Positions 1 to 64,000 of a DNA stretch of 64,000 nucleotides are shown one piece after another; the stretch's first letter is position 1, and the number at the start of each line of letters is the position of its first letter. The notes under the pieces were generated by a model. That model did not search any database, was not told the origin of the DNA, and saw nothing but the letters and a program-made list of their open reading frames with translations. This stretch comes from Treponema sp. GTDB taxonomy: Bacteria; Spirochaetota; Spirochaetia; Treponematales; Breznakiellaceae. The DNA lies in contig WRKT01000003.1 of assembly GCA_009777995.1 (NCBI GenBank), positions 1 through 64,000 of the forward strand, given 5' to 3'. The translations under genes were made by a program, and so were the position numbers.

Positions 1-1
1 C

Positions 2-1348
2 TTTATCGATAATCATGGAATGTCAGGCTGGGCCCCGCCTCAAGGTCATATTCCTTCCGGTGTACCTTACATTGGCTTTGCCTATGATGATTTAACCAAG
101 GGGCCTCATAATAGGGTGATGATTGTCGGTAAGGGAAGCCTCTTCCTTGGTCGCATGACCAACCTTTTTGACGGTGTGTCGATTGTGCTTGAGCGGAATA
201 AGGGTAAGGAAGCGGCTGGTGGGGCTGCGGCGGCCTCGGGTGGGGCTTCGAGCGCGGCGGTTGCGCGTAACAGAGTGAAGGTTGCGGTGACAACTCTTGG
301 CAGTGAGCATGGGGTTGAGAATATCGTTAAGGGTGCGGAGATGGCTGCTAAAGCAGGGAACTTTGATGTTGTGTTGATAGGGCCGAAAGTCGATACTTCT
401 TTGGAGTTAGCTGAGGCAGCAGACGAAAAAGCCATGTATGCAAAGATGGAAGAATTGCTTGACTCGGGTTATATCAAGGGCTGTGTCACAATGCATTATA
501 ACTTCCCGATTGGTGTCTCTACCGTTGGCTGTGTTACAACTCCTGCGATGGGCCGCGATCTTTATCTTGCTACGACCACAGGAACTTCCGACACTGACCG
601 TGTTGGCGCAATGGTGAAAAATGCAGTTAACGGTATTGCAACAGCAAAGGCCATGGGGATTTCCGATCCGACAGTTGGTATTCTGAATCTTGACGGTGCA
701 AGGGCAGTGGAGCGTGCTTTGAGCGAGCTTAGTAAGAAGGGCTATAAGGTAAACCTTGCACAGTCGGGCCGTGCAGACGGTGGTTCTGTCATGCGGGGCA
801 ACGATTTGCTTAACCCCGGCTTTGATGTAATGGTGACAGACACTCTTACGGGTAATATCCTAATGAAGATGTTCTCTGCTTATTCGACGGGTGGGAACTA
901 CGAGGCTACAGGTTACGGCTATGGGCCGGGTATCGGCGATGGTTATAAACGCCTTGTGTTAATTTTATCGAGGGCTTCAGGGTCGCCGGTCGTGGCTAAT
1001 GCGTTAACTTTTGCGGCAAAGCTTGCAGAGGGAGAAGTCTTAAAGCTTGCGCAGGAAGAGTATAATAAGGCAAAGAGCGCAGGGCTTCAGGATGTGCTTG
1101 CGGCGACGGCACCTGAGAAGCCTGCGGCTGCAGCTCCGGGGGTGAAAGAGCCTGACAAAGAGGTTGTGACTGAGGAGATTGCGGGTATCGAGATATTTGA
1201 TCTTGAGAATGCAGCATCCCTTTTAAAATCGAAGGGGATCTATGCTGAAACCGGCATGGGCTGTACGGGGCCTGTTGTCCTTATTAACGAGAAACGAAAG
1301 CACGATGCCGAGGCCATTCTAAAAGAAGGCGGCTTCATAGGGGAGTAA
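2..1348 (+). CDS. grdCD: Glycine reductase component C, GrdC C-terminus fused to GrdD (5' partial)
   Basis: Component C of glycine reductase receives the carboxymethyl group from selenoprotein A and releases acetyl phosphate. The frame is open from base 2, so the gene starts upstream. The first ~65 residues match the end of GrdC (APPQGHIPSGVP, then GKGSLFLGRMTNLFDG). An Ala/Gly-rich linker (about nt 210-275) leads without a stop into a full GrdD-like domain beginning near VKVAVTTLGSEHG and ending GMGCTGPVVLIN. The cysteine in that last motif (codon 1262-1264) fits the family's reactive thiol near the GrdD C-terminus. GrdC and GrdD are normally separate proteins; here they are one polypeptide. 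crt follows after one base, so the genes are probably co-transcribed. GrdA and GrdB must lie elsewhere. Confidence 0.88.
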   Translation, partial: FIDNHGMSGWAPPQGHIPSGVPYIGFAYDDLTKGPHNRVMIVGKGSLFLGRMTNLFDGVSIVLERNKGKEAAGGAAAASGGASSAAVARNRVKVAVTTLGSEHGVENIVKGAEMAAKAGNFDVVLIGPKVDTSLELAEAADEKAMYAKMEELLDSGYIKGCVTMHYNFPIGVSTVGCVTTPAMGRDLYLATTTGTSDTDRVGAMVKNAVNGIATAKAMGISDPTVGILNLDGARAVERALSELSKKGYKVNLAQSGRADGGSVMRGNDLLNPGFDVMVTDTLTGNILMKMFSAYSTGGNYEATGYGYGPGIGDGYKRLVLILSRASGSPVVANALTFAAKLAEGEVLKLAQEEYNKAKSAGLQDVLAATAPEKPAAAAPGVKEPDKEVVTEEIAGIEIFDLENAASLLKSKGIYAETGMGCTGPVVLINEKRKHDAEAILKEGGFIGE

Positions 1349-1349
1349 A

Positions 1350-2126
1350 ATGGAATTTATTAAGACCGAGCAGCAGGGCCATGTTTTAATCATAACTATA
1401 AACAGACCTGATGCTTTAAATGCGTTAAACCGCCAAGTTCTAAGCGAGCTTAAAACCTGTGTCGAAGGTATTGATCCTGAAAAAGTGCGCTGTGTCGTTA
1501 TAACAGGTTCAGGCAATAAGGCCTTTGTTGCAGGTGCAGACATAGCACAAATGAAGTCAATGACTAAGGCAGAGGGAAAAGAGTTCGGCCTGTTTGGCAA
1601 TAGTGTCTTCTCTGCCCTTGAGGAGCTGCCTGTGCCTGTGATTGCTGCTGTTAACGGCTTCGCCCTTGGCGGCGGCTCTGAACTTGCCCTTGCCTGCGAT
1701 ATTCGGATTGCTTCCGATAATGCAGTGTTCGGCCAGCCGGAAGTTGCCCTTGGCATTACCGCAGGTTTTGGTGCAACACAGAGGCTGCCGCGGCTTATCG
1801 GGGAGGGCCAGGCTAAACGGCTATTGTTTACGGGCGAGCGGGTTAAGGCCGATGAGGCTTTACAGATAGGCCTTGTTTGCAAGGTTTTTCCTATTGAAGA
1901 ATTAATCGAAAAAGCCTTGGCGATGGCCAATGCAATTGCGGCTAACGGGCCTATAGCGATTCGTGGTACTAAGGTGGCTATTAAGAAGGGCCTTGCGATG
2001 GATTTAAAAGCGGGCCTTGAACTTGAGGCCGGTTACTTTGGCGACTGTTTTGAAACAAAGGACCAGGTCGAAGGTATGTCTGCAATGCTTGAAAAGCGTA
2101 AGCCTGAGCCTTTTACAGGTAAATAG
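1350..2126 (+). CDS. crt: Enoyl-CoA hydratase / 3-hydroxybutyryl-CoA dehydratase (crotonase)
   Basis: A 258-residue crotonase-fold protein of normal family length. It likely interconverts 3-hydroxybutyryl-CoA and crotonyl-CoA in the cytoplasm. Visible motifs are the CoA/oxyanion region ([12 protein letters not shown], then [17 protein letters not shown]) and the second catalytic-glutamate segment ([10 protein letters not shown]). The ATG lies one base after the grdCD stop, which implies translational coupling, and hbd begins 10 bases after its stop. The pairing with hbd supports a short-chain (C4) role over general beta-oxidation. Substrate length cannot be fixed from sequence alone. Confidence 0.9.
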
Positions 2127-2136
2127 GAAGGAAGAT

Positions 2137-2970
2137 ATGAAAGTTGGAGTTATTGGTGCCGGAACCATGGGCTGCGGCATTGCTCAAGTCTTTGCCGGAA
2201 CTGACGGGTATAGTGTAGTGTTATGCGATGTAAGCGAAGAATATGCCGCCAACGGTAAGAAAAAAATTGCAGACTCTCTTGATAAGCTCGTTTCAAAAGA
2301 GAAGATGACGAAAGAGGCTGCTGACAAGATCCTTGCAGGTATTACTACCGGAGTGAGTAAGGCCGCTGCCGACTGCGATCTTATTATAGAGGCTGCTCTT
2401 GAGAACATGGAAGTAAAGAAAGAATTGTTTAAAAGTCTTTCAGGTTTCTGCAAGAAAGAGACCATTTTCGCAACCAATACTTCCTCCCTTTCAGTGACAG
2501 AGCTTGGTGCCGGTCTTGATCGTCCCATTATTGGTATGCACTTTTTCAACCCTGTACCTGTGATGAAGCTCGTTGAAATTATCATCGGGCTTAATACCCC
2601 CCCGGAACTCGTTGAAAAAATCCGTGGGATTGCTGTCGCAATCGGCAAGACCCCGGTGGAAGTTAAGGACGATGCCGGGTTCATTGTTAACCGAGTTCTC
2701 ATCCCCATGATAAACGAGGCGGTCGGTGTTTATGCCGACGGCACTGCCTCCGCTGAAGACATAGACACAGCCATGAAGCTTGGCGCAAGTCATGTCATGG
2801 GCCCCCTTGCCTTAGGCGATCTTATCGGACTTGATGTCTGCCTTGCCATCATGGAAGTCTTACAGATGCAAACCGGCGATCCCAAGTACAGGCCCCACCC
2901 ACTTCTACGGAAGATGGCGAGCGGCGGCCAACTTGGCCGCAAGACCGGCCGGGGGTTTTATAATTACTAG
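2137..2970 (+). CDS. hbd: 3-hydroxybutyryl-CoA dehydrogenase
   Basis: An NAD(P)-dependent dehydrogenase converting acetoacetyl-CoA to 3-hydroxybutyryl-CoA, which would re-oxidise NAD(P)H in a C4 fermentation branch. The chosen ATG at 2137 gives 277 residues, the usual length, starts directly with the Rossmann motif [14 protein letters not shown] and has AGGAAGGA just upstream. The same frame is open further upstream inside crt, but that part is unrelated in sequence. The catalytic histidine segment [17 protein letters not shown] and the C-terminal ending [11 protein letters not shown] are both present. Last intact gene of the grdCD-crt-hbd operon. Confidence 0.92.
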
Positions 2971-2973
2971 GAG

Positions 2974-3958
2974 ATGAAGAAGGATAAAGAGTATAAACAG
3001 TGGCTAATTGACTTGAAAAACCGTATACGTCAAAGCCAGTAAAAAGCTGCTGTAAAGGTAAATACTGAACTTTTGCTTCTTTACTGGGATTTGAGGCAAG
3101 ATATAGTTGCCAGGCAAATGGAGGCCGCTTGGGGCAGTGGTTTCTTTGAGCAGTTGAGCAAAGATCTAAGAAGTGAATTTCCTGATATGCAAGGGTTTTC
3201 TTCTACAAATTTAAAGTATTGTAAACGCTTTTTTTTGTTTTACACACAGGATAATACAAATCGTCAGCAAGTTGCTGACGATTTAGCAAATCATCCAATT
3301 TTCCAAATCCCGTGGTTTCATAATGTTCAAATAATAACCAAATGTAAATCTGTAAAAGAAGCACTTTTTTATGTACAAAAAACCATCGAAAATGGATGGA
3401 GCCGTGCAGTATTGATGAACTTTCTTGAGACTGATTTGTTTTCTGCACAGGGGAAAGCTCTTACCAATTTTCCCCGTTTATTCCCTGAACCGCAAAGCGA
3501 TCTTGCCAACCAAATCCTGAAAGACCCGTATAACTTTGATTTTTTGACGTTAACAGAAAACTATAAAGAAAAAGAACTTGAAGTTGAGCTGACTGCAAAT
3601 ATCACAAAGTTCCTGCTTGAACTTGGGCAGGGCTTTGCTTTTTTATCATCTGGAATTGCGCTGTTTTATAGTAATAGAGTTAAAAGCCGGTAAATTTGAG
3701 GCTGAGTATGTTGGGAAGCTTGGCTTGTATGTTTCAGCAATCAACCATCAAATGAAAAGAGAGACCGATGGCCCTACTATAGGGTTGATTATATGTAAAA
3801 CAAAAGACAGCATTGAAGTGCAGTATTCACTGGAAATTGTAAACCAGCCTATTGGTGTTTCAGAATATCGGCTTGCTAAACTGTTACCTAAACATTTGAA
3901 GAGTAGCCTGCCGAGTATTAAAGAACTGGAAAAAGAACTCAAGAAAATAGAAACTTGA
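2974..3958 (+). pseudogene. Broken DUF1016 (YhcG-type) PDDEXK nuclease family gene
   Basis: The reading starts at ATG 2974 (MKKDKEYKQWLIDLKNRIRQ), meets an in-frame TAA at 3040-3042, and resumes in the same frame with the DUF1016 N-terminal sequence (LLLYWDLRQDIV, EQLSKDLRSEFPDMQGFSS). At about nt 3635-3645 homology switches to the next frame (LLFYHLELRCFIVIELKAGKF, then GKLGLYVSAI and GVSEYRLAKLLP) up to the stop at 3958. Compared with intact relatives, a stretch of roughly 17 residues just before LLFYH is missing, and it would contain one acidic residue of the nuclease core. Two independent lesions, one nonsense and one frameshifting deletion, make this a dead gene. It lies 3 bases after hbd and before tRNA-Sec. 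Confidence 0.88.
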
Positions 3959-3962
3959 TATA

Positions 3963-4030
3963 TTGACCCCAAGAGCCGGTGGCAAAGTAGTTGACCCGAA
4001 GAGCCAACTGCCGAAGGCAGTTGACAAGAG
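3963..4030. repeat. Short direct repeats and a hairpin upstream of tRNA-Sec
   Basis: TTGACCCCAAGAGCC (3963-3977) recurs as TTGACCCGAAGAGCC (3991-4005), and a third degenerate copy starts TTGACAAGAG at 4021; the spacing is 28-30 bases. Between the second and third copies is a perfect 7-bp hairpin, AACTGCC/GGCAGTT (4006-4012 / 4016-4022), with a GAA loop. No T-run follows, so it is not a convincing terminator. The repeats may be remains of a mobile element next to the tRNA gene; function unknown. Confidence 0.5.
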
Positions 4031-4062
4031 GTGAAATGCCCCATATAGTCCATTAATACAGT

Positions 4063-4156
4063 GGAGGTGAATGTCGTCTGGTGGCGACTGCGGACTTCAA
4101 ATCCGTTGAAGGGGGGAAACTTCCTTGGTGAGTTCGATTCTCACACGCCTCCGCCA
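4063..4156 (+). tRNA. selC: tRNA-Sec (anticodon TCA)
   Basis: A 94-nt selenocysteine tRNA with a genomically encoded GCCA end. The acceptor stem GGAGGTG pairs with the 3' CGCCTCC; the eighth pair would be an A-A mismatch. The D-stem has 6 bp (GTCGTC/GGCGAC) with a 4-base loop, a tRNA-Sec hallmark. The anticodon loop CTTCAAA carries TCA at 4097-4099. A long variable arm pairs AAGGGG with TTCCTT, and the T arm is GTGAG-TTCGATT-CTCAC. It decodes UGA as selenocysteine with SelB, which is not in this window, and agrees with selD at 9809 and glycine reductase at the left edge. Confidence 0.96.
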
Positions 4157-4167
4157 TTTTTTTAACC

Positions 4168-5208
4168 ATGAAATCACTTATAACCGAACGCTTGATTTTA
4201 CGCAAATTCTCGATCGACGACTTTGAAGCTGTTCACAGCTATGCGAGCAATAATGAACACGTTGCTTTTGTACCGTGGGGTCCAAACAGTGAAGAAGAAA
4301 CACGGGAGTATATTGATTTTGCAATAGAGAAATCTGAAGAGAGCCCGATTTCAGAGTATAGATTTGCTGTAGTATGCAAGGAAACGGATTCCTTAATCGG
4401 CGACTGCGAAATAATTGTCAAGGATGATGAAGCGACTCTTGCCTGGCATATGCATCCGAATCATTGCAAGAAAGGTTATGGCACTGAGACTGCCTTAGCA
4501 CTGATTGACTTTGGTTTTAGCGTATTGGGACTGCGCCGTATTATTGCCCATTGCGATTCGGAAAACATAAGCTCATATCGTGTTATGGAAAAGGCAGGCA
4601 TGCGCAGGGAGGGCCTTTTTCTTGAAACTCGAAAGATAAATAAACTTTCGGATAAGGAATATTCCGACGAGTTAATCTATGCCATTCTAAGGGATGAGTG
4701 GGAAATCAAGAAGGATTTAGCCCGATATTATTCTTTACCCTTTGTTTTCGATGATTTTATTGATGTTCCTGAACTTAATGATGGCGTTATTTATCTTGTT
4801 TGCATTTCTAAACAATCTGCTATTCCTGAAAAAAAGTATGTGCCTTCTTATACCTTTGCGATTTGTAAGGGCGGAGAGAAAATCGGGGAGATTAATTTAA
4901 GAATTGGTTATAAGGGCGGACTCAACGGGGAAAATCTTTATTATGGCGGGCAGATTGGCTATGGCATTGATGAAAAATACCGGGGTAACGGATATGCCGT
5001 AAGGGCCTGTCGCCTCCTTGGCCCGGTTGCCAAGGCACACCAAATGATGAAGCTGTATATTTCAAATGATGTTAATAATATTGCTTCAAGACGGGTCTGC
5101 GAGAAAATTGGAGCAAGATTTTTACGAAAGGCTCGTGTTCCCGGCTGGCATGACCTATATGCGGGAGGAACGAGGTTTATAAATATCTACGAGTGGAGCT
5201 TGGAGTAG
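4168..5208 (+). CDS. Tandem GNAT-family N-acetyltransferase
   Basis: A 346-residue protein with two GNAT domains in one chain. The first (about 1-175) is RimJ/RimL-like: it opens LITERLILRKFSIDDF, has an acetyl-CoA loop near HPNHCKKGYGTETA and ends with a MEKAGMRREG segment. The second (about 190-346) is more diverged, with GIDEKYRGNGYAVRA as its acetyl-CoA loop and RRVCEKIGARFLR. Substrate unknown. The ATG is only 11 bases after the tRNA-Sec CCA end, and the gap (TTTTTTTAACC) shows no Shine-Dalgarno, so the mRNA may be released by tRNA 3' processing. MKSLITERLIL is the typical family start, so a later start is unlikely. Confidence 0.85.
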   Translation: MKSLITERLILRKFSIDDFEAVHSYASNNEHVAFVPWGPNSEEETREYIDFAIEKSEESPISEYRFAVVCKETDSLIGDCEIIVKDDEATLAWHMHPNHCKKGYGTETALALIDFGFSVLGLRRIIAHCDSENISSYRVMEKAGMRREGLFLETRKINKLSDKEYSDELIYAILRDEWEIKKDLARYYSLPFVFDDFIDVPELNDGVIYLVCISKQSAIPEKKYVPSYTFAICKGGEKIGEINLRIGYKGGLNGENLYYGGQIGYGIDEKYRGNGYAVRACRLLGPVAKAHQMMKLYISNDVNNIASRRVCEKIGARFLRKARVPGWHDLYAGGTRFINIYEWSLE

Positions 5209-5235
5209 GGGTTTTCTAAGGTAAAGCTCACTTTA

Positions 5236-5571
5236 TCAATCATCGATGTGTGTCTCTTTGTGTTTTTCTAGAAAGTTTATGGCTTTTTGCGGTAGTTTCC
5301 CTTTTTCCATTGCTTCCAGTTCTGCCATCGAGAAAGTTATAATCTGGCCTCTTTCTGATTGTGCTATACTACGTTTTAGCCTTTTTAAGTTCTCGCCCGT
5401 GTAGTAATCTTCGTAAGGCTTGAGTTCAAATGGAATACATTGTTCACGGATTGCCTGGCGGAAAAAGATATTGATAGCGCTGGACATATTCAGACCAATT
5501 TTGCTAAAAAGAGTTTCTGCTTCCTGTTTAATATTTTCGTCTATACGAATTGTCAAATTTGTCTGTGCCAT
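5236..5571 (-). CDS. RelB/DinJ-family antitoxin, no toxin partner nearby
   Basis: A 111-residue protein with the RelB/DinJ ribbon-helix-helix start (QTNLTIRIDENIKQEAETLFSKIGLNMSSAINIFFRQAI), typical of type II antitoxins that bind operator DNA and neutralise RelE/YafQ toxins. The usual toxin gene just downstream is missing: the next sequence is the convergent GNAT gene ending at 5208, 27 bases away, and upstream is an unrelated PNPOx gene. A ribosome site (AGGAG) and a consensus promoter precede it, so expression looks intact. It is either a solitary antitoxin left after toxin loss or a regulator acting on a toxin elsewhere. Confidence 0.82.
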   Translation of the reverse strand: MAQTNLTIRIDENIKQEAETLFSKIGLNMSSAINIFFRQAIREQCIPFELKPYEDYYTGENLKRLKRSIAQSERGQIITFSMAELEAMEKGKLPQKAINFLEKHKETHIDD

Positions 5572-5593
5572 TTTTATCTCCTATTGCACCGAC

Positions 5594-5622
5594 ATTATAC
5601 ATATTTTTTCTTGCTTTGTCAA
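5594..5622 (-). promoter_or_regulatory. Consensus sigma-70-type promoter of the RelB-like gene
   Basis: On the minus strand, TTGACA (5617-5622) and TATAAT (5594-5599) are separated by exactly 17 bases, matching both consensus hexamers perfectly. The start codon is 22 bases beyond the -10 box with AGGAG between. Such promoters are common in front of self-repressed toxin-antitoxin operons. Confidence 0.85.
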
Positions 5623-5667
5623 TGCAGAGGAAGCTACAACAACACTGTTGAGAGAATTATCTATTTC

Positions 5668-6060
5668 TTAGAAATTGATTACTCTCGGTTCTCCGCCAAA
5701 GGTATAAAATCTGGCGCATGCATCTTTAAGGTAATATACAACACAGTTTCCGTCATTAACGGCATACATCCCCCTTAAGTTAGGGTAGGCTTCCAGCATG
5801 CTTGCCTGGGCTTCTGCACGATTATCTTCTATAAGAGTGGCGGCTATGCGTATCCAGCTCTCACCGTCATAGGCAGAAAGTTCAACCTTTGGATTTGCTT
5901 CAATTTGCTTTGCCACATCCTTCTTTTTGCCTGCTTGGATGTAGAGTTTTCCCTCGAATATGTTGATGGTACCAAAGGGCCTGACTCTTGGCTGAGTACC
6001 ATCGATGGTGGCAAGGTAATAAATTCCTGTTTTTTTTAGGAAATCGTTGGCTTCTTGCAT
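5668..6060 (-). CDS. Pyridoxamine 5'-phosphate oxidase-like flavin-binding protein
   Basis: A 130-residue split-barrel protein of the PNPOx-like superfamily. The segments YYLATIDGTQPRVRPFGTI and KVELSAYDGESWIRIAATL are typical of small FMN- or F420-binding members, which are usually of unknown substrate. GGAGG lies upstream of the ATG. That ATG overlaps the stop of the truncated Fic frame (TAATG), so the gene may use transcription entering from the VbhA-like gene. A true PdxH role is not supported because the protein is much shorter than PdxH. Confidence 0.78.
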   Translation of the reverse strand: MQEANDFLKKTGIYYLATIDGTQPRVRPFGTINIFEGKLYIQAGKKKDVAKQIEANPKVELSAYDGESWIRIAATLIEDNRAEAQASMLEAYPNLRGMYAVNDGNCVVYYLKDACARFYTFGGEPRVINF

Positions 6061-6206
6061 TATAGAATCCTCCTCGTTATATTATATATGCTATTGTGAG
6101 AATTGTACACAAAAGGCAGAGTAATATTATGGAGATTACGCAGAACACCGGTTTTTGGGTCTGTATACTGATAGTCCGGATCAAGGTATGAATAATCGTC
6201 ACGCAT
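6060..6206 (-). pseudogene. Truncated Fic-family toxin remnant
   Basis: A 48-codon minus-strand frame whose ATG (6204-6206) overlaps the end of the VbhA-like gene by 8 bases. It begins YSYLDPDYQYTDPKTGVLRN, the N-terminal signature of Fic AMP-transferase toxins that pair with VbhA antitoxins, and loses similarity after about residue 30. The Fic core with its HPFxxGNGR motif is absent; the frame ends at the start of the PNPOx gene. An internal deletion therefore removed nearly the whole toxin and left its start still coupled to the antitoxin gene. Confidence 0.8.
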
Positions 6207-6420
6207 ACTTACCTGTTTTAACTTGATTCACAAATTCCTGTAAAGAAATTTTACCAATCACATAGTCACGGATTAAGCTGATTGTTCCGGGCGTGGGTTC
6301 ATACCCCTCATACATATTTGAGCCTATACCATATGCTGTATTTTCAAGGGTCTTTAAGTCGGGAAATTTTACTCCCATCAATGTCAGCTTTTCTTTGTTT
6401 ACCTCAATTGGCTTATACAT
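6199..6420 (-). CDS. VbhA-like Fic antitoxin
   Basis: A 73-residue protein. Its C-terminal half (PGTISLIRDYVIGKISLQEFVNQVK) resembles the VbhA-type inhibitory domain that blocks Fic AMP-transferases by inserting into the ATP site. It starts at an ATG preceded by GAGGAG. Its stop overlaps the first codons of a Fic remnant, the standard antitoxin-toxin arrangement. With the toxin deleted this is an orphan antitoxin. The inhibitory (S/T)xxxE(G/N) motif is not clear in the sequence, so the assignment rests on the helix pattern and the adjacent Fic start. Confidence 0.72.
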   Translation of the reverse strand: MYKPIEVNKEKLTLMGVKFPDLKTLENTAYGIGSNMYEGYEPTPGTISLIRDYVIGKISLQEFVNQVKTGKYA

Positions 6421-6495
6421 GTATTACTCCTCTTTTTAATCATTCTCTATGTTATACATGGTTCAATGTAGATCATCTTGATTTTCTCGGCATTT

Positions 6496-6526
6496 AACCC
6501 CGGCACCGGAAATTGGTGCCGGGGTT
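6496..6526. terminator. Strong 12-bp hairpin between two minus-strand genes
   Basis: AACCCCGGCACC (6496-6507) and GGTGCCGGGGTT (6515-6526) form a perfect 12-bp GC-rich stem with a 7-base loop. It lies 10 bases beyond the amidohydrolase stop (6536) and ahead of the VbhA-like gene. The T-run on the minus strand is poor, so termination is likely but not certain. Confidence 0.7.
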
Positions 6527-6535
6527 TCTATTGAA

Positions 6536-7699
6536 TTATGTTGTTAAGTTCTCGTACACAACGCCCTCGATTATTGTTTTTTCACAGAGGGTCAGATTGC
6601 AGAAAGGCATGCCGTTGAAGATGGCAATGTCGGCGTCTTTGCCCACTTCTATGGAGCCTATTCTTTTATCCAGTCCTAGTAGCTTTGCCGGGCGGATTGT
6701 AACGGATTCGTATGCCATCTCTTCAGAAAGTCCCCTTGCGATGCACAGGCCGATATGCATGGGAAGGTATTTAGTACTGCTTGCAGTGTCTTCAGTTAAG
6801 ACAAAGTTTACGCCTGCCTTTTCCATTATGCCGGGGGTTTCGAGCTTGCAATCCCAAATTTCCATTTTCATTGGTCCCATAGTAAGCGGGCCTACAACAC
6901 AGGATACATTATTGGCTTTAAGGAAATCGAGAATCTTGAAACCTTCTGTAGCGTGCTCAACTGAAAAGTCAAGATTGAACTCCTGAGCAATCCTTACTGC
7001 CGTTACTATGTCGTCGGCTCTATGTGCGTGGATACGGCATTTCATTTCCCCGCGTACAACAGGAACCAATGCCTCAAGTTTAAAATCGCGCTTGGGTGGT
7101 TCAGATTCTTTGTCGGCGTTTAATAGTTTCTCCGAATAGTTCTTTGCGTCGAATAGGGCCTCTCGTAAAACGGCTCCGATACCCATACGTGTCGATGGCA
7201 TTTTCTTGTCACTGCCGTAACAACGGCGCGGGTTTTCACCTAAAGCCATCTTCATATGTTCCGAACCACTGATAACTATATCAAAAACAGTTGCTCCTTC
7301 TTTAAGTTTGAAACTTATACCTGTGCCGCCTATTACGTTGGCCGAGCCGGGCCCTGTATAGCAGGTAGTAAACCCTGCTTGCCTGCTTTCCTTTATAGCC
7401 ATGTCGTTGGGGTTTAGAGCATCGATGCCCCTGATATGGGCTGTATTGGGATTAGTGATCTCATTGCCATCGTGCATACCGGGCATTGTGTTTGGCTCAT
7501 TAAACGTTGAAATGTGAGTGTGGGCATCGATAAAACCCGGAGTTATGTACTTTCCCTTCCCATCAATTACTTTTGCATCGGCCGGTATGTCGATACCCTG
7601 TCCAACTGCGGCTATTTTGCCGTCCTTAATTAAAATATCACCGTTCTCAATAATGCCCTTTGTAACGGTAATAATCCTGCCACCTTTAATTGCTAACAT
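6536..7699 (-). CDS. Amidohydrolase family protein (imidazolonepropionase-like)
   Basis: A 387-residue metal-dependent hydrolase of the amidohydrolase superfamily. It starts with the beta-sandwich segment (MLAIKGGRIITVTKGII), then the metal-binding HxH in PGFIDAHTHIS (about residue 60), later histidines in CRIHAHRADDI and FSVEHATEGF, an aspartate in LTEDTAS, and ends with GSIEVGKDADIAIFNG. The exact substrate is unknown; cyclic amides or N-acyl amino acids would suit the amino-acid diet. AAGGAG precedes the ATG. pepF ends 14 bases upstream, so the two form an operon linked to peptide and amino-acid breakdown. Confidence 0.85.
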   Translation of the reverse strand: MLAIKGGRIITVTKGIIENGDILIKDGKIAAVGQGIDIPADAKVIDGKGKYITPGFIDAHTHISTFNEPNTMPGMHDGNEITNPNTAHIRGIDALNPNDMAIKESRQAGFTTCYTGPGSANVIGGTGISFKLKEGATVFDIVISGSEHMKMALGENPRRCYGSDKKMPSTRMGIGAVLREALFDAKNYSEKLLNADKESEPPKRDFKLEALVPVVRGEMKCRIHAHRADDIVTAVRIAQEFNLDFSVEHATEGFKILDFLKANNVSCVVGPLTMGPMKMEIWDCKLETPGIMEKAGVNFVLTEDTASSTKYLPMHIGLCIARGLSEEMAYESVTIRPAKLLGLDKRIGSIEVGKDADIAIFNGMPFCNLTLCEKTIIEGVVYENLTT

Positions 7700-7713
7700 A
7701 AAATCATCTCCTT

Positions 7714-9480
7714 TTATTTTATAAACTCTTTAATCTCGTCTTCTATTACTTTAAGGCTCTGAACCCAGAAGGCCTTTTCGCGTACGTTTATCCCGACCAG
7801 CTTTCCCACATCAGCAACATTATTCATGCCTGTAGCTGCTAACAATGATTTGTACTTTGGAAGGAAACTATTCCCTTCTTGCAGGTAAATTGCATAGAGG
7901 CCGAGGGCGAAGAGCTGACCGTAGGCGTAGGGGAAGTTATAGTAATTGCGGGCAGCGTAATAATAGTGGGGTTTGTTTATCCACATTCCGGGGTTTAGTT
8001 GGTTGTGATCGAGGCCGTCACCGTAGGCTTGCTTTTGGCTTTCTACCATTAACTCGTTCAGCTCATTTACAGACAGGGAGCCGTTTTCACGGCGACGGAA
8101 GAGTTCGTCTTCAAACAGGAAACGGGAATAGATGTCTACGATGATTGCCGAGTTTCCTGCGATGTCGTTTTCACGGATGACGTAGGCTTCTTCGGGTGTG
8201 GCTGTCTTTAGGGCAGCACGGGCTACGAGGGTTTCGCAGAAGGTAGAGGCTGTTTCTGCGAGCGGCATTGGGTAGCGCATGTTAAGGTATGATGCGTCTT
8301 TGAGGCAACGGCCGTGGTAGCCGTGACCTAGCTCGTGGGCAAGGGTGAGCATTGCGTCAAAGGAGCCGTCAAAGTTTGACAGGATGCGGCATTGGCGAAG
8401 TTGGGGAACACCTGAACAGAAGGCACCACCGCGTTTGCCGTGTCTCGGGAATATGTCCAGCCAACGATTATCGAAAGCTTCGCGGGCAAACTTACCCAGC
8501 TCTTCGTTAAAGTCATTGAAGTTCTTTACGATAAAGTCTGCAGCTTCTTCAACCGTAAACTTCATTGAAACTGAGCCGACAGGTGCCAGTATGCCGTGCC
8601 ATGGGAGGCCGTTTTGATATCCCAAAATTTCAGCTTTCTTTCTATAATATTTGTGAAAGACAGGTAAAAAGTCTTTCATTGCAGAGAGCATTGCGTTTAG
8701 GGTTTCCATGTCCATGCGAGATTGTTTTACTGTCATTTCAAGGGGGGAGCTGTATCCGCGGAGCTTTGCCACAGTAATTACTTCGCCCTTAATGGCATTG
8801 AGCGCGCTTGCAACAGCTTTATCTACTTGCTTATAACTTGCCAGCTCTGCCTTATACGCTGCTTCGCGCACTTCTGCTTTTTCTTCTCGCGCAAGGTTGC
8901 GCGCCATGGATAGGGACATAGTCTGCTCTTTTCCGTCAATTAGAACTATGACTTCCATTGTGGAGGTGAGCTGTTCCTTGCTCTTATTCCAGGCAGTTGA
9001 TCCTGTATTGCGCATTTTTGCAAGCAGGGCCTCTTCCTTTTCCGAGAGCATGTACTTTGCATCTGCTTGAATTTCCTTTAAGTAGAATGAGTGCTCTTTT
9101 AATAGGGCAGACTTTTCGATCATGGAATCCAGATCGGCAGTCTCCGCAACAAATTTTTCAAACATCACTTGGGGCAGGCTCATCTCTGTAATCATCTGCT
9201 GGAACACGTCTTGGTTTTTAATTGCGATTGCATCTTCAGAGTTCGTAGAGATTGATAAATGGCAGAAAGAACCGATTTTTTGGAACTTCTCCATTCCCTG
9301 CAAAGCTCTGATAAATTCTTCAATTTTGCTTTGGGCATTATCTCTGCTTGCAAAGTTCTCAGCGGCCCATGCTTTTATTCGGGCAATCTCCTTCGCCGCC
9401 TCCTCCATGTCCTTTTTGAAGGCAGGGCTGTCAAAGCCCTCGTAGAGTTCCTTTAAGGACCAGGTCCAGTCTTTTTCCAT
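7714..9480 (-). CDS. pepF: Oligoendopeptidase F (M3 family)
   Basis: A cytoplasmic zinc metallopeptidase that cleaves short imported peptides. The chosen ATG at 9480 gives 588 residues and has AAGGGGGAAGAT upstream; the frame stays open further upstream but without family similarity. The zinc-binding HExxH is in LTLAHELGHGYHGR, followed by the glutamate segment PLAETASTFCETLVA. The C-terminal YGQLFALGLYAIY region is typical of M3 oligoendopeptidases. It lies upstream of the amidohydrolase and fits with the Opp peptide importer at 15.8-23.3 kb. Confidence 0.92.
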   Translation of the reverse strand: MEKDWTWSLKELYEGFDSPAFKKDMEEAAKEIARIKAWAAENFASRDNAQSKIEEFIRALQGMEKFQKIGSFCHLSISTNSEDAIAIKNQDVFQQMITEMSLPQVMFEKFVAETADLDSMIEKSALLKEHSFYLKEIQADAKYMLSEKEEALLAKMRNTGSTAWNKSKEQLTSTMEVIVLIDGKEQTMSLSMARNLAREEKAEVREAAYKAELASYKQVDKAVASALNAIKGEVITVAKLRGYSSPLEMTVKQSRMDMETLNAMLSAMKDFLPVFHKYYRKKAEILGYQNGLPWHGILAPVGSVSMKFTVEEAADFIVKNFNDFNEELGKFAREAFDNRWLDIFPRHGKRGGAFCSGVPQLRQCRILSNFDGSFDAMLTLAHELGHGYHGRCLKDASYLNMRYPMPLAETASTFCETLVARAALKTATPEEAYVIRENDIAGNSAIIVDIYSRFLFEDELFRRRENGSLSVNELNELMVESQKQAYGDGLDHNQLNPGMWINKPHYYYAARNYYNFPYAYGQLFALGLYAIYLQEGNSFLPKYKSLLAATGMNNVADVGKLVGINVREKAFWVQSLKVIEDEIKEFIK

Positions 9481-9546
9481 ATCTTCCCCCTTAGGTTTGA
9501 TTACTTTAAAATAACATGCTATTGTATCATTATCAACGATATTATT

Positions 9547-9822
9547 ATGTGTTTTAAAAATGTTTCCCGAGCCATAATGGCAGAACAAGCTCTCCTTGAA
9601 GGGGGTTTCTCTGTCCGGGTCATGCCTGTGCCCTCGAGTATAAAGGAGGGCTGTGGTTTTTGTCTGCGATTTTTACCGGAAGATCTCGAGCGGGCGGCGG
9701 TGTTTTTATCGGAGCGGGGCCTTACTGTTGGCGAGGCTTATGTCCCTGAGGAGACCCCTGTCTCTGACGGGCAAGTGATGAATTACAAAGAATATATATG
9801 GAAGAAAAATGCAAAAAATTGA
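9547..9822 (+). CDS. DUF3343 protein (selenium-associated small protein)
   Basis: A 91-residue DUF3343 member: the opening CFKNVSRAIMAEQALLEGG, then VRVMPVPSSIKEGCGFCLRF, matches the family pattern of a helix followed by a Pro-rich strand and a Cys segment. The family often sits beside selenium-use genes and is thought to be a Se/S-handling protein; its biochemistry is not settled. No clear ribosome site precedes 9547 and the frame is open upstream, so the start is approximate. selD begins inside its last codons (14-base overlap), showing an operon with selD and yedF. Confidence 0.75.
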   Translation: MCFKNVSRAIMAEQALLEGGFSVRVMPVPSSIKEGCGFCLRFLPEDLERAAVFLSERGLTVGEAYVPEETPVSDGQVMNYKEYIWKKNAKN

Positions 9823-10846
9823 ATCACTCCTTTCAAACTGCACAAGCGGCGGCTGCGGGGCGAAGATAGAAAGCGCAGCTCTTGCCGGCCTGCTTGCAAG
9901 CCTCAAGCCAAACAGCAATGCAAACCTGCTTGTGGGTTTCGATGGTTCTGATGATGCTGCTGTTTATAAACTTGATGATAAGCATTCTCTAATTTCCACT
10001 GTAGATTTTTTCCCCCCCATGGTTGATGACCCTAAGACTTTCGGGAGGATTGCAGCGGCTAATGCATTAAGTGATGTCTGGGCAATGGGCGGGCAGCCGA
10101 TACTGGCCCTAAACCTTGTCTGCTTTCCTGAAGCAATGGACAAGCAGATTCTTGCAGAAATTATCGCGGGGGGCCTTGAGAAAATTACCGAAGCAGGGGC
10201 CGTGCTTGGGGGAGGGCATTCGATTTATGACAGGGAGCCGAAGTATGGTCTTGCCGTTACAGGGATTGTCGAAACGGCGAAGGTTATTCGGAATAATACA
10301 CCGAGGCCCGGAGATAAGCTCATCCTTACAAAGCCTCTTGGCATAGGGATAGTCATGGCAGCTCTCAGGGTAGGTATGGCAGATGATGATAGCGTCATGC
10401 GGGCAATTGCCTCCATGGAAAAGCTTAATAAATATGCCTGCGAGCAAATGATAGACTTCGATGTAAGCGCCTGTACAGACATCACCGGCTTTGGCTTAAT
10501 GGTCCACACTCTCGAAATGGTGTCCTCCTCCGTAACCGCTGTGTTAACTCCCGGGGCCCTGCCCTCAATCCCTGCGGCAGCAGCCTATGCCGATGAGTAC
10601 CTACTCACGGCAGCAGGGCAGCGCAACCGCAACCGTGCCGAAGAAACTGTAAATGTAGACGCGCTGCCCTTTTCCACGCAAGAGCTGCTCTTTGACCCGC
10701 AGACTTCAGGCGGACTTCTGATTGCCGTTGCTCCCGGCGATGCAGACCGGCTCCTCTCTCGTATAAGGGAAGCAGGTGATGTTGATGCGGCGATTATCGG
10801 GGAGATTGCACCAAGGTCCGGAAAACCGGTATTATTTAAGACATGA
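9809..10846 (+). CDS. selD: Selenophosphate synthase (selenide, water dikinase)
   Basis: Makes monoselenophosphate from selenide and ATP, the selenium donor for selenocysteine. The protein has 345 residues, standard length. The N-terminal glycine-rich loop CTSGGCGAKI carries cysteine (about residue 16) at the position that is Sec in some SelDs, so this copy does not itself need UGA recoding. The AIR-synthase-like motifs GFDGSDDAAVY, TVDFFPPMVDDP and ANALSDVWAMGG are present, as is DPQTSGGLLIAV near the end. It overlaps DUF3343 upstream and yedF downstream (ATGA). Supports the glycine reductase at the left edge and the tRNA-Sec at 4063. Confidence 0.95.
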   Translation: MQKIESLLSNCTSGGCGAKIESAALAGLLASLKPNSNANLLVGFDGSDDAAVYKLDDKHSLISTVDFFPPMVDDPKTFGRIAAANALSDVWAMGGQPILALNLVCFPEAMDKQILAEIIAGGLEKITEAGAVLGGGHSIYDREPKYGLAVTGIVETAKVIRNNTPRPGDKLILTKPLGIGIVMAALRVGMADDDSVMRAIASMEKLNKYACEQMIDFDVSACTDITGFGLMVHTLEMVSSSVTAVLTPGALPSIPAAAAYADEYLLTAAGQRNRNRAEETVNVDALPFSTQELLFDPQTSGGLLIAVAPGDADRLLSRIREAGDVDAAIIGEIAPRSGKPVLFKT

Positions 10847-11517
10847 TAACCTTAGACATGAGGGGGCAGCCCTGCCCTATACCTGTGGTGAATGCGAAGA
10901 AGGCCCTTGCAGTACAAGAAGTAACGGGTGTTGTAGTTATCGTAGACAATATTGTTGCTGTGCAGAATCTTGAAAAGATGGCAAAGGGAACCGGCTGTGC
11001 TTTTTCCTATACAGGTGCCGGCACGGAGTTCAGGGTGACTATTACGAAGGGCCCCGGGTTTAAAGCCGATGTCCAGCCCGTGCAGTCTGCGGATGCCGGG
11101 GGCAGCGAGTCTCCGGGACAAGGAAGCAGAGGCCCCCTAATGCTAATAACTGCCGACAGCATGGGCAGAGGAGATGATCCTGCCACCGCTGCCGGGGGTG
11201 TTGTTTTAACTACCTATGGGTTTCCTCCGGGTGAACTCGGAAAGATATTAATTAAAGGTTTTATTTTTTCGCTTACACAATTAGATCCTCCGCCTGAAGC
11301 TATTGTCTTTTTAAACAGCGGTGTTCGACTTACGGTAGAGGGGGCAAACACGGTGGGGGATCTTAAGACCCTAGAGGATAATGGCACGAAGGTTTATATC
11401 TGTGGAACCTGTGCCAATTACTATAATTTATCCGATAAAATCGGAGTTGGCAGTATTGTTGATATGATGTTTATTACAAATCAACTTGCAAAAGCATCCA
11501 AGATAATAACGATATAA
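10843..11517 (+). CDS. yedF: Selenium metabolism protein YedF
   Basis: A 224-residue two-domain protein. Residues 1-75 form a TusA/SirA-like domain with the Cys-Pro motif MRGQPCPIPVVNAKKAL (Cys11). A Gly/Ser-rich linker (about 85-105) follows, then a DsrE-like domain ending with YICGTCANYYNL, the YedF signature. The family is linked to selenium handling by genome context and probably carries sulfur or selenium as a persulfide/perselenide. Starts with an ATGA overlap on selD. It ends 3 bases before the stop of the convergent HpaII-like gene, with no terminator between. Confidence 0.9.
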   Translation: MITLDMRGQPCPIPVVNAKKALAVQEVTGVVVIVDNIVAVQNLEKMAKGTGCAFSYTGAGTEFRVTITKGPGFKADVQPVQSADAGGSESPGQGSRGPLMLITADSMGRGDDPATAAGGVVLTTYGFPPGELGKILIKGFIFSLTQLDPPPEAIVFLNSGVRLTVEGANTVGDLKTLEDNGTKVYICGTCANYYNLSDKIGVGSIVDMMFITNQLAKASKIITI

Positions 11518-11520
11518 ATT

Positions 11521-12606
11521 TTAGTTAAACCTTACTTGCAAGTTTAGTTTTAAGTAAGTTTTTCCCTTTTCTTCATATAAGGAGCCAAAGCCATAACGTG
11601 TTGTACTTGCCTGCTCAAGTCTTGTATTATTAAGCAAGTAATCTTGGAACTCATTTCTATTATAGATATGATAACAAACTACTTCTCCGTTTCCTTTTAC
11701 GATAATTATTCCGCCGGTTGCATTATATTTCCCTGTCCATATACCGGATGGAGTCATACCAAGAGCACTGTCTGTAAGGAAGTTCTTTATTTTATACTCA
11801 TAGAAGGGATGTCCCTGTAATAGATTATATCCTAAGGGATTGTTTTTAGTTAGTTGATCTAAAGTTTTTGATAAAGATGCAGTTCCCGGGGTTGAGTACT
11901 TTATTAATAATAATTCAGATATTATCGAAGGCAGGTTACTGTCGATGAGCTGCAGGTTTTGTTGAAATGTGTCTGACTGAATTTTTTCAAAAACGATCTT
12001 ATATCCTCTTCTGCGAATTTCAGCGATTCTACTTGCAATTTTAGGTGTTGTCTCTATTGAATTAATTTCTGAAATATCTATGCTGCCCGGGCCCATTACT
12101 TCGTAAATAAAGTTTGTCGTATTACCGGGATTAAACAATGTTGAGTTCATTCCAAGCAACGATTTTATACTAAAGCCAAGCTCTACCTGTAAGCCCGTAT
12201 AGAAATCGTGAACAACGATCTTTATATCAGTCTTTTCAGTTTTTGCTGCAATAAGGGTGTATATATTTATTTCTTTTAAGAATTTTTCTATTTCAGGGAT
12301 TTCAAAGGCACTCCCGCTTGAATGTATTATCTTTTCTAAAAGTCGCTTTGCCTGTTCTGCAAATTCTGTAATAGGAAATTGTGAAATTTCTTCTTTTGTA
12401 ATGCTGTCTGTAATTTTGATGCTTTCACTGTTTTTATCGATCGAGTACTCTAGTTTTCTGTCATATTCTTGGCGTATTATCTTTATAATTGGATAATACA
12501 CACCCCTTATCATATTTAAACTTGCATCTGCTGCATGGAGTTTCCCGTCTGAAAGCAGTTTCAGAAAGACATATATTTCGCTCCATTCACCCCTATTCCC
12601 TGTCAT
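11521..12606 (-). CDS. HpaII-family type II restriction endonuclease
   Basis: A 361-residue protein recognised as HpaII-like by its start (MTGNRGEWSEIYVFLKLL and the AADASLN segment), overall length (HpaII is about 358) and position beside a C5-cytosine methyltransferase. HpaII cuts CCGG. The catalytic residues cannot be placed with confidence. It follows the Vsr-methyltransferase gene by 17 bases on the same strand, so modification is transcribed first. CCGG is common throughout this window, as expected if the host DNA is protected by methylation rather than by site avoidance. Confidence 0.82.
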   Translation of the reverse strand: MTGNRGEWSEIYVFLKLLSDGKLHAADASLNMIRGVYYPIIKIIRQEYDRKLEYSIDKNSESIKITDSITKEEISQFPITEFAEQAKRLLEKIIHSSGSAFEIPEIEKFLKEINIYTLIAAKTEKTDIKIVVHDFYTGLQVELGFSIKSLLGMNSTLFNPGNTTNFIYEVMGPGSIDISEINSIETTPKIASRIAEIRRRGYKIVFEKIQSDTFQQNLQLIDSNLPSIISELLLIKYSTPGTASLSKTLDQLTKNNPLGYNLLQGHPFYEYKIKNFLTDSALGMTPSGIWTGKYNATGGIIIVKGNGEVVCYHIYNRNEFQDYLLNNTRLEQASTTRYGFGSLYEEKGKTYLKLNLQVRFN

Positions 12607-12623
12607 GGTTTTTTACCTTTTAT

Positions 12624-14105
12624 CTAAACCTTTAATTGGGATAAAATTGCCTTCGCCGTTGCCTGAATCGCAGGAATTGCAACACTGTTTCCGAACTGCT
12701 TATATGCCGATGTATCTGAAACAGGGATAATAAATTTGTCAGGGAAACCCTGCAAACGTGCCCATTCTCTCGGTGTCATCCTTCGAATGCCTTCGCGATT
12801 AACTCCCCCGGTGATTTTTGTCTTTGGGGTAAAATCTGTAATTCTATCATCTAAAACCAGATTCCGCTCCCTGCCCATGCCGCCAACGACTATCGCATTG
12901 CTTATCCCTGAGTCAGAGATTACTTCGTACCCGAACCCATTGCCCTTATCCTCATGTCTTGCCTTGTGTTTTCTTAATGTTTCAAGATATTGTGTAGACA
13001 AATAATACTTTGTGTCGACAACACTCTTTTCTCTTATGTCCAAAAAACTTACTTTTTTTCCTTTAGGTTTTGGATAGCTAAACTTTTTTATTCCTGTATC
13101 CTTATGGAAACCGACAATAAATATGCGCTCACGATTTTGAGGCACGCCGAAATCCTTTGCATTAATAATTTGCGGCTCGGGTACAAAATAATTTAAGTCG
13201 TTTTCAAGTACATTTAAAATTGTTGAAAGTGTTTTACCTCCATTATGGTTGCGAAGTCCTTTTACGTTTTCAAGAAAAATAGCTCTGGGTTGCTTTCGCT
13301 TAATTATTTCTGCAACATCAAAAAACAAAGTACCCCTTGTGTCTTCGAACCCCCCCCTTCTCCCTGCAATTGAAAATGCCTGACAGGGAAAGCCTGCGCA
13401 TAAAAGGTCAAAATTATCCGGTATATGGGATTTTGTCTCTTCCAGAGTAATATCACCAAATGGAACTTCCCCGAAATTAGCCTTATAAGTTTTTTGTGCA
13501 TCAGTATCCCATTCACTTGAGAAAAGACATTTCCCGCCAAGGTTTTGCAAGGCAATTCTAAAGCCGCCAATTCCTGCGAATAAATCGATGAAGGTAAACT
13601 TTGTTTTATCACGAGATAAAAATGGTACGTTCTTGAAAGAATCATAATCTGCCGGCTCTTCGGCAGCTTTCAAGAAGGTATGCTCTTTAGGATATTCATC
13701 CGGTAAACAGTGCAGAATTTCCCTTACGCATTTTTCCGGCTCTTTCATAATTGTCTTACCCCAGAATCTTAAAACAGTCCATCCCTGCCTTTCAAGCTCC
13801 TCTGTTACTTCCTTATCTCGCTCTTTATTGCGTTCGATTTTCTGATGCCAAAATTCTGTATTCGATTTATGATCGTTTTTTCTATTTTCCCAGTCCTTCC
13901 CGTGCCAAAACTCGCTGTCACAGAAAACTGCGATTTTTTCCTTTTCAAATACGAAGTCCGGTTTTCCGTAAACACTCGAATCATTTTTTGTATAATCCAA
14001 CTCAATGGCTTTTAAATGTGAATCAAGGAGCTGCTCAATTTTAGAATCTTTGCTTTTTACAGCTTGCATATTCTTTTTTCGCTGCTCCTTGGTAAGTTTA
14101 TCCAT
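12624..14105 (-). CDS. Vsr mismatch endonuclease fused to C5-cytosine DNA methyltransferase
   Basis: A 493-residue fusion. Residues 1-140 are a Vsr-type very-short-patch repair nuclease: KDSKIEQLLDSHL, then GKPDFVF with Asp50 at the catalytic position, and the aromatic/His segment SEFWHGKDW. Residues 165-493 are a complete m5C methyltransferase: motif I FIDLFAGIGGF, catalytic PCQ (Cys241) in GFPCQAFSIAG, ENVKG, QNRERIFIVGF, and RMTPREWARLQGFP near the end. It probably methylates CCGG and nicks at T:G mismatches left by deamination of its own product. A G8 run (13350-13357, C8 on the plus strand) lies just after the PCQ motif. Follows lysK by 6 bases. Confidence 0.92.
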   Translation of the reverse strand: MDKLTKEQRKKNMQAVKSKDSKIEQLLDSHLKAIELDYTKNDSSVYGKPDFVFEKEKIAVFCDSEFWHGKDWENRKNDHKSNTEFWHQKIERNKERDKEVTEELERQGWTVLRFWGKTIMKEPEKCVREILHCLPDEYPKEHTFLKAAEEPADYDSFKNVPFLSRDKTKFTFIDLFAGIGGFRIALQNLGGKCLFSSEWDTDAQKTYKANFGEVPFGDITLEETKSHIPDNFDLLCAGFPCQAFSIAGRRGGFEDTRGTLFFDVAEIIKRKQPRAIFLENVKGLRNHNGGKTLSTILNVLENDLNYFVPEPQIINAKDFGVPQNRERIFIVGFHKDTGIKKFSYPKPKGKKVSFLDIREKSVVDTKYYLSTQYLETLRKHKARHEDKGNGFGYEVISDSGISNAIVVGGMGRERNLVLDDRITDFTPKTKITGGVNREGIRRMTPREWARLQGFPDKFIIPVSDTSAYKQFGNSVAIPAIQATAKAILSQLKV

Positions 14106-14111
14106 AAAACA

Positions 14112-15737
14112 CTAATACACCGCAAGTATGCCTAGCAGCCTTTCCTTGTCTATTGAGCGAAGGAAGTTGGCAAGCCTCGGGCCCTGATCTTTTCCGATTA
14201 AAGCCCTATAAGCGGCACGGAAAAGGTCTTTGCCTTCCATGCCCGCATCTTCTGCGATCTTGTAAATTGCTGCTGCGCAGGATTTATCATCATTATAATT
14301 TTCGATGCAGGCAATCAGATTGTCGCGGAGAGAGACAATCGCAGCTTTTTCACCGGCACTTAATTCCGAAGAAGCCTCTTCCCCGGGGGCCTTCAGTTTA
14401 AAGCGGAAATCCTCGGGGGCACATTCATCGACCCAGTACTTTGCGCAGAGTCCGCGGGTCTTAAGGGGGGGCAGTTGTTCAGTACCGGGACCGTCAGGAA
14501 GAGCGGCAAGGCCTTCGAGTGCCTTATCGATGTCGCCGTCTGCGATCTGAATAAGATTGCAAAGATGACGGAATGGCACCTGGAAAGGTTTTATAGCAGG
14601 CATACCCGGCTCCACTTGGGACAGTTCGTAGATGCGCTTTTCTTTTAAGTAAACAGTCTCGTCTTTTGCCTCTTCCATTTTCCAAGCAATACGTTCGGTT
14701 TTATCATAATCCTCATAAATCTTTATTACATCCAGATCAAAGGAAATCGTGAACTCAGTATTAGGCCTCGTCCCTGCGAATAGGTAGCGCGTAAGCTCAG
14801 GGGTATAGACTCGAAGAACTTCCGTAAGATTTACCACCTGCCCTTTGGAAGAAGACATTTTCCCGGGACTGCCCTTTAGACTTATAAAGTCATAACGAAA
14901 AGAAACCGGGGCATCCCAGTCGTACACATCCTTACACACAAGGCGCGCCGTGTCGAAGCTTCCACCCGCACTATGATGCTCCTTTCCCGCAGGCTCAAAG
15001 TCTACCTTCTCATACTCCCAGCGCATTGGCCAGTCAACCCGCCAAAGCAGCTTAACTGCACCGCTGCTCCTGAGGTCTACGGTTTCTGCATTGCCGCAAG
15101 AATCGCAGTTATAGGAAATGCCCCACTCTCCATCCCACCCGTCAATGCCGGTCTCGTCCTTATTGCACTTCTCGCAGAAGACGCTTATGGGCCACCACTC
15201 ACCTTGAATTTTATGATCCTCGTCGCGGAATTTATCGAGGATATTTTTTAGATGTTCCTTTTTTTCAAGCGCCCTGCGCATCCCTTCGGCGTATTTGAAA
15301 GCGCGGTAGTTTGCTGCTTGGTAAAGGTATTCAGGGTGAATCCCGACAAGCGGAAGGCTCTGCTCGATGTCAACTTCGTGGTGCCTTGCATAGCTTGAGT
15401 CACGCTCCCAGGGGTCGGGAACCAGGGTGATAGGGAAGCGCAGGTATTTAGCAAGCTCATCCTGTTTGGGCATGTTTGCAGGAACCTTGCGGAAGACATC
15501 GTATTCATCCCAGGAGTAAATGAACCTGACATTTTTACCGAGGTCTCTAAGGGCCCTTACCACAAGCTCAACAGAGATAATCTCCCTAAAGTTACCGATG
15601 TGAACAGTGCCCGAAGGGGTAATCCCCGAGGCACAGGTATAGACTTCTTTCTCGCCCTTTTCGCGGACTATTTTTTGTGCGTACTCATCGGCCCAATGCA
15701 CGGCCTTCTCGTTCTTCTGCATGATGACTTGAATCAT
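14112..15737 (-). CDS. lysS: Lysyl-tRNA synthetase, class I
   Basis: Charges tRNA-Lys. The 541-residue protein has the class I signatures: HIGN in SGTVHIGNFREI (about residue 45) and KMSSS in GKMSSSKGQ (about 290), with Cys pairs (CEKCNK and CDSCG) that probably bind zinc. Class I LysRS occurs in archaea and a minority of bacteria including spirochaetes, which helps place the organism. The start is 15737 (MIQVIMQKN) or the internal ATG at 15722; neither has a strong ribosome site. It is followed closely by the restriction-modification genes on the same strand. Confidence 0.95.
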   Translation of the reverse strand: MIQVIMQKNEKAVHWADEYAQKIVREKGEKEVYTCASGITPSGTVHIGNFREIISVELVVRALRDLGKNVRFIYSWDEYDVFRKVPANMPKQDELAKYLRFPITLVPDPWERDSSYARHHEVDIEQSLPLVGIHPEYLYQAANYRAFKYAEGMRRALEKKEHLKNILDKFRDEDHKIQGEWWPISVFCEKCNKDETGIDGWDGEWGISYNCDSCGNAETVDLRSSGAVKLLWRVDWPMRWEYEKVDFEPAGKEHHSAGGSFDTARLVCKDVYDWDAPVSFRYDFISLKGSPGKMSSSKGQVVNLTEVLRVYTPELTRYLFAGTRPNTEFTISFDLDVIKIYEDYDKTERIAWKMEEAKDETVYLKEKRIYELSQVEPGMPAIKPFQVPFRHLCNLIQIADGDIDKALEGLAALPDGPGTEQLPPLKTRGLCAKYWVDECAPEDFRFKLKAPGEEASSELSAGEKAAIVSLRDNLIACIENYNDDKSCAAAIYKIAEDAGMEGKDLFRAAYRALIGKDQGPRLANFLRSIDKERLLGILAVY

Positions 15738-15782
15738 ACAGGATTTTACCCACTCTATCTATATAGGTTTTTAAATCTGTAT

Positions 15783-16757
15783 CTATGCATCCTTAACATG
15801 GCAGGCGCAAAAATGCCCTTCCTTCCATTCTGTAAGTTCGGGTTGAACTTCTTCGCAGATTTTTATTGATTTTGGGCATCTTGTTCTGAAATAACAGCCT
15901 GAGGGCAGGTTCATCGGGTTTGGCACATCGCCTGTAAGGATGATCTTTTTCCGTTTGACGCGGGTATCGGGAATAGGTATGGCAGAGAGCAGGGCAATTG
16001 TATACGGGTGAAGGGCCTCATCGTAGAGCTTGTCTTTTGGGGCAATTTCCACGATTTTACCAAGGTACATTACGGCCACATTATGCGAAACATACTTAAC
16101 TACACTTAGGTCGTGGGAGATAAATATGTATGACAGCCCGAGTTCCTGTTGGATTCTTTCCATTAAATCGAGAATCTGCGCCTGAATACTCACGTCAAGG
16201 GCGCTCACCGGCTCATCACATATAATCAACTTTGGGTTAAGGGCGAGGGCACGGGCAACACCTATGCGCTGACGCTGACCGCCTGAAAACTCGTGGGGAT
16301 ACCTGATATCGTAATCACGGGAGAGGCCTACAAAGTCCAATAGCTCCAGGACTTTTTCCTTTCTTTCGCTCCTTGAGCCGTATGCTCCCTGCAGATCCAT
16401 TGGCTCTCGGATTATTGCCCCTGCTGTCATTCTGGGGTTTAGAGAGCCGAAGGGGTCCTGGAAGATGATCCCCATCTGAGAGCGCATCTTTCGCAGCTCA
16501 TCCTTCTCCAGGGTTAAAAAATTCTTCCCCATGAAGTTGACTTCACCGCTTGTAGGTTCAATCAACCTCATTAAACTGCGGCCAAGGGTGGTTTTCCCGC
16601 AGCCTGACTCTCCGACTATGCCGAGTGTCTCTCCCTTATTTAACTTGAAACTGACTCCGTTTACGGCCTTTAGGGTCTGTTCCCTATAAAAAATCAGCCT
16701 TTTTCGTACCGAATAATGCTTGTGGAGGTCTTTTACTATAAGAAGTTCATTATTCAA
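15783..16757 (-). CDS. oppF: Oligopeptide ABC transporter ATPase, OppF-type (second copy)
   Basis: A 324-residue ABC ATPase. Walker A is GESGCGKTT, the signature FSGGQRQRIGVARAL, Walker B LIICDEPVSALD, and the C-terminal Opp/Dpp extension has the spaced cysteines (GCYFRTRCPKSIKIC) that ligate an Fe-S cluster in related proteins. The start is a TTG preceded by GGGAGG at good spacing, overlapping the end of the upstream OppD gene by 8 bases. The pair is transcribed away from oppABCDF. It probably shares the OppBC permease or serves one encoded elsewhere. Confidence 0.92.
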   Translation of the reverse strand: MNNELLIVKDLHKHYSVRKRLIFYREQTLKAVNGVSFKLNKGETLGIVGESGCGKTTLGRSLMRLIEPTSGEVNFMGKNFLTLEKDELRKMRSQMGIIFQDPFGSLNPRMTAGAIIREPMDLQGAYGSRSERKEKVLELLDFVGLSRDYDIRYPHEFSGGQRQRIGVARALALNPKLIICDEPVSALDVSIQAQILDLMERIQQELGLSYIFISHDLSVVKYVSHNVAVMYLGKIVEIAPKDKLYDEALHPYTIALLSAIPIPDTRVKRKKIILTGDVPNPMNLPSGCYFRTRCPKSIKICEEVQPELTEWKEGHFCACHVKDA

Positions 16758-17730
16758 GGCTTGCCTCCCAATTTTTATGGTACTTCCAGCAAGCTACGAT
16801 CCGGCCGGCCACATCGCAGGTTACCGGTTTTTCCCTTCTGCAAATATCTTTGGCATAGTTACATCTTGGGTTAAAAAGGCAGCCTTCGGGCATTTCACCC
16901 TGGGGCATCATACCCCTAATGGCTTTGAGTTTTTCATTTGAGTGCAGTTTGGGCATGGATCTTAGGAGTGCCTCGGTATATGGATGAAGGGGGTTCTGAA
17001 AGAGGTCATCGACAAGGGATTGCTCTGCAACCTTTCCTGCATACATTACGATTACCTCGTCTGCCATCTCGGCAATTACACCCATATTATGTGTAATCAT
17101 CACAACTGATGAATTAAATTTCACCATCATCTCTTTAATTAATTCGAGTATCTGTGCTTGTATGGTGACATCCAAGGCGGTGGTCGGCTCATCGCAGATG
17201 AGGATTTCAGGCTCACAACAGAGGGCCATTGCGATCATTACCCGCTGACGCATTCCGCCCGATAATTGATGGGGAAATTCATCCAAGCGCCTTTCTGCAT
17301 CCGGTATTTTTACCAGATTCATCATATCTATGGCACGTTCCCTTGCTTCGAATGCTGTAATACCTTTATGGAGCATGAGCGCTTCTGTGATCTGGCTGCC
17401 GACTGTATATACCGGGTTTAAGGAGGTCATTGGCTCCTGGAAGATCATTCCAATATCGCCGCCTCTTATGGCCCTCATTCTGGTCTCGGAAGCCTTAAGA
17501 AGGTCCTCGCCCTTGAATAAAACCTGACCGCCTTCGATTTTACTGACATCCTTTGGTGTAAGACGTAAAATTGACAGGCTTGTGACGCTTTTCCCGCTGC
17601 CTGACTCTCCGACTATGCCAAGAACTTGGCCTTTTTTGATATTGAAGGACACATCGTCAACGGCCTTTCCAATGCCTGCAGAGCTGTAGAAATAGGTTTT
17701 TAAGTTCTTTACTTCAAGAATTACTTCCAT
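16750..17730 (-). CDS. oppD: Oligopeptide ABC transporter ATPase, OppD-type (second copy)
   Basis: A 326-residue ABC ATPase from the ATG at 17730 (MEVILEVKNLKTYF); a GTG at 17748 is an alternative, and neither has a clear ribosome site. Walker A GESGSGKSV, signature LSGGMRQRVMIAMAL, Walker B ILICDEPTTALD, and the cysteine-containing C-terminus (CLFNPRCNYAKDIC, then VACWKYHK) define an OppD/DppD-type subunit. It forms an overlapping two-gene unit with the OppF-type gene and is divergent from oppA across a ~170-bp control region. Confidence 0.92.
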   Translation of the reverse strand: MEVILEVKNLKTYFYSSAGIGKAVDDVSFNIKKGQVLGIVGESGSGKSVTSLSILRLTPKDVSKIEGGQVLFKGEDLLKASETRMRAIRGGDIGMIFQEPMTSLNPVYTVGSQITEALMLHKGITAFEARERAIDMMNLVKIPDAERRLDEFPHQLSGGMRQRVMIAMALCCEPEILICDEPTTALDVTIQAQILELIKEMMVKFNSSVVMITHNMGVIAEMADEVIVMYAGKVAEQSLVDDLFQNPLHPYTEALLRSMPKLHSNEKLKAIRGMMPQGEMPEGCLFNPRCNYAKDICRREKPVTCDVAGRIVACWKYHKNWEASLE

Positions 17731-17808
17731 TTTATGGCCCAGTTTCACATAATTGTTTTATATTGTCTAGAGGGGGTGTATTGTTAGGGATAATTGTAAT
17801 TATTATTA

Positions 17809-17874
17809 TTGACAAGTGTTATATATGATGGTAAGGTTAACTGTTAACTTGCTCATAATTGCCCCAAGTTGGGG
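17809..17874 (+). promoter_or_regulatory. Candidate control region of oppA
   Basis: Between the divergent oppD and oppA genes lie a TTGACA hexamer at about 17809 without a good -10, an inverted repeat GTTAAC-T-GTTAAC (17836-17848) that could be an operator, and a short hairpin CCCC/GGGG (17862-17865 / 17871-17874) followed by an A/T run that leads into the oppA ribosome site (TTTGGAGGA). The hairpin could modulate oppA expression. No regulator gene is adjacent. Confidence 0.35.
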
Positions 17875-17900
17875 TAAAATATTTTTTTGGAGGATTTTTG

Positions 17901-19460
17901 ATGAGAAAAGTAATTTTCGTAGTCTTGGCTCTTGCTCTCGTCACCGGCATGGTATTTGCAGGCGGTGGACAGCAGCAGCAGCAGACCGGTGACAGGCCGG
18001 GCGTAGCCAGGAACAGAGCCACAGACCATTTGGTATGGGGCATGGGTTCTTCACCCGTAAACCTTGACCCCTCAGGGGCCAATGACACTGCATCGTCACA
18101 GCTTGCAAGGAATATCTTTGAAACCTTGGTTGTAATGGACGAAAACAATGCACCCACGATTCCGGGTCTTGCAGAAAGATGGGTATGGGATGATCCCACA
18201 AGGCTTAGGGTATTTATCAGGCAGAATGTAAGATTCCACAATAACGATATTCTAACAGCCAACGATGTTAAATTTACACTTGAAAGAGCAGCAGTATCCC
18301 CGCAGGTAGGCCATATAACCAATATGATCAACAGGGTAGATGTAATAAACAACAATGAAGCTGTAATCGTTCTTGACTATCCCTTTGTCCCCTTCCTTGC
18401 TCACCTTGCACACTCTGCAACAGGCATTGTTAACGAGAGGGCCGTAAGGGAAATGGGAGATGCCGCCTTTGGCCGTAACCCCGTAGGAACAGGCCCGATG
18501 CGTTTTGATAGCTGGATCACCGGTGTAAGTGTGGACCTTGTCCGCTTCGACGGCTACTGGGGTGGGCGCAAGGCATTACAGCGCGTAACCTTCCGCATTA
18601 TCCCCGATCCTTCAACAAGGCAGATCGCTCTTGAAACAGGTGAAATTGATGTTAACGGTGTTGCAGCACAGGACGTACCTCGTGTCTTGGCAAATCCTAA
18701 CTTACAGGTTTACCGCCGCTGGAATCTTGCAACCGAGTATATCGGTTATAATATGTCAAGGACCCCCTTTAATGATGTAAGAGTAAGGCAGGCAATAAAC
18801 TACGCCCTTGATAAAGAAGTAATTGCAAGGGTTGCATATCCTAATGTAGGTCGCCCGACTGCGGGCCCGATCAATACCATGGTTTGGGGATCAACAGCAG
18901 ATCAGCTCCAGCCCTTTGAGTATAATCAGGCAAGGGCAAGGCAGTTGCTGGCAGAAGCCGGATATCCGAATGGCTTTACCACACACATTCTCGTTTCTGA
19001 CGGTGGTGCATCCCGTATAGACGCTGCAGAAATTGCACAGAACATGCTTGCCCAAGTAGGTATTACAGCCACTGTAAGGATCCTTGAATGGGGAGCATTC
19101 CTTGATGCAACCGCACAGGGCGACATGGATATGTTCATTCTTGGTTGGGTAACCGTAACAGGCGATCCTGACTATGGTCTCCACCCGCTCTTCCACGTCG
19201 ATAACTTTGGCGCAAGGGGTAATCGCGGTTTCTATAATAACCCCAGGGTAAACACATTACTCGATCAGGGCAGACAGGAAACCAATCCTACCCAGAGAGC
19301 AGCAATATACCGTGAAGTTCAGCAGATAATTAGGGACGAAAGCCCCTGGATCTTCATCCAGGCAGGTGAAGTTGTAATGGCAGCTCATCCGGCTATGAGA
19401 GGCTTTGAACCAACTCCGGTTGGCTCACACGATGTCTTTAACGTCTATTTTGAATGGTAA
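17901..19460 (+). CDS. oppA: Oligopeptide ABC transporter substrate-binding protein
   Basis: The periplasmic binding component of a peptide importer (SBP family 5), 519 residues from the ATG at 17901, which has GGAGGA upstream. The first ~21 residues are a signal peptide (MRKVIFVVLALALVTGMVFA) followed by GGGQQQQQ. No lipobox cysteine is present, so it is not an ordinary lipoprotein. The body has the family features FETLVVMDENNAPTIPGLAERW, DVKFTLERA, and NDVRVRQAINYALDKE. It is followed by a strong hairpin and then oppB; this layout allows more binding protein than permease to be made. Confidence 0.93.
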   Translation: MRKVIFVVLALALVTGMVFAGGGQQQQQTGDRPGVARNRATDHLVWGMGSSPVNLDPSGANDTASSQLARNIFETLVVMDENNAPTIPGLAERWVWDDPTRLRVFIRQNVRFHNNDILTANDVKFTLERAAVSPQVGHITNMINRVDVINNNEAVIVLDYPFVPFLAHLAHSATGIVNERAVREMGDAAFGRNPVGTGPMRFDSWITGVSVDLVRFDGYWGGRKALQRVTFRIIPDPSTRQIALETGEIDVNGVAAQDVPRVLANPNLQVYRRWNLATEYIGYNMSRTPFNDVRVRQAINYALDKEVIARVAYPNVGRPTAGPINTMVWGSTADQLQPFEYNQARARQLLAEAGYPNGFTTHILVSDGGASRIDAAEIAQNMLAQVGITATVRILEWGAFLDATAQGDMDMFILGWVTVTGDPDYGLHPLFHVDNFGARGNRGFYNNPRVNTLLDQGRQETNPTQRAAIYREVQQIIRDESPWIFIQAGEVVMAAHPAMRGFEPTPVGSHDVFNVYFEW

Positions 19461-19472
19461 TTAATTAGACAG

Positions 19473-19500
19473 TGCCTGACCACTTATTAGTGGTCAGGCA
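19473..19500 (+). terminator. Attenuating hairpin between oppA and oppB
   Basis: TGCCTGACCACT (19473-19484) and AGTGGTCAGGCA (19489-19500) form a perfect 12-bp stem with a TATT loop, followed by ATTATTTTCT. It sits 12 bases after the oppA stop and 26 bases before oppB. It most likely terminates part of the transcripts or protects the oppA mRNA 3' end. Confidence 0.8.
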
Positions 19501-19526
19501 ATTATTTTCTCTAAACAGGTATATCC

Positions 19527-20453
19527 ATGCATAAATATATACTGAGACGGCTGGCATTATTGCTGCCGGTTCTGATTGGCGTAATATTGATTATTTTTAC
19601 GCTCGTTTATATCACCCCGGGTGATGCAGCGCAGATGATTTTAGGCGAGCAAGCGCAGGAAGATATGATTATTGCCCTGCGAGCCCAACTTGGCCTTGAC
19701 CAGCCCTTCCTTATTCAATTCGGGTACTATTTATCCAGAGTTGTCCGCCTTGATCTTGGAACTTCCTATTTAACAAGGCAACCCGTCTTCGTTGAAATTC
19801 GGGATCGATTCCCCACGACCATGTTGCTTGCAGCATTAAGCGTATTTGTTTCGGTTATTGTGGGTATCCCGATGGGCATACTTTGTGCAACTAAACGGGG
19901 TACCATATTCGATACTCTATCCCAGATACTGGGCCTTATCGCCCTTTCAATGCCAAACTTCTGGCTTGGACTAATGTTTATCCTGATATTTTCCCTGCGA
20001 CTGGGATGGCTCCCGGTCACGGGCTTCAATACCCCGTTACACTGGATCTTGCCAACCCTTACCATAGGCCTTTCCAGTGCCGGGTCGATAATGCGCTATA
20101 CCCGATCTTCCATGCTCGAAGTAATTCGACAGGACTATATGAGGACTGCAAGGGCAAAGGGGCAAAAAGAATCGGTTGTAATTTTGAGGCACGCTCTAAA
20201 GAATGCCCTAATCCCCGTAGTCACTGTTGTCGGTCTTATGTTCGGCGGAATGTTGGGAGGAGCGGTTTTAACAGAGACGGTTTTTGCCATTCCCGGTCTT
20301 GGGGCTTTTATGGTGGCATCAATTCGTACAAGGGACACCCCGATTATTCAGGGGGGTGTTTTAATGATGGCCACGGTTTTTACATTTGCAAATCTCCTGG
20401 TCGACATCCTTTACGCATATATAGATCCGCGAATCAGATCGCAGTATAAATAA
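19527..20453 (+). CDS. oppB: Oligopeptide ABC transporter permease
   Basis: A 308-residue inner-membrane permease of the OppB/DppB type. It has the N-terminal membrane segment (LALLLPVLIGVILIIFTLVYI), the family pattern TPGDAAQMILG, five further hydrophobic segments, and an EAA loop near YMRTARAKGQKESVVILRHALKN that contacts the ATPases. It pairs with OppC to form the channel. Six bases of TATATCC precede the ATG and a GG-containing site is weak. Transcription probably comes through the hairpin from oppA. Confidence 0.93.
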   Translation: MHKYILRRLALLLPVLIGVILIIFTLVYITPGDAAQMILGEQAQEDMIIALRAQLGLDQPFLIQFGYYLSRVVRLDLGTSYLTRQPVFVEIRDRFPTTMLLAALSVFVSVIVGIPMGILCATKRGTIFDTLSQILGLIALSMPNFWLGLMFILIFSLRLGWLPVTGFNTPLHWILPTLTIGLSSAGSIMRYTRSSMLEVIRQDYMRTARAKGQKESVVILRHALKNALIPVVTVVGLMFGGMLGGAVLTETVFAIPGLGAFMVASIRTRDTPIIQGGVLMMATVFTFANLLVDILYAYIDPRIRSQYK

Positions 20454-20462
20454 GGTGACTAT

Positions 20463-21347
20463 ATGGATACAGTAAAACGCAAAAAGAAACCCAGCCTTTA
20501 TACAGATATATGGAGGAGATTTCGCAGAAGTCCGCCTGCAATGATAGGCCTTATACTAATTGCCCTCTTGGTACTTGCTGCGATATTTGCAGAGTTCATT
20601 ACCCCGGAAGGACCTGACAATCAGGATTTTGCAAGAATGAATGTTCTTCCGATGCAAAGAGCGGACGTGGGTACCCTGCATATATTTGGTACTGATAACC
20701 TCGGAAGGGATCAGTTTACAAGGATTATTTACGGGGCAAGGACATCTTTACAGATTGGCTTTATAGTTGTGGGCATTGCAATGGTATTCGGAGTCCTGCT
20801 CGGCTCTATAGCAGGTTATTATGGCGGAGTCAGGGATACCATCATAATGCGTGTTGTTGACGTCTTCCTTGCAATACCGAATATCCTCTTAGCCATTGCA
20901 ATTGCTTCGGCCCTTGGACCGGGGATGTTCAATGTTATGATTGCCGTAGGAATAGGCTCCATCCCCGGTTATTCCAGAATGGTAAGGGCAGCAGTACTTA
21001 CAGTAAGGGAAAATGAGTTTGTGGAAGCAGCAAGGGCCATTGGCGGGAATGACGTTCGTATTATTCTAAGGCATATCATACCCAACTGTATGGCTCCCCT
21101 AATCGTACAGGCTACCCTCGGCCTTGCAGGATCGATTCTTGCAGCAGCGGGCCTTAGCTTTATCGGTCTTGGCGTTATGCCGCCAATCCCCGAATGGGGT
21201 TATATGCTTTCCCAGGGAAGGCGCTTCATCCGCGATTTCCCGCACCTGTCATTATATCCGGGTTTTGCCATAGTTATTGTAGTTCTTGCCTTTAATATGC
21301 TCGGTGATGGTCTTCGCGATGCCTTTGACCCAAAATTAAAGACCTAA
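20463..21347 (+). CDS. oppC: Oligopeptide ABC transporter permease
   Basis: A 294-residue OppC/DppC-type inner-membrane permease. It has a cytoplasmic N-terminus (KRKKKPSLYTDIWRRFRRSP), a first membrane span (AMIGLILIALLVLAAIFAEF), the conserved HIFGTDNLGRDQFTRIIYGAR stretch split around residue 70, and an EAA loop at FVEAARAIGGNDVRIILRHIIPN. Starts 9 bases after oppB, preceded by AAGGTG, and is followed by oppD after 9 bases. It completes the membrane channel of the oppABCDF operon. Confidence 0.93.
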   Translation: MDTVKRKKKPSLYTDIWRRFRRSPPAMIGLILIALLVLAAIFAEFITPEGPDNQDFARMNVLPMQRADVGTLHIFGTDNLGRDQFTRIIYGARTSLQIGFIVVGIAMVFGVLLGSIAGYYGGVRDTIIMRVVDVFLAIPNILLAIAIASALGPGMFNVMIAVGIGSIPGYSRMVRAAVLTVRENEFVEAARAIGGNDVRIILRHIIPNCMAPLIVQATLGLAGSILAAAGLSFIGLGVMPPIPEWGYMLSQGRRFIRDFPHLSLYPGFAIVIVVLAFNMLGDGLRDAFDPKLKT

Positions 21348-21356
21348 GGGAATAAT

Positions 21357-22322
21357 ATGAGTAACAATACACTGCTTGATATTAAGGACCTGACTATTCA
21401 TTATATAACCGATGATGGCACTGTCCGAGCTGTTAATAATCTGAGTTTTTCCATGGATAAGGGTGAAACTCTGGGCCTTGTTGGGGAAACAGGAGCGGGT
21501 AAAACTACAACAGCCCTCGGGCTCCTCCGGCTTGTTCCAAATCCACCGGGTAAGATCGTAAGCGGGGAAGTATGGGTTGACGGAGAGAATATCCTTAAAA
21601 TCCCCGAAGATAAGATGCGAAGCATCCGTGGGGAAAAGATCTCCATGATCTTCCAGGATCCAATGACAAGTTTGAACCCTGTTATGCCTGTTGTTGACCA
21701 GATTGCTGAAGTAATCTTGCTTCATGAAAAAGTTACAGCACTTGAGGCGAATAAAAAGGGTGAAGAAATGCTGATGCGTGTCGGGATCAAGCCGGAACGA
21801 GCAAAGGATTATCCGCACCAGTTCTCGGGCGGTATGCGACAGAGGGTTGTTATTGCAATAGCCCTTGCCTGTAATCCCGAGCTGCTCATTGCCGATGAGC
21901 CTACAACAGCACTCGACGTTACGATCCAGGCACAGGTTCTTATCCTAATGAAGAACCTAAAGAAAGAGTTCAATACCTCGATGATTATGATAACCCATGA
22001 TCTTGGCGTAGTTGCGGACATTTGTGATAAGGTTGCGATCATGTATGCAGGGAATATCGTTGAGTATGCAGAGAAGCGGGAGTTGTTTAAAAATCCGAAG
22101 CATCCGTATACAATTGGACTTTTCAATTCGCTCCCGGATATAAAGAAGGACGTAGAGAGCTTAAATCCGATTAAAGGAATAATGCCTGACCCGACAGATT
22201 TACCTGCAGGCTGTCCTTTCCATCCCCGTTGTGATCAGGTAAAACCTGAATGTTCGGCAACCGTGCCGCAAAATGTCGAGATCAAAGCCGACCATATCGT
22301 AAGATGTTTGCTTTATAAATAA
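21357..22322 (+). CDS. oppD: Oligopeptide ABC transporter ATPase
   Basis: A 321-residue ABC ATPase. Walker A GETGAGKTTT, signature FSGGMRQRVVIAIAL, Walker B LLIADEPTTALD, switch histidine in MITHDLGVVAD, and the C-terminal cysteine cluster (AGCPFHPRCDQVKPEC). It energises OppBC together with OppF. A GGAATAAT stretch lies before the ATG. It is clearly a different paralogue from the minus-strand OppD at 16750-17730, not a recent copy. Confidence 0.93.
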   Translation: MSNNTLLDIKDLTIHYITDDGTVRAVNNLSFSMDKGETLGLVGETGAGKTTTALGLLRLVPNPPGKIVSGEVWVDGENILKIPEDKMRSIRGEKISMIFQDPMTSLNPVMPVVDQIAEVILLHEKVTALEANKKGEEMLMRVGIKPERAKDYPHQFSGGMRQRVVIAIALACNPELLIADEPTTALDVTIQAQVLILMKNLKKEFNTSMIMITHDLGVVADICDKVAIMYAGNIVEYAEKRELFKNPKHPYTIGLFNSLPDIKKDVESLNPIKGIMPDPTDLPAGCPFHPRCDQVKPECSATVPQNVEIKADHIVRCLLYK

Positions 22323-22337
22323 GTAGAGGGTGATAAG

Positions 22338-23297
22338 ATGGCTGAAAAACTGCTGGAAGCTAAGAATCTAAAGAAGTATTTTAAGACCAAGAGAGGCATG
22401 CTCCATGCCGTTGACGACGTTGATTTTGTGATCAATAAGGGTGAAACTCTGGGTCTTGTTGGTGAATCCGGCTGCGGGAAATCCACCGTTGGCCGCACCT
22501 TGCTTCGTCTCCTTGATGCTACAGGAGGGGAAGTTATTTTTAATGGCGAAGACATTTTAAAGTACCCTAGGTCGAAGATGCGCAATTTACGCGAAAACAT
22601 GCAGATCGTTTTCCAAGATCCATTTTCTTCTCTTAACCCCCGCCAGAGCGTTTCAGAAATTATCGGTGAGCCCTTATTGATAAATAAGAAGACAGCAAAT
22701 AGAGCAGAATTGCGCAGTAAGGTACTCTCCCTTATGAGTACAGTTGGCCTTGCCGAGCGTTTGGAAAACTCTTATCCCCACGAATTGGATGGGGGAAGAA
22801 GGCAGCGTATCGGTGTTGCAAGAGCCCTGGCACTGAACCCGCAATTTATCGTAATGGACGAGCCGGTATCAGCCCTTGACGTTTCCATCCAGGCGCAGAT
22901 CCTGAATCTTATGGACAACCTACAGAAGGAGCTGGGTCTAACTTACCTCTTTATTTCGCACGATCTTGGTGTAATAAAGCATGTAAGCAATAATATTGCC
23001 GTAATGTACCTTGGTAAAATCGTAGAGATGTCCGACTATAAATCCCTCTTTGAAGACCCGTTGCACCCGTATACAAAGGCCCTGCTTTCGGCAATTCCGG
23101 TGCCTGATGTGGACGAGAAGCGGGAGCGGATTATCCTTGAAGGGGATGTGCCAAGCCCGATAGAACCGCCGCCCGGCTGCCGTTTTTACGGACGCTGCTT
23201 TGCCCGTATAGATAAGTGTAAGAATATTACACCGGAGCTCCAAACTATTTCTGAGGGCAGGCTCTGTGCCTGTCATATAGTGGAACCCAGGGCTTAG
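22338..23297 (+). CDS. oppF: Oligopeptide ABC transporter ATPase
   Basis: A 319-residue ABC ATPase. Walker A GESGCGKST and Walker B FIVMDEPVSALD are normal. The signature reads LDGGRRQRIGVARAL instead of LSGGQ; similar variants are known in the OppF family, so it is probably functional. The Opp-type C-terminal extension has GCRFYGRCFARIDKC. A ribosome site (AGAGGGTG) precedes the ATG. The next gene begins with TTG immediately after its stop. Confidence 0.92.
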   Translation: MAEKLLEAKNLKKYFKTKRGMLHAVDDVDFVINKGETLGLVGESGCGKSTVGRTLLRLLDATGGEVIFNGEDILKYPRSKMRNLRENMQIVFQDPFSSLNPRQSVSEIIGEPLLINKKTANRAELRSKVLSLMSTVGLAERLENSYPHELDGGRRQRIGVARALALNPQFIVMDEPVSALDVSIQAQILNLMDNLQKELGLTYLFISHDLGVIKHVSNNIAVMYLGKIVEMSDYKSLFEDPLHPYTKALLSAIPVPDVDEKRERIILEGDVPSPIEPPPGCRFYGRCFARIDKCKNITPELQTISEGRLCACHIVEPRA

Positions 23298-23657
23298 TTG
23301 AAACTGCTGCTTAAAGTATTCGCAATCTCTTTATCAATTAACCTGGTAACGAGTTTTTTGATGCTCCTTTTTTTTCTCTTTACAGGCAGACAGCCGATAC
23401 TCGATATGATTTTTAATGCGAACTTTTTTATTGGCGCATTAGTTATTATGGTTGGAATTTTCTTCCTTATTCTGCCAATGCGCCTCTTGTTTATGGCAAA
23501 TAAGCTGGTTGATCACACTACTTTCATGCAGCGTTTTGCTGAGGATCGTGAGCAAAAAAATGCCAAAGCCCATTATTTTGTTTTTGTCGGGATCATGGCA
23601 ATAATTGTTCCTGCTCTTATTCAGCTTATCATTTGGATCTTTGCAGGTTCCTCATAA
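23298..23657 (+). CDS. Small membrane protein of unknown function
   Basis: A 119-residue protein with three predicted membrane spans: about residues 3-28 (LLLKVFAISLSINLV onward), 42-70 (FFIGALVIMVGIFFLILPM) and 93-116 (FVFVGIMAIIVPALIQLIIWI), with a charged cytoplasmic-looking stretch between the last two (FAEDREQKNAKAH). The TTG start directly follows the oppF stop, so it depends on coupling. No family recognised. Its position suggests it is an accessory of the Opp operon or a bystander. Its stop overlaps that of the convergent receiver gene. Confidence 0.65.
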   Translation: MKLLLKVFAISLSINLVTSFLMLLFFLFTGRQPILDMIFNANFFIGALVIMVGIFFLILPMRLLFMANKLVDHTTFMQRFAEDREQKNAKAHYFVFVGIMAIIVPALIQLIIWIFAGSS

Positions 23658-24023
23658 AGAATGCTTTTCAATACATGCAATTAAATCCGGGGGATCAAAG
23701 GGTTTTAGGATATAGTCCACTGCACCAAGAGATCGGCCCTTTTCTTCATCTTGTGAGTCAGCCATTCCGGTTAAGAAAACTACAGGAATATGCTTTGAAT
23801 CCGGCGACGATTTAAGGATTTCTATGGCTTGGTAACCGTTCATTTCGGGCATATCTATGTCAAGAAGTATTAGAGCAGGTTTATTGTTTTCCAAAAGGGC
23901 AAAAAGTTTTGCTGCCGAGGGAGCTGTTGCTACTATATAATGATCCGAGAGAACATTTTTCCCTATTCGGAGGTTTGCAGGATTATCATCTACCAGAATG
24001 ACAAGTTTCTTCTCTTCTGCCAT
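23652..24023 (-). CDS. Single-domain response regulator (receiver only)
   Basis: A 123-residue receiver with all key residues: the acidic pair in VILVDDNPANLR, the phospho-acceptor Asp in LILLDIDMPEMNGY (about residue 55), Thr in VVFLTGM, and Lys in YILKPFDPPDL. No output domain, so it acts by protein contact or as a phosphate shuttle. GGAGAGAGC precedes the ATG. It is the last gene of the minus-strand kinase operon and a possible target or sink for the three hybrid kinases upstream. Confidence 0.92.
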   Translation of the reverse strand: MAEEKKLVILVDDNPANLRIGKNVLSDHYIVATAPSAAKLFALLENNKPALILLDIDMPEMNGYQAIEILKSSPDSKHIPVVFLTGMADSQDEEKGRSLGAVDYILKPFDPPDLIACIEKHSL

Positions 24024-24032
24024 GCTCTCTCC

Positions 24033-24662
24033 TTACTTATTTGCGTTTAAGAAATCCTCGATGGTTTTTACTGCACTATCAAATTCAGTCATAAGCACCT
24101 GATCCGATACCTTTTCAAGCAGTTCCTTAAACTTGGAATCAAGGTTCTTCCTGTCAAAATCGTTTAGAAAAAATTCAATTTCGGATGCATTTTTCGATTT
24201 TAATGCGTTAATAAGATCATTTAAGTAATCGGTGTTCAGAGTCTCTTTCTCATCATTCTCCGATTCCATGCTTTCCAGCTTTTCCAGAGCTATACGAATA
24301 TTTTTTGATAGTTCTGCAAGATTCTCAATAAAGATAAGGAGGTTTTTTTGCACAAGGGCGAGTTCCTTATTCTTTGCGGCGCTTTCAAGGTCTGCTGCCT
24401 GAGTGTATAAGCCCATAGCTCCAAGAGTGGCAGAAGCGCTTTTTAGGGCCTGTACTTGGGTTAATAGTGATGATATGTGTTTCTCGGGGAATTCGGTGCC
24501 CATATTTCCGTCTGCAAAGAGAAAAAACCTGAGCATGCGTAAACGCCCTTCCGCATCTCTTCGAAACATGGACAGAACACGGCAATAGCCTTCAATTGTA
24601 CCGCCGGTCATTGTAACACCTTGTTCTGTATCAACTCCCGGGATTTCTGGGATTTTACTCAT
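24033..24662 (-). CDS. Hpt-like protein lacking the phospho-accepting histidine
   Basis: A 209-residue protein from the ATG at 24662 (MSKIPEIPGVDTEQG), which has GAGGAG upstream; a TTG at 24680 would add six residues. It matches the C-terminal Hpt parts of the neighbouring kinases (GVxxxxGxxMTGG, then xxxALKSASAxxGA), but at the phosphorylation site it reads QVQALKSAS: Gln71 (codon CAG at 24450-24452) replaces the His of the kinases' HVHALKSAS and QVHALKSAC. Its last 60 residues also match the C-terminal tail of two of the kinases. Probably a docking or decoy protein rather than a phosphotransfer protein. Confidence 0.85.
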   Translation of the reverse strand: MSKIPEIPGVDTEQGVTMTGGTIEGYCRVLSMFRRDAEGRLRMLRFFLFADGNMGTEFPEKHISSLLTQVQALKSASATLGAMGLYTQAADLESAAKNKELALVQKNLLIFIENLAELSKNIRIALEKLESMESENDEKETLNTDYLNDLINALKSKNASEIEFFLNDFDRKNLDSKFKELLEKVSDQVLMTEFDSAVKTIEDFLNANK

Positions 24663-24707
24663 ATCTCCTCTATGATCCAATATTTTTGCAGATACGTCTA
24701 TAGTGGA

Positions 24708-27700
24708 TCAGGGGATATTAAGGGCCGATTTAATATTTTTTACCAATTCGGTAATTTCTTCGGTTAACTTTGGAAGTCTTTCGCGAACTGTTTCTATGTC
24801 TCCTGCCTTACCTGCTGCTTCCACTTCTGCCGCAAGGGCTGAAAGATCGTTTGCTCTTATGGATGCTGAAACACCCTTTATTGCATGGGCCTGGGAGCTA
24901 ATCTCATCGAGTGCATCCTCCTCCGGGGCTTTTTCCAGCAGCGGCAGGCGTTTTTCGGCATCCTTACAGAAAAGTTTCAGCACTCTAATAAAAAACTCTA
25001 GTTTTCCGCCTGTCATTGCTATACCCTGTTTTACATCAACTCCCGGAATTTGAAGTTCAACAGGTTCTTCTTTTGCCTTGCCTGCTTCGATTGTTTCAGC
25101 CTTCTCGCCTTTATCTTCTCCCTTTACCCTTTTTTCCTTAGGTATCCATAGGGTAAGCATTTCGTCAAGCTTGGAAATATCAACAGGTTTGGCAAGAAAA
25201 TCGTTAAATCCCTTTTCGATGAACATCTCCCTCATTCCCGATACAGCATTTGCCGTTAGGGCAATAATTGGCACCTGCTTACGTTTAGTTTCCTGGTCCT
25301 TCTGCTGCTGCTCCCAATCTCTGATTGCCTCTGTTGCTTCAATTCCGTCCATTTCAGGCATCATATGATCCATGAAAACTAAGTCATATTCTCTGCGTTT
25401 TACAAGTTCAATTGCCTCAATGCCGCTCTGGCAGGTATCTACACTTGCCTTATAAGGTAATAAAAGACCTTCTGCGACTTTTAAGTTTGTCGGAATATCA
25501 TCTACAATTAAGATCCTGGCACTTGGAAGAGTAAATCTGATTGTGCTAAAGGTGCTTGAGCTTTCAAAATAGTCTTTGCTGTCTGCCTTGCCATTAAGGG
25601 TGTTTGCAATGGATAGGGACTGAACAGGAAGGGAAATGAAGCGAACATTAGAAATATAGGATTCGGTTCCCCACTCTACCATTAGGGCTAAAGAAGGCTT
25701 CTTGCCTCCCTTGAAATCTTCGGCCGGTCTTTCCAGATAAGGCTTAATTTTTTCATAAAGGCCGTAGCCCGAGAATATAAAGAACCATTCCTGTTTAAAA
25801 AGTTCATTCGCAAAGTCTTCTACATTCTCAACAGATGTAAAGGGTACATCCAGATTTTTCAATGACCAGCTAATGGATTTTTCATAAACGGCTCTCCGCT
25901 CAAAAATTAGGATTTTCTTCTCTCTTGGGTTTTCCACCTTTGCAAAGGGAATATTTTCGTCAATCTCCTGAGGAAGTACTGCAGTGAATACGCTTCCAAC
26001 CCCGTACTCACTTTCTACTGTGACATCTCCTCCCATTGTCATGCAAAGTCTCTTTGTAATTGCGAGACCCAGACCTGTCCCTTCGATGCTGCGGTTCTTC
26101 TTTGTGTCAACTTGAGCGAAATCGGTGAACAGTTTTTCACGGTCATCGGCCTTAATGCCAAACCCGGTATCAGTGACAGAAATCTGAAGCCAAAGCTGTG
26201 CGTCTCCCCTGTCTACCCGCTCCACAGTAAGGCTGATATGTCCCTTGTTTGTATATTTTACAGCGTTTGAAAGCAGATTTAAGAGAATCTGCCTTAGTCG
26301 TATCTCATCACCAATAAGAGAATGAGGAATATTGCCGTCTATATTCGTATAAAATCTGACAGGTTTCTCCATAAGCCTTGTGCGAATTATACTGACCACA
26401 TCATTTACAAGGGATGCAAGGAGATACTTTGTCGGGATAATTTCGAGTTTGCCTGCTTCAATTTTAGAGAAGTCTAATAGGTCATTTATTATTGAGATAA
26501 GGTTACCTGCAGCTTGTCTTATATCAAGGACATAGCCCTTGGAATCCTCAGAGAGATTTTCTCGTAAGAGAAGCTCGGCCATTCCTGAAATTGCATTCAT
26601 TGGAGTGCGTATTTCGTGGCTCATATTTGCAAGGAAGCTGCTCTTTGTACGGCTTGCTGTTTCTGCAGCCTCTTTTAACTCAAGGAGGCGGCGATTTTGT
26701 GACCTGATTTCGTCAACAATGCTGAAAACATATTCACCGGTATTTTCAACATTCTTTTGATACACTACAAGCATTTTTTCAATGTCTTCTTTAGAGACAT
26801 TCGATTGTTGTACCATTGCTCCAAGGCTTTTTCTTATTACTTCAAAGTTGGCTTCATCTGCCCCGGCATCCATGCTCCCCTTAAGATAAGAAATGGTGAT
26901 GTTTAATAATTCACTTCGGCTTACTATGTCAAATACCAAAGACTTTAATTTGCTGTCGGTATAGTGAAAAAGACGTTTTGCCTTATATGGGTCTGTGGCT
27001 CCCTCAGGCGGGGGAGTGCCGAAAATTACTGCGGTTAAGGTCTGGTTATGATGGGTGAACAGTTCCTCTCCGTATGTATTAAAGCCGATCATTGGATGAC
27101 AGGCGAAGACATTGTTAAAGTCATTGAGCTTATTAAGTTCTTTTAATTCAAGGTATCGCAGAACGCAATTAAAAAGAAGACATCCCTGTATGCCCGGCAA
27201 GAACTGTGCTGCCACAGATAAGCTCTTCTCTGCATGTTTTATTATATCGCCTTGAGTTAATAAATGTACTTTCGTTCCTGCTTCGATATAACAGTAAAAT
27301 TGAAGTCCAACTCCATCTATGACGGCATTTGGGCTTCTGACATAAACAGAGTCTCCGAATCTTAGGCCCACCGGATGTTTTGCAAAAATACCTGCATCCA
27401 GTTTATTTACATCGTCTATACCAATTTGCTTTGCATAAAAGACTGCGGCAGGCTGTCCGTCTATTTCCCAGGCAATACGCTTCATTGTTTCTACACGAGT
27501 GATAGTAAAAGAATTGTCGGTTGGCAGATAATGTACATAATGGTTAAAGAAAAATGGAATCTTCATTTTTAGGATTGCTGCTGAAAGAGCGTCCCCTGAT
27601 ATCAACTCTCCTGTGCTTACAAGGGTCTTTGTAAAAGTAAGTATGTCCGCAGCGGCTCCGCCTACAAAGGCCATGTTTAAATCCTGCTCCATGGCGAACT

Positions 27701-28121
27701 CTTTCATGATTAGTTCTCCAAGGCAAAGGCCATCAAAGAAAATGAGCCCAAGGTATTCGTCAGGGTTTATATTTTCGTTCGCCGTCTTTTCTTTTAGCTC
27801 GTTTATTGCAGCTTTCGCGGCCTTTATCGGGTCTTCTTTTACACCTTCCTGAAATGATACAAAGACTTCTTCAACTTCCTCATCAGAAAGTGACATAATA
27901 GTAATACCGCTTTCAATTGCACCGGTGCTTGACCAGCCGCCTATCATGGAAGCGCCTATGCAGGTTGCCCCCGGAAACTTTTTAGATATATGCTTGTGAA
28001 CTTCGTACTCTTCAAGTTCCGGGGAAAAGAAGTAAATAATAGCTTTAATATTTTTTTGATCAACTTCCTTTAATATAGAGTCAAGGTTATGATCATGGGT
28101 GGAAGCAACTTTTATTGCCAT
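24708..28121 (-). CDS. FIST-domain hybrid sensor histidine kinase
   Basis: A 1137-residue cytoplasmic kinase with no membrane span. Residues 1-390 form FIST N and C domains, thought to sense small molecules such as amino acids (AFVGGAAAD and GCLLFNCVLRYLEL segments). A coiled coil leads to HisKA ([16 protein letters not shown], His502), then HATPase_c with LLSNAVKYTNKG, DTGFGIK and [10 protein letters not shown] receiver-like domain without the acceptor Asp comes next (about 735-850), then a true receiver ([12 protein letters not shown] and KPVDISK), and a C-terminal Hpt (QAHAIKGVSASI, His intact). GGAG precedes the ATG. Two bases follow the previous kinase gene. Confidence 0.93.
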   Translation of the reverse strand: MAIKVASTHDHNLDSILKEVDQKNIKAIIYFFSPELEEYEVHKHISKKFPGATCIGASMIGGWSSTGAIESGITIMSLSDEEVEEVFVSFQEGVKEDPIKAAKAAINELKEKTANENINPDEYLGLIFFDGLCLGELIMKEFAMEQDLNMAFVGGAAADILTFTKTLVSTGELISGDALSAAILKMKIPFFFNHYVHYLPTDNSFTITRVETMKRIAWEIDGQPAAVFYAKQIGIDDVNKLDAGIFAKHPVGLRFGDSVYVRSPNAVIDGVGLQFYCYIEAGTKVHLLTQGDIIKHAEKSLSVAAQFLPGIQGCLLFNCVLRYLELKELNKLNDFNNVFACHPMIGFNTYGEELFTHHNQTLTAVIFGTPPPEGATDPYKAKRLFHYTDSKLKSLVFDIVSRSELLNITISYLKGSMDAGADEANFEVIRKSLGAMVQQSNVSKEDIEKMLVVYQKNVENTGEYVFSIVDEIRSQNRRLLELKEAAETASRTKSSFLANMSHEIRTPMNAISGMAELLLRENLSEDSKGYVLDIRQAAGNLISIINDLLDFSKIEAGKLEIIPTKYLLASLVNDVVSIIRTRLMEKPVRFYTNIDGNIPHSLIGDEIRLRQILLNLLSNAVKYTNKGHISLTVERVDRGDAQLWLQISVTDTGFGIKADDREKLFTDFAQVDTKKNRSIEGTGLGLAITKRLCMTMGGDVTVESEYGVGSVFTAVLPQEIDENIPFAKVENPREKKILIFERRAVYEKSISWSLKNLDVPFTSVENVEDFANELFKQEWFFIFSGYGLYEKIKPYLERPAEDFKGGKKPSLALMVEWGTESYISNVRFISLPVQSLSIANTLNGKADSKDYFESSSTFSTIRFTLPSARILIVDDIPTNLKVAEGLLLPYKASVDTCQSGIEAIELVKRREYDLVFMDHMMPEMDGIEATEAIRDWEQQQKDQETKRKQVPIIALTANAVSGMREMFIEKGFNDFLAKPVDISKLDEMLTLWIPKEKRVKGEDKGEKAETIEAGKAKEEPVELQIPGVDVKQGIAMTGGKLEFFIRVLKLFCKDAEKRLPLLEKAPEEDALDEISSQAHAIKGVSASIRANDLSALAAEVEAAGKAGDIETVRERLPKLTEEITELVKNIKSALNIP

Positions 28122-28123
28122 AT

Positions 28124-30643
28124 TTACTCCATTGTCCTTATTAAGTTACGAACAGTTTTTAGAGCATTTCCAAATTCTGCCATTAATACATCATCGGAAA
28201 TTGTTTCAAGAGTTTCCATGGTTTTTTTATCAAGTGATAATAATTTTAAGTCTTCTATTATATTGTCAATTTCTTCTGCTTTTTCAATTCTTAAGGCAGA
28301 TTCAAGTGCCTTTAAAAGCGGAGTGCAATTAGGCGGAGGATCGGTAGGCCCATCTTCCTCATTTTCATTTATGGTGGCCTTTATGCTTTCAGTAAGTTTT
28401 TCTAGGCCTTCTGCAAATGAAGAAAGTTTCCCTTCTATTATGTCCATTTGTCCTGCCTTCCCTGCAGCCTCTATATCTGCCGCAGCCTGAGAAAGTGTTG
28501 CTGCACCAATTGATGCACATGCACTTTTTAAGGCATGTACCTGCGTTATGAATAAGGTTAGGGATTCAGGTTTCGGCATGGTTCTTATTTGAGGAAGGCG
28601 TGAGAGAGCATCTTTGCAGAATAAAGATAAAACATTGCGGTAACGTTCATCCGTACCGCCTGTCATTGCAATGCCGTTTTTTATATTAACCCCAATTGCA
28701 GTAAGTAAGGGATAGTCTGTGGTCTCCGTAGGTGTGCTTTTTGGAGTCTGCCCTGCACCTTTCTCTCTTCTTTCTTCAGGGATCCAGCGCCTTAAGATAT
28801 CATCCAGCTTTGAGACATCAATTGGTTTAGCAAGAAAATCACTGAAGCCCTTTTCCAAGAACATTTCTCGCATCCCTGAAACCACATTTGCAGTAAGAGC
28901 AACAATCGGAAGGCTTTTGAAGTAATTGTCATCTAGTTTTCTAATAATTGATGTTGCTTCGATCCCATCCATTCCGGGCATCATGTGATCCATAAATACA
29001 ATGTCATAATTATTGTTTTTTATTAACTCAATCGCCTCTGCTCCGCTTAAGCATGTGTCCAGCTCTGACTTATAAGGCGAAAGAAGGCCCTCTGCGACTT
29101 TCAGGTTTACTTCAATGTCGTCTACAACGAGCAGCTTGACACCGGGAATTGTAAATATCCCGCTGCTTTTTTGATTAGAGTCTTTATAGTATTCCTGCAA
29201 TGCTTCCTTGCCAATAAACTCATTAGCTAAAGGCGTTTCAGAATCAATACCTTGAGGTAATAATACAGTGAATACACTGCCCTTGCCGTATTCGCTGCTT
29301 ACGCTAATGCTGCCATCCATTGCCTGGCATAACCGCCGTGTAATTGCTAGACCGAGGCCTGTACCTTCAATTGCTCTATTCCTTTCAGTATCCACTTGGG
29401 CAAAGTCACCGAAGAGTTTCTTCTGGTCTTCAGGTTTAATCCCCTGTCCGGTATCGGAGATTGAAATTTTGAGAAGTATTTCCTTATCCTGGCGTTTTTC
29501 TGTCTCTATGGAAAGGGTAACTTGGCCCCTTTGGGTAAACTTAACAGCATTTGAAAGCAAATTAAGTATAATTTGTCTAAGCCTTACTTCGTCACCTATA
29601 AGCTTATTTGGAATGTCTTGACCTATATTAATTTGTAAACTGACAGGTTTGTTCTCAAGGCGCATGTTTATTATGCTTGCAGTATCATTTATAATCGATG
29701 AAAGAAGATACTTTACCGTGATTATTTCAAGTTTACCAGCTTCGATTTTCGAGAAGTCTAAAATATCGTTTATTATTGAAATAAGGTTAGAAGATGCCTG
29801 TTTTATATTTTGTGCGTCAGTCCTTGCTTCGTCGGGGAGTTCCCTTCGCAATAGAAGTTCTGACATCCCTGTTATCGCATTCATGGGAGTGCGGATTTCG
29901 TGGCTCATAATGGAAAGGAACTGGCTCTTTGCCTGATTCGCGCTTTCGCTTTGTTGGGCCTTTCTTCGGTATAGCCATATGCCGAGACTGCCTGAGAGAA
30001 TTGAAGAAAAGAGGGAGAAGAAAAGCACGGTGCGCATTATCCTGATATTGTTTCTCTGTGTAATAATAATCTCATCGCTTAGGTCTACCCCTGCAGCAGC
30101 GTAGACAGAACCGTCAGGTCCGAATACAGGAGCAAGACCTGATATTAGGCCGTCCCAGCTTGTGGTATAGGTACCAAGATCGGATGCCCAGGGGTTTCCG
30201 GCCATGATATATGGAACTGCCTCTGCTGTAGAAGGGTCTTCATCAATATAGTAAAAAAGTTCCGGAGTAACCATCCATTCTTCATCCTCATCATTATCAA
30301 TGATGTACTGGATGCGGCCATCTTCATAACGCCAATAATAAACGTAGAGCACTCTATAACTTTCAGCGAAGCTCATGAGTCTTGTTCTTGTTTCTTTCCA
30401 TTCAGGTCTTTCCATGTCTTCACCTGTATGGAAGAGATCAAGTTCCTCTACTGTTAGAAATGTTGAAGCAGCCTGGGCGGCGGCAAGAAGATGGTGATGA
30501 ATACTTTCTTCTACAGCGCTTTCCATGTGGCTTATATAAACAGATACCACAATAGTAACAATTAACATAAGTGCAGCGGAAACTGAAAACAATGAAAATA
30601 CGAATTGCAGCCTGTCAATTAATTTCTTGCCGGATGGTCTCAT
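28124..30643 (-). CDS. Membrane hybrid sensor histidine kinase with periplasmic sensor
   Basis: An 839-residue kinase. Two membrane spans (about 15-38 and 203-225) flank a ~165-residue periplasmic sensor of Cache-like character (segments [13 protein letters not shown] and [18 protein letters not shown]). HisKA has [13 protein letters not shown] (His248). HATPase_c has [19 protein letters not shown] and [10 protein letters not shown] receiver follows ([19 protein letters not shown]), then an Hpt with [11 protein letters not shown], and a ~60-residue tail shared with the 30640 kinase and the stand-alone Hpt. It lacks the degenerate second receiver of its two neighbours. Its ATG overlaps the upstream kinase stop (ATGA). 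Confidence 0.93.
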
Positions 30644-33420
30644 GCGAACTCCTTTATCTTCTCTATGGCGCTTTCGTATTCAGCCATTAAAATATCGTCT
30701 GAAATTTCTTCAAGAATTCCCTTAGTCTTTTGATCGAATTTTTTATTCAATAGATTGTCAAGGCATAAGTCAATTTGATTGCTTTTTCCGGATTCCAATG
30801 CCTTAAGCAGTGCTGAAAAGAGCTCTTTAGCTTTATCTGAATCGATATGTAAATCGGCTTCTTCTGTTTTATTGTCAATTGAAGCTTTAATTGTCCGTAC
30901 AGTTAAAGTAAGAGTGTTAATAAAACCGGGAAGTAATCTTTTTATTTGTTCAAAGTCTTCTTCTCTGCCTGCCGCTTCCAATTCTGCAGCTTTTTCTGAA
31001 AGCTCAGCTGCACCAATGGAGGCGCTTGCACTTTTTAGGGCATGAACATGAGTTATATAAAGAGATAATGAGCTTGCATCAGGTACTACTTCAAGCAGAG
31101 GTAGACGTACCCCTGCATCCTTACAAAAAAGTGCAAGGACATGCTCATAGTACTCTTCCCTGCCCCCTGTCATGGTAATTCCCTGTTTGACGCTAATACC
31201 AATATCTGTAAGAAGTTCCTTATTGATCTTGCTCTTTGCTGCCTGTTCAACCACCCTTACTCCGGCTTCTCGCTTTTCTCTTGCTATCCAGCGGCCAAGT
31301 ATCTCATCCAATCTGGAAATATCTATGGGTTTAGGCAGAAAATCGCTGAAGCCCTTATCAAGGAACATTTCTCTCATTCCGGAAACTGCATTTGCCGTAA
31401 GTGCAATAATCGGAGTGTTCATGCGATCATTCTCCGCTTCCCAGGCGCGGATTAATGTAGTTGCTTCAATTCCGTCCATTTCAGGCATCATGTGATCCAT
31501 GAAAACAAGGTCATAGTCGTTTTTCTTTATTAGTTCTATGGCTTCTTTACCGCTCAAACAGGTTTCAAGCTCAGCCTGGTATGGGACTAAAAGTCCTTCT
31601 GCAACTTTTAAGTTTACTGCTATATCATCCACAACAAGGAGTCTTGCCTTCGGGATGGTAAAGCGGGTTTTACTTAATTGGGCAGTGCTGTCATAATAAT
31701 CGAGTCTGTCAGAAATTCCGTTCAAGGTATTTGCTATAGAAAGTGTATGAACAGGTAATGCTATAAAGCGAATATTAGGAAGATATACTTCAGTTCCCCA
31801 TTCGACCATAAGGGCTAAGGGCGGTTTCTTCCCCCCGGGGAACTCTGCATTTGCCAAGGCAGGTTTTATTTTATTATAAAGACCGTAACCTGAAAGTATA
31901 AATGTCCATTGACTAAGAACAAGAGCTTCTATAAACTCAGCCTCGTTTGTTACCATTGTATATCGAACGCCCAGGTTTTTAAGTGCCCAGCATACAGAGT
32001 CTGCGTAAATAAGACGTCCTTCGTAAACAAGAACATCCATTTGATCACTGTTTGTAACGGCGGCAAATGGATCATCACCTTCAATATATTGCGGAATTAT
32101 TACTGTAAACTCACTTCCTTTGCCGTATTCACTTACTACACTTATATCTCCTCCCATTGCAATACAGAGCCGCTTTGTAATTGCAAGGCCAAGACCTGTA
32201 CCCTCTATACCTCTATTCTTTTTCGTATCAACCTGCATAAAGTCTCCGAAGAGTTTCTGCTGATCTTCAGGTTTAATGCCCCCTCCGGTATCACCTATGC
32301 TTATTTTAAGCCAAACATGCCTTTCTGATTTTTTTTCACTTGTAATGGACATGCTTATGTGTCCCTTCTCTGTAAACTTAGCTGCATTTGAAAGAAGGTT
32401 TAGTATTATTTGACGCAGGCGGACTTCATCTCCGATTAAATTGTTTGGAAGACTTCCGTCTATATTTGTGTAAAAACGAATTGGTCTTTCAATAAGACGC
32501 ATCCTGATTATATTTACAGAGTCGTTAACCAACGATGAAAGCATGTATTTTACAGGTAATATTTCAAGTTTGCCCGCTTCAATTTTTGAAAAGTCAAGGA
32601 TATCATTTATTATCGAAATAAGGTTACTTGCAGCCTGCTTAATATCTTTAACGTCACTCCTTGCATCATCAGGCAGATCTCTTCTTAAAAGCAGTTCAGA
32701 CATTCCGCTTATTGCATTCATTGGAGTGCGTATTTCGTGGCTCATATTCGCAAGGAAGCTGCTCTTTGTGCGGCTTGCTGCTTCCGCTTCTTCACGCAGC
32801 TCCTGAAGCTTCCTGTTCTGGATTTCAATGGCCCTATCTTTGGTTTTTCTTGTTGTTTCTATTACAACCATTACAGAAAATACCAGGGCGTAAGTTACAA
32901 TTAAATGTATTGGAATGGTTAGTTCATAATCGTATAGAGAAAGGCCCGGTATTACCATCTGAAGAGATATAAGTACTAATGCAATTGAAGAAAAAATAAT
33001 ACCCGGTTTCATTCCCATAAGCATAATTGTTGTAAGGGGGTACATATAAATGAACATGAAGTTGGAGCCTTCTGCTTCACCAAGGTATGTAACAGCCATG
33101 CATAAAAAGCCGTAAAAAACCATGAGCATTGCAGCAGGTACTATTTGCTGCACCTTCTTTGCTCTAGAAAAAACTATTGTAAGAACGGCAATCAAAAGCA
33201 TGACAGAGCAGGCTATTACTGTGGTATACTTGCCTTCAATGAATCGTACTACAATAAATCCCATAAGAATTCCGCCGCCAAAGACGCTGATAAAATTTAA
33301 TAGCACATAACGAATGAGATAATCGGACATGCCGAAATCATTCTTTTCGGTATACTTTCCTGATGTTGCGAAATTTACAATAAACCTAATAACCGGATTT
33401 GTACTGTATGTTTTTTTCAT
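30640..33420 (-). CDS. Hybrid sensor histidine kinase with multi-span membrane sensor
   Basis: A 926-residue kinase from the ATG at 33420, which shares a base with the rlmB stop (TAATG) and has AGGAG upstream. About six hydrophobic spans lie between residues 33 and 188 ([20 protein letters not shown] and others), resembling MASE-type sensors. HisKA has [13 protein letters not shown] (His228). HATPase_c has [19 protein letters not shown] and [10 protein letters not shown] receiver-like domain without an acceptor Asp follows ([12 protein letters not shown] through [11 protein letters not shown]), then a true receiver ([12 protein letters not shown]), an Hpt ([11 protein letters not shown]) and the shared tail. 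First kinase gene of the operon. Confidence 0.92.
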
Positions 33421-34166
33421 TAAATTGCTTTCTCCTGACATTTCCTCTGACGCATAACCTCGTAGAATAGCACCCCTGCTGCAACAGACACATTTAAAGA
33501 ATCTATTCTTCCAAGTGAAGGTATTGAAATCATTACATCGCAGCTTTCGCGAAGGAGCCTCGATATACCTGTTCCCTCTCCTCCAAGTATTATTGCTGTC
33601 TTACCCCTTAGGTCACGCGTATAGGCAGTTTCTCCTTCCATGTCTGCGCCATAAATCCAGAAACCGCTGTCCTTGAGCAGCTCAACAGCTCTCGGCAGGT
33701 TTGGAGTTTCTGCCTGTAAGACCCAGGCAGAAGTCCCTGCCGAAGTCTTCGAGATAACATCAGCATGCTTTGCAGTTCTTCTCTGCCTGCTTATTACAAG
33801 GTCGACTCCGAATTGATCGCAGGAACGAAGGATTGCGCCATAATTGTGGGGATCGGTAATTTCATCAAGGATGACAACCAGGGCATCATTTACCTGACTT
33901 TCTTCGTTCATATTCTGTAAAAATTCTTCAATGGAGATATCCGGCCCCCCGGCCCCTCCGTCAATTTCCAGAATTATTCCCCTATGATTCGGAGAGAGCC
34001 TGTCAAGGTCGGCAGTCCCAACCCTCTCAAGCCGTATCCTCTTCTCGTTGGCTAATACCGTGAGCTCCTTTGCCCTTGGCCCCGGTTTTGCAATTAAAAG
34101 TGTACCGCAGGGACGCCCCGATTTGATTCTTTCTTCAATTGCATGAAAGCCGGTAAGGTAGATCAT
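33420..34166 (-). CDS. rlmB: TrmH/SpoU-family rRNA 2'-O-methyltransferase (RlmB-type)
   Basis: A 248-residue knotted methyltransferase that probably methylates the ribose of a 23S rRNA guanosine. The N-terminal substrate-binding domain ([20 protein letters not shown]) is followed by the SPOUT core motifs: 1 [21 protein letters not shown], here split around residue 105, 2 [14 protein letters not shown], 3 [20 protein letters not shown]. The target is inferred from the family. It starts 3 bases after gnd and its stop overlaps the first kinase ATG, so it shares their transcript. Confidence 0.88.
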
Positions 34167-34169
34167 TTT

Positions 34170-35672
34170 TTATACCGTATATGTTGATGCACCGGTTTTC
34201 CCACCCTTACCGGTCCAGTTCGTGTGGAAGAACTCGCCACGTTTTCTGTCTATACGCTCATAGCCATGAGCTCCAAAATAGTCCCGCTGAGCCTGAAGCA
34301 GGTTCGCAGGCAGTTTCGCACATCTATATGCATCGAAATACTCTAAGGCGGCACAAAGGGCAGGTACCGGAATCCCGGCTGTGATGGCTGCCGCCGCAAC
34401 CTTACGCCATGAGCTTTGAGCTTCCTGCATGATAGACGTAAAGAAGGGATCAAGGAGAAGGTTTGATAAGCCGGGGTCCCTGTCAAAGGCTTCCTTAATT
34501 TTATCCAAGAATGCCGAGCGAATAATGCAGCCTCCCTTCCACATAAGAGCTATGGCTCCGTAGTTCAGTTTCCAGCCATACTCTTTTGCAGCCTCTCTCA
34601 TTAAAAGAAAGCCCTGTGCGTAGGATACCAGCTTTGCTGCATAAAGGGCCCTGCGCAAGTCTTCGATGAAGGCAGTTTTATCTCCGCTGAAAGAAGGCAG
34701 AGGCCCTGAGAAAACTTCTGAGGCTCTTACACGCTCGTCTTTTGCTGCAGAAAGGCAGCGGCTGAAAACTGCTTCGGCTATCAAGGTTAGCGGTACGCCA
34801 AACTCAAGCGCCGCAATGCCTGTCCATTTCCCTGTTCCCTTTTGCCCCGCTGTGTCTAGGATTTTTTCAACAAGGGGGCCTCCGGTGGTTGGGCCGGCTG
34901 TGGAGCCGGCCGCGTCGCCGGGGCCGCCGGCATCGTCCTTATACTGAAGTATGTCAGCGGTTATTTCGATAAGATAACTGTTTAGCTCACCTGTATTCCA
35001 CTCTGCAAAAATATCCCCCATTTCATCGGAAGAGAGTCCAAGCAGAGTTTTCATTAGAAAATAGCTTTCGCATATTAATTGCATATCACCATATTCAATG
35101 CCATTATGAATCATTTTTACAAAGTGGCCTGCGCCGTTTTCTCCCACCCAGTCACAGCATGGCTCTAGGTTTTTGCCTGCCGTGGCTGAAATTGCCCGGA
35201 ATATTGGCTTTATAAAGGGCCAGGCTTCAATTGAGCCTCCCGGCATTATCGAAGGCCCGTTTAAAGCGCCTTCTTCTCCGCCTGATATACCTGTTCCTAT
35301 GAAATAAAGCCCCTTCGATTCAATATAACCACTGCGTTTTATACTTTCAAGGTAATTTGAATTGCCCCCGTCTATAATTATATCCCCTTTTCCCAATACT
35401 TCCAAAAGCTCTTCTATAATATCATCGATTGCTACCCCGGCTTTAATCATAATCATTACTTTTGCGGGTTTAGAAAGGGCCTCGGCAAGGTTTTTTAAGC
35501 TATTACATCCGATAATTCTCTTTCCCTTACCTCTCCCTTTGAGAAAATCGTCTACTTTCGCTGCGGTTCTATTATAAACAGCCACGGTATAACCCTTGCT
35601 TTCCATATTCAGAATCAGGTTTTCTCCCATTACCGCAAGACCTATTAGACCGATATCTGCTTTACCTTCCAT
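34170..35672 (-). CDS. gnd: 6-phosphogluconate dehydrogenase, decarboxylating
   Basis: Oxidises 6-phosphogluconate to ribulose 5-phosphate in the pentose phosphate pathway. A 500-residue long-type enzyme with the N-terminal GLAVMGENLILNMESKGY, DGGNSNYLES, the signature GTGISGGEEGALNGPSIMPGG (around residue 128), catalytic KMIHNGIEYGDMQ, and AGQKGTGKWTGIAALEFG. Unusual: a Gly/Ala/Pro/Thr insertion at about residues 248-264 (nt 34881-34931) splits the normally short KDDxxGxPLVEKIL stretch. The insertion is in a surface region and its DNA is much more GC-rich than the rest. First gene of the gnd-rlmB-kinase run. Confidence 0.93.
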   Translation of the reverse strand: MEGKADIGLIGLAVMGENLILNMESKGYTVAVYNRTAAKVDDFLKGRGKGKRIIGCNSLKNLAEALSKPAKVMIMIKAGVAIDDIIEELLEVLGKGDIIIDGGNSNYLESIKRSGYIESKGLYFIGTGISGGEEGALNGPSIMPGGSIEAWPFIKPIFRAISATAGKNLEPCCDWVGENGAGHFVKMIHNGIEYGDMQLICESYFLMKTLLGLSSDEMGDIFAEWNTGELNSYLIEITADILQYKDDAGGPGDAAGSTAGPTTGGPLVEKILDTAGQKGTGKWTGIAALEFGVPLTLIAEAVFSRCLSAAKDERVRASEVFSGPLPSFSGDKTAFIEDLRRALYAAKLVSYAQGFLLMREAAKEYGWKLNYGAIALMWKGGCIIRSAFLDKIKEAFDRDPGLSNLLLDPFFTSIMQEAQSSWRKVAAAAITAGIPVPALCAALEYFDAYRCAKLPANLLQAQRDYFGAHGYERIDRKRGEFFHTNWTGKGGKTGASTYTV

Positions 35673-35753
35673 TAAATTCTCCCATCATCATTATATCATA
35701 AATAGAATATCTAATCACTGGACAAAGGGGCTATTTTTATGTCATAGTGGAAC

Positions 35754-37193
35754 ATGGAAGCCCACCCGTCAATGCGATCCATATTTCATAATATTTCTCC
35801 TTTGGATCACCGTTATTCACTTTCCGAAGAGCCGCTTTATAATGCCCTTATTCCCTGGATTTCTGAGGAAGCATCTGTGAAAGCCTGCATTAAGGCGGAA
35901 ATTGCCCTTATTATTGCCCATCTTTCGATTAACGGAAAAATGACTGAGGGTTTAAGGAAGGATTTGGAAGAGGCAGGCGAGCAGGTAGACCCAAATGAGG
36001 TCTACGAAGAAGAGAAAAAAATCAGCCATTTCATGCGTGCCCTTGTAAACGTTTTACAGAAGAAGTTATCGCCTGAACTTGCACCCCTTGTGCATCTTGG
36101 TGCTACAAGCGTGGACATTCTTGACACTAGTCTTTCCTTGAGAATCCGGGGCCTTACCCGGGAAGTTCTTCTGCCTGAACTTGTGAAGCTGGAACTGCTC
36201 CTCTGCGATTTTGCAGAAAAGGAGGCTGGTACCCCTCAGCTTGGGAGGACTCACGGCCAGCATGCGGTGCCCATCACTTTGGGCTTCGCAATTGCCGAGT
36301 ATGTTTCACGCCTTGGGAAGTCCATCCTCGAAATTGAGCGCCTTGAAAAAAACCTGAAAGGCAAGCTTGCAGGAGCTGTCGGTGCGTATAACGCCACATC
36401 CATGATTGTCAGTGACCCGGTTGAGCTTGAGCGTCTGTATCTTGCAGAGCTTGGTCTTGAGCCGTCAGAACACTCTACCCAGCTCGTTGAACCTGAATAT
36501 CTTCTAAGACTTCTTCTTGAGTTCAATATCAGTTTTGGGATCATCGCAAATTTAGCAGATGATCTTCGCAATCTTCAACGCAGTGAAATTGACGAATTAC
36601 GGGAAGGCTTTTCGGCAGAGCAGGTCGGCTCTTCGACTATGCCCCAGAAACGAAATCCCTGGAACTCCGAGCATGTTAAAAGTCTCTGGAAGGCCTTCAT
36701 GCCAAGGGTGATGACCTTCTTCATGGATCAGATAAGCGAGCATCAAAGGGACCTTACCAATTCTGCAAGCCAGAGGTTCATTGCCGATTATATCGCAGGC
36801 TTTACCCTTGCGGTAAATCGTATGGCAAAGGTTGTTAAGGGTCTCGGTGTTAATAGGGAAAGGCTCTTAGGAAACCTGCGCGGGGGAAGCGGTGCAATAC
36901 TCGCAGAGCCTGCGTACATACTCCTTGCCGAAGCAGATGCACATGAAGTAATACGAAGAATCACCCTAATTGCAGAAAAGGAAAAACTATCATTTTCTGC
37001 TGCTCTTGAAAATGACGGAGAAGCAATTGACAGAATCAGTGCTAAAATGGCTGAGCTTGGTTTAATTAAACCGGGAGAGAATAAAAAAAGGGAAGCTTTA
37101 GATTGGTTTGCTAAGCCTGAGCAATATAATGGTCTTGCAACCTCTAAGGCCCAATCCATCGCATTAAAATATCGTAAAATTTTCAGGAGGTAA
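35754..37193 (+). CDS. purB: Adenylosuccinate lyase
   Basis: Splits adenylosuccinate to AMP and fumarate, and SAICAR in de novo purine synthesis. The 479-residue protein has the family signature SSTMPQKRNPWNSEH (around residue 305), catalytic histidine segments in LVHLGATSVDILDTSLSL and GRTHGQHAVPITLGF. The start at 35754 follows GTGGAAC, a weak site; MRSIFHNIS seven codons later is an alternative. It heads the purine cluster and is divergent from gnd across 81 bases. guaB follows after one base. Confidence 0.93.
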   Translation: MEAHPSMRSIFHNISPLDHRYSLSEEPLYNALIPWISEEASVKACIKAEIALIIAHLSINGKMTEGLRKDLEEAGEQVDPNEVYEEEKKISHFMRALVNVLQKKLSPELAPLVHLGATSVDILDTSLSLRIRGLTREVLLPELVKLELLLCDFAEKEAGTPQLGRTHGQHAVPITLGFAIAEYVSRLGKSILEIERLEKNLKGKLAGAVGAYNATSMIVSDPVELERLYLAELGLEPSEHSTQLVEPEYLLRLLLEFNISFGIIANLADDLRNLQRSEIDELREGFSAEQVGSSTMPQKRNPWNSEHVKSLWKAFMPRVMTFFMDQISEHQRDLTNSASQRFIADYIAGFTLAVNRMAKVVKGLGVNRERLLGNLRGGSGAILAEPAYILLAEADAHEVIRRITLIAEKEKLSFSAALENDGEAIDRISAKMAELGLIKPGENKKREALDWFAKPEQYNGLATSKAQSIALKYRKIFRR

Positions 37194-37194
37194 T

Positions 37195-38631
37195 ATGTTT
37201 ATCGAAGCTCTTTCTTATGACGATGTACTCCTATTGCCGGGGTACTCGGATATACTCCCAAGAGAATGTGATGTCACTGCAAAGCTCTGCGGAGAAGTAC
37301 ACCTAAATGTTCCGATTATATCGGCAGCAATGGACACAGTAACAGAAGACAAGCTGGCAATTGCCCTTGCACTCGAAGGCGGCGCAGGTGTAATTCACCG
37401 TAACTTGAGCCCCGAGGAGCAGACAAGGCAGGTTGCAAACGTTAAGCGCTATCTTAATTGGATTATTGAAAACCCTGTAACAGTTGCGGAAAAAACTCTT
37501 GTTGGAGATGTTAAGCTTCTCCTTGGCAAGTTCAATGTTTCGGGCGCACCTGTAATTGGTGCAAAAGGAAAGCTAGTCGGTATTATCACTGCAAGGGATC
37601 TTCGATTCTGTCAGGATGACTCACTTCTTGTAAGCGAGGTCATGACTAAGGATCCGATAGTCGAAAAAGGTAAGGCTTCTGTTTCCAGTGCAAGGGAGAA
37701 GTTCGGAAAATACCGTATTGAAAAGCTCCCTGTTGTTGACGAAGAAGAAAGACTCACAGGTCTTATAACAGTTAAGGACATGGAAAAGCATGAGATTCAC
37801 CCGAGGGCTGCAACCGACGACTCAGGCAGGCTCTTGGTGGGTGCTGCCATTTCACCGCAAGACTATAAGGTGCGGCTGCCGCTTCTTGTCGCCGCAAGGG
37901 TAGACTTTGTTGTTATGGACACTGCTCACGGAGATTCTAAGAATGTGATTGACGCAATTGCAGACATAAAAAAGAATTTTGAAGTTCCTGTAATTGGCGG
38001 AAATGTTGTTTCAAGGGACGGCACAAAGAGGCTTATTGATGCAGGTGCCGATGCAATCAAGGTTGGTATAGGCCCCGGCTCCATTTGTACGACAAGAGTT
38101 GTTGCAGGTGTTGGTGTGCCTCAATTTACTGCAGTTTGGGAATGCGCAGAAGAGGCCTCGATTTCAGGTATCCCTGTTATTGCAGACGGGGGGATCAAGT
38201 TTTCAGGAGACATACCAAAGGCTATTGGAGCAGGTGCCGATGTCGTTATGATTGGCAATCTTTTGGCGGGGCTGAAAGAATCCCCGGGTCAGGAAATTTT
38301 TTATGACGGGCGAATCTATAAGGAATATCGGGGCATGGGCAGCCTTGGCGCAATACATGACGGTGCAGGGGATCGTTACCAGATAGGTAAGGACGAGTCG
38401 CCCGCGCCTGAGGGCATCGAAGGCCGTATCCCCTATAAGGGTGAATTAAGGGACTTTGTCTTTCAGCTTGTATCCGGGCTAAGGAAGGGCATGGGTTATT
38501 GCGGCTGCAAGAGTATAAATGAGTTAAAACGATACCGCAAGTTCGTAAAGATAAGCTCTGCAGGCCTAAGGGAAAATCACCCCCACGATGTGGTAATTAC
38601 AAAGGATGCGCCAAACTATTCCCGAACTTAA
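37195..38631 (+). CDS. guaB: Inosine-5'-monophosphate dehydrogenase
   Basis: Oxidises IMP to XMP, the committed step to GMP. 478 residues with the barrel start ([19 protein letters not shown]), two CBS domains (about 90-205) including [12 protein letters not shown], the catalytic loop [18 protein letters not shown] with its Cys, and the flap [16 protein letters not shown] precedes the ATG one base after purB, so the genes are tightly coupled. The TIGR02757 gene begins inside its last 26 bases. Confidence 0.95.
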
Positions 38632-39364
38632 AAATAAGCTTGAAGAGCTTTACCTGGAATATAACAGGCCTGACTTTATTCCCAAAGACCCTGTCAAGTT
38701 TCCGCATAGGTATAAGAAAAAAAGTGATAGGGAGATAGCAGCCTTCATTGCCGCAACCATAGCTTGGGGGCGTAGGGATCTGATTCTTAGATCAGGTGAA
38801 AGAATCTTTGAAACTTTAGGGCCAAGTCCTTATTCTTATGTGATGGAAGAAAAATTTCTTAGTTTGGATGATAGGGGTAAAAGCCTGCATCGTACTTTTT
38901 TTGAAGACGATTTAAAATATTTCTGCCGGGGTCTTAGGGCCTGCTATACTAAGTATGATAGCCTCGAGGCTCTGTTTACTCAAAGTGATAATATTTTTGA
39001 CGGCATCAGCCTTTTCCGCCGAACCATGGCCGAAGGAAACGGCGGCCTTTACTCAAAGCATGTCGCTAACCCCGATTCAGGGTCTGCCTGCAAGAGATTA
39101 AACCTTGCTCTCCGCTGGCTTATCCGCCGTGAAGGCCCTGTTGACCTTGGACTTTGGAAAAGCATTTCTCCTGCTTCACTTATCATTCCGCTCGATGTTC
39201 ATGTGGGCCGCATAAGCCGTAAGTTGGGCCTTTTGCAGAGAAAAGCCAACGACAGAAAGTCGGCGCTGTTTCTTACAGATAGTTTGCGAGCTTTCTGTCC
39301 CGAGGATCCGTGTAAGTATGACCTTGCCCTATTCGGGTACGGGGTTGGAGAAGAAAAGTATTAA
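38606..39364 (+). CDS. TIGR02757 (DUF2400) family protein
   Basis: A 252-residue conserved protein of unknown function, recognised by EIAAFIAATIAWGRRDLILRS near residue 45, the R-rich helical middle, and SLIIPLDVHVGRISRKLGLL with CPEDPCKYDLALFGYGV at the end. The family is found mainly in Bacteroidetes and spirochaetes. The C-terminal part recalls helix-hairpin-helix DNA glycosylases (the DxH and later Cys/Asp pattern), but no activity is established. Starts within guaB (26-base overlap), so it is translated from the purine mRNA. Confidence 0.85.
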   Translation: MRQTIPELKNKLEELYLEYNRPDFIPKDPVKFPHRYKKKSDREIAAFIAATIAWGRRDLILRSGERIFETLGPSPYSYVMEEKFLSLDDRGKSLHRTFFEDDLKYFCRGLRACYTKYDSLEALFTQSDNIFDGISLFRRTMAEGNGGLYSKHVANPDSGSACKRLNLALRWLIRREGPVDLGLWKSISPASLIIPLDVHVGRISRKLGLLQRKANDRKSALFLTDSLRAFCPEDPCKYDLALFGYGVGEEKY

Positions 39365-39375
39365 GGAGGTTTAAG

Positions 39376-41010
39376 ATGTCAGTAAGACTTTATACAGTTC
39401 CAAAACCAATAAATGAGCATGTATTGAGTTATGCCCCGGGCTCGAATGAAAGAAAGCGTTTAAAAGAAGAGATTGAACGTCAGTCAAAGATGGTCGTAGA
39501 AATCCCTTTGATAATTGCAGGCAAAGAGATTCACACAGAAAAGAAAATCCAATTAACAAAGCCGCACAATCATAAGCATGTCATTGCAAATGTATCTATT
39601 GCAGGCGAGCACGAGCTGAAATTATCTGTTGAAGCTGCCAAACAAGCAAAGGCAGATTGGTCAGACATGCCTTTTGAGCATAGAGCAAGTATTTTCTTGA
39701 AAGCTGCTGAATTGATTTCTACAAAATATCGTGCCTTTCTAAATGCAGCTACAATGTTGGGGCAAAGTAAAACTTCTTACCAGGCGGAAATCGATTCAGC
39801 ATGCGAGCTTGCAGATTTCTTAAGATTCAATGTATATTTTGCTGAATCAATTTACAGAGAACAACCATTCAATGAACAAGGGATTTGGAATAGAACTGAT
39901 TTTAGACCGCTTGAAGGTTTTATTGTTGCAATTACTCCATTTAATTTTACTGCTATTGGAGGCAACCTATGTTCGGCACCCGCATTGATGGGAAATACAG
40001 TTGTTTGGAAACCGTCAAACACATCATCCCTATCAAATTATTTTATTATGAAAATTTTTATTGAAGCCGGATTGCCGGATGGTGTAATAAATTTTGTTCC
40101 CTGTGAAGGCTCGAATGCAAGCAAATATCTTCTAACTGACACTGACTTAGGCGGAGTTCATTTTACCGGCTCAACAGGTGTTTTCAATACAATCTGGAAA
40201 AACATTGGAAACAATATTGAAAGATATAGAAGTTACCCCCGTCTTGTTGGCGAGCTTGGAGGCAAGAACTTTGTTTTTGCACATTCTTCTACAGATATTG
40301 ATACTCTTGTTGTCGCTCTGGTTCGGGGCGCCTTTGAGTATCAGGGGCAAAAATGCTCTGCAGCATCTCGAGCGTATATTCCCGCATCCATTTGGGATGA
40401 AGTAAAAACAAAACTTCTTGCCGAAATCGAGAAAATTAAAATTGGAGAAATTGAAGACTTTACGAACTTTATGGGCGCAGTTATAGATGAGAAAGCATTC
40501 GATAGAATTACCTCATATATTGACGAAGCAAGAAAATCGGATGATACAGAAGTTTTATGCGGAAACTATGATAAAACAACCGGTTGGTTTATATCGCCGA
40601 CTGTGATTCTAACAAAGAATCCGAATTATCGCACAATGAAAGACGAGCTTTTCGGCCCGGTTCTTACTATTTACATTTACGAAGACAAGGACTTTTTAGA
40701 TGCTCTTGTATATTGCAATACAGGATCAAATTATGCCCTTACAGGAGCTATCTTCGCAAAAGACAGAAAAGTGATAACCTATATGGAAAAAGCACTTTCT
40801 TCTGCAGCAGGCAATTTTTATATTAATGATAAGCCCACCGGAGCCGTAGTAGGGCAGCAACCATTTGGCGGCTCAAGATCATCCGGAACAAATGATAAGG
40901 CCGGAAGCGCTCTAAATCTTTATCGCTGGACTTGTCTTAGGACTATAAAGGAGACATTCACAGCACCAACGAGAGTTGAATATCCTTTTATGAGTAAGGA
41001 GGATATTTAA
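39376..41010 (+). CDS. pruA: 1-pyrroline-5-carboxylate dehydrogenase
   Basis: An aldehyde-dehydrogenase-superfamily enzyme that oxidises glutamate semialdehyde (from proline or arginine/ornithine) to glutamate. The 544-residue length and the first ~70 residues (NEHVLSYAPGSNERKRLKEEI) match the stand-alone P5CDH type. The catalytic Cys lies in EYQGQKCSAASRAYIP and the Glu in LVGELGGKNFVFAH; TPFNFTAIGGNL binds NAD. AAGGAGG precedes the ATG. It fits the amino-acid fermentation theme. No proline dehydrogenase or ornithine aminotransferase is seen in the window. Confidence 0.93.
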   Translation: MSVRLYTVPKPINEHVLSYAPGSNERKRLKEEIERQSKMVVEIPLIIAGKEIHTEKKIQLTKPHNHKHVIANVSIAGEHELKLSVEAAKQAKADWSDMPFEHRASIFLKAAELISTKYRAFLNAATMLGQSKTSYQAEIDSACELADFLRFNVYFAESIYREQPFNEQGIWNRTDFRPLEGFIVAITPFNFTAIGGNLCSAPALMGNTVVWKPSNTSSLSNYFIMKIFIEAGLPDGVINFVPCEGSNASKYLLTDTDLGGVHFTGSTGVFNTIWKNIGNNIERYRSYPRLVGELGGKNFVFAHSSTDIDTLVVALVRGAFEYQGQKCSAASRAYIPASIWDEVKTKLLAEIEKIKIGEIEDFTNFMGAVIDEKAFDRITSYIDEARKSDDTEVLCGNYDKTTGWFISPTVILTKNPNYRTMKDELFGPVLTIYIYEDKDFLDALVYCNTGSNYALTGAIFAKDRKVITYMEKALSSAAGNFYINDKPTGAVVGQQPFGGSRSSGTNDKAGSALNLYRWTCLRTIKETFTAPTRVEYPFMSKEDI

Positions 41011-41047
41011 TAAAAGCTCATGGTGAATGATAAAGAAAAACCATAAG

Positions 41048-41076
41048 TTGATAAAACCTCGAACTTATGATACACT
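41048..41076 (+). promoter_or_regulatory. Promoter of the lipoprotein/outer-membrane gene pair
   Basis: TTGATA (41048-41053), a 17-base spacer and TACACT (41071-41076) form a good sigma-70-type promoter 22 bases upstream of the lipoprotein ATG. ATGGAG (41085-41090) supplies the ribosome site. It separates this pair, and perhaps purA-guaA behind it, from the purB-guaB transcript. Confidence 0.75.
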
Positions 41077-41098
41077 AGTATAAAATGGAGAAAAAACC

Positions 41099-41935
41099 AT
41101 GAAAAAACCAGTCTTTTTATTACTTATTCCAATGCTTGTTGCAATATTTGCACTGTCTTCCTGTGACAGTTTTTTTAGTGACAGCCTTGGAAGTTCAAGG
41201 GATTATGACCCTGCAAAGATAAGTCTGACAATAGAGAATGTGGGCGACTGGGTCAGGGCTTCGGTGGGGAATCCTCCTTTGGCCAGGGCAGTCACAATAG
41301 CCATAATGGATAAAATTGACTCTATTGTAGACGAAGCGGAAAGAGCGGTATTCCTTCAGCATGCGGCAAGACTTGCAATGGAAGCATCCGGAGTCGGTAT
41401 ATCCATTTTGCAGAATTCAGGTGATCTTCTGGGCGGCTTCACCCTTGAAGCAGGCCCTGTAGACCTTGCCGAAAGAATGAAGGATTTACTTGATTCACTA
41501 CAGAGTGATTTTGAAAATAAGGGAGGAGTCGATACGGCCGATAACCTTGCCTCCCTTGTGAATAAGGGGATAAGCGGAGAGGGGGCTCCGAGGTTCGACC
41601 CGGAGTTTGCCGACAAGCTGAGCTCTGCGGATGTTACCGAAGCTATTATTGTGCTTCTGCTTGGAGAAATGTCAAAGCCCGATAATAATTTTCACTCAGG
41701 TAATATTAATATCGCAAATCTGGGTCTTAGGGTGGGCGGCAGCCCTGTTGCAGTTCATGTCGTCGGAGACGGAGATAATCCTCCGAGTGAAAATGCAACT
41801 GCCCTTGCAGCTTACCTTAACCTGATTACAGATGACAGCAGATTCGCAAATAATCCCTTTACCAAGGCTATAAGCAATGTCTTGCTTACAGGAGCCGAAG
41901 AAGAGGAAGGTGAAGAGGAAGAGGACGAAGAATGA
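41099..41935 (+). CDS. Predicted lipoprotein of unknown function
   Basis: A 278-residue protein with a lipoprotein signal peptide (MKKPVFLLLIPMLVAIFALSSC; the Cys at residue 22 is preceded by ALSS, an acceptable spirochaetal lipobox). The rest is mainly helical, with many charged and small residues and no recognised domain. It ends in a striking acidic tail (GAEEEEGEEEEDEE). The downstream outer-membrane protein starts inside its stop (ATGA), so the two are made together and may be partners, for example a barrel and its periplasmic lipoprotein. Confidence 0.7.
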   Translation: MKKPVFLLLIPMLVAIFALSSCDSFFSDSLGSSRDYDPAKISLTIENVGDWVRASVGNPPLARAVTIAIMDKIDSIVDEAERAVFLQHAARLAMEASGVGISILQNSGDLLGGFTLEAGPVDLAERMKDLLDSLQSDFENKGGVDTADNLASLVNKGISGEGAPRFDPEFADKLSSADVTEAIIVLLLGEMSKPDNNFHSGNINIANLGLRVGGSPVAVHVVGDGDNPPSENATALAAYLNLITDDSRFANNPFTKAISNVLLTGAEEEEGEEEEDEE

Positions 41936-43206
41936 AAAGAGCTATAATTTGCTTTTTACTCTTTGCCTGCCTTCTTACTCCGGTTTTTTCAAGAGTTATT
42001 GCAATGCCGCAGTTGTCGCTGCCTACTGCAGCATCAAATGGCTTTGGCGGAACTCATGTTAGTTTTACCGACAATGTTTACTCCCTTCTCGTAAATCCTG
42101 CAGCAATGGTAAGGGTGCGGCAACGCAGTTTTTTTAGTCTTTCACCATCTATTATGAATCCCCAATTTATTGTAGATTCAACAAGGTATGCAAGAGAGTT
42201 GTTTACAGCTGCTGCAACCGTAAACCTTGATACCTTTGGAGAAGTGCTCGGCAATATCGGGAATGATCTTGGAAACAGGGAAGGTAAACTAGCACTTGGC
42301 CTTGATCTTCGCGAGTTCCCCCTTTCGTTTGCATGGGTTACTAATGGCTTTGGTTTTGGCATTTGGAACAGAACCTTTATTAATGCAAACATAGAAGGAG
42401 TGTATTTAGAAGGGATTTGGGTTTCTGCAAATATTTTCACTGATCTTATTGTGCCTGTTGGATTTGCCTTTAGGGTGCTTGATAATGGTAATCATTCTAT
42501 AGATACCGGGATAACCCTTAAACCTTATTTCAGGGGGATGATCTTCGAGCAGGAGAGGGTTTCTGTTCTTACAGGTGAGGAAAATAATTTTGCCGAGCGG
42601 ATTAATATTCCGCTTATGACCGGATTCGGGTTTGATCTTGGCCTTTTATATAGAATCGATCCTGGTTTTTCTGTCGGAGCTACTTTTACCGATATTGTAA
42701 ACCGAGCATATGTTATACGAAACCTTAATCCCAATATAATCGAAAATAATACCTACTATGTTCCTTTCACGATGAATCTTGGACTTGCCTATGACTTTAG
42801 GCTTGGCCATGTTTTGGATGATGCACCCTTCCTATTGAACAGTCTTGGCTTTACATTTGCATTTGACTGGCGGAACATTGTTAATGTTTTTATGCAATAT
42901 CCATTACAGCAGGGCAACTATCTTGATCGGAATGCCGCCCTTGATATAGGCGTAGGTTTTCAAATTTCCTGGCTTGATATTATCTTTGTTCGTATAGGTA
43001 TGAGTGATATGCTCCCTGCAGCGGGCCTTGGCATTTCTCTTGGTCCTGTTGAAATTGATATGGCCTATTATGGAAAAGAATTCGGAAGAGAGCCGGGCCT
43101 TCTCCCTACGGCGATGGTTGACTTTAGTATTGCAGTCCGCCCTTTAACTGCTGTAAGAAACTGGCCTTGGGCAAGACGAGCTCTTTTCAATAGGAGAGGT
43201 GAATGA
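41932..43206 (+). CDS. Predicted outer-membrane beta-barrel protein
   Basis: A 424-residue exported protein. A signal peptide (MKRAIICFLLFACLLTPVFS) is followed by the stretch LPTAASNGFGGTHVSFTDNVYSLLVNPAAMV, a start typical of FadL/PorV-like spirochaetal barrels. Alternating hydrophobic strands fill the rest (for instance LALGLDLREFPLSFAWV, SVGATFTDIVNRAYVIR, GISLGPVEIDMAYYG). Substrate or partner unknown. The protein ends in a basic, non-barrel tail (RRALFNRRGE), unusual for barrels that need a terminal aromatic. Overlaps the lipoprotein gene before it and purA after it (both ATGA). Confidence 0.75.
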   Translation: MKRAIICFLLFACLLTPVFSRVIAMPQLSLPTAASNGFGGTHVSFTDNVYSLLVNPAAMVRVRQRSFFSLSPSIMNPQFIVDSTRYARELFTAAATVNLDTFGEVLGNIGNDLGNREGKLALGLDLREFPLSFAWVTNGFGFGIWNRTFINANIEGVYLEGIWVSANIFTDLIVPVGFAFRVLDNGNHSIDTGITLKPYFRGMIFEQERVSVLTGEENNFAERINIPLMTGFGFDLGLLYRIDPGFSVGATFTDIVNRAYVIRNLNPNIIENNTYYVPFTMNLGLAYDFRLGHVLDDAPFLLNSLGFTFAFDWRNIVNVFMQYPLQQGNYLDRNAALDIGVGFQISWLDIIFVRIGMSDMLPAAGLGISLGPVEIDMAYYGKEFGREPGLLPTAMVDFSIAVRPLTAVRNWPWARRALFNRRGE

Positions 43207-44429
43207 AAATTGTTGTAATAGGTGCTCAGTGGGGTGATGAGGGAAAGGGAAAGATAGTTGATTATCTTGCACTTGAAGCTCAGTTTATTATCCGCTTTGC
43301 AGGCGGCGCTAATGCAGGACATACTATAGTTATTGATGATGAGCAATACGCACTGCATCTGATTCCCTCAGGCGTTCTCTACCAGGATAAAATTGCAATA
43401 CTTGGCGCGGGGATGGTTATCGACCCGGAGGCTCTATTCCGTGAATTAAAGATGCTGAATGACAGAGGCATTGATACTACAGGCAGGGTGCTGATTTCCG
43501 ACAGGGCCCACATTGTACTTCCCCGTTATATCAATATTGACAAGGAGAGGGATGCTGCAAGGAAAAAGCCGATAGGTACCACCGGCAGGGGCATAGGTAT
43601 CACCTATTCAATGAAAAGTGATAGGGATGGCATTCGTTTTGCTGACCTTGAATGGAAGGAAAAGATGGACGAGCTTGAAAGCGGGGACAGGGACTTCCTT
43701 GAACCCTATCTTGAAAAGCTAAGGCCCATGATAATTGACCTTGCTGCCTATCTTGGCCACCGAAAAAATTCCCATATACTTTTTGAGGGCGCACAAGGCA
43801 CCCTGCTCGACCTCGACCTTGGAACTTACCCCTACGTTTCAAGCGGTATGTCCTCAGCAGCAGGGGCCGCAATAGGCGGCTGTGTCGGCCCGAGGGCCCT
43901 GGATAAGGTCCTTGGTGTCTTCAAGGCGTACTCAACAAGGGTCGGTAACGGCCCCTTCCCGAGTGAGTTCAACCTTGATTCAGAGGATGAGCTTTGCAGT
44001 TTTATCAGGGAGACCGGCAGAGAGTACGGAGTCACCACAGGAAGGCCGAGGCGCTGCGGTTACCTCGACCTTGTAGCTCTGCGCTATAGCTGTCAGACCA
44101 ACTCCATCGACTCCCTCGTAATGACCCACCTTGATGTCTACGATACCTTGAGTGAGTTTAAGGCCTGCATCGCATATCGCATTGACGGCAAAATGGTAGA
44201 AACCTTTCCTGCTTCGATTGAAGCTCTTAATTCTGCCGAACCTGTTTACCGCAGTTTCCCCGGCTGGAAGAGTCCGCTTAAAAATGCAATAAGTTATGCT
44301 GACTTCCCTGTTGAAGCAATGGAGTATATTGAGTTTATCGAGCGCTTTTGCGAAACCCCAATTGATATTGTTTCTGTCGGTTATAAAAGAAAAGAAACGA
44401 TTATAAGGAAGAGTCCATGGGTAAAGTAA
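43203..44429 (+). CDS. purA: Adenylosuccinate synthetase
   Basis: Makes adenylosuccinate from IMP, aspartate and GTP; PurB at 35754 completes the route to AMP. The 408-residue protein has the GTP-binding start VVIGAQWGDEGKGKIVDYLA, the catalytic GGANAGHTI segment, GTTGRGIGITYSMKSDRDGIRF, EGAQGTLLDLDLGTYPYVSS and GRPRRCGYLDLVALRY. It is slightly shorter than typical bacterial PurA (about 430). The ATG overlaps the OMP stop. guaA follows after one base. Confidence 0.94.
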   Translation: MKIVVIGAQWGDEGKGKIVDYLALEAQFIIRFAGGANAGHTIVIDDEQYALHLIPSGVLYQDKIAILGAGMVIDPEALFRELKMLNDRGIDTTGRVLISDRAHIVLPRYINIDKERDAARKKPIGTTGRGIGITYSMKSDRDGIRFADLEWKEKMDELESGDRDFLEPYLEKLRPMIIDLAAYLGHRKNSHILFEGAQGTLLDLDLGTYPYVSSGMSSAAGAAIGGCVGPRALDKVLGVFKAYSTRVGNGPFPSEFNLDSEDELCSFIRETGREYGVTTGRPRRCGYLDLVALRYSCQTNSIDSLVMTHLDVYDTLSEFKACIAYRIDGKMVETFPASIEALNSAEPVYRSFPGWKSPLKNAISYADFPVEAMEYIEFIERFCETPIDIVSVGYKRKETIIRKSPWVK

Positions 44430-44430
44430 T

Positions 44431-45399
44431 ATGATTGATATAGAAAAATTTATCGAAGAAGTTCAATCGAGTCTTCCTGAAAAGGTGGGAGATAATCCTG
44501 TACTGCTCCTAATTTCAGGAGGAGTAGATTCAACTGTATTGGGTGCACTCCTATTGAAAACCCTAGACCCGCGCCTAGTGCATCTTATGTACATGGACAC
44601 AGGGCTGATGCGAAAGAATGAGACTAATAATGTAAAGGCCCTTTTATCAAAGCTTGGAAGTGTAAACCTTCACATTATTAATTGCGAAGAAGATTTTCTT
44701 TCTGCGCTTGCAGGTATCGAAGACCCTGAAGCAAAACGCAGGGCTGTCGGAGATACTTTTATTAAAGTGCAGGAGAGGGAAACTGCTAAGCTTGGTATTC
44801 CCGATGCATTTCTTACACAGGGCACCATCGCACCCGATGTAATTGAAAGCGGCAATGAAGGAAATGCGAGCCTTATTAAGAGTCATCATAATGTTGGGAC
44901 CCCTCTTGTTCAGGCAAAAAAGCAGGCGGGTAAGCTCATCGAGCCCTTTGACAAGCTCTTTAAGACCGATGTCCGCGCACTTGGTGCCGCCTTGGGACTC
45001 CCCGAGGACACTGTCAAACGGCACCCGTTCCCGGGTCCGGGGCTGGCAGTGCGCATTCTTGGCGAAGTTACCCGTGAGAAATGTGATATCCTCCGCGAGG
45101 CTGATGCTATTTACATTGATGAACTTAAAAAGCGCAATCTTTATAATGAAATCTGGCAGGCATTTGCGGTTTTAACTAATTTACGATCTGTTGGAATAAG
45201 CGGAGGGAAACGCAGCTATGGCCGCGTGCTTGCTCTGCGCGCAATTACAAGCAGCGATGCAATGACTGCAGAAGTTTATCCTTTTAATCTAAAAGATCTG
45301 TTTGAAATTTCTGCTCTTATTACAACTAACGTAAAAGATATATCCAGGGTGACTTATGATATTTCAAGTAAGCCCCCCGCAACAATTGAATGGGAGTAA
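44431..45399 (+). CDS. guaA: GMP synthase, ATP-pyrophosphatase subunit only
   Basis: Aminates XMP to GMP. The 322-residue protein covers only the synthetase half: P-loop LLISGGVDSTVLGALLL near residue 26, GTIAPDVIESG, and the XMP-binding dimerisation end (RHPFPGPGLAVRILGEVT). The glutamine amidotransferase domain (~190 residues) that precedes it in usual bacterial GuaA is absent, as in archaeal split GuaAb, and no separate glutaminase gene is in the window. The enzyme therefore needs an unlinked partner or free ammonia, which would be plentiful in a glycine-fermenting cell. Directly after purA. Confidence 0.92.
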   Translation: MIDIEKFIEEVQSSLPEKVGDNPVLLLISGGVDSTVLGALLLKTLDPRLVHLMYMDTGLMRKNETNNVKALLSKLGSVNLHIINCEEDFLSALAGIEDPEAKRRAVGDTFIKVQERETAKLGIPDAFLTQGTIAPDVIESGNEGNASLIKSHHNVGTPLVQAKKQAGKLIEPFDKLFKTDVRALGAALGLPEDTVKRHPFPGPGLAVRILGEVTREKCDILREADAIYIDELKKRNLYNEIWQAFAVLTNLRSVGISGGKRSYGRVLALRAITSSDAMTAEVYPFNLKDLFEISALITTNVKDISRVTYDISSKPPATIEWE

Positions 45400-45403
45400 T
45401 AAT

Positions 45404-46162
45404 ATGAGATCTTTATTGATTGAAGAGTTGACTTGGCCCGAAGTTGAGGAAGCACTTGCCAAGGGAATGAAGACGATAATTATTTATGCAGGTTCCATTG
45501 AACAGCATGGCAGGCACCTGGCAGAAAATGCCGATGCAGTTGCAGGTTATGCTCAAGCTGCGGATCTTGCCAAACGTCTTGGTAATGCACTTGTAGCACC
45601 TGTCATAAGGCCCGGCCTTTCTGCCCACCACCTCGCCTTCCCCGGCAGTCTCACATTACGCCCTGAGGTTTTCAAAGGCGTTGTAGAGGATTATATATCA
45701 TCCTATATACACCATGGCTTTGATAAAATTGTTCTTTCTTCTTCACATGGCGGAAACTTTGATGCACTTGAGGAAGTTGCAAATGCATCAAAAATAAAGT
45801 ATCCGAATGTTCGCTTTGCCACAGGCTATAGCATGAAAGATTTAGCCAATCTTATTAACGAGGCTGAAAAAGAAGAGCAATTAAAAACCGGTACATGCGG
45901 TGGGCATGGATGCGATTATGAAACATCAACTATGCTTTTGCATTCTCCGCAGTATGTTTTTATGGTGAAGGCTGAAGCAGGATACATCGACACATTAACA
46001 ATGGAGCTTATCGAAAAAATGAGGCGCGAGGGAATTAAAGGCATTACTCCAAACGGTGTTCTCGGTGATCCGGCTGGCTCAAATATTGAGCGTGGAAAGA
46101 GGTACTTTGATAAGATTCAGCAATTTCAGGAAGATAGGGTACGCAAAGAACTTGGTATTTAA
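45404..46162 (+). CDS. Creatininase-family metal-dependent amidohydrolase
   Basis: A 252-residue protein with the creatininase family metal ligands: IIIYAGSIEQHGRHLAENADAV (Glu, His, Asp) near residue 25 and SSSHGGNFDALEEV, plus HGCDYETS (Glu). Family members include creatininase and enzymes acting on formamidopyrimidine or mycofactocin intermediates, so the substrate is open; its place after purA-guaA hints at a purine-related amide. Start at 45404, 4 bases after guaA, with GGGAG upstream. The stop overlaps that of the convergent GH127 gene. Confidence 0.82.
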   Translation: MRSLLIEELTWPEVEEALAKGMKTIIIYAGSIEQHGRHLAENADAVAGYAQAADLAKRLGNALVAPVIRPGLSAHHLAFPGSLTLRPEVFKGVVEDYISSYIHHGFDKIVLSSSHGGNFDALEEVANASKIKYPNVRFATGYSMKDLANLINEAEKEEQLKTGTCGGHGCDYETSTMLLHSPQYVFMVKAEAGYIDTLTMELIEKMRREGIKGITPNGVLGDPAGSNIERGKRYFDKIQQFQEDRVRKELGI

Positions 46163-48447
46163 ACAGGGCTTACCTTAAAATAAGCATGGTAGGGAGCATT
46201 GTTTGCAAGGAAGAGGGGAATTAGTTTATGCCCTTCAAAAGAAAACTCTAAATCGCCTGTTTGCCGGATACTGCTTAAATCTTCACCCGGTATTTTTAAT
46301 TCGATAAAATCAGCTCTTTCATCTTCAATCACCATAACAAGAGGCCCGTAGTAAAGGCAGGCAATACTCGGATCGTCCGGGGCTCTTTCAAGCCGGAAAC
46401 CAAATGGGAAGTTTATCTCTATTATATCTCCTGTTTTAAAACCTGCCCTTATACCGGCATAGCCTTCCTGCATTGTATAATCAATTTCAAAAGAGTTTAG
46501 TTTTATGACTGCTTTCCCGTTCAACCAAGACGGAATGCGAAACCTTAATTCCAAATCTCCACTGCCTTCAATTTCAAATAAGGTCCTCTGCTCTTTAAGA
46601 AAATCTCCTGTCTGCTTTATTCTGATGCCTTTTTCCTTCCATTCTGCAATACTTGGAATATAAAGATTTACATATAGAATATTTCCCTGTTTAAAGTAAA
46701 TGCTTTCCTGATACTTTACATGACTTTCAAGCCCTGTACCGTGACAACAGGAATTACCCTGAATGTCAAAACTTTTCTTACCTCCGGGTAATAATGGCAT
46801 GAAATAAGTTGATCCCCCTGTTGGACCTAAAGGGTCGCCGTTCCCTGCAATATGGTTAAAGAGTGTTCTTTCGTAATAGTCCATATAATTACTATTTGGA
46901 TCATATTGAAAGAGCATGCCTGTTAGTTTCAACATATTATAACTTACACAACTCTCTGCGGTTTTATCTGTCAGATAGGCTGCAATGCTGTTCGGCTCTT
47001 TGAACATTTCTCCCTCTCCGATACCGCCAAGGCTAAAAATATGTGCATCTGTCGCAAAATGCCAGAAGTTACGCGCTATGTCATAGCAGCGATTGTCTCC
47101 TGTTTGTCGAAACACTTCAAATGCTCCCACAATTTGTGGCACATGCTGATTTGCATGGATATCGCATAGGGTATTAATATTATGGGCCATTGGTATGAAG
47201 AGCTTCTCGTTTTCAAAGAATGCGGCGCTTTCAATGTACTCAGGCTTCTTGCTTATCTTGAATAACCTTGCCATAACTTCATTCATCCCGCCATATTCAC
47301 CTGCAATATACATTGACCACATTTTATTTAGTTGTGCGTGCGGTAATTTGCTTAGCCGTGCATGCACCCATAGCCCAAGTTTTTCTGCGATGACAAGGGC
47401 CTTGGGATTGCCCCCGTATTCATAACAGTCAAGAAGACCTGCCATTATTTTATGCAATGTATAGTAAGGTGCCCAAATCTTTGGGTAAACTTCATATTCT
47501 TCAAGTTTGTTAAACTGTTCTTCGGAGTATGCGCTTAAAAAGCCGGGAGAGTACTCTCCGCTTACTTCTAAGCTATTTTGACATTCTTCAAGAGAATCTA
47601 TCATATAGTCAATCTTTCTTTTGAACCTTTCTTTGTTTTCACGGCCCCCCGCGAAAGCAAGTGCAAGTCCTGAAAGATAATGTCCTGTAGTGTGGCCCCT
47701 GAGGTTGCCGTCAGGAGAGTCCCACCCTGTCATTGGCGGTGCATCTTTTGGGTCAAGGCCCGATGCCCTGCGAAAGTTATAGAGGAATTGGTCGTCGTTG
47801 CAGGTGAGCAGAAATTCTTCAAAGCGCAGGCGGTTATCGTTAAAATGCCCCGGGAGAAGTTTCACTTCTCCAAGAGAAAAGCCCTGCACCTTTTGCACAT
47901 GATTTAGCTGCGCAGGTTTTTCTATTTTTTCAAGAACGCTTATTCTTGCTTCAGGAATTAGATCGGGCCTATTTATTAATGCCTCCCCTTCAACAGTATA
48001 TATACCGGGTTCAAGGGATGTAAAATTAGGTATATCCTTCCATTTTACGGGAACAGTGCCAAAAACGCCCGCTTCTTTTTTAACGATTACGCATGTCGGG
48101 AGCCGATATTCTTCTCCCATTGCAATTTCTAGAATTACAGGTAGAACCTCAACTATTGAAAGACGGGGAGGCTGCTCAAGTACCGTTACTTCAAAGCTTT
48201 TTTCCAGGCAGACGCCATCTAAGCCGGCGGTTACAGTAAGTGAAACAATCCGATTACCGCTCCCCGGCCTTGGCCTTGTTACTTTACCTTCGTCAGAGAG
48301 AATATTCTTAAAGCCTGAAACCCAAGTGAAGATTGACCCTCCCCGTCCTTCTTTAGGAAGAGTTAAGTCTGTCTCTACAGTAAAGAGATTACCCAGATAA
48401 ATATCATCCAAATCTTTTTGTATAATTTCTTTGTTAGTCATGAGCAA
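46159..48447 (-). CDS. GH127-family (DUF1680) beta-L-arabinofuranosidase-like protein
   Basis: A 762-residue glycoside hydrolase. The first ~170 residues hold Ig-like modules (GGSIFTWVSGFKNILSDEGKV, and EYRLPTCVIVKKEAG through SLEPGIYTVEGE). The catalytic (alpha/alpha)6 domain starts around residue 195 (LGEVKLLPGHFNDNRLRFEEFLL, split here) and contains YTLHKIMAGLLD and GNSCCHGTGLESHVKYQESIYF, with the cysteine nucleophile motif typical of GH127. It probably removes beta-L-arabinofuranose from plant glycans. No signal peptide is seen, odd for a protein with Ig modules. Last gene of a four-gene minus-strand run. Confidence 0.88.
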   Translation of the reverse strand: MLMTNKEIIQKDLDDIYLGNLFTVETDLTLPKEGRGGSIFTWVSGFKNILSDEGKVTRPRPGSGNRIVSLTVTAGLDGVCLEKSFEVTVLEQPPRLSIVEVLPVILEIAMGEEYRLPTCVIVKKEAGVFGTVPVKWKDIPNFTSLEPGIYTVEGEALINRPDLIPEARISVLEKIEKPAQLNHVQKVQGFSLGEVKLLPGHFNDNRLRFEEFLLTCNDDQFLYNFRRASGLDPKDAPPMTGWDSPDGNLRGHTTGHYLSGLALAFAGGRENKERFKRKIDYMIDSLEECQNSLEVSGEYSPGFLSAYSEEQFNKLEEYEVYPKIWAPYYTLHKIMAGLLDCYEYGGNPKALVIAEKLGLWVHARLSKLPHAQLNKMWSMYIAGEYGGMNEVMARLFKISKKPEYIESAAFFENEKLFIPMAHNINTLCDIHANQHVPQIVGAFEVFRQTGDNRCYDIARNFWHFATDAHIFSLGGIGEGEMFKEPNSIAAYLTDKTAESCVSYNMLKLTGMLFQYDPNSNYMDYYERTLFNHIAGNGDPLGPTGGSTYFMPLLPGGKKSFDIQGNSCCHGTGLESHVKYQESIYFKQGNILYVNLYIPSIAEWKEKGIRIKQTGDFLKEQRTLFEIEGSGDLELRFRIPSWLNGKAVIKLNSFEIDYTMQEGYAGIRAGFKTGDIIEINFPFGFRLERAPDDPSIACLYYGPLVMVIEDERADFIELKIPGEDLSSIRQTGDLEFSFEGHKLIPLFLANNAPYHAYFKVSPV

Positions 48448-48451
48448 CCCC

Positions 48452-49165
48452 TTAATATATTGATAAACCTATTCCAGAATATTTTAAGCCGGCCTTTTCT
48501 GCCACTCTTTGAGATGCCTTATTTTTAATAGACGTGCTGTAAAATGGAATTATATTAGAACCTTGCAGCTTATTTATCCAATTAATTAATACCTTTTGCG
48601 CATGGCTTTTTCCCCGATGTTCCTCTATTGTTTCAATTCCTGCCTCATGTGCGCCATCACCTATTCTTACACTCCTGCAAATGGAGACAAGCACATTGTT
48701 TTCTGTAATTCCAAAACATGGCTGACAAAAATGGATTTCTCCGGCTAACCAATCAAACTCGCCAAGGTTTATTTTATCGATATTTTCTTTTGCTATTAAT
48801 ATACATTCATTAGATGATGGGTTAATCTGCCAATTATGATGATAAAATATTTCTTTTTCATAATTTACACCTGCTAATATTTTTAAATACTCGTCTTGAA
48901 AATCGATTAATTTACTTTCATTCAGCGCCGATTCTCTTTCCAAGAAACTCTTCAGTTCTTCTATAGTTTCTCGTAAGACATCCTTGCCAAAATAATAAAT
49001 TATCTTGCCATCGATTTTAGTATCATCGATGGTTTTCCCAATATATAATCGCGGAGCAGGTTTTGGAATTGTACTTGGCTCATTTATTGAAAGGAGCTTG
49101 GACTCCGGACTCAAAGTAAACAGCGTTCTTATGCGAATTTCAAGAAGCTCTCTTTCCGGCATCAT
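48452..49165 (-). CDS. GNAT-like acetyltransferase
   Basis: A 237-residue protein. The C-terminal half has GNAT features: LVSICRSVRIGDGAHEAGIETIEEHRGKSHAQKVLINWI contains the acetyl-CoA loop EHRGKSHA, and the end SQRVAEKAGLKYSGIGLSIY is the usual final strand. The N-terminal ~120 residues are a variable domain seen in the GNAT_acetyltran group. Substrate unknown. It lies 8 bases after the second GNAT and 4 bases before GH127 in the same operon. Confidence 0.78.
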   Translation of the reverse strand: MMPERELLEIRIRTLFTLSPESKLLSINEPSTIPKPAPRLYIGKTIDDTKIDGKIIYYFGKDVLRETIEELKSFLERESALNESKLIDFQDEYLKILAGVNYEKEIFYHHNWQINPSSNECILIAKENIDKINLGEFDWLAGEIHFCQPCFGITENNVLVSICRSVRIGDGAHEAGIETIEEHRGKSHAQKVLINWINKLQGSNIIPFYSTSIKNKASQRVAEKAGLKYSGIGLSIY

Positions 49166-49173
49166 AGATCACC

Positions 49174-50025
49174 TTAATATTCAAAAGAGTAGCTTATATG
49201 GTCGCATACCGGAGAAAACCCTATCTTTTGATAAATGCTATTGGATGTAGGGTTTGACAAATCCGTAAAGAGAGTGCAAAAAGTTTTCCCCGATTCCAAA
49301 GTATCTCTGCATAATTCTGCAACCACAGCAGAGGCATAACCTTTTTTCCTGTGACCGGGCGGAGTATAGACAGCAGCTATTGCCATACCGTTTTGACTAG
49401 GCCTTGATCTTTTTGCCATGCTTACAATGCCCTTATCATCCCATACAAGGAACTCTTTATTGTTTATACCGCTTGCAGCCCATTCAATATTACGCTCATT
49501 CGAAAATGGCTCATTGATTTCTGCAGAAAACTCCATGCCAAAATTCTTAATTGTATCGAAGTCTTCTTGTACGGCAAACCTGTAGCTCCCCGAAGGCTTT
49601 TTATATTCAAGCACATTGATTAGCTTATACACACGCAGGTTCATTTTAATTTCATGTTTACACCCTGTATGATTCACCCATTGTTCGGCAATCCTTTTTG
49701 CGATGCCTAATTCGCCGTTAATCCCCGGGAGCTTTTCAAACTGCGTATGAACATTTTTGACAAGTTGCTTTATTACTTCATCATTTACGTTTTTATATTC
49801 ATAGACTATTAGATTTCTGGGCGGTGTTATGAGTGCGGCAATGGAAATATCATTTTTATTGTATGCAATGCAGAAGAATGGTTCTTCATTGCCATAAGTA
49901 AACTTATTTTTAATCAAGTTTTTTGAAAGCCCGAAAATAAGGTTTGAGTTTATTTCATCTTCGCACAGTGCAGCTCCGCAATGATCAAGGAAAGTTGCAG
50001 CATCTTTGGGGTTTATTATATGCAT
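49174..50025 (-). CDS. GNAT acetyltransferase with N-terminal extension
   Basis: A 283-residue protein. Its C-terminal ~120 residues form a GNAT domain with AAVYTPPGHRKKGYASAVVAELCRD as the acetyl-CoA loop and SNSIYQKIGFSPVCDHISYSF at the end. The N-terminal 150 residues are a diverged second GNAT-like region (SLLIxxPPRNLIVYEY-type strand). Substrate unknown. Starts one base after the thioesterase stop and so is coupled to it. The CoA link between the thioesterase and two acetyltransferases may be functional. Confidence 0.78.
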   Translation of the reverse strand: MHIINPKDAATFLDHCGAALCEDEINSNLIFGLSKNLIKNKFTYGNEEPFFCIAYNKNDISIAALITPPRNLIVYEYKNVNDEVIKQLVKNVHTQFEKLPGINGELGIAKRIAEQWVNHTGCKHEIKMNLRVYKLINVLEYKKPSGSYRFAVQEDFDTIKNFGMEFSAEINEPFSNERNIEWAASGINNKEFLVWDDKGIVSMAKRSRPSQNGMAIAAVYTPPGHRKKGYASAVVAELCRDTLESGKTFCTLFTDLSNPTSNSIYQKIGFSPVCDHISYSFEY

Positions 50026-50026
50026 T

Positions 50027-50434
50027 TTAGGATTTCCCGACCTTGTTCATTACTTTCCCCAGAAACTTTTCGTTTTCGATTATGAAGCGGCTGTGGGTGC
50101 CTTCCCCGATTATACCCGCCTCATCAAGGGCTTCGACTTTAAAGCTCAAGGCCCTGCCCTCGATACTCAAAAGCTCGGCTTTTGCAATGACCTTCATTCC
50201 CAAGGGAGTGGCTGAGAGATGCCTGACATTGACTTCTGTACCGACCGTAGAAAAGGCCTCGGGGAGAAGCGGGTCCACTGCAGAGAGGGCTGCCCCTTCC
50301 ATAAGGGCAATCATTGCAGGAGTACCATATACCGCAAGGCCGCCTGAGCCAAGGCTAAAGGCACTATTTGCCTCGCTTACGGTTTCTTCTTTCTCGTTTT
50401 TTAAGCCAATCTTGATCTTTTCGCTAAAGTCCAT
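50027..50434 (-). CDS. FlK-like hotdog-fold thioesterase
   Basis: A 135-residue hotdog protein similar to fluoroacetyl-CoA-type thioesterases. Features are GTPAMIALMEGAALSAVDPLLP (helix with the Glu), GTEVNVRHLSATPLGMKVIAKAELL, and the terminal EGTHSRFIIENEKF (His). It probably hydrolyses a short acyl-CoA. The substrate is unknown and fluoroacetyl-CoA itself is unlikely. First gene of the operon with two GNATs and GH127; divergent from the MFS-HEAT gene across 48 bases. Confidence 0.8.
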   Translation of the reverse strand: MDFSEKIKIGLKNEKEETVSEANSAFSLGSGGLAVYGTPAMIALMEGAALSAVDPLLPEAFSTVGTEVNVRHLSATPLGMKVIAKAELLSIEGRALSFKVEALDEAGIIGEGTHSRFIIENEKFLGKVMNKVGKS

Positions 50435-50482
50435 TGAAACATTTTAACATAAATGATTATATATTGGTATAGAGACAGATGT

Positions 50483-52771
50483 ATGGCAAGTAATCTATCA
50501 CCTTATAGGCTCGCAAAAGCCAGAGATTTATTCAATATTTTCAGCGTTTTCAATGCCCTTTCATGGCAGTTCCTTACGGGCAATGTGGTAGCTCTGTTTG
50601 CCCTTAGGATGGGAGCAAGCCCAACCTATATTGGAGTTTTAAGCGCAGTCCTTTATCTCGCATTCTTTTTCCTTCCCCTTGGAAGAGCACTTACAAATCG
50701 TATTTCCATGGTAAAAATCTTTAGCTATGCCTGGGGCGGACGTTCACTTGGAATGATTCCCCTGCTCTTTGTCCCAATTATTTTTGCTGCAGGGCATCAG
50801 GACCTTGCCCTTTTAATTACCCTGCTTGGAGTTGCCGCCTTCCACATTATCCGCGGCCTTGGAATGATTGCAAATAACCCTGTTTTAAGCCACCTCTCTA
50901 AGGGCCCCGATCAGGGCAGTTACCTGACCCAAATCCAAGTACTGCAAAGCGCTGTTGTAATGTTTGCAGGTTTTATTATTGCCATGCTTTTAGGAAGGGA
51001 TCCGCCTCTTTTTCTGTATACAATTATTATTGCCGTTGGGATAATCACAGGTATCATAAGCGGAGTTATCGTCAATAAAATACCTGAGCCGGAAGCACAG
51101 GAAACCGGAAAGGGGAAAAATTTAATCGAGGTAATTAAAGAAACAATGGAACAGCCTTCTCTAAGGCGTTTTATCATCATTGTACTTTTAGTAGCTCTTG
51201 TTTCCGGTGTTTCAAGGACCTTCCTTGTAGTTTATGCCCGTGAAGTTTTTGATCAGAGTGATGGTATGGTTGCTCTCTTTGCAGTATTCGGCGGGCTTGG
51301 GCATCTTATGATCGGACTGTTTATCAAGTTTCTCGTTGACCGTGTAGGTGCTAAGCCCCTGTTTACAATCTGTGTAATTATAAGCTTATTAAGCATGATC
51401 CCGGTTTTATTTTTCCCTGCATCACAGAGTGATAATCTTACGACTGTGATTCTGTTTTTATCTTTTCTGTTTTTCATGTTGAGCTTTGGCTGGCTTGGCT
51501 CTGAAGGAATCATGCAGACTTACTTTATGGCTATGGTTCCGGTTGAAAAAATGACCGACATGGGGATGATCTATTTTTTTAGCTTTGGAATTGCTGGGGT
51601 TGTCGGTTCACTTTTCGGCGGAGTGTTTCTTGATGTCGTAGTGGCAATCTCAGGTTCATATTATACATCATTTAGGATTCTCTTCCTTATATTGATAATT
51701 ATTACAGGCATCACCCTAATCCCAATGAGAAAGATGGTCAGCCTTGGAGCTCTGCCCTTTATTAGCGCCCTTGGTGTGCTTTTTTCTTTTAGAGAACTTA
51801 GGGCTATCAGCCTCTTGGAAAGATTAAAGAAGTCGAGCAATGCAGGTGAAGAAGAGGCCATCCTCGATGCTCTCCATGATACCCCGTCAAAGCTTGCAAT
51901 TAAGGGTCTTTTAACAAGGATAAAATCTCCAAGACTTTCCGTGCGCATGGAAAGTATCCGTGCCATAGATGCGCTTAAAAACCTGAACGAGGATGCAGAG
52001 CGTGCGTTAATGGATGATATCATTAATAACCCTTACACTTCTGCTTATAGGTCTGCAAGGGCCCTCGGGAATCACGGTGTCTTTCATGCCGTGCCCCTAT
52101 TAAGGGAGTTGGTATTATCTAACGACTATATGCTCTCAGGTGAAGCCATGATTGCCCTTGCCAAATTAAAAGACACAGGATTTATGTCGCAGATTGAAAG
52201 CATAATTAAGGAAACGAGTAACCCACGTTTGCAAATGGCCGGAGCGGAGGCTCTCGGGATCTATGGTGTAAATGATTCACTGCCCGTGCTGCTTGATATG
52301 TTAAGAGTTGCTAACCCGCCGCCCTACCTTGCCGATGAAGTGGTCCTCGCAATGGCAGGCATCCTTGGAATCCAGCACAAGTTCTACCCCCTGCTTGTAC
52401 GTTTTCTTGCTGATGAAACCCAGGCTTCCACTCTGGCCCAGGATGAAGCAGAGTCGGCTTATGAACACGCCGTATCTGTTCACGTCAATAAACGCAGTAA
52501 TAGGAATCCAAAACTAAAGGCCTTCAACTATCAAACTAAAAGTTTTCAATCTGCCATTTTAGAATATATTAAAACCTTTTCCGGCAGTAAGTTAAGCCGC
52601 TGGATAAGAGAAATCCCTGATGAGCTCGTTAACGAATTTGTACGGAATGTTTTTATTGAAACCATACTGGACGAAGTTCATTTTAATGATCTCAGGCTAC
52701 AGCTTCTTATTGTTCATTGGGCTTCACATGAACTAAGATTATGGACAAGCAAGTTGAAAGCAGAGTTTTAG
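50483..52771 (+). CDS. MFS transporter fused to a C-terminal HEAT-repeat domain
   Basis: A 762-residue protein from the ATG at 50483; an in-frame ATG at 50453 would add 10 hydrophilic residues. Residues 1-430 form a major facilitator with about 12 spans (FLTGNVVALFALRMGASPTYIGVLSAVLYLA, LFAVFGGLGHLMIGLFIKFLVDRVGAKP). From about 440 it is cytoplasmic and made of HEAT/PBS-like helical repeats (SVRMESIRAIDAL, SAYRSARALGNHGVFHAVPLLRELV, LQMAGAEALGIYGVNDSLPVLLDML). The fusion suggests transport is coupled to a protein partner. Substrate unknown. Confidence 0.85.
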   Translation: MASNLSPYRLAKARDLFNIFSVFNALSWQFLTGNVVALFALRMGASPTYIGVLSAVLYLAFFFLPLGRALTNRISMVKIFSYAWGGRSLGMIPLLFVPIIFAAGHQDLALLITLLGVAAFHIIRGLGMIANNPVLSHLSKGPDQGSYLTQIQVLQSAVVMFAGFIIAMLLGRDPPLFLYTIIIAVGIITGIISGVIVNKIPEPEAQETGKGKNLIEVIKETMEQPSLRRFIIIVLLVALVSGVSRTFLVVYAREVFDQSDGMVALFAVFGGLGHLMIGLFIKFLVDRVGAKPLFTICVIISLLSMIPVLFFPASQSDNLTTVILFLSFLFFMLSFGWLGSEGIMQTYFMAMVPVEKMTDMGMIYFFSFGIAGVVGSLFGGVFLDVVVAISGSYYTSFRILFLILIIITGITLIPMRKMVSLGALPFISALGVLFSFRELRAISLLERLKKSSNAGEEEAILDALHDTPSKLAIKGLLTRIKSPRLSVRMESIRAIDALKNLNEDAERALMDDIINNPYTSAYRSARALGNHGVFHAVPLLRELVLSNDYMLSGEAMIALAKLKDTGFMSQIESIIKETSNPRLQMAGAEALGIYGVNDSLPVLLDMLRVANPPPYLADEVVLAMAGILGIQHKFYPLLVRFLADETQASTLAQDEAESAYEHAVSVHVNKRSNRNPKLKAFNYQTKSFQSAILEYIKTFSGSKLSRWIREIPDELVNEFVRNVFIETILDEVHFNDLRLQLLIVHWASHELRLWTSKLKAEF

Positions 52772-52787
52772 GATATTTATTATTCCA

Positions 52788-53387
52788 TTAATCTAGATTA
52801 AACAAGTCTTTAATATACTGTGCTTTAATGTGATATGGAACAAGATTTAAGATATAGACATTCTGCTCAATTGCAGCATAGCAGACTTCCAAAGTCTTCA
52901 TTTCTTCAGGGACAAATTCGAGTGCCCAGCTGTCATTTTGAACAGCAATATGACAAATATGTATCGTTTTTAGAGAGTCCGGAATGAATTTTAATGCCCA
53001 GCCATTCTGTTCAACAGCAATAAGACAAATCTCCTCTGTCTTAAAATGATCAGGAACAAATTCAAGCGCCAAACCAATATTTTCAACAGCAATATAATAC
53101 ATATCCTCTGTTATTAAACTCTCAGGGATAAACTGAATTGCCCTTCCTTCCAGCTCGATCGCCATTAGGCACAAGTCCAATGTTTTCAATTTTTCCGGAA
53201 CATATTCAAGAGCCCACCCATTTTGCTTAACAGCAGCCAGGCATATTTCTGCGGTTTTTTGCTCTTCCGGAATTCCTTCAAGAACCATCCCGTACTGTTT
53301 AACAGCATATAACCAAAGTTCAGCTATCTCCCGGTCATCGTCCATATCTATAGAAATTGGTTTTGGTTTATCGTTATTCTTGGACAC
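52788..53387 (-). CDS. DUF4116 tandem-repeat protein
   Basis: A 199-residue protein made almost entirely of seven 24-residue repeats (consensus: EICLxAVxQNGWALEFVPExxKT), the DUF4116 unit, which folds as helical hairpins resembling leucine-rich or TPR solenoids. The GTG at 53387 (MSKNNDKPKP) is chosen because CGGAGGG lies 5 bases upstream; a GTG at 53402 would add five residues but overlaps that site. No signal peptide, no enzyme domain. Probably a protein-binding scaffold. Convergent with the MFS-HEAT gene. Confidence 0.8.
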   Translation of the reverse strand: MSKNNDKPKPISIDMDDDREIAELWLYAVKQYGMVLEGIPEEQKTAEICLAAVKQNGWALEYVPEKLKTLDLCLMAIELEGRAIQFIPESLITEDMYYIAVENIGLALEFVPDHFKTEEICLIAVEQNGWALKFIPDSLKTIHICHIAVQNDSWALEFVPEEMKTLEVCYAAIEQNVYILNLVPYHIKAQYIKDLFNLD

Positions 53388-53405
53388 AGCATCCCTCCGC
53401 ACTTT

Positions 53406-53434
53406 ATTGTAGCATATATTTTAGGCAATGAAAA
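53406..53434 (-). promoter_or_regulatory. Probable promoter of the DUF4116 gene
   Basis: On the minus strand TTTTCA (53429-53434) and TACAAT (53406-53411) are 17 bases apart, and the -10 box is 18 bases upstream of the GTG start. Plausible but unproven. Confidence 0.4.
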
Positions 53435-53520
53435 TAGCTCCTGATTCTATCATTATTATGAGATCTATATCTCTAATAACTCCAATATATCCAAATCGCT
53501 ATATTTTCAAGTTTTTTTGC

Positions 53521-53548
53521 TTGACTATCGGAGTAATTTAGTTATACT
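53521..53548 (+). promoter_or_regulatory. Promoter of the methyltransferase gene
   Basis: TTGACT (53521-53526), a 16-base spacer and TATACT (53543-53548) lie upstream of the methyltransferase gene, with a ~50-base leader ending in GAGGTTTAAATG. Confidence 0.6.
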
Positions 53549-53603
53549 CAAATGAACCCAAGAGCAGAACCGGAGGCATTTTTAGTTTTTTTATGAGGTT
53601 TAA

Positions 53604-54434
53604 ATGAAAGGGTGTATTGAAACGGGATGGGAACGAAAAAATAGAACACATTTTGATGAAATTGTAGGAAGTTATGATAAAGTACGTTGGAACTACCCTA
53701 AACAAATGTTTAATGACATTTTCGAGTATTCTCTTAATAGTAAAGGAAAAAATGCAATAGAGATTGGTCCCGGAACAGGTAAGGCTACGACTCCTGTACT
53801 TGAAGCCGGATATGATGTAACTGCAATAGAGTTAAGCACAAACATGGCAAAATTTTTGCACAGCAAACACGAGGAGCATAAGAATTTAAATATTATTATT
53901 GCACCTTTCGAAGATATATTATTGACCGAAGAAAACTATGATTTAATTTATTCTGCCTCTGCTTTTCATTGGTTAGATGCAGAGATTGCTTGTCCAAAAG
54001 TTTTTAAGCTGCTAAAGCCATACGGAACATTCGCCCTGCTCCGTAATAATGTATATACAGCAGACGGCGAAGTACTTTATGAAAAGATTCAAGAGGTATA
54101 TAGAAAATACTACTTCAGCTATTATACATCAAAAGAAAGATGGAGCAGGAAATCATACGATGACTTAAAGGAACCTTCCGGAATTTTACAAGGATTTGGA
54201 TTTAATGATATGAGTATATATGGCTTTAGTGATATTATTATTAATTTTTACGAAGAAACTATCACTTATAGCGCCAATGATTATATTGATCTTCTGGATA
54301 CAATGTCGGACCATAGAAATCTACCCGAAGACTATAGAGTTGCTCTATATAAAGGAATAAAAGAGGTAATATTAAAACACGGGGGACAATATTCACAAGA
54401 TTCTGTTTTTACACTTTATATGGGCAGGAGGTGA
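53604..54434 (+). CDS. Class I SAM-dependent methyltransferase
   Basis: A 276-residue methyltransferase. The SAM-binding motif I AIEIGPGTGKATTPVLEAG is followed by VTAIELSTNMAKFL (acidic ribose contact), IIAPFEDILL and IYSASAFHWLD (motif IV region), as in UbiE/Trm9-like small-molecule methyltransferases. The substrate is unknown. It has its own promoter, a GAGG ribosome site, and no operon partner: it is convergent with the chemoreceptor gene. The region is AT-rich compared with the metabolic genes to its left. Confidence 0.85.
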   Translation: MKGCIETGWERKNRTHFDEIVGSYDKVRWNYPKQMFNDIFEYSLNSKGKNAIEIGPGTGKATTPVLEAGYDVTAIELSTNMAKFLHSKHEEHKNLNIIIAPFEDILLTEENYDLIYSASAFHWLDAEIACPKVFKLLKPYGTFALLRNNVYTADGEVLYEKIQEVYRKYYFSYYTSKERWSRKSYDDLKEPSGILQGFGFNDMSIYGFSDIIINFYEETITYSANDYIDLLDTMSDHRNLPEDYRVALYKGIKEVILKHGGQYSQDSVFTLYMGRR

Positions 54435-54454
54435 AAGTTCATACAATTTTCTCA

Positions 54455-56557
54455 TTAGTCTACTTTAAACCGCATTACATCTTTAGTCAAAGTAACAATG
54501 CACTCCCGGTTCTTGTTGCTTAGATTATTTACATTGTGTATTGATGTATTTATCTGTTCAGCGCCTGTTGCCATTTCGTTTACACCGCCGATGATTTCTT
54601 GTGTGACCTTTTCAAGATTGTCCCCTTCACGTATTACCTCTTTCGCACCTTCAAGCATTTCAAGTGATATGCCTTTCACTATTTGGGTTGTATCATTTAC
54701 AAGGCCGACAGCTACCAGTATCTGCTTGCTGCCTTCACCTTGTTCCTCCATCGAATTTCGAATATTTTCTTCCTGCTCTGCTACAGTTCTAATGCTCGAG
54801 TCAATTGCCTCGAACCTTTGAAGTACTTTGTCTGTAGATTGGGTGATCTTATCAATAGAACTTTTTATCTTTTTCAGTACAGTACTGATTGTTTTTGATT
54901 GCTCGCTGGAATTTTCTGCAAGCTTACGAATTTCATCTGCAACTACAGCAAAACCCTTTCCGGATTCGCCTGCATGTGCAGCTTCAATTGCAGCATTCAT
55001 GGAAAGCAAATTTGTCTGACTTGCAATATTCTGCATAACTGTATTGATTTCCAGCAACCCTTCAGATTCTCTGGATATTTCTTGAATATCCGCAGCCACT
55101 TCCTGTAATCCGGTACGACCAATTTCAGATGCAGAAGTGAGTTCTTCGACATTTTTGCTATTGTTTACCAAGGTATGTGTAACAGAGTTAATATTGGCTA
55201 CCATCTGCTCTATAGCTGATGATCCTGCTGCCACACTGGAAGCTTGTTTCTCCACATGCTCATTGAGTTTGTTTATATTTACGGTAATTTGTTCCATTGT
55301 TGAATTTGTTTCACTGACACTGGCACTCTGGCTAATCATTCGTGATTTTATGTTTTGAAGATTTACTGTAATTTCATTCATTGCCGTTGCTGTTTCTGTC
55401 ATGTCGTTAGAGAGGTCTTCGCCTATTTGAGAAAGTGAATAAGCCTCCCCTTTTGTGCTGAGAATCATTTGCCTGATCTTTCCAATAGTCTCGTTATAAT
55501 AAAGTGCCAAGAGCCCGATCTCATCTTTGGAATTAATTTTGATCTGTCTTGTTAAATCACCTTCGCCTTCTGAAATGTTTTTTAGTTCATTAGTTATTAA
55601 TCCGATCGGTTTAATTATTTTAGAAATTGTGAAAAAGATTATTGCTCCGAATAGTAAAAGACCAAGCACAATCGGGAGTGTACCTAAAGTGATTTCTGAT
55701 ATTGTGGGAAGTACATAGTCATGTACAATGCCTGTTATGGAGACCCAGCCTGTATCCGAAATGATTAGATGAGCAAGGCTATGGTCAGCTGCTTCGGTGG
55801 AATAATATTCAAACATTACATTCTGAGGCAATTGTGTCATATTAGGCGCTATTCCCAGATCAACAATGGATTTCCCCAGATAACCCGGCCGGTTGGAATA
55901 GGCAACAATACCGGAATTATCTGCAATTACACTATAATAATTACCGTCTTGATAAGGCTGGCTTGAGAGAAAATAATCCAAGCCATGGGTATGAAGCGGT
56001 ATAACCATCACGCCGAGCATGGTATTGCCTTCCATAATAGGTCTACTGAGCCATACTTGAGCAAGGCCGGAAATTGGGCTTAATGTAACATCACTTATCC
56101 AAGAGTTGCCCATTTGAGCCTGCCGGAGGTTTTCGGTGTATGGGGTATCTGCTGCATTCCAGCCGGGCGGTATGTCGGCGATGAATGCTAATGCTGCAAT
56201 GTAAAACTCGGCGTCAAGTACTAAATATGAAGCATAGAGTAACTCACCGTCAATTTCAATTGTATTACGATAAAGCGCATCAAGAGCGTCTTCGGCTTCC
56301 TGCCGGCTGCCTCCGCGTACTGTCGCCTGAACTTGCGGAAGATCATGAGCAGAGTTCACCATTACCCAGGCGTTTTCCAGCATTTTATCCAGAACAACAC
56401 TGTTCATAGTTGCATCGTTTAATAGACGTTCTGATGCAAAAGCCATGGATCTTGACCTTATTTCGTTAGAACGAGCAAAGATAATTGCTATTGTCGCTAT
56501 TAGCAGAACTATTGTCATTATTAGTGCGATTTTTATTTTGATACTCTTAAAACTCAT
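54455..56557 (-). CDS. Methyl-accepting chemotaxis protein
   Basis: A 700-residue transmembrane chemoreceptor. The N-terminal span is [19 protein letters not shown], a ~250-residue periplasmic double-Cache sensor follows ([40 protein letters not shown]), and a second span near 295-318 ([19 protein letters not shown]). A HAMP domain ([19 protein letters not shown]) leads to a long signalling coiled coil with the hairpin tip [20 protein letters not shown]. Cache sensors commonly bind amino or organic acids. No che genes are adjacent. Confidence 0.95.
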
Positions 56558-56739
56558 AAAATGTACTTCCTTTTAAATATAATTTTTTATTGTTTTATTA
56601 AGATATTTTTTCATGAAATAATATCATTAATACTCTGAATATAATGGTATCGGCTTTATTTCATTTCGTCAAGTTTATATATAATAAATATTACCAACTA
56701 ATTGACATAGAAATGTATTTTTCTCATAATGGAAATAAC

Positions 56740-57027
56740 ATGAACCCTAGAGTATATGAATTTATTGCTGAAATCAAGAAAGTTCCGGATATTGATGGAG
56801 CATATATTGAATTTCCCTTTGATATAAAAATCGAGTACGGTAAAGGGAGAGTAAAGGTTCATGCAGAGTTTAATGATGTGCCCTATGAAGGCAGTATTGT
56901 AAACATGGGGGTAAAGAATGAAGATGGCTCTGTTTGCTATATAATAGGTGTTAACAAAAGCATTCGGCAGAGAATTAACAAACAGGCAGGGGATAATATA
57001 AGGGTGAAGGTTTTTGAAAGAGCTTAA
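56740..57027 (+). CDS. DUF1905 family protein
   Basis: A 95-residue protein from the ATG at 56740 (MNPRVYEFIAEI), which has GGA 7 bases upstream. The longer open frame from 56644 adds hydrophobic residues without family similarity. The sequence YIEFPFDIKIEYGKGRVKVHAEFNDVPYEGSIV and the end SIRQRINKQAGDNIRVKV are the DUF1905 beta-barrel signature. The family has no known function and is often fused to a YdeI-like region. It is followed by the RDD gene after 3 bases. Confidence 0.85.
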   Translation: MNPRVYEFIAEIKKVPDIDGAYIEFPFDIKIEYGKGRVKVHAEFNDVPYEGSIVNMGVKNEDGSVCYIIGVNKSIRQRINKQAGDNIRVKVFERA

Positions 57028-57030
57028 ATT

Positions 57031-57420
57031 ATGAATAATAAGAGAATAATAGCCGGCACTGTAGATTTTTTAGTTGCCGGTTTATTGCAAACGATTTTTA
57101 TGATGAATTTTTTATTAATGCCCATGTTAAGTAATCCGGTGAGTTTGAGCATACCTGATTTTATGGCAAGAAATATTATTATTACATATTCTTCTATAAC
57201 TTTTTTAGTTATAAGAGACATTCTCGGAGTAAAAAGCATTGGAAAAAGAATTATGAAATTAAAAGTAATTGATAAGAATACCGAAAATGAGGCCATTTTT
57301 ATATGTAGATTTCTAAGGAATATTACATGGTTATTGGGACCTGTTGAAATTATTGTATTACTGATAACTAAGACCAGGATAGGGGATAAGATTGCCGGTA
57401 CAACTGTGGTAGAAGTTTAA
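57031..57420 (+). CDS. RDD family membrane protein
   Basis: A 129-residue membrane protein with the RDD pattern: MNNKRIIAGTVDFLVAGLL (conserved Arg/Asp in span 1), a second span near residues 45-65 (IIITYSSITFLVIRDIL), GVKSIGKRIMKLKVI and the C-terminal TRIGDKIAGTTVVEV (Asp). Some RDD proteins act as ion antiporters; the role here is unknown. It pairs with DUF1905 in a two-gene unit. Confidence 0.85.
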   Translation: MNNKRIIAGTVDFLVAGLLQTIFMMNFLLMPMLSNPVSLSIPDFMARNIIITYSSITFLVIRDILGVKSIGKRIMKLKVIDKNTENEAIFICRFLRNITWLLGPVEIIVLLITKTRIGDKIAGTTVVEV

Positions 57421-57507
57421 AAAGTCTTAAATTTTAAACAGAAATGTAGGAAAAGGCCGATACACAAGCTAGTTTGTATCCGCTTGTTACGCGATGCATG
57501 AATATTT

Positions 57508-57777
57508 TTAAGCAATGCTTACTTTTAGTTCCTTCCCTACAGCAACAGCTACTCTATTCAGAAATTCAATTGTTGGGTTATAATTACCACTCTCAAGTCT
57601 TGAGATATTTGACTGTTTTGTTCCAATTAATTTTGCCAAGTCCTTTTGTGTTAAATTTTTCTCTTTCCGAGCCATTATAATTTCCTCAATTATTTTGTAC
57701 TCAGTTTCATTCATTTTTAGTTCATTTTGTACTTCCTTATTTTTGAGAATAATGGTTTTTGCTTTATCCCAATTCAT
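57508..57777 (-). CDS. higA: HigA-type antitoxin (XRE family HTH)
   Basis: An 89-residue protein with an XRE helix-turn-helix (ARKEKNLTQKDLAKLIGTKQSNISRLESG, around 38-66) and a short C-terminal VAVAVGKELKVSIA strand. It neutralises the toxin encoded just upstream and represses their shared promoter. Its ATG overlaps the toxin gene by 14 bases, the HigB-then-HigA order (toxin first), which is reversed from most TA pairs. Confidence 0.88.
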   Translation of the reverse strand: MNWDKAKTIILKNKEVQNELKMNETEYKIIEEIIMARKEKNLTQKDLAKLIGTKQSNISRLESGNYNPTIEFLNRVAVAVGKELKVSIA

Positions 57778-58135
57778 AATTTTGCCTCCGTAAATATTCT
57801 TTCATACGATCAAGTGCTACATTCAATTCTTTTTGTGGAGTCTTCTTTTTCTTTTTTACAATCCCATGTAATAATATGGCTATATTATTTATTGGTAAGA
57901 AGTAAAAAATACGGAATATATCTGATGCAAACTCAATTCTTAATTCCCATAAACCTTTATATTTCTTGCCTTTTATATTGTCCACATGGGGATAATGTAA
58001 TTCATTACCAAATTTTTTCAAAAGATCAATTTCTCTGTAAATTTTGGCTTGCTGTTTTGGATTTAGATCTAATATGAATCCTAAGACAGGTATTTTGCCG
58101 TCTAATTTTTCATACAGTTCTACTACATATTCCAT
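57764..58135 (-). CDS. higB: HigB-type toxin (RelE superfamily, Gp49-like)
   Basis: A 123-residue RelE/ParE-superfamily toxin of the phage-derived Gp49-like group. Features are the start VVELYEKLDGKIPVLGFILDL, the core YKGLWELRIEFASDIFRIFYFLP, and the basic LLHGIVKKKKKTPQKELNVALDRMKEYL. Such toxins cleave mRNA on the ribosome. Expressed from the promoter/operator at 58142-58170. The pair looks intact. Confidence 0.88.
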   Translation of the reverse strand: MEYVVELYEKLDGKIPVLGFILDLNPKQQAKIYREIDLLKKFGNELHYPHVDNIKGKKYKGLWELRIEFASDIFRIFYFLPINNIAILLHGIVKKKKKTPQKELNVALDRMKEYLRRQNYELG

Positions 58136-58141
58136 AATATA

Positions 58142-58170
58142 AATATATCATATTTGATATGTCTTGTCAA
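58142..58170 (-). promoter_or_regulatory. higBA promoter with overlapping operator
   Basis: On the minus strand TTGACA (58165-58170), a 17-base spacer and TATATT (58142-58147) lie just upstream of the toxin ATG. The inverted repeat ATATCA-TATT-TGATAT (58145-58160) covers the spacer and part of the -10 box, the right place for HigA repression of its own promoter. Confidence 0.8.
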
Positions 58171-58199
58171 TAGATTCTCTTCTATTTTTAGTTTTTTTC

Positions 58200-58431
58200 A
58201 TTAATATGTCCATTTAAAATATTATTAAATTGATCATGTGTCCTGTAACAAATGGTTGACGCAACACTGCCTGTTCGGGTGGATCCCGGTTTTCGTTCGC
58301 CTAGGTCATTCTGAAACGCTCCATTCCCACAGCTCACTATAACCCTATTTTACCGGCATTGGTCTATCACACGAGCCTTTGTAGGGGGCAAAACAAAGTC
58401 AACCTAGAATTTTAAGCCTTATTTTAGCTGT
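58200..58431. other. GC-richer non-coding stretch, possible insertion-sequence relic
   Basis: Between the HigBA promoter and the stop of the 58432 gene is about 230 bases without a credible gene. The part from about 58233 to 58410 is clearly more GC-rich than both flanks. It contains GTGTCCTGTAACAAATGG and TTGACGCAACA near the left end, which look like the terminal sequences of some insertion sequences, but all six frames are broken by stops. I see no terminator or RNA gene. Confidence 0.3.
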
Positions 58432-59133
58432 TTATCTAGAGGTGCTATCGTTTCTTAATTTTCCTAAACGAAAATGTGTGCTATGAAGAGATTCTGCGTT
58501 TGGACAATCGTATTCTTCTATGCAATCATAATACTTTAAAAGATCCTTGAATAAATCTGAATACTCTTCGCTATAAAAATGATATTCAGGTAATTTCCCG
58601 GATGATATAATTGTTTCAGTTAGTATTTCCACATAATCATCAAAATTACCGCCAAAACTCATTCCCGGATTTAATGAAACTAAACATTTTGGAGAAATAT
58701 TTCTATTTACATATAGATATTTATAAGCAGTAATGCCTTCTGATTTTACATATAAAATATTGATATTATCTTTACCCTTATGATTAGCAAAATAAGAACG
58801 GTACCTAAAAGAGTATAATTTAATAAAAGGGTCATTCCACTCGAGACGTACTTTTTTTACTAATTCTTTATTTAATTCTAAGTATTTATTCCAATCAACT
58901 CCAAATAGCTCTTTGGCATCTAAAAAAGTACTGTTTTCTAGTCTATATCCTAAAAGGCCGGAGGTTGATAATTCATAATCTAAACCTTTTATATCTGTGA
59001 AGTAATCTGAATAAACAAAATTTGAAAACATCTTACCAAGAATTTTGATTGGAGTTCCATCATTTGCACATGCAGGATAGTAAACTGAGTTTTCAAGAGA
59101 TTCTTTAAAAAGAGCTTCATTGTAATATGGCAC
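58432..59133 (-). CDS. Unknown protein, last gene of a four-gene accessory cassette
   Basis: A 233-residue soluble protein starting at GTG (AGGAGG is 5 bases upstream). I do not recognise a characterised family. Noticeable features are an N-terminal YYPACANDGTPIKILGKMFSNFVYSDY, a central NPGMSFGGNFDDYVEIL, and Tyr-, Asp- and Cys-rich segments near the end (LKYYDCIEEYDCPNAES). The acidic/Asn pattern of the first motif could be a nucleotide- or metal-binding site, but this is a guess. It follows the YaaA-like gene after 46 bases; the AT-rich composition matches the cassette. Confidence 0.6.
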   Translation of the reverse strand: MPYYNEALFKESLENSVYYPACANDGTPIKILGKMFSNFVYSDYFTDIKGLDYELSTSGLLGYRLENSTFLDAKELFGVDWNKYLELNKELVKKVRLEWNDPFIKLYSFRYRSYFANHKGKDNINILYVKSEGITAYKYLYVNRNISPKCLVSLNPGMSFGGNFDDYVEILTETIISSGKLPEYHFYSEEYSDLFKDLLKYYDCIEEYDCPNAESLHSTHFRLGKLRNDSTSR

Positions 59134-59179
59134 TTCGTCCTCCTACTAATTTTATATAGGAATTATTCGAATATTGCAA

Positions 59180-59821
59180 TCAGTCTATGTAATAATTTTT
59201 TGCAGCTTTGTAAAACCAATTCGTTGAGGCATTATCATCGAAGTGTTCGTATTCATATCCTTTAATCTTAATTATCTTTTTTGATTTATACAATATTATT
59301 TTTCTATTATCTGCCTTTAGAGCAAAATTATAGAAATAATTTAAGTAGTCTTTCCCTGCGAATAAAACTATAGGTGCATCAGAAGGTATAATATCTGAAT
59401 TAATATCATCCTGCAGATGATTAAAGTCTTCCCAATTCATATTTCCTGTTCGTCTTGTTATATTATCAGCGCGTTTTAAAAAACTTATATCATATGTTGG
59501 AATTTTGTAAGATGAACGAATAATCCCCCATCCGGCAGATAAAATATAGAAAGAGTCTTTGTATTTCTCGTATAGATATTCATAAATAATATGCCTATAT
59601 AGTTTATATGCCTGAGCTAAACCCTCATGGTTTTGTTCCTTTACCAGGTCACGCCATTTTTTATTACTGCCTGGAATTGAATCATCAGGCGTGTAATATT
59701 TATTTGAGCTATCAGTTGTGACATTTGGCGAAGCTACGAATTTAATTTTATTGTTTTCATAACAAAATGAATCTACTGTTTTTGATTTTGAACAGCATAA
59801 AATTGGAATAAATTTTTTCAT
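59180..59821 (-). CDS. YaaA/DUF6884-like protein
   Basis: A 213-residue protein. The N-terminus FIPILCCSKSK is the CSxxK motif of the YaaA/DUF6884 superfamily, and FYILSAGWGIIRSSYKIPTYDISF is its second hallmark (the 'LSAGxGLL' and 'YD' patterns). YaaA binds DNA and guards against peroxide damage; other members are linked to nucleic-acid or nucleotide modification. The long insert (about residues 25-75) makes this a distinct subgroup. Starts with ATGA overlap on the GIY-YIG gene, so the two are tightly coupled. Confidence 0.65.
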   Translation of the reverse strand: MKKFIPILCCSKSKTVDSFCYENNKIKFVASPNVTTDSSNKYYTPDDSIPGSNKKWRDLVKEQNHEGLAQAYKLYRHIIYEYLYEKYKDSFYILSAGWGIIRSSYKIPTYDISFLKRADNITRRTGNMNWEDFNHLQDDINSDIIPSDAPIVLFAGKDYLNYFYNFALKADNRKIILYKSKKIIKIKGYEYEHFDDNASTNWFYKAAKNYYID

Positions 59822-60414
59822 AACATACCTTCCTTTAAAGCTTTCTCTTTGGCACTACGCCTTGCTTTTTTTAAGTCTCTAAGAAATTCTTGTAACTCTA
59901 TTCTTTTATTACCTTGAATATTTAATGGTATAATATTGTTTTTTAAATTATCTTCTTCAATTATTTTTAAACTTTTTTTTGCGTCTTTATCTTTAACTCT
60001 TAAATTAATTGAATAATATTCTACAGTTAGTTTGTCTAAAAATTTATTAGTATTATTTTCATCTGTCTGATACCCGGAAATTAAACTAGAGATTGTCTGC
60101 CTAAATGTTGATAAAAATCCACTTTTTATATTGGATAAGCTATGCTCTTGATTTATATGCCAGTTTAGTCTTGCCCGGATAGATCCTTTAGAAGCAATTC
60201 CTATATAAATGCAAAAATATTTTTCTAGTTCTCCGGTTCCTTTTAAGATAAACTTAGAAAGATAATTAAAGTACTCTTTGCTTAAAAATATTGAATTTAA
60301 TAATGTCTTTACTTCACTTTCCTTGGCCCACCAGCGATACCAGCCTGGTAAATTTTCAGGAATATTATGAAATTGTCCATTATCTCGTAAATCTTTTGCT
60401 TTTGTTATTGTCAT
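59818..60414 (-). CDS. GIY-YIG-like nuclease-fold protein
   Basis: A 198-residue protein. The segment LPGWYRWWAKESE stands where GIY is expected, and YFCIYIGIASKGSIRARLNWHIN gives the YIG strand followed by the helix with the conserved Arg (and His). LSTFRQTISSLISGY resembles further conserved helices of this group. Such domains cut or bind DNA. The catalytic Glu and Asn cannot be placed with certainty, and the C-terminal 60 residues are very basic (RDLKKARRSAKEKALK), suggesting nucleic-acid binding. Upstream gene 38 bases away, downstream overlap of 4 bases. Confidence 0.68.
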   Translation of the reverse strand: MTITKAKDLRDNGQFHNIPENLPGWYRWWAKESEVKTLLNSIFLSKEYFNYLSKFILKGTGELEKYFCIYIGIASKGSIRARLNWHINQEHSLSNIKSGFLSTFRQTISSLISGYQTDENNTNKFLDKLTVEYYSINLRVKDKDAKKSLKIIEEDNLKNNIIPLNIQGNKRIELQEFLRDLKKARRSAKEKALKEGML

Positions 60415-60452
60415 TTCAGTTTTATTTTCTCCTTATTATGCAGAAATTCATA

Positions 60453-61298
60453 TTAAATATTAATCTCATATCCGATCATAAAAAGAGCACTTTCTAAAGC
60501 TCTAGCTTGAATGCTTCTGTCTAATAAATTAAATCTAGACTCTGTTTTGTCTAAAATCAATTTTATTAACCATGATGCTCTTATATTATTTTTTAGATAC
60601 CTACGATGATCATTTGCATATAATTCATTAAATATGTAAATTTGGCTGCTAGGGTTACGTCTATTTTCATTCTGATTTAGATTTCTTCCTCTTAAATATG
60701 AAAATCTTAGTATTTCCGGAATATTTTTTAAAGCAGAGTCTTTAGAAAATAGTCTAATAAATAAACATAATGCTGAAGAAACTCTACTATCATAAATAAT
60801 AAAGTCATCAATTATCGAAGAATATATTTTACTAAAGCCGGCATTACAATGTAATTTTTTATAACTTTCAGATTCGTCTTTGCATATTTCAAGGTTAAGA
60901 TAATGTATTGCATTTAATAAATATTCATTCAAATTTTTTATATCATTCAACTTCTTTAAATTACCTCTAGTTTCATTACCAAGAACTCCACCCCAGCTTA
61001 GTATATTTTTACAATTCTCTCTAACAAGATTAGAATCATGAGTATTTTTATATAATAAACCTAAACCCTTTTTAATCATATTCGAATAATTGCTTAATTC
61101 TATTTGATTTTGACTGAATGACCGATTTCTCCATGAATATTGCTCATAAGCAGAATACATTGAATTAAATTTATATTGATTTCTTGGTCTTTGTGTTGCA
61201 TATGAATAAATAAATGAGTTCTCTCCGTCTAATTTAGAAGAAATCCAAGAAACAAAATTATTTACATCTTTATTTTCTGAAAATTGGTTATAATTCAT
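60453..61298 (-). CDS. Unknown helical protein, first gene of the accessory cassette
   Basis: A 281-residue, mostly helical protein with no recognised family. Conserved-looking stretches are SWGGVLGNETRGN (about residue 104-117), KLHCNAGFSKIYSSIIDDFIIYDSRVSSALCLFIRLF (about 150-185), and RASWLIKLIL followed by SIQARALESALFMIGYEI at the end. The DSRVSSAL segment recalls the helix that carries a catalytic Asp in helix-hairpin-helix DNA glycosylase folds, an analogy only. AAGGAG precedes the ATG. It lies 26 bases downstream of the large repeat protein and may share its transcript. Confidence 0.6.
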   Translation of the reverse strand: MNYNQFSENKDVNNFVSWISSKLDGENSFIYSYATQRPRNQYKFNSMYSAYEQYSWRNRSFSQNQIELSNYSNMIKKGLGLLYKNTHDSNLVRENCKNILSWGGVLGNETRGNLKKLNDIKNLNEYLLNAIHYLNLEICKDESESYKKLHCNAGFSKIYSSIIDDFIIYDSRVSSALCLFIRLFSKDSALKNIPEILRFSYLRGRNLNQNENRRNPSSQIYIFNELYANDHRRYLKNNIRASWLIKLILDKTESRFNLLDRSIQARALESALFMIGYEINI

Positions 61299-61324
61299 CT
61301 TTACTCCTTCATAAAATCTATAAT

Positions 61325-64000
61325 CTAAAAAGCCCTAATAGCTCTAACGGAAATAGGTTCGCTGCGAGACATGCTATCCCCGGAAACGCCATCTCTAAAA
61401 TATTGATACCATGCCCCGCCATAAGGCCAACCTCCTTGTGTTGAAGACCAATACATATTTCTAGGCGGTAATCCACTTGTAACTAAATTGCCAATTAAGT
61501 TTCTATTGATATATAGTTGGTTAAGTTCATCTTTACTTGGTAGGAACCAGTCATTAAGCCCACCGCCTCTAAAATCAGAGCAAGCTTTAGCAGCGGGAGA
61601 AGATGAATCTGTAGTAAGAATTAGTGCAGTATTTCGCCTGCCCATTCCAATACCAGTTCCGGTATTAGAAATATTGGTAGCTATAAAATTACGTGATGAC
61701 CACTCAAGCAATCCGGACATATCGGTTGGTGCTGCTTCGAGGTAATGAGCGGTAATACCTACATTGTCTGTGGCAGATGTATATAATGTAAAACCACTCG
61801 TGCTTCGATAAAAAATAATGCCGCCACCGGGGCCAATATCTCCAATATTAAATGAAGAATTCATTGTCCATCTAGCAAAAAGAGTAATATTACTACTAGG
61901 TGTAAAGGAAGCGCCTGCCTGGTAGTTTGTTCCTGTACCTGATGCATTTGTGTTCCATCCGCCAAAGGTATAACCACCCCTAGTAAGACTCCCGGCGTTG
62001 GGTAGTGTAATACTAGAACCGGTCTGAACAGTTTGTGCAGATGGCGGCGAACCGCTCCCTCCGTTAGCATTATAAGTCACCGTATGGCTTACTGTAACTG
62101 CATTCCATCTGGCATACAAAGTAATACTGCTTGACGGGGTAAAAGATCCGCCTGCCTGGTAATTTGTCCCTGTGCCTGATACATTAGTGTTCCAGCCTCC
62201 GAAAGTAAAACCACTTCTTGTAAGATTTCCTGCGTTGGGCAGTGTTATACTGGAACCTGCTTGTACAGTTTGTGCAGCCGGTGGTGAACCGCTGCCTCCG
62301 TTCGCATTGAAAGTCACGGTATGACTTACAGTAACAACATTCCATCTGGCATACAAAGTTATATTAGCGGAAGGCGTAAAAGATCCTCCTACTTGGTAAT
62401 TTGTTCCTGTACCTGATGCATTTGTGTTCCAGCCTCCGAAAGTAAAACCACTTCTTGTAAGGTTTCCGGCATTAGGCAGTGTAATATTAGTCCCTGCCTG
62501 TGCATTTAGAGCAGCAGGCGGTGTACCGCTGCCACCGTTTGCATTAAATGTCACTGTATAGCTTGCAGTTACAGCATTCCATCTTGCAAATAATGTTATG
62601 CTGCTAGACGGTAAAAAAGAATCACCGGGCTGGTAATTAGTTCCGGTACCTGCTGCATTCGTATTCCAGCCACTGAAATTAAACCCGGTCCTTGAAAGAC
62701 TTCCTGCGTTTGGCAGTGTAATGCTAGATCCTGATTGAATAGTTTGCGCAGCAGGCGGTGTTCCAACACCACTGTTTGCATTATAAGTTACAGTAAGGCT
62801 TGCAGTAATGGTAATCCATCTTGCAAATAGAGTTATATTACTAGACGGTGAAAATGAATCACCGGGCTGGTAATTAGTTCCTGTCCCATTGGCATTCGTA
62901 TTCCAACCTCCGAAATTAAACCCGGTCCTTGAAAGGTTCCCTGCGTTAGGAAGTGTAATACTTGAGCCTGCCTGTGCAGTTTGAGCTGTAGGCGGTGTTC
63001 CGGTACCACTGTTTGCATTAAAAGTCACTGTATTGTCTGCAGTAACGGGATTCCATCTCGCAAATAATGTAATGCTGCCGGATGGCGAAAAAGATTCCCC
63101 GGGCTGGTAGTTAGTTCCTGTACCTGCTGCATTCGTGTTCCACCCACTGAAGGTAAAACCGGCCCTTGTAAGACTTCCTGCCCCGGGTAGTATAATACTC
63201 GAGCCTGCCTGAACAGTTTGAGCAGCAGGCGGTGTGCCGCTGCTACCGTTTGCATTAAAAGTCACTGTATGGCTTGCAACATTAGCATTCCATATTGCAA
63301 ATAACGTGATACTACCGGACGGTGTAAATGAATCTCCCGGTTGATAATTAGACCCTGTACCTGCTGTACTTGTGCTCCAACCTCCAAAAGTAAAACCACT
63401 CCTTGAAAGATTACCTCTGTCGGGGAGTGTCATTCTAGAACCGGCCTGTATAATCTGTGTTATTGGAGGAGTTCCATTACCGTTGTTTGCATTAAAAGTT
63501 ATTGTATATATCTCTGTCCATTGAGCATATAAAGTATCATTATTTGAAGGGTAAAAATAAGAACCAACACCATAATGATCTCCTGTGCCGTTCGCGTTGG
63601 TATTCCATCCATTGAAAATAAATCCGGTTCTTGTTAGACTATTTCCATTTGGAAGATTAATACTTGAGCCGGCTAAGACTGTTTGTGATACAGGAGGTGT
63701 TCCACTCCCGCCATTAGCATTAAATGTAATTGAGAAATTTGTATTACTTAAAACCCAAATAGCATATAAGGTTATATTACGAGAGATAGGAATTGATGCA
63801 TTAGGTCGATATTCAACTTCGGTATCATTAGGATCTGTACTCCAGCCAATGAAATTAAATCCACTATTCATTAGCTCACCCCTACCGGGAGCTGTAATAC
63901 TTAAACCTGCACTGACTGTCACTGAGGGGGGAGGATTCCCGATTCCGCCATTTGGCTCATATGTTACTGTGTATGATGCTCCACTGCTCCAAAAAGCATA
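61325..64000 (-). CDS. Large surface protein with InlB B-type repeats and a DUF1566 end (5' partial)
   Basis: The reading frame is open to the window edge, so the N-terminus and signal peptide are missing. The visible ~890 residues contain about nine tandem copies of a 79-residue Listeria-Bacteroides/InlB B-repeat unit (consensus VTFNANGGSGTPP, then QAGSSITLPNAG, SGFTFGGWNTNASGTG, ITLFARW), a beta-grasp stalk module. The last ~170 residues are a DUF1566-type domain (GGGIIFYRS, WFLPSKDELNQLY, YWSST, SVRAIRAF), often found at the ends of surface adhesins. Likely a secreted or cell-surface adhesin or binding protein. Confidence 0.88.
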   Translation of the reverse strand, partial: YAFWSSGASYTVTYEPNGGIGNPPPSVTVSAGLSITAPGRGELMNSGFNFIGWSTDPNDTEVEYRPNASIPISRNITLYAIWVLSNTNFSITFNANGGSGTPPVSQTVLAGSSINLPNGNSLTRTGFIFNGWNTNANGTGDHYGVGSYFYPSNNDTLYAQWTEIYTITFNANNGNGTPPITQIIQAGSRMTLPDRGNLSRSGFTFGGWSTSTAGTGSNYQPGDSFTPSGSITLFAIWNANVASHTVTFNANGSSGTPPAAQTVQAGSSIILPGAGSLTRAGFTFSGWNTNAAGTGTNYQPGESFSPSGSITLFARWNPVTADNTVTFNANSGTGTPPTAQTAQAGSSITLPNAGNLSRTGFNFGGWNTNANGTGTNYQPGDSFSPSSNITLFARWITITASLTVTYNANSGVGTPPAAQTIQSGSSITLPNAGSLSRTGFNFSGWNTNAAGTGTNYQPGDSFLPSSSITLFARWNAVTASYTVTFNANGGSGTPPAALNAQAGTNITLPNAGNLTRSGFTFGGWNTNASGTGTNYQVGGSFTPSANITLYARWNVVTVSHTVTFNANGGSGSPPAAQTVQAGSSITLPNAGNLTRSGFTFGGWNTNVSGTGTNYQAGGSFTPSSSITLYARWNAVTVSHTVTYNANGGSGSPPSAQTVQTGSSITLPNAGSLTRGGYTFGGWNTNASGTGTNYQAGASFTPSSNITLFARWTMNSSFNIGDIGPGGGIIFYRSTSGFTLYTSATDNVGITAHYLEAAPTDMSGLLEWSSRNFIATNISNTGTGIGMGRRNTALILTTDSSSPAAKACSDFRGGGLNDWFLPSKDELNQLYINRNLIGNLVTSGLPPRNMYWSSTQGGWPYGGAWYQYFRDGVSGDSMSRSEPISVRAIRAF
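61870..63760 (-). repeat. Tandem array of ~237-bp coding repeats
   Basis: The B-repeat units repeat with a period of 237 bases in the 3' half: for example ATTCCATCTGGCATACAAAG recurs at 62102 and 62339. Units near the 3' end of the gene (61.9-62.6 kb) are nearly the same as each other, while units toward the 5' end (63.3-63.9 kb) have diverged and vary slightly in length. This gradient fits recent duplication or homogenisation at one end. Confidence 0.88.

Follow-up and report, generated by a model that had tools for sequence, protein, structure and literature searches.

Four consecutive genes on the reverse strand of a Treponema sp. contig (WRKT01000003.1) raise the question of whether they form one undescribed defence system, as a preliminary description of the DNA had put forward, or whether the functional unit is smaller. 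The genes, here called A to D, lie in a stretch of 64,000 nucleotides that was analysed as a whole and is referred to as the window. They are transcribed in the order A, B, C, D, with a gap of 38 bases between A and B, an overlap of 4 bases between B and C and a gap of 46 bases between C and D, and the open reading frames agree in direction, length and spacing with those reported before (Table 1).

Table 1. Features of the cassette and its immediate context, with positions in the window
Feature	Position	Strand	Description
Gene A	60453..61298	-	281 aa; from a separate family, widespread and uncharacterised
Gene B	59818..60414	-	198 aa; GIY-YIG nuclease (PF20815 GIY_YIG_2)
Gene C	59180..59821	-	213 aa; DUF6884/YaaA-like, predicted base-handling partner
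Gene D	58432..59133	-	233 aa, GTG start; accessory protein, modelled at low confidence as Rossmann-like; perhaps distantly related to DUF7663
Toxin-antitoxin pair (Gp49-type toxin and HTH antitoxin)	57508..58135	-	PF05973, E=4.2e-25; HTH_3 PF01381, E=1.8e-13; context, outside the system

The AT-richness of the cassette is clear from its composition. The individual genes have a GC content of 25.5-29.6%, and the 2867 bp as a whole have 27.9% GC against a window median of 42.4%, which is the lowest value among 245 equal-sized segments of the 64 kb. The toxin-antitoxin pair said to lie beside the cassette is likewise there, with profile matches for both partners. The GC-richer relic described beside the cassette is real as composition only: the intergenic stretch 58240-58420, inside the AT-rich island, reaches 47.5% GC, while a repeat search of the genome gave no second copy and Rfam gave no match. 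On the other flank, positions 61325-63922 encode a large repeat protein with a GTG start, probably secreted or on the surface; it has nine List_Bact_rpt (Flg_new) repeats, and its C-terminal region is of the Lcl type (below the Pfam cut-off). An empty-site comparison in the same genus found a chemoreceptor gene region as its sole match. None of the four cassette proteins matched the phage records, and single-query searches of the viral contigs for A, C and D gave no match.

With regard to gene B, the GIY-YIG assignment made from the sequence alone holds. The protein matches Pfam PF20815 (GIY_YIG_2) with E=3.9e-22 and has the feature set of the superfamily, namely the GIY and YIG motifs and the conserved Arg/His, Glu and Asn. 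The residues Y26, Y70, R82, H86, E153 and N165 are invariant in the five aligned sequences (B and four relatives), and B looks catalytically intact, judging from these predicted active-site residues. The same residue types make up the active site of R.Eco29kI (Y49, Y76, R104, H108, E142 and N154, mutation-tested except for Y76; PMC1952068), and the spacing of 4 between Arg and His and of 12 between Glu and Asn is found in both proteins, this being a comparison of residue pattern. A sequence search of the PDB with B returned no significant match to a solved GIY-YIG structure. B differs from R.Eco29kI in that no methyltransferase gene adjoins it; methyltransferase family matches were absent from the four cassette genes and from the scanned neighbours. 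Against the PADLOC profiles, B gave no match at E<=10, nor did its relative P0018 at E<=1.

The product of gene C was correctly described as YaaA/DUF6884-like. Its match to Pfam DUF6884 (E=3.8e-5; 24.3 bits) stays under the Pfam cut-off of 30 bits, and its homologue P0016 clears that cut-off with 33.5 bits. Both DUF6884 motifs, as defined in the Pfam 2024 paper (PMC11701544), are kept in C, with CxxxK at C10-K14 and LSAxxG as LSAGWG at 94-99. DUF6884 is a distant relative of YaaA, both having a positively charged cleft in common, and its member YfjM has been modelled flipping a base and interacts with abasic and RNA-base lesions (PMC11701544). E. coli YaaA gives protection against peroxide and co-purifies with DNA (PMC4834066). 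C shares its two motifs with E. coli YaaA and B. subtilis YfjM and is expected to have the DNA-binding cantaloupe fold, but these are stand-alone stress or repair proteins for which no nuclease partner has been described.

Among the PADLOC profiles, C matches DpdC (3.5e-6) and PDC-M57A (PDLC04712; 6.9e-6 over residues 70-166), and the latter profile also detects the homologue P0016 (2.1e-7) and the treponeme partner P0017 (3.5e-24). The DUF6884 core and the weak DpdC matches liken C to DpdC, from the 7-deazaguanine Dpd DNA modification and restriction system, and C could thus be seen as a DpdC-like DNA modifier, with B cutting DNA that lacks or bears the modification. This reading seems improbable. 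Of the four cassette proteins, C alone resembles a Dpd protein; DpdA and DpdB have no match among them, and the cassette holds no other base-inserting gene. Furthermore, with its 213 aa C falls short of DpdC, whose profiles have about 310 positions, and the fusion to a nuclease in one protein, which is found at one locus (L182, see below), would be unusual for a modifier.

The pairing of B with C is not confined to the window. Relatives of B (39-40% identity) lie directly after a DUF6884 gene in five treponeme genomes from three genera, three of them (G019, G031 and G165) found when a concatenated query was run against the phylum and two (G1237 and G283) by a wider search in the order. The DUF6884 gene that precedes the B relative is short in the three genomes from the phylum search, and the two genes of the G283 pair overlap by 4 bases. 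These treponeme pairs sit in ordinary gene neighbourhoods with no obvious defence islands, and A and D are missing there. A second, divergent GIY-YIG-like family also adjoins DUF6884/YaaA-like genes, in G002, G301 (locus L110), G440 (L131) and G387 (L133), the last with a 4-base overlap. The order in G002 is a gene for a DUF7663 protein, one for a 233-aa protein that has no Pfam match and matches PADLOC PDC-M57B (8.5e-84), and a relative of C, whereas in G273 (L182) the two parts are fused into a single protein, with DUF6884 (PDC-M57A, 1.9e-47) followed by the nuclease domain (PDC-M57B, 7.8e-88). The association of PDC-M57B with DUF6884 is frequent and not universal, since PDC-M57B-type genes at L128-L130 and L132 have no DUF6884 neighbour. 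In G301, the PDC-M57B-like gene that adjoins the YaaA-like gene (G301:C2:54417-55099, about 16418-17100 of L110, minus strand) is apparently broken into two pieces, one of them with a stop, through a frameshift or a sequencing error.

Other arrangements were also seen for each of the two families. Among 22 general GIY_YIG_2 loci of Pseudomonadota, Bacillota and Bacteroidota, a motif scan of the 1.5-kb flanks found no DUF6884 neighbour (0/22), and the idea that any GIY_YIG_2 gene marks defence was rejected. A relative of C (47% identity) stands alone, without B or D, in G1187, a genome of the same family. On Roseomonas plasmids (L008:1578-6678 and L009:1578-6678), three overlapping genes face an HNH endonuclease gene: the first encodes a TM0106-type RecB-like nuclease, the second, which overlaps it, an uncharacterised protein that may hold a nuclease-like motif, and the third, overlapping the second, the C homologue. 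This arrangement is consistent with a recogniser that has various nuclease partners.

The preliminary description did not recognise the combination as a named system, which is true in part. PADLOC lists a DUF6884 protein (component A) with a GIY-YIG-like protein (component B) as the candidate defence system PDC-M57, so the combination is not wholly unrecognised; the name PDC-M57 was not found in the literature searched. PDCs are unvalidated defence candidates detected by guilt-by-embedding (PMC12988326). Because PADLOC models the second GIY-YIG/DUF6884 combination as PDC-M57, the window pair can be regarded as a variant of it with another nuclease subfamily. Both are two-gene modules of a DUF6884 protein and a GIY-YIG-like nuclease, C gives a weak match to PDC-M57A, a homologue of C adjoins a PDC-M57B gene in G002, and a fused form exists in G273. 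Conversely, B falls in the PF20815 GIY_YIG_2 subfamily and has no PDC-M57B match, C represents a larger and divergent type of DUF6884 protein, and the nuclease comes first in the window order.

The explanation that we prefer, to which we give a chance not far short of even, is that B and C are a two-gene PDC-M57 variant for base-modification- or lesion-directed restriction of foreign DNA. It is favoured by the recurrence of the pair, with overlapping genes, swapped subfamilies and one fusion, and by the residue set kept in B; this recurrence and the PADLOC candidate also bear out the earlier suggestion that the combination is meaningful and defence-like. It is weakened by the missing PDC-M57B match of B, the weak match of C to PDC-M57A, the lone C relative in G1187, the lone PDC-M57B-type genes, the general GIY_YIG_2 loci and the ordinary surroundings of the treponeme pairs. 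In such a system, C, with its predicted YaaA-like 'cantaloupe' fold, would bind DNA and flip or recognise a modified or damaged base, and B would then cut the DNA. We infer from what is published on DUF6884, YaaA and DpdC that C would handle the base and B would do the cutting; the two proteins would presumably work together physically, with defence as their purpose.

A pair devoted to DNA repair is a rather unlikely alternative, in which C would recognise a damaged base (oxidised, abasic or ribonucleotide) and B would incise the strand as in excision repair, with no part in defence. The peroxide protection and DNA co-purification of E. coli YaaA (PMC4834066), the lesion interactions of YfjM (PMC11701544) and the ordinary neighbourhoods of the treponeme pairs all agree with it. 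Defence appears to be the better fit, however, for the patchy spread, with 6 of the 247 genomes of the phylum matching any part of B-C-D as a concatenated query, as well as for the AT-rich accessory island adjoining a toxin-antitoxin pair, the candidate status in PADLOC and the variable partner nucleases.

Of the two genes that had been called unknowns, neither A nor D found a convincing match in Pfam, NCBIfam or PHROGs, which for D included PF24699 (DUF7663). Gene A is probably a neighbour of the B-C pair and not a member. Relatives of A were detected by tblastn on Pseudomonas, Cupriavidus and Paraburkholderia plasmids, and a profile scan of species genomes gave 185 loci, the best 80 of which (L010-L089) are spread over Bacillota, Bacteroidota, Pseudomonadota and several further phyla. 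B, C and D were absent by tblastn from these best 80 of the 185 loci (0/80), and we reject the four-gene system on this ground as far as A is concerned. Of the same 80 loci, 43 have a neighbour from one common cluster, often directly upstream in divergent orientation, and this position is taken in P. luteola by an annotated WYL-domain gene; a WYL-like regulator gene also adjoins A at many Pseudomonas loci. Some A loci hold defence genes (Bunzi, Shango, dCTPase, BREX, Mads and candidate systems), and the immediate neighbours of A were not clearly richer in them than the comparison set of genes at least 4.5 kb away. Defence genes are present in both the near and the distant sets, and in some genomes the surroundings of A are therefore rich in defence genes. 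The AlphaFold model of A, built with 48 sequences, is confident (pLDDT 95.4, pTM 0.93), and Foldseek found no PDB match for it (best E 0.058, TM 0.14); the modelled structure may represent a new fold. In Syntrophomonas (G301; L110:3094-12954), inspection by eye showed an A homologue lined up, as if in one operon, with several genes for dynamin-like GTPases and one for an ADP-ribosylglycohydrolase-like protein. The PDC-M57B-like gene and the adjacent YaaA-like gene of that genome are about 12 kb from the A homologue.

Relatives of gene D were found at L095, L097 and L105. Those of G195, a genome of the same phylum, occupy two loci near amidotransferase-like and AAA ATPase-like genes, without B or C, and a search with the D alignment as query gave one viral contig, again with no B or C nearby. 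The model of D is Rossmann-like and of low confidence (pLDDT 68, pTM 0.73), and its best fold-search matches, to methyltransferases at E about 0.03, are not significant. Comparison of D with the DUF7663 protein of G002 (P0024) by hhalign gave E=0.0028 at a probability of 11%, from a three-sequence profile, and the landmarks YYPAC..DG, FVYSDY and PG.SFGGN of D correspond to WYPSAG..D, FIHTDY and GGGFGGGG. No DUF7663 match was found in 180 genomes of Pseudomonadota, where the controls likewise gave none, hence this search is uninformative. The DUF7663-like gene that accompanies the PDC-M57 pair of G002 at most hints at a link between D and the pair, and D may modulate B and C in some lineages. 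If the likeness to DUF7663 is real, the B-C-D of the window and the D'-B'-C of G002 would be versions of one three-gene set, a claim that we do not make.

A single system made up of the whole cassette, or of B, C and D without A, is improbable. The common direction, tight spacing and similar GC content would suit it, as would the gene in G002 that has D-like landmarks and precedes the PDC-M57B gene and the C homologue. Against this, the best A loci hold none of the other genes, the D relatives of G195 and of the viral contig occur without B or C nearby, a C relative is found without B or D, and the treponeme pairs have neither A nor D. What recurs in other genomes is the pairing of the B-C type and not the row of four genes, with A and D found apart. 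Most likely A and D, as independent accessory genes, came to share one AT-rich island with the pair. To regard the whole cassette as unrelated accessory genes piled up in an integration hot spot, with B and C adjacent by coincidence, would agree with the separate occurrence of A, C and D elsewhere, but the independent recurrence of the GIY-YIG/DUF6884 pair, and its fused form, make this very improbable.

The B-C pair, taken as a PDC-M57 variant, might also belong to something larger. It is quite possible, though less likely than not, that GIY-YIG and DUF6884/YaaA modules, which occur in distant subfamily combinations and as a fusion, make up a widespread class of restriction systems that sense bases and are directed by modifications or lesions, of which PDC-M57 and the window pair would be branches, sometimes with a D/DUF7663-type third component. 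The PDC-M57B model of PADLOC is blind to the window nuclease, and annotation tools that use those models consequently miss this form; the pair widens a catalogued defence candidate beyond the nuclease subfamily that its models detect. Furthermore, a nuclease partner that recurs, including as a fusion, offers a direct experimental handle on the common YaaA/DUF6884 proteins.
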